From positions 1 to 23,159 of IMG/VR virus record IMGVR_UViG_3300042691_033439: DNA of 23,159 nucleotides; one strand, written 5' to 3'. Within the stretch, counting starts at the first letter, position 1; each line of letters opens with the position of its first letter. This DNA is from a virus. The position numbers were made by a program, and so were the translations under genes. Positions 1 to 23,159 of this stretch are shown piece after piece. Below the pieces are notes generated by a model. The model saw nothing but the letters and a program-made list of their open reading frames with translations, was not told the origin of the DNA and did no database searches.

Positions 1-2
1 TC

Positions 3-518
3 CTTGAGCATGAGCATCTGCCTATTACTGAGGACGGTCATTTCTTGGCCTATAAAGCAGTAAGGGGCGATTTTAAGGATAAGTATCGTGGAGTGTTCGA
101 TAATAGTGTTGGTCAAGTTGTTAAGATGCAACGAGCAAAGGTTGACGATGATCGTGCTAGAGGTTGCTCTGATGGGCTTCATGCTGGTGCATTGAATTAT
201 GTTGCTGGTTATGGTAGTGTAGAAAGTGGCGACCGTATTGTTATCGTCAAGATTAATCCGCGTGATGTTGTTAGTGTGCCTAGTGATTGTAACTGTGAGA
301 AACTTCGCACTTGCCGATATGAAGTAGTCGGAGAGTATCAAGGTGAACTTCTCAAGCCTCTATATTCGTCTAACTTTAGTTATGATGAACATGAGGATGA
401 TGAAGATGACGGTTATGATGTAGATGATTCTTACTGGGATCAATTTGAAGAAGATGAAGAAGACTATGATGATTATGACCAGTATGAAGGTGATGAGGAT
501 GAAGACGATCAGTATTAA
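3..518 (+). CDS. rIIB: rIIB-like protein, 5' end outside window
   Basis: The reading frame is open from the first bases of the window, so the gene starts upstream; the first ATG/TTG codons inside are not the true start. The visible part matches the rIIB family of T4-like phages: a segment reading FLAYKAVRGDF, a GLHAG motif, and a VKINPRDVVSVPSD stretch followed by a short Cys-containing turn. In T4, rIIB acts with rIIA in lysis control and in escape from prophage exclusion; its biochemistry is not established. Odd feature: the last 45 or so residues are almost only Asp, Glu and Tyr, an acidic tail that I do not recall from classical rIIB. The next protein starts with a similar acidic/Tyr tract. 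Family call is by motif recognition, not by alignment. Confidence 0.75.
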   Translation, partial: LEHEHLPITEDGHFLAYKAVRGDFKDKYRGVFDNSVGQVVKMQRAKVDDDRARGCSDGLHAGALNYVAGYGSVESGDRIVIVKINPRDVVSVPSDCNCEKLRTCRYEVVGEYQGELLKPLYSSNFSYDEHEDDEDDGYDVDDSYWDQFEEDEEDYDDYDQYEGDEDEDDQY

Positions 519-536
519 TTATTGATCGTTGGAGTA

Positions 537-602
537 AAGTGGGCTTGTGGACGAGAAACGTGCCGTGCGGCTCGTTGGATGGTTCGATTCCATCCTCACT
601 TT
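537..602 (+). ncRNA. tRNA-like element (T-arm plus acceptor stem, reduced middle)
   Basis: Bases 537-543 (AAGTGGG) pair with 595-601 (CTCACTT) over 7 bp with one G-T wobble. Bases 578-582 and 590-594 form a 5-bp stem closing the loop TTCGATT, a canonical T-arm that abuts the acceptor strand exactly as in a tRNA. The rest is too short for a normal cloverleaf (34 bases): ACGAG at 551-555 pairs with CTCGT at 571-575 around a 15-base loop in which CG/CG could close a 7-base loop TGCCGTG. No D-arm is evident and there is no encoded CCA. It lies between rIIB and the next gene, whose ribosome binding site follows immediately. It could be a degenerate tRNA, a tRNA mimic in a leader, or a processing signal. 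Confidence 0.5.
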
Positions 603-615
603 TAAGGATTTTAAT

Positions 616-1026
616 ATGAATGAACCATACGATGAAGATGATGAATACGACGAAGATTACTATAACTACGATTATGGTGATCAGTATGATCCATATAAAT
701 TTTATTTCAAATTTGATGTTGGTCCAAATTCATCTTTATCGGATTGGCTTAGTAATTTACTGAATGATATAAGCACATATAATATACAAAATGTTCCCGG
801 CTTTCCTGTTGTTTCGTTTCCTGTGAATAGTTGGAACTCCAATACTGAGAAGGGTAATTCCTTCCAGTATTTGGGGTCCAATTATTATTCAGAACCGATA
901 TGGAAGAAAAAATATTTTGTGAAAGAGGCTTTAAATACAGAGTATAAAAATCATTTAAAATCTCACGCTGCGCATTTTATTAAGCAACCCGCGTATTACA
1001 AAGGTATGTTCGATATCTTAAATTAA
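616..1026 (+). CDS. hypothetical acidic/Tyr-rich protein
   Basis: Protein of 136 residues with no family I recognise. I chose the ATG at 616 because AAGGA lies nine bases upstream; an in-frame GTG at 547 would put the start inside the tRNA-like element. Residues 1-30 are nearly all Asp, Glu and Tyr, followed by a mixed polar domain with aromatic residues and a Lys-rich C-terminal third. The acidic opening resembles the tail of the rIIB-like protein just upstream, which suggests either duplication of a low-complexity tract or selection for the same property. No signal peptide or membrane segment is visible. Confidence 0.65.
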   Translation: MNEPYDEDDEYDEDYYNYDYGDQYDPYKFYFKFDVGPNSSLSDWLSNLLNDISTYNIQNVPGFPVVSFPVNSWNSNTEKGNSFQYLGSNYYSEPIWKKKYFVKEALNTEYKNHLKSHAAHFIKQPAYYKGMFDILN

Positions 1027-1039
1027 GGATTATAAATCA

Positions 1040-1459
1040 ATGAGTAAAGAGTGGTATGTGATCAACGATTTAGATGGTTTTATAGACTCTATTAGAACTA
1101 TAGTATTTAATAGTTTCGATTCTACCAACAATAATACAAAAGACGTATTAACCGATGTCAAACCAGAGGAAAAAGAAGAATTAGATAACGTACTATCCCA
1201 TGCAGAGTCTGGACGCATTGTAAAAAGTATGCTAAAGCAAAAAACAACAAATAAAAAAAATAAAGATATTCAATATATGGTCAATGATGATCTTTTGTAT
1301 TCTATTGTTGAGTCCCTTAATGATAGAATGATTAGTAATATACTAAACAATTTAGTTAATAAAGGATTGTTGGAAACGGGCTTTGATGCAAAGTCTAATG
1401 ATTTTATATTTTGGATAAAAGATGAAAATAAAAACTTTGAAAAACCAGAAACCGATTGA
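1040..1459 (+). CDS. hypothetical protein
   Basis: Protein of 139 residues, unrecognised. The ATG is preceded by AAGGA 14 bases upstream, a long spacing. The first half is charged and probably helical; the second half (about 85-130) has a regular pattern of Leu and Ile, as in a small helical domain. There is no signal peptide. Its last 38 bases overlap the start of the zinc-ribbon gene, so the two are probably translationally coupled and belong to the same operon as ruvB. Confidence 0.6.
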   Translation: MSKEWYVINDLDGFIDSIRTIVFNSFDSTNNNTKDVLTDVKPEEKEELDNVLSHAESGRIVKSMLKQKTTNKKNKDIQYMVNDDLLYSIVESLNDRMISNILNNLVNKGLLETGFDAKSNDFIFWIKDENKNFEKPETD

Positions 1460-1838
1460 TACTGATATACATCTAAAATATCTTTGTCCCAATACTAGTT
1501 GTGGATACACTCATTGGCTATCTTTAAAAGAGACTCAAACAAAAAATTTTAAAGTAGTCTGTGATTGCGGTACAGTATTTCAGCCTAAAACTGTTAAAAA
1601 ACTAAAACTCATATATCTTGCAAGAAAGAAATCTTGCAGCAATCAAACTAAAACCAGTGTTGCTACTATAGATAATGAAGTACCGCAAGATTTATTAAAT
1701 AAAGCAAAAAAAATATTAATAGGTTATGGGTTTGATGCTTTAGAAGCAGAGAACCTTATTAAAGATAGTTTTAAACAAAAGCCTGAAAAAGATTGCGTAA
1801 AATTGGTTAAAAATACTCTTGTATTATTTGGAGGATAA
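1422..1838 (+). CDS. zinc-ribbon protein with RuvA domain III-like C-terminus
   Basis: Protein of 138 residues with two parts. Residues 20-52 hold four cysteines (C22, C27, C47, C49) spaced as in a zinc ribbon. Residues 87-138 read like the small three-helix domain III of RuvA: a KILIGYGFDALEAENLI segment (compare the ALVALGY..EA pattern of RuvA) and then a final helix KLVKNTLVLF. In bacteria, domain III binds RuvB and regulates its ATPase; domains I and II of RuvA, which clamp the Holliday junction, are absent here. The gene ends two bases before ruvB and the spacer holds the ruvB ribosome binding site. I infer an adaptor that loads RuvB on DNA in place of RuvA. The start at 1422 has GGAT upstream. 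Confidence 0.7.
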   Translation: MKIKTLKNQKPIDTDIHLKYLCPNTSCGYTHWLSLKETQTKNFKVVCDCGTVFQPKTVKKLKLIYLARKKSCSNQTKTSVATIDNEVPQDLLNKAKKILIGYGFDALEAENLIKDSFKQKPEKDCVKLVKNTLVLFGG

Positions 1839-1840
1839 TT

Positions 1841-2731
1841 ATGAAACACAGTATGCGACCATCAACCTTTGATGATGTGGTTGGTCAAGGCGACGTTATA
1901 GAGCGTCTAAGAGTCTCTGTGGCCGGTTGTAAAAACACAGAGGCAGTGATGCCCCATGTTTTAATTGACGGGCCTCCGGGCCTTGGTAAAACAACCATAG
2001 CGAGTGCTATAGCAAATGAACTAAATGTGAATTTGTATACTCTAAATGCGGCCAATATCCGCAATATTAAAAATATTTTACCTTATTTAATGGGTATCTC
2101 GCCAAAATCTGTTATGTTTATAGATGAAATTCATAGACTGCCTAAAATCGTAGAAGAATTTCTATACCCTATAATGGAAGATTTTGTACTAAGTATCACT
2201 GTTGATGATAAACCAGAGAAAATAGATCTTCCTATGTTTACCATTGTTGGCGCTACAACAAGTGGTGGCTCATTAAGTCAGCCATTTTATGATAGGTTTC
2301 AAATTAAGGAGCATTTGTCTTTTTATAAAGACGATGAACTAGCTAAACTAGCAGGGTTAAACGCAAATAAGATGGGACTAATTGTTTCGGAAAGTGACCT
2401 ATTTGAAATAGCCAAAAGAAGTAAGGGTACTCCACGAATTCTAAATGCTAGATTAACTTGGTATAAAAATTATAAGTCATGTCATCCAAGCGAAAATGAT
2501 ATAGATAAAATCTTTACTATACAAGGTATAGACAAATATGGACTGGATGTGTATGATAGACTATATATAGAAGCTTTAAAGAAATCAAAGGGGAATCCTT
2601 TGGGTCTTAAGTCGATATCATCAATGACAGGCATAGCAATTGAGACTATAGAGAATAGTATAGAACCATTTCTAGTGAGAAAAGGTTTTGTTAAAAGAAC
2701 ACAAAAGGGTAGAGTTATAGGTGATATATGA
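1841..2731 (+). CDS. ruvB: Holliday junction branch-migration helicase RuvB
   Basis: Protein of 296 residues, slightly shorter than cellular RuvB (about 330-350). Visible in order: N-terminal RPSTFDDVVGQ (RuvB signature), Walker A GPPGLGKTT at 44-52, Walker B FIDEIH at 93-98, sensor 1 GATTSGG at 137-143 followed by DRF with the arginine finger at 151-153, sensor 2 KGTPRI at 195-200, and a C-terminal winged helix from about 229 ending VRKGFVKRTQKGRV. All ATPase motifs are intact, so it should be an active hexameric motor that drives branch migration. GGAGGA lies upstream of the ATG. The RuvA-III-like partner directly upstream supports a role in phage recombination or replication-fork processing. 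The stop overlaps the next start by ATGA. Confidence 0.95.
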   Translation: MKHSMRPSTFDDVVGQGDVIERLRVSVAGCKNTEAVMPHVLIDGPPGLGKTTIASAIANELNVNLYTLNAANIRNIKNILPYLMGISPKSVMFIDEIHRLPKIVEEFLYPIMEDFVLSITVDDKPEKIDLPMFTIVGATTSGGSLSQPFYDRFQIKEHLSFYKDDELAKLAGLNANKMGLIVSESDLFEIAKRSKGTPRILNARLTWYKNYKSCHPSENDIDKIFTIQGIDKYGLDVYDRLYIEALKKSKGNPLGLKSISSMTGIAIETIENSIEPFLVRKGFVKRTQKGRVIGDI

Positions 2732-3126
2732 TTTATAAAACCCTGTCTCTGATACTACTACTTTGTGTAATCGGAGACAGGGCTTATGGAGAAAACCCAT
2801 ATTTCGTAGATAATCTTGGAGATGCTATAGCACTATCTGAATCGTCTAACAAACCAATTTTAGTAGTCTTTGGAGCAGAATGGTGCAAGTATTGCAAGAT
2901 TCTTATTGATGATCTTAATGATGAAGATTCTATTAGAGTTTTAAATGACTTTATCATTTGTTCAATAGATATAGATAAAGATAAAGTAATTAGCCAAGAC
3001 TTTAAAGTCAGAAACCTTCCAGATTCTCGCATACTAAATAATAAAATTGAAATCGCTGCCTATGTTGGATACAACGGTAAAAAAAAGTATTTAACATGGG
3101 TGCAAAATGCAAATAAGCATAAATAG
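2728..3126 (+). CDS. exported thioredoxin-like protein
   Basis: Protein of 132 residues. Residues 1-21 form a signal peptide (basic start, Leu/Ile core, ending AYG). The mature part has a thioredoxin fold: the PILVVFGAEW strand, the redox motif WCKYC (C53, C56), and the cis-proline position at NLP (P98) followed by Asp instead of the usual Thr. It would form or reduce disulfides outside the cytoplasm, as thioredoxin-like periplasmic proteins do. It overlaps ruvB by ATGA and the following gene by 20 bases. A strong inverted repeat covers its signal-peptide codons. The substrate is unknown; disulfide handling for the secreted protease or for virion proteins is possible. Confidence 0.85.
   Translation: MIYKTLSLILLLCVIGDRAYGENPYFVDNLGDAIALSESSNKPILVVFGAEWCKYCKILIDDLNDEDSIRVLNDFIICSIDIDKDKVISQDFKVRNLPDSRILNNKIEIAAYVGYNGKKKYLTWVQNANKHK
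2741..2782 (+). other. 13-bp inverted repeat in the 5' coding region of the thioredoxin gene
   Basis: CCCTGTCTCTGAT at 2741-2753 pairs with ATCGGAGACAGGG at 2770-2782 over 13 bp, with one T-G wobble and a 16-base loop. It starts ten bases after the start codon, inside the signal-peptide codons. There is no T-run after it, so it is not a standard terminator. As RNA it would be stable enough to slow initiation or mark a processing site between ruvB and the following genes. Confidence 0.7.
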
Positions 3127-3406
3127 TATTGTAGTTGTTATTCTTATATTAACCCATATTATATTCTTTTTTATGGGTTATGTTTTGGCAAAAATAGCCC
3201 AAAATAATGGTGTATTTAATACTAGACCAAAATCTTTTTTTGATCAGCAACATAACGATACTAAAGTTAGTATTGATGATAAAAAGTATGTGGTCAATAT
3301 CAGTACTGATGGTTTAGAAAAAAAATATGCACAACTAGGTGAAACAAAAGAGTCATCAGAAAAAATTGACTCAGCTATAAATAAACTAAAAAATATGAAA
3401 GGATAA
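3107..3406 (+). CDS. small single-pass membrane protein
   Basis: Protein of 99 residues. Residues 6-30 are a continuous hydrophobic segment rich in Ile, Val and Phe, so the N-terminus is membrane-anchored. Residues 31-99 are soluble and charged, and the last 30 look like an amphipathic helix (Lys/Glu/Leu spacing). The gene begins inside the end of the thioredoxin gene, which is typical of this operon. I do not recognise a family. With an exported thioredoxin before it and an actin-fold ATPase after it, it might be a membrane tether for the filament protein, but that is only context. Confidence 0.7.
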   Translation: MQISINSIVVVILILTHIIFFFMGYVLAKIAQNNGVFNTRPKSFFDQQHNDTKVSIDDKKYVVNISTDGLEKKYAQLGETKESSEKIDSAINKLKNMKG

Positions 3407-3408
3407 TT

Positions 3409-4413
3409 ATGGCCAAAGGATTAGATGTTGGAACAAGTTTTATTGTTCTATCACAAGATACTAATAATGGCGTTATATATAAGGACTTTAGAGATGCTTT
3501 CTATGTGATTAAGCCCACAACGCCTGTAGCGACAAAAATGATCGAAAAGGGTTTAAGCGGAAAAGTTTTTATAAAAGATGATATTGATGGATCTTTTGTT
3601 TTGCTGGGAAAGGATGCGATAGAAAAAGCTATAGAAAGAAACGATACCGCAAAAAGACCAATGCACAAGGGTGTGGTTTCAGCAAAAGAAAAAAATGCAA
3701 AAAGAGTTCTTGCTTTTATCCTCAAGGAAGTTGTTGGTCAAGCATCAGAACCAAATGAAAAATTAGTATTCTGTGTTCCTGCTCAACCAGTAGATCAAGA
3801 AGATGAAGATTTTGATGTAGGATATCATGAAGATGTTGTAAAAACCATCTTATCAGAATGCGGTTATGATGCTAGATCAGTCAATGAAGCAGAGGCTTTG
3901 TGTTATGCTGAGTTAGAAAATGATGATTATACAGGCGTTGCTATTAGTTGTGGGGCGGGAATGACTAATGTTTGTGTTATGTTAAATGGTGAACCAACAG
4001 TAGTTTTTAGCACAACCAAGTCAGGCGACTGGATTGATCGCATGAGCGCTGTGGCTACCGGAGAGCAGGACAGTGTAGTTCAAGCAGAAAAGGAGGCGGG
4101 GGGTTTTAAAATAGGCGAAGCGAATGAAAATCCTGTTTTGGCAGCCGTATCTGTTTATTATGAAAGGCTAATAGATTATACTACTAAACATTTGTCTTTA
4201 GCTCTTACATCCCATAAATCTTTACCTAAATTTAAAAATCCTCTATCTATTGTTATTGCTGGTGGCACTTCTCAAGCGCAAGGATATGTAGAGTTATTTA
4301 AAAAGAAACTAGAAGAAAATAATTTTCCTTTAAATATTAAAGAGGTTAGACACGCATTAGATCCATTACATGCGGTTTCTAAGGGATGCTTAATAGCCTC
4401 TAAAGTATTATAA
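3409..4413 (+). CDS. actin/Hsp70-superfamily ATPase (ParM/Alp-like)
   Basis: Protein of 334 residues with the conserved nucleotide-binding motifs of the actin fold: phosphate 1 GLDVGTS at residues 4-10, the connect-1 helix around NEAEALCYA at 159-167, phosphate 2 AISCGAGMTN at 178-187, and the adenosine motif IVIAGGTSQ at 281-289. The size fits bacterial actin-like proteins (ParM, Alp, MreB). Such proteins form ATP-driven filaments that move plasmids or phage DNA, or position membrane complexes. AAAGGA precedes the ATG. It sits between a small membrane protein and an HNH nuclease in one operon. Whether it polymerises cannot be seen; an Hsp70-like or kinase-like role is the alternative. Confidence 0.8.
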   Translation: MAKGLDVGTSFIVLSQDTNNGVIYKDFRDAFYVIKPTTPVATKMIEKGLSGKVFIKDDIDGSFVLLGKDAIEKAIERNDTAKRPMHKGVVSAKEKNAKRVLAFILKEVVGQASEPNEKLVFCVPAQPVDQEDEDFDVGYHEDVVKTILSECGYDARSVNEAEALCYAELENDDYTGVAISCGAGMTNVCVMLNGEPTVVFSTTKSGDWIDRMSAVATGEQDSVVQAEKEAGGFKIGEANENPVLAAVSVYYERLIDYTTKHLSLALTSHKSLPKFKNPLSIVIAGGTSQAQGYVELFKKKLEENNFPLNIKEVRHALDPLHAVSKGCLIASKVL

Positions 4414-4721
4414 TGTTTTGGAATAGAAAAATTAGATTTGCAACTAGATCACCAAAATGGTCTAAGATTAGACAACAACACCTACTGGAGAATCCTCTTT
4501 GTGCAAATTGTGGTAGTCAGACAGATTTAGAGGTCCATCACATAGAACCAGTACATATTAACCCGTCTAGAGAGTTAGATCCAACAAACTTAATTACATT
4601 ATGTAGTAGATATTGTCATCTTGCTGTTGGGCATTTAATGGACTACAAAAGCTGGAATATTAATGTAATAAATGATACCTCGGTGTATTTTAATAAGGTA
4701 AAAACTCGTTCCTATAAATAG
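4413..4721 (+). CDS. HNH endonuclease
   Basis: Protein of 102 residues with a complete HNH core: structural CxxC pair C30/C33, the HHIEP catalytic motif at 42-46, the central Asn at 59, and a second zinc pair C64/C68 followed by H69. The family makes metal-dependent cuts in DNA; small free-standing phage HNH proteins are either homing nucleases or helpers of DNA packaging. The ATG overlaps the stop of the actin-like gene (TAATG), so translation is coupled. No intron is evident nearby, and it is not next to terminase genes here. Confidence 0.9.
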   Translation: MFWNRKIRFATRSPKWSKIRQQHLLENPLCANCGSQTDLEVHHIEPVHINPSRELDPTNLITLCSRYCHLAVGHLMDYKSWNINVINDTSVYFNKVKTRSYK

Positions 4722-4729
4722 GTGATATC

Positions 4730-5485
4730 ATGAAACGTTTGATTTTGTTTCTTATAGTATCCCTATTATCTATAAACAGCATACTTGGCGGAACAATAGA
4801 TCCTGAAATACCAGACTCAAAGTATATAGAATATGCAAAAAAATTTATATATATTGGAAAACTATGTGGCAAAACAGACGATAATAAAACATATTGCGCA
4901 TCAGCAGTAGCTATCAAACCTAAGTGGATAATTACAGCAGCACATGTTGTTGGCAACTCTAAAACATGTACACTAATTATAAATAGTAAAAAAATACCGG
5001 TATCTAAAATTATTAGCCACAAAGACTTTAATGAAAATAATTTCGGTACATATGATATAGCAATAGGAAAATGTGATGAAGATATAGGATTAAATTTTTA
5101 TCCAGATTTATATGACAAAACTGATGAGGTTAATAAAATATGTAGTATATCTGGATTTGGATTACATGGAACTTTCGTCACAGGAGCGAATAAGTCGGAC
5201 GATAAGCAAAGGGCCGGTTCTAATATCATAGATTCAATAGATAGGCAATTATTAATATGTTCTCCATCAAAAGGAAGAAATAAAACCGCTCTAGAATTCC
5301 TTATGTGTAGCGGAGATAGTGGAGGAGGATTGTTTATTGAGAATCGATTAGCAGGTATTAACTCCTGTGTGTTAGCAATAGATAAAAAAACTGACTCAAC
5401 ATATGGAGACGAATCGGGTCACACTAGAATAAGCATACATAGGGACTGGATTCTAGAGAATATAGAGCTGAATGAGGATAAATAG
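4730..5485 (+). CDS. secreted trypsin-like serine protease (S1 family)
   Basis: Protein of 251 residues. Residues 1-20 are a signal peptide (KR start, Leu/Ile core, SILGG end). The chymotrypsin triad is complete: His72 in TAAHVV, Asp109 in TYDIAIG, Ser197 in CSGDSGGGLF. Several cysteines (46, 56, 80, 115, 138, 177, 193, and another in the C-terminal part) could form disulfides, which suits an exported protein and the exported thioredoxin in the same operon. AGGTGAT precedes the ATG. Candidate roles are cleavage of host envelope proteins, superinfection exclusion or virion processing. The sequence TATAAATA sits just upstream. This is the last gene before a non-coding gap. Confidence 0.9.
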   Translation: MKRLILFLIVSLLSINSILGGTIDPEIPDSKYIEYAKKFIYIGKLCGKTDDNKTYCASAVAIKPKWIITAAHVVGNSKTCTLIINSKKIPVSKIISHKDFNENNFGTYDIAIGKCDEDIGLNFYPDLYDKTDEVNKICSISGFGLHGTFVTGANKSDDKQRAGSNIIDSIDRQLLICSPSKGRNKTALEFLMCSGDSGGGLFIENRLAGINSCVLAIDKKTDSTYGDESGHTRISIHRDWILENIELNEDK

Positions 5486-5561
5486 TATTATACCTACGCT
5501 GGTGCATAACTATAGAGAAAATTCCGATGCTCGTCAAGTATAATAATTTTTATTCTGCACC

Positions 5562-5589
5562 TTGCAAGACTGTCCGGCCGACGTATAAT
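5562..5589 (+). promoter_or_regulatory. candidate sigma-70 promoter in the 5486-5612 gap
   Basis: TTGCAA at 5562-5567 and a perfect TATAAT at 5584-5589 are separated by 16 bases. The -35 lies inside the palindrome CTTGCAAG. CCTTGC (5560-5565) and GCAAGG (5595-5600) form an inverted repeat flanking the promoter, and GGTGCA/TGCACC (5501-5506, 5556-5561) form another. The gap carries no gene, is locally G+C-richer than its surroundings, and precedes a new run of genes. Another TATAAT at 5539-5544 has no -35. Confidence 0.5.
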
Positions 5590-5612
5590 AGATCGCAAGG
5601 CACGATGAAAAT

Positions 5613-5801
5613 ATGAGCAATTCAGATCAAGACAATAGAAAAAATGTTCGACGCGACCATTTAAAAAAGCGTCATCTCGATAAAAAGCACGATAATATCG
5701 AATATCGAGATCAAAGTAAAATGAAAAAGCAATTTAAAAGACATAAGCAACAAATGCTTGAGGAAGAACTTTGGGACGAATGGAACGATGAAATACATTG
5801 A
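5613..5801 (+). CDS. small highly basic protein
   Basis: Protein of 62 residues, about one third Lys, Arg and His, ending in an acidic segment with two Trp residues. There is no recognised family, membrane segment or signal peptide. The composition suits nucleic-acid binding or a small host-interaction protein. It is the first gene after the candidate promoter, with AAGG 12 bases before its ATG, and its end overlaps the next start by 14 bases. Low complexity makes the functional call impossible, but the position and overlap support a real gene. Confidence 0.55.
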   Translation: MSNSDQDNRKNVRRDHLKKRHLDKKHDNIEYRDQSKMKKQFKRHKQQMLEEELWDEWNDEIH

Positions 5802-6045
5802 AGAACTATCTTTTGGTGATCTTTTTATTAAGGATGGTATAGAGTTTATTAAAACTACTGATTTTAAAAAATCGAAAGAGTCCAAAATTAAATATTTGTG
5901 TGTATCCATGAAGGATGGAAGTAATTCATGGATGGACGGTAATGCTTCTGTTGATATTTTAGATTTGTATAAAAGAGATAACGATGGAAATATTTTACCG
6001 TTTAAAACTTATAAGGATCCTTACAAAGAACCTGCAAAGAGTTAA
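5788..6045 (+). CDS. small conserved phage-type protein, unknown function
   Basis: Protein of 85 residues when started at the ATG at 5788; an in-frame TTG at 5758 would add ten residues but has no good ribosome binding site. The sequence begins with ELSFGDLFIKDG, then a beta-rich stretch and an Asp-rich C-terminal part with a KRDNDG turn. This resembles small single-domain beta proteins seen in T4-like phages, but I cannot name a family. It overlaps the genes on both sides, so it belongs to a compact coupled cluster. Confidence 0.6.
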   Translation: MKYIEELSFGDLFIKDGIEFIKTTDFKKSKESKIKYLCVSMKDGSNSWMDGNASVDILDLYKRDNDGNILPFKTYKDPYKEPAKS

Positions 6046-6286
6046 AACTTTTTTCAAATCTCTTTTTTTTCATGTGTACGCAGGTTTTCCAAAATCAACA
6101 CAGGAAGAGATCAACTATAGATATAATATTTGTTCTGAATGCGATATGTTTCATAAAGAATTAAGACAATGCTTAATGTGCGGATGTAATATTAATAAAA
6201 AACGAGTGTTCTTAAATAAGCTGGCTTGGGCTGATCAAAAATGCCCACTGGATAAGTGGACTGCTATAATCAGGAACAAAACATGA
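5984..6286 (+). CDS. small cysteine-rich zinc-binding protein
   Basis: Protein of 100 residues. Residues 1-30 are basic and hydrophobic; the conserved part is 45-92, with CSEC (C50, C53), CLMCGC (C63, C66, C68) and a final C87 in QKCPLDKW. This Cys pattern, with the closing CPLxKW, is common in small phage proteins that bind zinc; none that I know has a proven function. The start at 5984 has AAGAGA upstream and overlaps the previous gene by 62 bases. A later start would remove only the basic N-terminus. The end overlaps the macro-domain gene by ATGA. Confidence 0.65.
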   Translation: MEIFYRLKLIRILTKNLQRVKTFFKSLFFHVYAGFPKSTQEEINYRYNICSECDMFHKELRQCLMCGCNINKKRVFLNKLAWADQKCPLDKWTAIIRNKT

Positions 6287-6825
6287 ATACAAATACCGTC
6301 AACAAAAATACATTTAATTTAGTAAAAAACAAAAATCTATTTGATATAGCTAAAACAAGAATTTTATCAGGCCATAATGGTAATAGTATTGTTATTCCGC
6401 ACGTTTGTAATAACGTAAATGCTTTTGGTGCGGGATTTGCTGGTCAGATTGCTTATCTTTATCCACAAGTCAAAGCTAATTTTCATTTACTAGGCAACAA
6501 ATCTAAACTTGGTCATACTCAATTCATTGTTGCGGAAACTGATACTAAGTATAAGCATCAAATGATATTTGCTAATATGATTGCTCAAAATAAACTTATT
6601 AGTCCATCTAACACAAGGCCGCTAAATTATGGAGCATTGGTATATGCTATGAGTCAGGTAAGAAACTATATTAAAGACCTAGAAAAGAATATAGAATCTA
6701 AGAAAATTGAAATACATGCTCCTAAATTTGGTAGCGGATTGGCTGGCGGAAACTGGAGTTTTATTGCGGATTTAATTGACGATATATGGAATGATATTCC
6801 GGTATTCATTTATACCTATAAATAA
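6283..6825 (+). CDS. macro domain protein (ADP-ribose binding/hydrolysing)
   Basis: Protein of 180 residues from the ATG at 6283, which overlaps the upstream stop by ATGA. It is a single macro domain: IPHVCNNVNAFGAGFAGQI at residues 38-56 gives the ADP-ribose binding loop (Asn followed by GAGFA), and PKFGSGLAGGNW at 147-158 gives the second phosphate loop. This spacing fits the Poa1p/TARG1-like group, which removes ADP-ribose from phosphate, protein carboxylates or DNA bases. In a phage it could reverse host ADP-ribosylation (for example by DarT toxins) or recycle ADP-ribose phosphate. The next enzyme gene also acts on N-glycosidic bonds. The fold is clear; the substrate is inference. Confidence 0.88.
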   Translation: MNTNTVNKNTFNLVKNKNLFDIAKTRILSGHNGNSIVIPHVCNNVNAFGAGFAGQIAYLYPQVKANFHLLGNKSKLGHTQFIVAETDTKYKHQMIFANMIAQNKLISPSNTRPLNYGALVYAMSQVRNYIKDLEKNIESKKIEIHAPKFGSGLAGGNWSFIADLIDDIWNDIPVFIYTYK

Positions 6826-6834
6826 AGAGACTAT

Positions 6835-6975
6835 ATGTATTATTTTTTAATTGGTTGTATTGTATATGGAATATATCTAGGTTTTCAAGAAATGAACTTA
6901 GTTAGAACTACTAATCTTGATTATCAATCACCTAAAAACATGGTAGATTTTTTATTAAATGAACAGACTAAATAA
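6835..6975 (+). CDS. 46-residue membrane protein
   Basis: Short gene with AAAGAGA upstream of its ATG. Residues 2-17 are hydrophobic and aromatic (YYFLIGCIVYGIYLGF), followed by a polar tail. Its end overlaps the next gene by 17 bases, as is usual in this genome. It fills the only space between the macro-domain gene and the deoxyribosyltransferase gene. Likely a small single-pass membrane peptide; no family is recognised. Confidence 0.55.
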   Translation: MYYFLIGCIVYGIYLGFQEMNLVRTTNLDYQSPKNMVDFLLNEQTK

Positions 6976-7501
6976 TCAAAGAGTATATCTCGCCGGTGCT
7001 ATGGATAGAGTTCCCGACAGGGGTGTTGGTTGGCGAGATCTCATAACACCGTTTTTAACGGATCTTGGAATCACCGTATTTAACCCTCTCAAAAAACCAA
7101 CTACTGTTGGACTAGAGGATGATAAAACCCATGCCCTTAAACAAAAATTAAAATCTAATCAAGAATACGATGAATTATCTAAACTAATGAAAAATATAAG
7201 GGCTGTTGACTTAAGATTAGTTGATATCAGTGATTTTTTGATAGTCAACCTAGACTTAGACACTCATCCATGTGGAACACTAGAAGAAATTTTTTTAGCA
7301 AACAGGCAAAAAAAACCTATTATCATTCATATGGTACAAGGCAAGTCCCATGCACCAGACTGGTTGTTTGGAACAATACCTCATCAAATGATCTTTTCTT
7401 CTTGGCAAGAGATTAAAAATTATTTAATTCATATCGATTCTGAAACATCAATAGATGACTTCAAAAGATGGTACTTTTTTAGTGTGAGGAATAATGTCTG
7501 A
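6959..7501 (+). CDS. nucleoside 2-deoxyribosyltransferase-like protein
   Basis: Protein of 180 residues. The N-terminal VYLAGAMDR at 9-17 is the opening strand and loop of the nucleoside 2-deoxyribosyltransferase fold. DLRLVDISDFLIVNLD at 84-99 is the second conserved strand, followed by THPCGTLEEIFLAN with E109/E110 at the place of the catalytic glutamate, and then a KPIIIHM strand. The family swaps or hydrolyses the base on (deoxy)nucleosides or nucleotides (DNPH1/Rcl type). Possible roles are salvage, removal of modified nucleotides, or disposal of a nucleotide signal. The long charged insertion at 45-80 is unusual. It lies between a macro domain and a SET protein in one coupled run. Confidence 0.82.
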   Translation: MNRLNNQRVYLAGAMDRVPDRGVGWRDLITPFLTDLGITVFNPLKKPTTVGLEDDKTHALKQKLKSNQEYDELSKLMKNIRAVDLRLVDISDFLIVNLDLDTHPCGTLEEIFLANRQKKPIIIHMVQGKSHAPDWLFGTIPHQMIFSSWQEIKNYLIHIDSETSIDDFKRWYFFSVRNNV

Positions 7502-7958
7502 AATAACAGAAAAAAATATTTTAGAAACAGTAGAATTTTTACATCCAAGAAAAATTAAATTAGGATTATCTCCTATACATTTTCGTGGAGTATTTGCCAC
7601 AGAAAACATAGAAGAGGGAGAGGTTGTTGAAAGATGTCCACTTGTACCTCTAGGATTTAGATCTAAATATCATAACGATCCTCAAATATGGGAATACTTA
7701 TATACCCAGCCACCATGTCCATGCAACGAGTGTAAAAATCATGGCTTCGTTTTTCATATGGTTTTGGGATATGGTATGATGTATAATCATCAAGACATCC
7801 CCAACACCAAATGGAAATTTGATTATAATCTCTTTATAGCGGATGTGATAGCGGAAAAACCTATATTGGCTGGAGAAGAAATATTTGTTTCTTATGGTTC
7901 TAAATATTTTCAGAATAGAAAAAAGGTAGATCAAGATTATGCAAAAAATAATCAATGA
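7494..7958 (+). CDS. SET-domain protein (putative lysine methyltransferase)
   Basis: Protein of 154 residues. It has FRGVFATENIEEGEVV at 30-45 (the SET entry motif), a Cys-containing insert PPCPCNEC at 73-80, the core GYGMMYNHQDIPN at 92-104 (the NHxxxPN motif that binds S-adenosylmethionine), and GEEIFVSYG at 127-135 with the catalytic Tyr134. These are all the signatures of the fold, in order, at the size of a minimal SET domain. It should methylate lysine on a protein; the target could be a host or phage protein and is not visible here. It overlaps the preceding gene by 8 bases and the following one by 20. Confidence 0.88.
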   Translation: MSEITEKNILETVEFLHPRKIKLGLSPIHFRGVFATENIEEGEVVERCPLVPLGFRSKYHNDPQIWEYLYTQPPCPCNECKNHGFVFHMVLGYGMMYNHQDIPNTKWKFDYNLFIADVIAEKPILAGEEIFVSYGSKYFQNRKKVDQDYAKNNQ

Positions 7959-9078
7959 AACAAAATTAGACTTTGATGATGTACTTATTCGTCCCAAAAG
8001 ATCTACATTAAATAGTAGATCCGAAGCTTGTATTCAAAGAGAGTTTAAGTTCAAATATTCTCCTCGCAGATTACTGTCTGTACCAATAATGGTAGCCAAT
8101 ATGGATACTGTTGGCACTTTTAATATGGCTAAATCTCTATCAAAATATCAAGCTATTACATGTTTACATAAACACTACAGTGTCAATGAATACGTAGAAT
8201 TTTATACTGGTGTGAATATTGTAAACAAAGACTTGGTCTTTTATTCGATTGGAACTAACAATAAAGATATAGAAAAAGCTATTGAAGTTTTTTCTGCAAT
8301 TAAAAAAGCCAATTTTGCAATACCGAACATATGTTTAGACGTAGCAAATGGATATACAGAACAATTTGTTAAGACAGCTTATAGACTACGTAATTTATTT
8401 GCAGATTCAATTATTATGGCTGGTAATGTTGTTACTCAAGAAATGACAGAAGAATTGATCATTCACGGTCAAGTGGATATAGTCAAAGTTGGTATAGGTT
8501 CCGGCAGTGTGTGTACCACACGATTAAAAACTGGTGTGGGTTATCCGCAATTGAGTGCTGTTATGGAATGTGCCGATGCTGCTCATGGTCTTGGTGGACA
8601 TATTTGTAGTGATGGTGGTTGTAAAGTAGTAGGAGATATTTGCAAAGCTTTTGGTGCTAATGGAGATTTTGTCATGTTAGGTAGTATGTTTGCTGGTGTC
8701 GATGAGTGTGAAGGAGAATGGCAATATGAATATTGTAGAGCTATAATAGATAATGATGGTAAGGTTTTACAGGAATGGTGGCAACCATTTGATCCGGGTA
8801 ATTCACTAAAACGAAAAGTATCACTTAAATATTATGGTATGAGCAGCAAGGACGCTATGAATAAACACCATAATGGAGTAGCAGACTATAGAACAGATGA
8901 AGGCAAATGTGTGATAGTACCATACAAAGGAACAGCACAAGATATTATACAAGATATCTATGGTGGACTAAGAAGTGCCTGTACTTATATTGGTGCTAAT
9001 AGTATAAAAGATTTTGGTAAAAAAACAACATTCATACAAGTGAATAATACCCATAATAGGATTTATGAAAAAATATGA
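7939..9078 (+). CDS. guaC: GMP reductase
   Basis: Protein of 379 residues, with motifs shared with GuaC along its whole length: LDFDDVLIRPKRST at 10-23, VANMDTVGTF at 52-61, CLDVANGY at 132-139, MAGNVVT at 160-166, GIGSGSVCTTR with catalytic C192, KTGVGYPQLSAV, DGGC, and GGLRSACTY near the end. GMP reductase converts GMP to IMP with NADPH, whereas IMP dehydrogenase has CBS domains and a different Cys loop context. Its extra 30 or so residues against E. coli GuaC lie around 265-298 (a Trp-rich insert). In a phage it would shift the guanine pool toward IMP and AMP, which suits an AT-rich genome, but that link is inference. Confidence 0.93.
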   Translation: MQKIINETKLDFDDVLIRPKRSTLNSRSEACIQREFKFKYSPRRLLSVPIMVANMDTVGTFNMAKSLSKYQAITCLHKHYSVNEYVEFYTGVNIVNKDLVFYSIGTNNKDIEKAIEVFSAIKKANFAIPNICLDVANGYTEQFVKTAYRLRNLFADSIIMAGNVVTQEMTEELIIHGQVDIVKVGIGSGSVCTTRLKTGVGYPQLSAVMECADAAHGLGGHICSDGGCKVVGDICKAFGANGDFVMLGSMFAGVDECEGEWQYEYCRAIIDNDGKVLQEWWQPFDPGNSLKRKVSLKYYGMSSKDAMNKHHNGVADYRTDEGKCVIVPYKGTAQDIIQDIYGGLRSACTYIGANSIKDFGKKTTFIQVNNTHNRIYEKI

Positions 9079-10139
9079 ATATTAATTTAAATAGTCCAAT
9101 AGGAGGTACGGGTTACGGTGTTGCTGGCATTAATTTGTATAAAAACCTTGCAACAAACCATAATGTTGCACTATTTCCAATAGGAAACCCTAATCTTGAA
9201 TACGAAGAAGATGTAAATATCGTACAAAGAGGGCTATCTAATCAAGAACTATTCGACTACAACGCACCATCGATCAAAATATGGCATCAATTTGATTTGG
9301 CAAGTAGAGTAGGTAAAGGTAAATATTTTGCATATCCGTTTTTTGAATTAACATTATTTAATGACAAAGAAATTCATCATTTAAATTTTCCGGACGAATT
9401 AATAGTGTCTTCAAGATGGGCAAAAGAAATAGTAACAACTAATAATATTAGACAACCTATTCATATAGTGCCTCTTGGCGTAGATAGAGAAATTTTTAAT
9501 CATAAATTATTTACTTCAAATATTATTGAGGATAAATATATTTTTATAACTGTCGGTAAATGGGAAATAAGAAAATCTCATGATGTAATTATAGAACTAT
9601 TCAATAAAGCTTTTGAGCCTAGTGATAATGTTGAATTATGGATGATTACACACAATCCATTTTTACCACCCGAAATTGAAAAAGAATGGCACAATCTTGT
9701 GCAAAATAGTAAGATGAGACAACATATCAAAATTTTTCCTAGAATTAAAACACAAAAAGAATTAGCTAATATTATTAGTTATGCTCATTGTGGTCTCTAT
9801 ATTTCTAGATCAGAAGGATGGAATTTAGATATGTTAGAAACAATGGCTCTCAACAAGCCTATTATTACAACAAATTATTCAGCACATACAGAATTTTGTA
9901 ATAGTCAGAATGCATTTCTGGTAGATATCACTGATTTAGAGGATGCTAATGATGGTCTTTGGTTTAAAGGATTTGGTCAATGGGCTAAAATAGGGGACTC
10001 CCAAAAAGATCAAATTATTAATTACATGAAATATGTTTATTCTAATAATATTAAACAAAATCCTGGAGGAGTAGAAACTTCGGAACAATTTAGTTGGAAA
10101 AATTCAGCCGATAAATTACTGAGGTGTATTACTGCATAG
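9075..10139 (+). CDS. GT4-family glycosyltransferase
   Basis: Protein of 354 residues. The N-terminal half opens with a Gly-rich loop (SPIGGTGYGVAG, residues 7-18) typical of GT-B enzymes that bind an acceptor; the C-terminal half has the strand ITVGKWEIRKSHD at 158-170 and the donor-sugar motif SRSEGWNLDMLETMALNKP at 244-262 with the EX7E pair E247/E255. These mark a retaining glycosyltransferase using a nucleotide sugar. The target could be phage DNA bases, a virion protein or host surface glycan. It overlaps guaC by ATGA and closes this block; AGGAGA for the next gene follows its stop. Confidence 0.9.
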   Translation: MNINLNSPIGGTGYGVAGINLYKNLATNHNVALFPIGNPNLEYEEDVNIVQRGLSNQELFDYNAPSIKIWHQFDLASRVGKGKYFAYPFFELTLFNDKEIHHLNFPDELIVSSRWAKEIVTTNNIRQPIHIVPLGVDREIFNHKLFTSNIIEDKYIFITVGKWEIRKSHDVIIELFNKAFEPSDNVELWMITHNPFLPPEIEKEWHNLVQNSKMRQHIKIFPRIKTQKELANIISYAHCGLYISRSEGWNLDMLETMALNKPIITTNYSAHTEFCNSQNAFLVDITDLEDANDGLWFKGFGQWAKIGDSQKDQIINYMKYVYSNNIKQNPGGVETSEQFSWKNSADKLLRCITA

Positions 10140-10149
10140 GAGATAATAT

Positions 10150-10665
10150 ATGCCAATTCCAGAAAAAAAACCAGACGAAGACAAAAACAAGTATCTAAGT
10201 CGCTGTATGAGCAACGATACTATGAAAAAGGATTATTCCGATACAAAACAAAGAGTAGCTATTTGTTTATCTCAAATAAGAAATAAAGAAGATGCTTCTA
10301 TTCTAGAGCAAGTACAAAATGAATTATTGGCCGCAAACTGTAAATGGGATGATGAATGGGATGAATTTACATGGGAAACAGAATGCTCACTAATATATGA
10401 TGAAGATGATAAACTTATTGCCGCAGAAAAGAATGGTAGAAAAGTAACTTTAAATAAACCCTTTAGAACTCCAGACGGCCCCAAAAAATTTAGTGTTTAT
10501 GTAAAGAATGATAAAGGTAATGTTGTCAAAGTCAATTTTGGTGATCCGAATATGAAAATTAAAAAGAATATTCCAGAACGTCGCAAGAGTTTTAGAGCTA
10601 GACATAATTGTGATAACCCAGGCCCCAAATGGAAAGCAAGATATTGGTCTTGCAAAGCATGGTGA
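10150..10665 (+). CDS. conserved phage protein with C-terminal Cys/Trp domain
   Basis: Protein of 171 residues with three parts. Residues 1-44 carry a module (YLSRCM, then KQRVAICLSQ) often seen at the start of phage head-related or protease-associated proteins. Residues 50-100 are acidic and Trp-rich. Residues 113-171 form a basic domain with FSVYVKN, RRKSFRARHNCDNPGPK and a closing YWSCKAW; I recall this domain from T4-like cyanophages and large viruses, where its role is unknown. It has a good ribosome binding site (AGGAGA). Probably virion-associated, but not proven by the sequence. Confidence 0.7.
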   Translation: MPIPEKKPDEDKNKYLSRCMSNDTMKKDYSDTKQRVAICLSQIRNKEDASILEQVQNELLAANCKWDDEWDEFTWETECSLIYDEDDKLIAAEKNGRKVTLNKPFRTPDGPKKFSVYVKNDKGNVVKVNFGDPNMKIKKNIPERRKSFRARHNCDNPGPKWKARYWSCKAW

Positions 10666-10668
10666 AAA

Positions 10669-11208
10669 ATGACTAAACCAATTTCTGAATTACTTCAAGA
10701 ACAAGAGACACCAATGAACACAAAGAGCCAAACGGTAGAAGGATATAGTACTCAAGATGTTATTGATCTACTAAAAAAATCATTAAACATTCACTGGCAA
10801 CAGACAACAACTCTAACAGCACAAGCAGTACATCTGGAGCGTTGGGGCTATAAAAAGCTGGCTGATGTAATTAAGGCAGATGCCGAGGAAGAACACAAGC
10901 ATGCAATAATTAATTTATCTAGACTAGAATTTTTTGATGTTGATTACCAACCACTAATAGTCACCCCGCTTGCTTGGACCCGTCATGATATGGTTGCTAT
11001 GATAAAATATAACCTAGACTCTGTAAGAGAAGCGGCATCAGCAGAAAAAGCTGTTATCTTAGCGGCAAGAGCTGTTGGAGATGAATTAACAGCAAATATT
11101 ATGATACCACTATTGCAAGGTAGTGAAAACGGAATTGTTTTATATGAAGGTTATCTTAAACTCATAGAGCAAATGGGTCTTGATAACTTTCTTAGTATAC
11201 AGATATGA
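10669..11208 (+). CDS. bacterioferritin/ferritin-like four-helix protein
   Basis: Protein of 179 residues. From about residue 33 it follows the bacterioferritin helix pattern: HLERWGYKKLAD at 55-66, ADAEEEHKHA at 70-79 (ExxH, E75/H78), and the closing LIEQMGLDNFLSIQ at 165-178, which matches the end of bacterioferritin. By eye, the other ferroxidase ligands are poorly kept: the helix A Glu position falls on His42 and the second ExxH falls on Ser152/Gly155. It may therefore be a Dps/Bfr relative without normal iron oxidation, or bind another metal. A second Met at residue 16 could be the true start. It overlaps the following gene by ATGA. Confidence 0.78.
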   Translation: MTKPISELLQEQETPMNTKSQTVEGYSTQDVIDLLKKSLNIHWQQTTTLTAQAVHLERWGYKKLADVIKADAEEEHKHAIINLSRLEFFDVDYQPLIVTPLAWTRHDMVAMIKYNLDSVREAASAEKAVILAARAVGDELTANIMIPLLQGSENGIVLYEGYLKLIEQMGLDNFLSIQI

Positions 11209-11849
11209 TTGATCTTAATTCTCTGTTAAGATACGATGAAATAAAAAATCTAGGATATGATACCATATACTTAGAACAGCCTGTTGCAGACATAGTGTAT
11301 TTTGATTGGAAAAATATTTTAGAACCACCTCCCCCAAACACAAGTAAACAAACCCTCACAGAACTCCAAACTGTATCATCTGCTACATTTAATAGAAATA
11401 AAAAAGATATAGATCTAGTTCATAGAATAGATCAAGACCCAGACAGTTATTTTATAGATTTAACCGATAAATATAAGCTTAGTTATCCTGTTAGTTCTAT
11501 TCAAGAATTTTACAGTATAATTAAACCAATATTGCTAAATATTAAAGGTATTTGGAATAGACCAAGGCCAGCACAACTGGCTAAATACTATAATATTCCA
11601 ATCGATGTCATGGTCTCAGATACTCATCATACAGCATCTTATCCTTCTGGTCATACGGTGTATAGTAGTTTGGTAGCCCTGATACTTAAACATGTTTACC
11701 CTGTGATTGATCAAAGAAAACTAGATATTCTGGTAAATAATACGGCTAAAGCCAGAGTGCTACAAGGAGTTCATTTTCCATCTGACAACAAGGCTTCAAT
11801 CAAGTTAATTAAATTTTTATTCAATAAATTAAAAGACGATATACTATGA
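11205..11849 (+). CDS. PAP2-superfamily acid phosphatase
   Basis: Protein of 214 residues with all three motifs of the PAP2/class A acid phosphatase family: KX6RP at 114-122 (K114, R121, P122), SYPSGHT at 145-151 with H150, and the SRxxxxxHxxxD equivalent at 183-194 (A183, R184, H190, D194, with Ala for the usual Ser). These enzymes remove phosphate through a phospho-histidine intermediate. No membrane segments are obvious, so it is more like the soluble acid phosphatases than membrane lipid phosphatases, and it has no clear signal peptide. It overlaps both neighbours by 4 bases. Its substrate could be a nucleotide or sugar phosphate. Confidence 0.87.
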   Translation: MIDLNSLLRYDEIKNLGYDTIYLEQPVADIVYFDWKNILEPPPPNTSKQTLTELQTVSSATFNRNKKDIDLVHRIDQDPDSYFIDLTDKYKLSYPVSSIQEFYSIIKPILLNIKGIWNRPRPAQLAKYYNIPIDVMVSDTHHTASYPSGHTVYSSLVALILKHVYPVIDQRKLDILVNNTAKARVLQGVHFPSDNKASIKLIKFLFNKLKDDIL

Positions 11850-12286
11850 GTAGAATATACGACATTCTTAATTCTATACAGTCCATATTACCAAACAGCA
11901 AGTCCTCTGATGAAGAGGAAATGCAAGAATACAAAAATGATTTTTATGAAATGAGTGTCGGATCATTAAGGGCTATAATGAATCATAGTCAGCACATATT
12001 AGAGAATTTGGATAAAGCAGAAGTACGCGAAAACTTGACAGAAAGCTGGTTGCAGGGTAAAATCGCCATCACCGAGGACTACATGAGAACGATTCACGAT
12101 TTTATCATGTTTGTCTCGGAGGATTCCGATAATACTGATGCTGGTGACAAACCGGGTTTGTGGGATAACATTCGTAAAAAAAGAGAAAGAGAAGGAAAAA
12201 ATTATAAACCATCAAAGCCCGGAGATAAGGATAGACCAGATCCGGAACAATGGAAAAAGTTGACGAAGGATAATAAGAAAAAGTAA
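11846..12286 (+). CDS. conserved T4-like-phage protein, unknown function
   Basis: Protein of 146 residues. Residues 36-92 (MSVGSLRAIMNHSQHI, then LQGKIAITEDYMRTIHDFIM) match a helical domain that I recall as common in T4-like cyanophage structural proteins, where it reads like LRSIIANAQ..KITLAEDYI. Residues 102-146 are a basic, Pro-rich tail (KPGLWDNIRKKRE, then KPGDKDRP), also typical of phage virion or scaffold-associated proteins. No enzyme motif is present. It starts inside the stop of the PAP2 gene. Head or scaffold association is inference from the family pattern. Confidence 0.65.
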   Translation: MSRIYDILNSIQSILPNSKSSDEEEMQEYKNDFYEMSVGSLRAIMNHSQHILENLDKAEVRENLTESWLQGKIAITEDYMRTIHDFIMFVSEDSDNTDAGDKPGLWDNIRKKREREGKNYKPSKPGDKDRPDPEQWKKLTKDNKKK

Positions 12287-12327
12287 GATTTATTTTGTAA
12301 TTTGGACACACTAATAAGGAATTTTTC

Positions 12328-12912
12328 ATGGACAAAGAGTTTGATAATCTATCTACGTATATTACATTAGCTAAAAAGATTATTTCCAAGTTTGCACCCA
12401 ACTTCTATTCTTCTTTAAGAAAAGAATTATTGAATAATGAAGACGCTATATCAGATATAGCATCAGCATTGATGTTTGCAGATTGGAGGTGGGATGCTAA
12501 TAGAAAAGGATTTAATGGTAAGGGCAAGACCAAATATTCCTATAGAAATCAGTGTGGAATTTGGGCTATTAAAACCTACTTAACCAATAAATACAAAAAG
12601 AATAATCAGTCTTATTCTCTTTATAATTCTGACAACGATGGGGAAATTACTTTTGCTGAAAATGTTTCAGATAACCTGGACTATGACCCAGCGAAAATTA
12701 TAGAAGATCAAGAATATGCAGAAAACTTGTCTTCCAACATTAATGCCCTACTATCATCAGGTATAATTTCTGATAAGCAAAGAGATCAAATCAAAGAATA
12801 TTATTTTAATGATAAAACTCTTTCGGATATCGGGAAGCAATTTGGTGTAACGAGAGAGGCTGTAAGACAAAACATCCAAAAAGGATTGGCGAAAATACGA
12901 GAATATGTTTGA
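12328..12912 (+). CDS. sigma-70-family factor, probable late (gp55-like) sigma
   Basis: Protein of 194 residues. Residues 32-92 look like sigma region 2 (NNEDAISDIASAL, then YSYRNQCGIWAIKTYL). Residues 145-192 are region 4 with a clear helix-turn-helix: LSDIGKQFGVTREAVRQNI, then LAKIRE. There is no region 1 or 3, so it is a short group 4-like factor. T4-like phages direct late transcription with gp55, a sigma relative that recognises TATAAATA; this gene fits that role by size and phage context. AAGGAA precedes the ATG. It is more complete in region 4 than T4 gp55. The promoters it reads are unknown, though two TATAAATA sequences occur in this window. Confidence 0.85.
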   Translation: MDKEFDNLSTYITLAKKIISKFAPNFYSSLRKELLNNEDAISDIASALMFADWRWDANRKGFNGKGKTKYSYRNQCGIWAIKTYLTNKYKKNNQSYSLYNSDNDGEITFAENVSDNLDYDPAKIIEDQEYAENLSSNINALLSSGIISDKQRDQIKEYYFNDKTLSDIGKQFGVTREAVRQNIQKGLAKIREYV

Positions 12913-13255
12913 TTGTCGCATTGGTGTTTGCGCATTTCTATATTCCAAGCAGACACACACCCCAGGCATAATTTCTTCAACCAAAGGATTGTACACACCG
13001 TTATTTATCCATGTCGATGAGAACTCATCTGATTCAATTAAAGATTATGTTTATAATGTATTAGATTCTTATATTTCTACCGACATTAAAAAAATATCTT
13101 TATTTTTATTAGATGTGGAAAAACAAGAATCGTTGATAACAGTATATTACGTGTGTAGACTACCAATTGATTCTAAAGTAGTCAATGCATATAATATTCC
13201 ATATCAACAAGTATTAAATCATAAACTGATCCAAAAAGCCTTGCCATATGTTTAA
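12905..13255 (+). CDS. hypothetical protein
   Basis: Protein of 116 residues. It starts 8 bases inside the end of the sigma gene. The sequence alternates beta strands (GVCAFLY, LFIHVD, SLFLLD, LITVYYVCRLP) with short helices, so a small alpha/beta domain is likely. The N-terminal SKQTHTPGIISSTKGLY stretch and the central strands recall conserved phage proteins, but I cannot name a family; a Nudix-like fold was considered but the Nudix box is absent. Coupling to the sigma gene may mean a shared function in late expression. Confidence 0.6.
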   Translation: MFDCRIGVCAFLYSKQTHTPGIISSTKGLYTPLFIHVDENSSDSIKDYVYNVLDSYISTDIKKISLFLLDVEKQESLITVYYVCRLPIDSKVVNAYNIPYQQVLNHKLIQKALPYV

Positions 13256-13640
13256 TTTTATAAAAAAACTCTTCAATAAAAAACTAAATAAAGCAGATAC
13301 AACATCATTCATGTGTAGTATCAATTTTGAACTCAATCACGATGGTACTATTAACATAATATGCTATTGGCCAAATTTTGATCAGAATAATATGGATAAG
13401 ATAGCTCCTGTAAGCTTAGAGTTTGGAACTTTATTACATATGATTAATAATGGAATGTTAAAAACAGAAGTAATAAATACGCTAAATTCTTTAACAGATA
13501 AGTCTAATAATTTTGATAATATATTTATTAATATGTGTTTACTAAAATTAATAGAATATTCAGAAAAAGAAAACTCAACAATTTCATGCGATCCATTGGT
13601 GAAGCCATCGAGTGTATTTAAACAATATGGTATAAAATAA
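13248..13640 (+). CDS. hypothetical protein
   Basis: Protein of 130 residues, unrecognised. The N-terminus is strongly basic (FIKKLFNKKLNK). The middle has strands such as INIICYWPNF, and the C-terminal half is helical. It overlaps the previous gene by 8 bases in a context (ATGTTT) almost identical to the one at 12905, suggesting the same coupling mechanism. No signal peptide and no catalytic motif are visible. Confidence 0.6.
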   Translation: MFNFIKKLFNKKLNKADTTSFMCSINFELNHDGTINIICYWPNFDQNNMDKIAPVSLEFGTLLHMINNGMLKTEVINTLNSLTDKSNNFDNIFINMCLLKLIEYSEKENSTISCDPLVKPSSVFKQYGIK

Positions 13641-13644
13641 ATCT

Positions 13645-14088
13645 ATGTCAAAGACTAAAATGGATAATTTGATTATTTGGCAAAAATGGTTCGATCCTTT
13701 CGGTGGTGACGAAGAGATCAATATCGAAGCAAAACATATTTCAGAACAACAAGAAGAAGACGATGAAAAATTTATAGATGATGAAGAATATCTTGATAAT
13801 GATGATAATCATCATCTCAATAGTAAGCCAGTAAGGGCTATAGCAACACCCATGGGATTAATACCATATACAGAAAACACAGCATCTGGGAAAATATTTA
13901 ATTTTTGGATAGGTCATACTAACTTTTCTATTACTAAAAAAATTGCAGATATTATCGAAAGCTCAGAAGGAGTAGAAACTTTAGATGTGTTTACTAGATA
14001 TAGATTTAGAATAGCTATTGGTAAGGTATTTGATTCGTCTAAAGTTATGAAACAAATCAATGATCAGGTATATGAATATTTAGGATAA
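13645..14088 (+). CDS. conserved phage protein with acidic insert
   Basis: Protein of 147 residues from the ATG at 13645; an alternative ATG at 13660 is also possible, and neither has a strong ribosome binding site. Residues 20-60 are highly acidic (Glu/Asp/His). Residues 62-147 form a compact domain: ATPMGLIPYTE, FNFWIGHTNFSIT, then DVFTRYRFRIAIG. I think this domain recurs in T4-like phages next to head or protease genes, but I know no function. It stands directly upstream of the ClpP-like gene, four bases apart. Confidence 0.62.
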   Translation: MSKTKMDNLIIWQKWFDPFGGDEEINIEAKHISEQQEEDDEKFIDDEEYLDNDDNHHLNSKPVRAIATPMGLIPYTENTASGKIFNFWIGHTNFSITKKIADIIESSEGVETLDVFTRYRFRIAIGKVFDSSKVMKQINDQVYEYLG

Positions 14089-14092
14089 TATT

Positions 14093-14770
14093 ATGGTTTC
14101 TCATATCGCAAATGATAGCGACCTATATAACATTCATACTTTTAATTTAGATACTAAAAATAGAGAAATTTTTCTGCATTCTTATATAGACAGTGAGGAC
14201 GAGGCTGGTGTCGAGTATAGGGTTGCTGTTACTTTTGAAAAAAATATACGCTATTTAAATAGTTTATCTAATGAGCCGATTCTTATTCATATGCATTTAC
14301 CGGGAGGGATGTGGTCTGATTGTTTAGGTATTTATGACGCTATTAAGTTTTCTAAAGCTAAAACTATTATGCTAGCATACGGTAGTGTTGAATCTGCTAG
14401 TAGTGTGATATTACAATCACCAGATCTACGAATACTAATGCCTAACACTAATGTGTTAATTCACTATGGTTCTTTTAGTATAAATGAAGAACATTCAAAA
14501 GCAGCGGCTAGTAGTGTTCAGTGGAATGAGCAAGAGTGCGATAAAATGGTTGATATTTTTACTGATAAATGCATGAATAGCGTTATAGCGGCTAATAAAA
14601 ACTGGAAAAGAATGATGGCAAGAAAACATATTGTATCTCAATTAGCAAATAAATGTGATTGGATCTTAAATTCTACGGAAGCAGTAGAATATGGATTTGC
14701 TGACGGTGTATTAGGTAGTAAACAGTTTCCTTCTCTAGAGTCTCTCAAATCATATAAAAAATTTAAATGA
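14093..14770 (+). CDS. ClpP/SppA-fold serine protease
   Basis: Protein of 225 residues with the ClpP/crotonase fold. MHLPGGMWSD at 67-76 corresponds to the NSPGG oxyanion motif of ClpP. GSVESASSVIL at 97-107 holds the nucleophile Ser101. LIHYGS at 122-127 holds His124, and CDWILNSTEAVEYGFADGVL at 188-207 contains the Asp189 position and the ClpP-like C-terminus. The triad therefore appears intact. Phage ClpP-like proteases usually mature the prohead, but some replace host Clp subunits. GGATA precedes the ATG. No capsid genes are in the window to support the prohead role. Confidence 0.82.
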   Translation: MVSHIANDSDLYNIHTFNLDTKNREIFLHSYIDSEDEAGVEYRVAVTFEKNIRYLNSLSNEPILIHMHLPGGMWSDCLGIYDAIKFSKAKTIMLAYGSVESASSVILQSPDLRILMPNTNVLIHYGSFSINEEHSKAAASSVQWNEQECDKMVDIFTDKCMNSVIAANKNWKRMMARKHIVSQLANKCDWILNSTEAVEYGFADGVLGSKQFPSLESLKSYKKFK

Positions 14771-14771
14771 A

Positions 14772-15425
14772 ATGATAGTCGAATTTTCAGCATACGATAC
14801 CGCAACATCAGACGAAGAACTCAAAGAAATTTTTAAAGAATTGCAACAAACACATGTTGATAATGTCTGTGTGTTTTTAAGCCACATTAAACTAGCCAGA
14901 GCTAATTTGGCTGAAAATATTAAAATTTCTACATCTATAGATTATCCACTCGCTATATCGGATACCAAGACAAGACTAATAGCAATAGAATCGGCAATTA
15001 AGCAGGGTGCTCAGATAATAAATATTGTTGCTCAACCATATTACTTATGTAATAGAAAATATGATAAATTCAGAGACGATATCAAGCAAACGCTAGAATT
15101 GTGCCAAAAACATGAAGTGGCATTGAGATATATTTTAGAATACCGTATTTTTACATATGATTTACTCTATAAAGCATCTCAAATATTACTGACTAGCGGG
15201 ATAAACACAATCTATCCGTCAACAGGCTATCTATTAGACGATATAAATGATAACATCCTAGCTTCAGCATTAATTAATAAAAAAGTTCCTATTAATATTA
15301 TTTGTAATGGAAATATATGGAATATCGGTCAAGTTAAAAACATTTATAAAACTAAACTATTTGGTATAAAGGTCAATTCTACTAATGCTTTAAAACTTTT
15401 ACAAGAAAATAAACTAAATCTATAA
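14772..15425 (+). CDS. deoxyribose-phosphate aldolase (DeoC)-like TIM barrel, active-site Lys replaced
   Basis: Protein of 217 residues with the order of DeoC strands: VCVFLSHIKLAR at 32-43, ISTSIDYPLAISDTKTRL at 52-69, AIKQGAQIINIVAQP at 75-89, and IYPSTGY at 147-153. In DeoC the last motif is IKTSTG with the Schiff-base lysine; here the lysine place is Tyr148. The Asp and second Lys of the DeoC catalytic set also appear missing (N84, and INIICNGN near 174-181). So it probably binds a phosphosugar or nucleotide-like ligand without classical aldolase activity. It starts one base after the ClpP-like stop. Its 3' end carries the promoter for the next gene. Confidence 0.75.
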   Translation: MIVEFSAYDTATSDEELKEIFKELQQTHVDNVCVFLSHIKLARANLAENIKISTSIDYPLAISDTKTRLIAIESAIKQGAQIINIVAQPYYLCNRKYDKFRDDIKQTLELCQKHEVALRYILEYRIFTYDLLYKASQILLTSGINTIYPSTGYLLDDINDNILASALINKKVPINIICNGNIWNIGQVKNIYKTKLFGIKVNSTNALKLLQENKLNL

Positions 15426-15426
15426 T
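15398..15426 (+). promoter_or_regulatory. sigma-70 promoter, near consensus
   Basis: TTTACA at 15398-15403 (5 of 6 to TTGACA), 17-base spacer, TATAAT at 15421-15426 (6 of 6). It lies inside the last codons of the DeoC-like gene; the stop TAA is inside the -10 box. Expected transcription start is about 15433, leaving a 38-base leader with GGAG at 15461-15464. This is the best promoter in the window. Confidence 0.8.
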
Positions 15427-15470
15427 TTTAGGGTATAGTTATATTGCACACCTTTTTTATGGAGACAAAA

Positions 15471-16019
15471 ATGGCTATAGCAAAAGTTAATGGCGTAGAT
15501 TATACAATTCAACCAAATGTTAAAGGTAGTGGCGCTGTAAATGATAGAGGCGTTACAACTCGTGCTGGTACTTCTACCAAGCTTACAAATGTTAAAGTAT
15601 CAAGATTCAATACAACAGTTTTTGCATCAACCGTTCTTGATAATTCATGGGCTGATGAGGCTGTTAGTGCTGGGTCTTTTGCTTATAACAACGTAAGACC
15701 AGTAGGTAAAAGAGTTACAAGCACTCTCTCTGGTGTTAGTAATACTGTTTTAAGAAGCGGTGCTGGTCAACCAAAGCAAATTCGTAGTATTCATAAGTTA
15801 GAAACCCTAAGAACACGTAGACTTACAACAGCTATTAGGGCTAATAAGTACAATCGTGTTACCGGGGCTTGGGATAATGGCTTTCCTGTTGTCGCTGTAG
15901 ATAGTCTATCAACAGACACTGCCGCAACACCAACAAGATCATCCCCTGGTCAACTTACTTATAAGCTGGGTAATCGTGTTCCAGTCAGTAATAATGATTA
16001 TAAGGCTAAAACTAACTAA
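15471..16019 (+). CDS. hypothetical protein, probably a structural protein
   Basis: Protein of 182 residues from the ATG at 15471, chosen because GGAG lies seven bases upstream; earlier in-frame starts at 15444 (TTG) and 15459 have no such site. Composition is rich in Thr, Val, Ser, Asn, Arg and Gly with few acidic residues and no signal peptide. It reads as a beta-rich, basic protein (AIAKVNGVDYTIQPN, RSIHKLETLRTRR, GNRVPVSNNDYK). No family is recognised. It is transcribed on its own, from a near-consensus promoter to a strong terminator, which suggests high expression, as for a virion or DNA-binding protein. Codon use looks richer in G/C-ending codons than its AT-rich neighbours. Confidence 0.75.
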   Translation: MAIAKVNGVDYTIQPNVKGSGAVNDRGVTTRAGTSTKLTNVKVSRFNTTVFASTVLDNSWADEAVSAGSFAYNNVRPVGKRVTSTLSGVSNTVLRSGAGQPKQIRSIHKLETLRTRRLTTAIRANKYNRVTGAWDNGFPVVAVDSLSTDTAATPTRSSPGQLTYKLGNRVPVSNNDYKAKTN

Positions 16020-16049
16020 TTTGACATAAGTAAATTATTATTAAAGATA

Positions 16050-16085
16050 AGCCGGTGGTACTAAGTATCATCGGCTTTTTCTTTT
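16050..16085 (+). terminator. Rho-independent terminator
   Basis: A 12-bp stem (16050-16061 with 16065-16076; two G-T wobbles) closes a TAA loop and is followed directly by a T-tract TTTTTCTTTT. It ends the single-gene unit at 15471-16019. Confidence 0.92.
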
Positions 16086-16134
16086 AGTGTATATCTTATT
16101 TAGCTTCGTTAATTTTATTCATGAGAGGTTGTAT

Positions 16135-16452
16135 ATGGGTGAAACTATTATTCATTTCTGGGAAAATATCGCCACTACGAGTATCGGCATAATAGTCACG
16201 ATGCTTGGTTTTTGGGTAGCGATAGGTAGAAATATGGCTACAAAATCTGAGGTTTTGCATATGATAGAAACACAATCTCCATATGTTCACGAGCGCCAGT
16301 TTATTATGGAGAGATTAGCTGCTAATAAAGAAACACAAGCAGCTTTTGCTAATGCATTACAAAGAAATACAGAGGTTATGACAGAATTAAAAATTCAAAT
16401 CGCAACACTTGGTAAAACTCTAGAAGCTTTAGAAGATAGAATAGAAAGGTAA
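16135..16452 (+). CDS. membrane-anchored coiled-coil protein
   Basis: Protein of 105 residues from the ATG at 16135, with GAGAGG upstream; an in-frame start at 16087 would sit right after the terminator and lacks a site. Residues 14-31 form one hydrophobic segment; residues 55-105 have a heptad-like Leu/Ile/Ala pattern with many Glu and Lys, a coiled coil. Such one-TM coiled-coil proteins occur as lysis accessory proteins and as tail-fibre partners. Its place just before tail-fibre genes fits either. No family is named. Confidence 0.65.
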   Translation: MGETIIHFWENIATTSIGIIVTMLGFWVAIGRNMATKSEVLHMIETQSPYVHERQFIMERLAANKETQAAFANALQRNTEVMTELKIQIATLGKTLEALEDRIER

Positions 16453-16455
16453 CAT

Positions 16456-16668
16456 ATGGCTAACGATATTTCAAAAAGCATCAGTGCTAATGCTATAAAA
16501 AATGGCACTACGGTTACATCAACAACTTTTACTGGCAAATATAATATATATAATAAATACGTAAAAAATACTCCTTCAATTAGTAATATAGAAAATAAAT
16601 ATGATAATAGATTTGATGATCCAAGCTATTATTATGGTATTGGTAACTCTAATGTGATAGGAACCTAA
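16456..16668 (+). CDS. hypothetical small protein, tail locus
   Basis: Protein of 70 residues, polar and Asn/Ser/Tyr-rich, with motifs such as TFTGKYNIYNKYVKN and DPSYYYGIGNSN. It starts three bases after the previous stop and ends one base before the tail-fibre gene. The composition resembles short tail or baseplate-associated proteins. No family is recognised. Confidence 0.55.
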   Translation: MANDISKSISANAIKNGTTVTSTTFTGKYNIYNKYVKNTPSISNIENKYDNRFDDPSYYYGIGNSNVIGT

Positions 16669-16669
16669 T

Positions 16670-17455
16670 ATGGGTATTATTCGCTTAAACGAACTTCCAG
16701 AAGGTAGCGGCAGTCTTAGTAACGATGATATTTTCTTATTTATGGATAATCCCTCTGGGTCTGGAATCACAAAGCAAATATCTCTATCGCAAATAGCGAC
16801 TGCTATAGGATCTCATAGTAGTAGTGGTAATTTCTCATCATTAACAGTAAATAATACTGGAGTTAGTGTTATTGGTCATACTCATGTTAGTAATGATATT
16901 ACTAATTTTAACTCTAGCGTTAGCGGATTAATAACTCTTTGGGACGCGCCTGCTAATGGCAATACCTATGGTCGCAAAAACTCCACTTGGACGGACATTG
17001 CTCAAGCCGCCGCTCTACAACTTCGCCGCGGCACAGAAATAGAACGTTTACAGGTTACACCTCTTGAGGGGGAACCTATATACACAACAGACACTCAAAA
17101 ACTCTACATTGGTGATGGAATAGCCGTTGGTGGTAAAGAGATTGTTAGTTCTAGTTACGACAGTTTAAACCCTCCCGGCATGGCTCGGCTGGTGACGGTG
17201 AGGAGCAGTGGGACGTTTAGTATTTACGTAGCCAGCACCACTGGCTATGTAGCAGTTTTGTGGTGGGATGGTTCAGTGCAAGTGTTTGGGACAGGCTCTG
17301 TTATAGACCCAACAACGACGAGGGGAACGTGCTTGATACTACTATGCTTGTCGATAAGTCGATACCGTCTTCTGGTAATTGGTCGAAGTCTGCGCCGAAA
17401 GAGATTTTCATCTGGAGTTGCACGGCTGGGAATGCGACACAGAGCGGGGGCTTGA
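16670..17455 (+). CDS. tail-fibre/adhesin protein, N-terminal part (frame shifts into leucine-rich repeats)
   Basis: In this frame the first 219 residues are coherent: an Asn/Ser/Gly-rich shaft start, GHTHVSNDITNFNSSVSGL at 69-87 (a repeat-type motif common in phage tail fibres), RRGTEIERLQ at 119-128 with LYIGDG at 145-150 (N-domain of receptor-binding tail proteins), and VAVLWWDGSVQVFG at 194-207. After residue 219 (about 17326) the translation becomes Arg/Leu-rich nonsense ending at 17455, while the -1 frame continues as the leucine-rich-repeat segment at 17260-18048. The AT-rich composition also turns G+C-rich around 16950-17200. A real protein would be the fusion of the two parts through a -1 shift at ACGAGGGGAACG. 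The shift could be programmed, an assembly error, or a true mutation. Confidence 0.7.
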   Translation: MGIIRLNELPEGSGSLSNDDIFLFMDNPSGSGITKQISLSQIATAIGSHSSSGNFSSLTVNNTGVSVIGHTHVSNDITNFNSSVSGLITLWDAPANGNTYGRKNSTWTDIAQAAALQLRRGTEIERLQVTPLEGEPIYTTDTQKLYIGDGIAVGGKEIVSSSYDSLNPPGMARLVTVRSSGTFSIYVASTTGYVAVLWWDGSVQVFGTGSVIDPTTTRGTCLILLCLSISRYRLLVIGRSLRRKRFSSGVARLGMRHRAGA

Positions 17456-18048
17456 CAGCTTTGTGGTCGGATGGGTCGAATGAATCGATGGGGTTGGTGG
17501 CCGTCAACGTCAACAACCTTTCGACACTGAGAACGCTGGGCATAGTCCGGTGCAGTCAACTCGTCTCTCTCAACATCAGCAACCTTCCGGCGCTGAGAGT
17601 GCTGGATTGCCGGAGCAACGCCCTTACCTCCCTCAACATCAGAGCATGTCCGGAACTGAGAATGCTGCGCTGCGGCAACTCCTATTTAGACCCCTTTGTA
17701 GATGGCAACAACGCCCTTACCTCCCTCAACGTCAGCGAGTTTTCGATGCTGACGGATTTGGATTGCCTCTACATCAGCACCCTCACCTCCCTGCGAGCGG
17801 TTGGTTTTGTGCCGAACTCCTCGGGGAACGGGAGAATCCGGACGTTTCCCCTCTCCGCGCCGTATTATACTAATTTTTCAATTGCCGGTTGCAGCCTATC
17901 TGCCGCCGCCTTGAATCAACTGTACACAGATCTTGGGGTCATCGTGGCCCCAGACATCGCTTCCATGGTCGTTTCTGGCAATCCAGGCATCGCAGCGGAT
18001 AATCCAACAATTGCAACGGCCAAGGGATGGATCGTTTACGGGAGTTAA
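17260..18048 (+). CDS. leucine-rich-repeat adhesin segment (C-terminal part of shifted tail protein)
   Basis: The frame is open from about 17220 and its sensible part starts around 17320 (NVLDTTMLVDKSIPSSG). It contains DKSIPSSGNWSKSAPKE, then FIWSC, then several leucine-rich repeats with the pattern LTSLNIRACPELRMLRC, and ends with a VIVAPDIASMVVSGNPG region. The GTG at 17260 has no convincing ribosome binding site, so translation probably enters from the tail-fibre frame. Such repeats bind proteins or sugars and are seen in phage adhesins. The DNA is clearly G+C-richer than the flanks, as if acquired. The stop is seven bases before the sulfotransferase-like gene. Confidence 0.7.
   Translation: MVGWFSASVWDRLCYRPNNDEGNVLDTTMLVDKSIPSSGNWSKSAPKEIFIWSCTAGNATQSGGLTALWSDGSNESMGLVAVNVNNLSTLRTLGIVRCSQLVSLNISNLPALRVLDCRSNALTSLNIRACPELRMLRCGNSYLDPFVDGNNALTSLNVSEFSMLTDLDCLYISTLTSLRAVGFVPNSSGNGRIRTFPLSAPYYTNFSIAGCSLSAAALNQLYTDLGVIVAPDIASMVVSGNPGIAADNPTIATAKGWIVYGS
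17616..17730 (+). repeat. 22-bp direct repeat within leucine-rich-repeat codons
   Basis: The same 22 bases occur at 17616-17637 and 17709-17730, starting CAACGCCCTTACC. They encode the NALTSLN start of two repeats, 31 codons apart. Identical codons suggest recent repeat expansion or recombination in the adhesin. Confidence 0.85.
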
Positions 18049-18054
18049 CTCGCT

Positions 18055-18903
18055 ATGTATTTCGTCACGCCAAACTATTCGGTCGCCTTTAACGCCAAAG
18101 TCGGCAGCTCGACACTCGCTCGTGCGATCATCGCGGCGTTTCACCCGGAGAGGGAACAAACCATACAGACGGCGGCGTATCCGGTTGGTATCGGGCCAGA
18201 TGACACGCAAGTTCAGTGGCTATGCCCGAAGGAGAAGGAGCCGACGAAACCCGTCGTGCTGGTTGTCCGCGAGCCTGTCAGCCGGTTTCGCACAGCCATG
18301 TCGCAACTGCGTCTGACGGACGTTAACGAGGCTCTGGAGTCGCTGGAGAAGGGCCGCAAATTGCGGAAGGACGCACACTTCAAGCACCAGCACTCGCTGA
18401 TCGCAGTCGGCGGCACAGCATTTCGTCTGGAAGACTTGGATGTGGCCGCGACGTTCATCGGATTGTCGCTGCCGTTACCGACGATCAACGAGGCACGCGG
18501 AGAAAAGCCAACGCTCACATCAGAGCAAGAGGCCCGCGTCTTGGCCTACTACGCCGCCGACAAGGCACTCTACGATTCGTTGACGGCTGGCGAAGGAGCA
18601 GTCGTACCGCCTGCATCGGAACCGCAGCCGCAGCCCGCGCCGCAAGCCCTATTACCGGTCCCGCAGCAGATTTCGGCTCGGCAAATCCGGCTCTGGCTGG
18701 TGCAGCATGGTGTGAGCCTCGCCATTGTCGAAACGGCCATCGACGCGATCCCAGATGCCACCACGAGAGAGAGTGTGAGAGTGGAGTGGGAGTACGCTCC
18801 GCATGTAGAGCGGACGCACGCATGGCTTGTGTCGATAGCGGCGGCCCTCGGACTCACCGAGACACAAGTTGACCAAGCCTTCCGAGAGGCGTCCCAGTTA
18901 TGA
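18055..18903 (+). CDS. sulfotransferase-like protein with tail-type C-terminal domain
   Basis: Protein of 282 residues. Residues 9-26 (VAFNAKVGSSTLARAI) match the 5'-phosphosulfate loop (KVGSST) and residues 67-80 (VVLVVREPVSRFRT) match the 3'-phosphate motif (R72, S76) of PAPS-dependent sulfotransferases. A Pro/Gln-rich linker spans 183-203. Residues 205-280 (SARQIRLWLVQHGVSL, then EYAPHVERTHAWLVSIA and ALGLTETQVDQAF) form a small helical domain that I recall at the ends of phage tail-fibre-associated proteins. So it could sulfate a glycan or Tyr while bound to the tail. The DNA is G+C-rich (one 60-base line is 35 G/C). GGGAG precedes the ATG. The domains are clear; the combined role is inference. 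Confidence 0.72.
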   Translation: MYFVTPNYSVAFNAKVGSSTLARAIIAAFHPEREQTIQTAAYPVGIGPDDTQVQWLCPKEKEPTKPVVLVVREPVSRFRTAMSQLRLTDVNEALESLEKGRKLRKDAHFKHQHSLIAVGGTAFRLEDLDVAATFIGLSLPLPTINEARGEKPTLTSEQEARVLAYYAADKALYDSLTAGEGAVVPPASEPQPQPAPQALLPVPQQISARQIRLWLVQHGVSLAIVETAIDAIPDATTRESVRVEWEYAPHVERTHAWLVSIAAALGLTETQVDQAFREASQL

Positions 18904-20132
18904 GTTTAACTTCCGCAACAGGCGCTCCGATTAATTGTGGCACTTTTGTAGGTCAAAATGTACCATCGCAGAGTTTTGACAAAGCACCTTTGGCTTCAAC
19001 GAAGTTTCGGTTAAGAGCAACACCGATGCTACGGGTGGAGACTCCGATTTCTATAACTAACATTGTCGTTCAAGATCGCAACTTAATGCGCTTTATTGGT
19101 GAAACACTGATTACTGACTATCGTGTTGACATTGACTATCTCGTTCCCGGTTTCGGCTTTGACTTGATTACAATAACCAGCAGTGACACAAACAAGCTGC
19201 TAGCACCAGTAAATAACATTGCTCAAGCTGTCGGAACTGGATCTGTTGTCTTAAAGGCTTCAACGGAGTTCGGGGATTTTGCGATGAAATTGTTGATTGT
19301 AAACCGTATAACTGGCACTACGAGTGAAGTATTGCAGTCATACCTTTTGGGTAGCGCGGCGCGACACGCAGCAGACGCTATTGACACTCGCATTGCCGGT
19401 AAAGATGCGACAGCGAAGCCGATTTATTCGACACAAAATCATTCGGGAGGTATTTATGTACGTAATACGAACTGTTGGGCATACAACCTCGATTTAACGT
19501 GTATTAGTCCGTGGAACTCAACAGGGGGCAACGGCATGGCAGGCACTTTGATCTCGCCACGCCATGTACTTTTCTGTGAACATGTGAACTTTCACCCAAA
19601 TGTCGGAGCGACAATCCGGTTTGTTACGACAAACAACACTGTTGTCACCCGTACAATTACAGCACTTGTGACACACCCTGACTACTCGCCTTTTTATCCA
19701 GACATTACTATCGGTGTGCTAAATGCAGACGTTCCCACTGGCATTTCTTTTGCTAAGATTTTACCCCAGAATTGGGCGACGTATTTTCCGTCTGTAAATG
19801 GTGCCGCGCAAATTCCTGCTTTAGTTTTAGATCAAGAAGAAAAAGCGTTAGTGGCTGATTGGGCTAAAAGCGATACCAAAAACTCATTTAGTTTTCCAAG
19901 TGTGAGCCAGCGGCAAGTGTTTTTTGAAAATCTTATTCTCGGTGACTCTGGTAATCCTGCGTTTTTAATTATTAACAATGAATTGGTTGTTTTAAACACA
20001 TGGACAAACGGAGGAGCTGGCGCCGGAACGAATTTGACGCTACATAAAAATGCGATAAATAACATGATGACATCTCTTGGCGGAGGATATCAACTAACAG
20101 AAGCTGATCTGTCGGCTTTTCTGTCATATTAA
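18900..20132 (+). CDS. tail-locus protein with trypsin-like protease domain
   Basis: Protein of 410 residues that overlaps the previous stop by ATGA. Residues 1-170 are beta-rich and unlike any family I know. Residues 180-400 resemble a chymotrypsin-fold protease: GTLISPRHVLFCEHV at 215-229 (His228 at the TAAHC place), YPDITIGVLN at 266-275 (Asp268), and ILGDSGNPAF at 346-355 (Ser350). It has no signal peptide, so it acts after assembly or is autoproteolytic; phage tail proteins sometimes cleave themselves or degrade receptors. G+C content is between that of the rich insert and the AT-rich backbone. The second glycine of GDSGG is Asn, which may lower activity. Confidence 0.75.
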   Translation: MSLTSATGAPINCGTFVGQNVPSQSFDKAPLASTKFRLRATPMLRVETPISITNIVVQDRNLMRFIGETLITDYRVDIDYLVPGFGFDLITITSSDTNKLLAPVNNIAQAVGTGSVVLKASTEFGDFAMKLLIVNRITGTTSEVLQSYLLGSAARHAADAIDTRIAGKDATAKPIYSTQNHSGGIYVRNTNCWAYNLDLTCISPWNSTGGNGMAGTLISPRHVLFCEHVNFHPNVGATIRFVTTNNTVVTRTITALVTHPDYSPFYPDITIGVLNADVPTGISFAKILPQNWATYFPSVNGAAQIPALVLDQEEKALVADWAKSDTKNSFSFPSVSQRQVFFENLILGDSGNPAFLIINNELVVLNTWTNGGAGAGTNLTLHKNAINNMMTSLGGGYQLTEADLSAFLSY

Positions 20133-20288
20133 ATGACTTTAAAAGTGGACATATGTTGTTTGGTGTATATCTCTTTATAGAACCAATTAGCCCAAAAAAC
20201 ACTATATAGATTATGCTCAGAGGTGTATGCTAAATATAGCTAAATCAAATAAAATATTGGTGTAATTATAAAATATGGAGAATAAACT

Positions 20289-20636
20289 ATGCCATATAAA
20301 CCAGGTTGGAAAAGCAGTGAGTTTTGGTTCACATTAGTTAGCTTTATATTTAGCGGAGCTTTTTTATTGGGTGTTATTAGTGATAACTCTCAAAAAGAAG
20401 ACTTAATTCAAGAAACCAGCAAAGGTCTAGAGGCTTTAATTTTAATTATGGGGCAATTAGCGGTATTATTTAGATATATTAAGGGACGTAACGAAATCAA
20501 AAAAATCATATCTTCTCAGCCTACAGAAAATTCAATATCATCGCCAGAACAAATTCAACACATTAAAAAACCAAGGAGATCCAAAGGTGTCAAGTCAAGA
20601 ACTAATAAAACTAGAAGTAGAAAAACTAATAAATAA
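20289..20636 (+). CDS. putative holin-like membrane protein
   Basis: Protein of 115 residues with two hydrophobic segments, 12-31 and 47-64, joined by a charged loop, and a strongly basic C-terminus (RRSKGVKSRTNKTRSRKTNK). Two membrane segments, small size and a basic tail are typical of class II holins, which form pores that let a lysis enzyme reach the wall. GGAG precedes the ATG. It begins the last block after a 156-base gap without genes. The end overlaps the following gene by 50 bases. Other small phage membrane proteins are possible. Confidence 0.65.
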   Translation: MPYKPGWKSSEFWFTLVSFIFSGAFLLGVISDNSQKEDLIQETSKGLEALILIMGQLAVLFRYIKGRNEIKKIISSQPTENSISSPEQIQHIKKPRRSKGVKSRTNKTRSRKTNK

Positions 20637-20973
20637 TAGCAAAGAAAAATTTAAAACAGTACAAAGATTTGCTCTAGATGAAGCTTGGAAGCTTTTACAA
20701 TTAACCACAGCTAGTGTTGTACAAATAATAGAAGCTATTGGTAACGACCTAAGCAACCCAGACAAAAAGGCTCTTGCTATGAGTCTTTTGAATAGTTTTT
20801 ACGATAAAATCTTTTTAGTAGTAGACGTACCCTTTGTGCCCAACATTGTTGAGCCTATTATACATAAGTACATCAAAAATATACTCATGATCATGGTGAG
20901 TGCAACTATTGATGCTACAGTTACAATTTTTAGAAATACTGGGGTTTTTATTAAAAGAGAGGCCGGACTATGA
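20587..20973 (+). CDS. small membrane-associated protein
   Basis: Protein of 128 residues with GTG start at 20587; AAGGAGA ends eight bases upstream and fixes this start although it lies inside the previous gene. The N-terminal 60 residues are amphipathic helices. Residues 66-116 are mostly hydrophobic (VVDVPFVPNIVEPII, then ILMIMVSATIDATVTIF). It may be a membrane partner of the holin-like protein. No family is recognised. Confidence 0.7.
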   Translation: MSSQELIKLEVEKLINNSKEKFKTVQRFALDEAWKLLQLTTASVVQIIEAIGNDLSNPDKKALAMSLLNSFYDKIFLVVDVPFVPNIVEPIIHKYIKNILMIMVSATIDATVTIFRNTGVFIKREAGL

Positions 20974-21368
20974 ATTACACAGAAACTTTTGAACAATTTG
21001 CAAGTAAAGTTGGCCCAATGGATTTGGCCCTATATGCTGGTGCTGGTATAGTATTATGGGTTTTATTCAAGGAACAACTAAGTCCTGTGCAAAAATTTTT
21101 TGGTAGTTTAGTGGAAAAATTAGGAGAATTATCAGTTCCAAAACCAAAAGGATCTAATCCTAGTGTTGTAGAAGCTCCAACTGAGAAACCACTGGATAAT
21201 AATCAAGAGGATGTATTTTTTAAGTTAATTGTTAGTTGGAAACAAACACGAGATTTAGCAGTAAAAAGCGGCTGTGTTGAGGCGGTAAAAGTAGCTGATG
21301 AAATGTTTCCGTTTCTAAGTCCAATAGGATGCAAAAACATAGTTCTTCATAAAATCTCCTTACTGTGA
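20970..21368 (+). CDS. single-pass membrane protein
   Basis: Protein of 132 residues. Residues 18-33 (DLALYAGAGIVLWVLF) are a membrane segment near the N-terminus, followed by a soluble domain with Lys/Glu-rich helices (KLIVSWKQTRDLAVKSGC). It overlaps the previous gene by ATGA and has GAGG upstream. No family is recognised; the similar plan of the next protein suggests a multi-subunit envelope complex. Confidence 0.68.
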   Translation: MNYTETFEQFASKVGPMDLALYAGAGIVLWVLFKEQLSPVQKFFGSLVEKLGELSVPKPKGSNPSVVEAPTEKPLDNNQEDVFFKLIVSWKQTRDLAVKSGCVEAVKVADEMFPFLSPIGCKNIVLHKISLL

Positions 21369-21392
21369 TAAAGAAAACAAGGTATCTAAATT

Positions 21393-21887
21393 ATGAATAC
21401 AAAAAACTTATTATTAATTGTCGGCGCTATTTTAATAGTATTTGGTTTATTTAAACCAGACTTTTCAAGTATTATTAATAATTCTCCTTCTAATAATGTT
21501 TCTACCGTGGTTGTTAGCAAACCATCCAATACCGAATTATTGGACGAATGCCAAGATGTAGTTAATGCTCTTAAAAAGAATAACGATAGAAAATATGATG
21601 GACTAAAATTAGCATCTCTATATAATGATTTGGCCACGTTAATAAGCTTAGATAACGAAGATATGGTTGTAAAAAATACTGAAGAAGTTAGACAAGCTAA
21701 TAAATTAGCTGGAGTTATGCTAAAATTAGATATAAAAGGCAAATATCCAGAGTTGGCTAAAGCGACTACTAGTGTTATCGTAGCTAGTCTTGGAGATGAT
21801 AGCGTTATGCTAGATGATAAATTACGACAACAAGCGGTAGATGGTTTTAAAGCATTAGCATGGGCTTGTATAGAAGGAACAAAATAA
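21393..21887 (+). CDS. membrane-anchored helical protein
   Basis: Protein of 164 residues. Residues 5-20 are a hydrophobic anchor (NLLLIVGAILIVFGLF) followed by a Ser/Asn-rich linker (23-45) and a helical domain (48-160) with regular Leu/Ala. This is the layout of a protein held in the inner membrane with a domain outside the cytoplasm. AAGGTATC precedes the ATG. Its stop overlaps the peptidase start by TAATG, so it may present or regulate that enzyme. No family is recognised. Confidence 0.7.
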   Translation: MNTKNLLLIVGAILIVFGLFKPDFSSIINNSPSNNVSTVVVSKPSNTELLDECQDVVNALKKNNDRKYDGLKLASLYNDLATLISLDNEDMVVKNTEEVRQANKLAGVMLKLDIKGKYPELAKATTSVIVASLGDDSVMLDDKLRQQAVDGFKALAWACIEGTK

Positions 21888-22813
21888 TGGCTAGATTATC
21901 TCCAGCAGAATTATATGATCGTTATCGTCAAGGATTTAATGGGTGTCTTTGGGAACAACATATATATGATAGACTTCTAGAAACTTCTAAATATGGTTAT
22001 TTCGGAGATGGTGCTAAGCGTATTAGTAATAGTGGTAAGGGTAAGCTGTCTATACCCTATAAAAGCGTATTAAAGTTTGATAAGAAACCATATGAAGAGA
22101 GACAAGTTACTGGAGATTGTGTAAGTCACGCTACAAGAAATGCTTGTGATGTAAGTAGAGCAGTAGAAATAGATCTTCATAAAGAAAAAGAAAGTTGGAT
22201 AGCCAGAGGTGCTACCGAAGGAATTTATGGCGCTCGCGGATGGGCTGGTCAGGGTATGAGTTGTTCTAGAGCGGCAGAATTCGTGAGTAAGATTGGAGGC
22301 ATCTTAGTAAGAAAAGAATACAAGGGCGTTGTAGATTTAACAAAGTATAATGGTAATTTAGGGGCAGGATGGGGTGGTAGAGGTTTACCAGATAAGGTTA
22401 TAGATCTTGCTAATGATCATCAAATAAAAACAGTAAGTCTAGTTAGAACAATAGAAGAAGCACGAGATGCTTTAGCTAATGGTTATGGATTAGCAGTATG
22501 TTCTAGTTATGGTTTTAGTAATGTAAGAGATAAAAAAGGATTTGCTAAAGTTAGTGGCAGTTGGGCTCATGCTATGGCTTGGACAGCCTGCGATGATACT
22601 ACTGGAGATTTATCGTTTTTAGTACAAAATTCTTGGGGTAAATGGAATGATGGTGGTCATCCAGAATGGGGTCCGATCCCAGATGGATCTTTTTTAATTC
22701 GTAGCGATGTTGCCGCAGGAATGTTGGCCCAAAACGGGGCATATGCATTTAGTAACTTTGACGGATTCCCTGTTCAAAAACTACCAGATTATGGCTTTGA
22801 TAGCTATCTATAG
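21887..22813 (+). CDS. papain-fold (C1) cysteine peptidase
   Basis: Protein of 308 residues from the ATG at 21887, which overlaps the upstream stop (TAATG). The papain catalytic set is present: Gln73 and Cys78 in QVTGDCVSHA, His228 in SWAHAMAW, and Asn248 in VQNSWGKWNDGG. It lacks a signal peptide. This fold cleaves peptide bonds, and phage members are candidates for lysis endopeptidases, for virion-borne peptidases, or for cleavage of host proteins. The membrane genes around it suggest delivery across the inner membrane, as in a holin-peptidase pair. Confidence 0.88.
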   Translation: MARLSPAELYDRYRQGFNGCLWEQHIYDRLLETSKYGYFGDGAKRISNSGKGKLSIPYKSVLKFDKKPYEERQVTGDCVSHATRNACDVSRAVEIDLHKEKESWIARGATEGIYGARGWAGQGMSCSRAAEFVSKIGGILVRKEYKGVVDLTKYNGNLGAGWGGRGLPDKVIDLANDHQIKTVSLVRTIEEARDALANGYGLAVCSSYGFSNVRDKKGFAKVSGSWAHAMAWTACDDTTGDLSFLVQNSWGKWNDGGHPEWGPIPDGSFLIRSDVAAGMLAQNGAYAFSNFDGFPVQKLPDYGFDSYL

Positions 22814-22822
22814 TAATGGTGT

Positions 22823-22851
22823 ATATTAATATACTGGAGATATATTAATAT
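22823..22851 (+). promoter_or_regulatory. AT-only hairpin around the ribosome binding site and start of the next gene
   Basis: ATATTAATATA at 22823-22833 pairs with TATATTAATAT at 22841-22851 (11 bp) around a 7-base loop CTGGAGA. The ribosome binding site GGAG is in the loop and the AT of the start codon is in the stem. The left arm also lies within a perfect 14-bp palindrome at 22821-22834 (GTATATTAATATAC). Confidence 0.55.
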
Positions 22852-23011
22852 GAAACTATTAGATAAAATAGCTTTACAAAGATTAATTTCTTTAATATTA
22901 AATTTTATACTAGCGGTACTAAAATTAGTAGTACCCAAAGTTACAGAAGATATTCCTAAGCCAGTTGAAGAACGACGCAAATGGATTCCTCGCTGGAGAA
23001 AAAAGAAATGA
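22850..23011 (+). CDS. 53-residue protein with amphipathic N-terminus and basic tail
   Basis: Residues 9-29 are hydrophobic (LQRLISLILNFILAVLKLVV), then a Pro/Glu segment, ending in a run of Arg, Trp and Lys. This is a small membrane-binding peptide, consistent with the lysis or envelope block around it. GGAG lies ten bases upstream of the ATG. The stop overlaps the next start by ATGA. The hydrophobic segment is too amphipathic to be sure that it spans the membrane. Confidence 0.65.
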   Translation: MKLLDKIALQRLISLILNFILAVLKLVVPKVTEDIPKPVEERRKWIPRWRKKK

Positions 23012-23159
23012 AATTTATATCAGTAGTGCTTTTAGCATCATTATGTTTTTATGGATCTAGGTATGAAGGATCCACTACGGCTTCTGTTGTATTAGCTGGT
23101 GGTATTATTAAGTCTACTCATATAGAACAACCAGAAGTAAAATATAAAAGAAAAAACTG
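23008..23159 (+). CDS. exported protein, 3' end outside window
   Basis: The frame runs from the ATG at 23008 to the window edge (50 codons visible). It opens with a signal-peptide-like stretch (MKFISVVLLASLCFYG). A Cys follows the hydrophobic core but the residue before it is Leu, so the lipobox is not canonical. In a phage this position could hold an outer spanin-like lipoprotein or another exported factor. Only the N-terminus is seen. Confidence 0.55.
   Translation, partial: MKFISVVLLASLCFYGSRYEGSTTASVVLAGGIIKSTHIEQPEVKYKRKN

Follow-up and report, generated by a model that had tools for sequence, protein, structure and literature searches.

The gene at positions 18055–18903 (+) of a virus record of 23,159 bases and about 33% G+C (the whole stretch is referred to as the window) encodes a protein in which a domain with a predicted sulfotransferase fold is joined to a C-terminal domain found at tail-fibre loci. 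We lean towards the view that the gene encodes a protein of the tail-fibre chaperone type, with an N-terminal module that is specific to the adhesin and works as a minimal PAPS-dependent sulfotransferase on the adhesin encoded next to it. Six computed features bear on it: the sulfotransferase fold, conservation of the PAPS-motif residues, a C-domain known from tail loci, adhesin genes as direct neighbours, co-variation with the type of adhesin, and fusion to, or overlap with, domains of the chaperone type.

The N-terminal domain and its family

The gene is a single uninterrupted frame of 282 aa (longest open frame in 500 single-base shuffles of 17701–19200: mean 114 aa, maximum 244). The N-domain covers residues 1–179 (18055..18591, +) and is followed by a Pro-rich linker at about residues 184–203 (VPPASEPQPQPAPQALLPVP, 18604..18663, +) and by the C-domain at residues 204–282 plus stop (18664..18903, +). 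This is the architecture described by the first-pass annotation, a sulfotransferase domain and a tail-type domain in one reading frame with a Pro-rich stretch between them, and it was borne out by the fold model, a family of 71 homologues and a match of the C-domain to phrog_6034 (E 2e-22).

In direct profile searches against Pfam, PHROGs, NCBIfam and PDB sequences, the window protein gave no sulfotransferase match for the N-domain, directed PF03567 and PF13469 searches of the window's own record missed it, and the protein itself stayed below the curated cut-offs of Pfam Sulfotransfer_2 and Sulfotransfer_3. Scans of viral and genome contigs with the N-domain only found nothing. The best direct Pfam match, DNA_ligase_A_N (E 0.02), was rejected as chance, as only one of 56 family members matches it. 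Contig L032 supplied the first stand-alone homologue (E 3e-7), which lies in a tail locus, and scanning with a growing N-domain alignment yielded 86 viral relatives, the closest 41–42% identical over residues 2–178. After iteration, the family comprised 71 distinct ORFs from IMG/VR phages; the close homologues are all metagenomic. Aligning the relatives of both domains together was abandoned, as it placed the N-domain wrongly. The identity of the domain, missed by direct searches, was thus exposed only by the family alignment.

Matches of family members to known profiles are weak but recurrent (phrog_3347 in 22 of 56, best 9e-6; Sulfotransfer_2, PF03567, in 11 of 56, best E 1.3e-4). When the family HMM was run against about 90 kb of two phage records, the galactose-3-O-sulfotransferase of Prochlorococcus phage P-SSM7 was the only significant ORF (E 4e-10). 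Searches by tblastn with four other family members detected no homologue in cultured phages, and tblastn with the P-SSM7 protein (PSSM7_018) returned P-SSM7 itself and, weakly, four cyanophage records, and nothing else.

The family alignment revealed three conserved segments. A 5'-PSB-like loop (residues 11–21, AFNAKVGSSTL; 18085..18117, +) has the form (K/R)xG(S/C) across the family, being K15-V-G17-S18 in the window; Arg or Lys occupies the K15 column in 67/67 members and G17 is present in 62/67. A 3'-PB-like motif (residues 70–80, VVREPVSRFRT; 18262..18294, +; residues 67–80 are VVLVVREPVSRFRT) contains R72, present in all 70 members compared, with Ser at the +8 position in 67 and Ser or Thr in 68 (Thr80 in the window). 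The third segment is a conserved C-terminal motif of the fold, K151-P152-x-L154 ... Y166-D169-L172-Y173 (18505..18582, +). R72, P74, R77, F78, K151, P152 and D169 are kept in every member having those positions. In PAPS-dependent sulfotransferases, a Ser or Thr eight residues from the 3'-phosphate-binding Arg is the canonical spacing; we take the R72/+8 pair to be the 3'-PB and the 15–18 loop to be the 5'-PSB of such enzymes. Because they are conserved across 71 homologues, the motifs are, as read from the alignment, more than chance, and the PAPS-binding motifs first noticed at the N-terminus hold up. Position 42, the best candidate for a catalytic base, is His in 51 of 68 members and Tyr42 in the window. 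No catalytic base was evident from the alignment in the LRR clade, to which the window belongs.

The AlphaFold model of the N-domain built from a 56-sequence alignment had a pLDDT of 91.2 and a pTM of 0.86 (a single-sequence model, with pLDDT 41, was unusable). The first-pass annotation had been staked on a model showing the sulfotransferase fold, and AlphaFold with Foldseek gives that fold. The top Foldseek matches in BFVD were proteins named 'Sulfotransferase family protein' from P-SSM7 (E 1.9e-6) and ACG-2014f (E 2.6e-6), both with prob 1.00, TM about 0.6 and 13–20% identity; gp5.1 of Roseobacter phage SIO1 was also matched (E 1e-5). Against the PDB, ranks 1–11 were all sulfotransferases, weakly matched (E 0.05 or worse, TM 0.3–0.4). 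The best solved structures were heparan sulfate 3-O-sulfotransferases (PDB 6xkg, 6xl8, 1t8t), which are eukaryotic glycan enzymes and 70–80 residues longer. The low PDB scores fit a pared-down fold, the domain being short and missing most of the region with which known enzymes bind the acceptor. The model supports the prediction that residues 1–179 form a compact alpha/beta sulfotransferase fold of the PAPS type.

The C-terminal domain and the cassettes of relatives

Besides phrog_6034, the C-domain matches phrog_14311 (E 6e-16); the match spans residues 188–282, with the domain starting at about 204, and identity with other loci reaches 84%. A profile scan yielded 84 viral relatives. In IMG/VR loci this domain of ~80 aa ends small proteins encoded just 3' of tail-fibre genes, and in cultured phages its relatives sit after tail-fibre or tail genes, so that its description as typical of tail-fibre loci was well placed. 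The N-terminal parts of the relatives differ and are unrelated small modules, typically variable and about 50–90 aa long. Many of them carry a fibre-assembly-like sequence, AILDxxGRVVTFVRPDVPxGWxPPEGCTAVPDDELPxGW, whose likeness to Tfa was judged by eye. The window protein has the sulfotransferase domain instead of such a part, and this domain was absent from all other phrog_6034-type loci. A Pfam search detected no DUF4376 or Tfa domain in the window protein.

Relatives of the window's phage were located via the neighbouring gene at 20587–20973, and they carry a phrog_6034 protein with a different N-terminus in the same fibre cassette. In L100, a fibre of the BspA-type LRR kind (LRR_5) is followed by a Sulfotransfer_3 enzyme (6332–7129; PF13469, 54 bits against a cut-off of 27) and then by the phrog_6034 gene with a 4-nt overlap. 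A full-length enzyme of this type directly precedes a phrog_6034 gene in all three of its known loci, the others being L105 (226–1029) and L009 (456–1289; 62% G+C). Another protein, of GLPRSGSTLL type, is found in L087, L109 and L139, and the L087 copy matches Sulfotransfer_3 and follows a fibre gene. The Sulfotransfer_3 genes of L087 and L100 differ from the window gene in being full length (265 aa), separate and of another sequence family. As they share the genomic slot of the window family, sulfotransferases of two families occupy it. By sequence comparison, two functions that are separate in relatives, sulfotransferase and phrog_6034 protein, are joined as one predicted protein in the window.

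Fusion of the sulfotransferase domain recurs elsewhere in part. The exact fusion with phrog_6034 was seen once among about 70 members; the same domain is joined to DUF4376 in further relatives (L211–L213), with coordinates 2957–3919 in L211 and 4719–5681 in L212 and a DUF4376 match of E 1e-16 in these two. DUF4376 forms the C-terminal domain of tail-fibre chaperones whose role was demonstrated experimentally (PMC7289586, PMC10579305). Among them, gp27 of Alteromonas phage V22 is needed for a functional fibre and is absent from the mature fibre complex (PMC7289586); a similar domain order is found in PMC10877375. Like the window gene, V22 gp27 lies directly behind a receptor-binding fibre gene and combines a variable N-terminal part with a constant C-domain (PMC7289586). 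The two differ in that the C-domain of the window protein is of phrog_6034 type, a putative chaperone domain, and V22 gp27 has no reported sulfotransferase.

Linkage to adhesins in the window and across the family

In the window, a tail-fibre anchor with an Mtd_N domain and a TGYVAVLWWDG segment (16670..17455, +, frame 2) is followed by an LRR adhesin part (17260..18048, +, frame 1). The LRR ORF stops at 18048 and the fusion gene starts at 18055; the C-terminal end of the adhesin, NPGIAADNPTIATAKGWIVYGS, resembles the ends of adhesins beside relatives of the fusion gene. The nearest relatives (L159–L165) are likewise located behind LRR adhesins, which have the TGYVAVxWWDG start and the IATxKGxxVxG end of the adhesin in the window. 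The adhesin frame of the window is split near 17300–17325, passing from frame 2 to frame 1, whereas the WWDG and LRR parts lie in one unbroken frame in L161, L163 and L165; the split may reflect an assembly error, a real mutation or programmed frameshifting. An island of about 50–58% G+C extends over about 17150..19000 and is probably an imported adhesin/sulfotransferase cassette. Downstream, an ORF at 18900..20132 (+) overlaps the stop of the fusion gene by 4 nt (ATGA); it is trypsin-like by eye (CEHV, D, GDSGNP), and a Pfam search with it gave no match. A second trypsin-like serine protease gene of the window (4730–5485) matches Trypsin (E 4.5e-17).

Across the family, a same-strand ORF ends no more than 60 nt upstream of the domain in 59 of the 66 members with upstream sequence. 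These upstream ORFs are adhesin-like, with LRR, fn3, LamG, F5/8C, Gly-rich, minor tail and tail-protein signatures, and their G+S+T+N content is higher than that of other genes of the same loci (median 0.42 vs 0.28, p 6e-22). The domain tree tracks the C-terminal class of the adhesin, with 8 label changes vs 32.3 in shuffles; this agreement, which is inflated by near-copies and plain linkage, demonstrates that the domain travels with the adhesin tip but says nothing of either acting upon the other.

Several loci hold further genes of related kinds. A 2OG-oxygenase-like ORF (weak profile matches only) lies directly after the sulfotransferase gene at L147 5874–6467 and in about ten related loci of one clade, an arrangement that may point to a single fibre being modified in steps. 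In L150 (6521–7051), L153 and L155, one fibre gene is followed by a tandem second copy of the sulfotransferase domain. A fibre-locus protein in L091 (4523–5494) has an FGE-sulfatase (formylglycine-enzyme-like) domain (E 1.3e-6).

Phage sulfotransferases have already been described, in phrog_3347, whose category is of the auxiliary metabolic gene type, and in cyanophage annotations. PSSM7_018, the phrog_3347 'galactose-3-O-sulfotransferase' of P-SSM7, has the fold and motifs of the window N-domain and begins on the final base of the tail gene before it, the gp5 baseplate hub/lysozyme; it differs in lacking a chaperone-type C-domain and a known function. SIO1 gp5.1 shares the fold and is encoded on the strand of gp6 and the tail fiber gene, downstream of both, but its sequence similarity is marginal, it stands alone, and it is annotated merely as gp5.1. 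A place beside a fibre is not universal for phage sulfotransferases: in S-T4 and Sf-CH8, no same-strand fibre gene immediately precedes the copy. In Synechococcus phage S-T4 (L241 3962–6193), a galactose-3-O-sulfotransferase is located beside a NolO-like carbamoyltransferase; tail fiber genes lie at a distance of about 2 kb. In the open-access literature searched (most subscription papers and preprints lie outside it), there was no report of adhesin-linked sulfotransferases or of their fusion to fibre-chaperone domains, and both appear to be undescribed.

Proposed role and alternative explanations

The first-pass annotation had suggested that the enzyme could sulfate the adhesin next to it. 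Through adjacency, co-variation with adhesin type and two kinds of fusion, the link to the adhesin is much stronger than could be seen from the window alone; what we infer is that the protein binds PAPS, is catalytically active, has the adhesin as its substrate and docks through its C-domain. In the mechanism we propose, the gene product would be co-translated with the LRR adhesin encoded just upstream, and its C-domain would dock on the fibre tip, whether still nascent or already assembled, or aid tip maturation. The sulfotransferase domain, loaded with host-made PAPS, would then move sulfate to the adhesin tip, and this would alter its charge and receptor binding. Points that count against this reading include the missing sulfotransferase profile match of the window protein itself and the frameshift that splits the neighbouring adhesin ORF.

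The main alternative is a repurposed fold, in which the sulfotransferase-like domain is non-catalytic and serves as an adhesin-specific chaperone cap, comparable to the variable N-terminal parts of Tfa/DUF4376 chaperones. Position and co-variation taken alone would fit it as well, gene position and domain order match those of tail-fibre chaperones (PMC7289586), and the same C-domain bears unrelated small N-terminal modules elsewhere. The minimal size of the domain, its weak PDB matches, and Tyr in place of the common His42 in a clade with no clear catalytic base point in the same direction. However, the PAPS-site residues rank with the best-kept positions of the fold even in very divergent members, and in the same lineage the same slot is held by full-length Sulfotransfer_3 enzymes above the Pfam cut-off, whose gene is distinct from that of the neighbouring, intact phrog_6034 protein. 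We regard a non-catalytic cap as unlikely, at perhaps one chance in a handful.

Less probable still is a sulfotransferase that acts on host molecules (a surface glycan, lipid or metabolite), for example in a superinfection block or as an auxiliary metabolic gene, and reached the tail cassette by co-travel. Sulfotransferases of phages are usually classed with auxiliary metabolic genes, their role being called unclear (PMC10580990), as in the category of phrog_3347; the nearest PDB folds are glycan-acting, and the S-T4 and Sf-CH8 copies are placed as described. Under such a role, the near-constant site behind adhesins, the co-variation with adhesin C-terminal type and the chaperone-type fusions would be unexpected, and host surface glycans, the other substrate first suggested, are less favoured. 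It is very improbable that the ORF is a chance or decayed recombinant, formed by truncation of a sulfotransferase gene into one for fibre assembly and now without function: the fusion was seen only once, the cassette is a recent-looking high-G+C import and the neighbouring adhesin frame is split, but neither domain is shortened and the conserved motif residues are present, the linker is of an ordinary kind, and relatives have functional analogues as separate overlapping genes and as the sulfotransferase–DUF4376 fusion.

Beyond the window, we put forward more tentatively, for adhesin-linked sulfation as a general process, that many tailed phages may have a dedicated adhesin-linked sulfotransferase family that sulfates their own receptor-binding fibre tips during assembly, the enzyme sometimes being built into the chaperone. 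The position behind adhesins, the variation with adhesin type and the chaperone fusions offer a concrete candidate substrate, namely the phage's own host-recognition tip. If this is true, phage adhesin sulfation would be an undescribed post-translational modification and a new means of tuning receptor binding, and host-range prediction from adhesin sequence alone would miss it.
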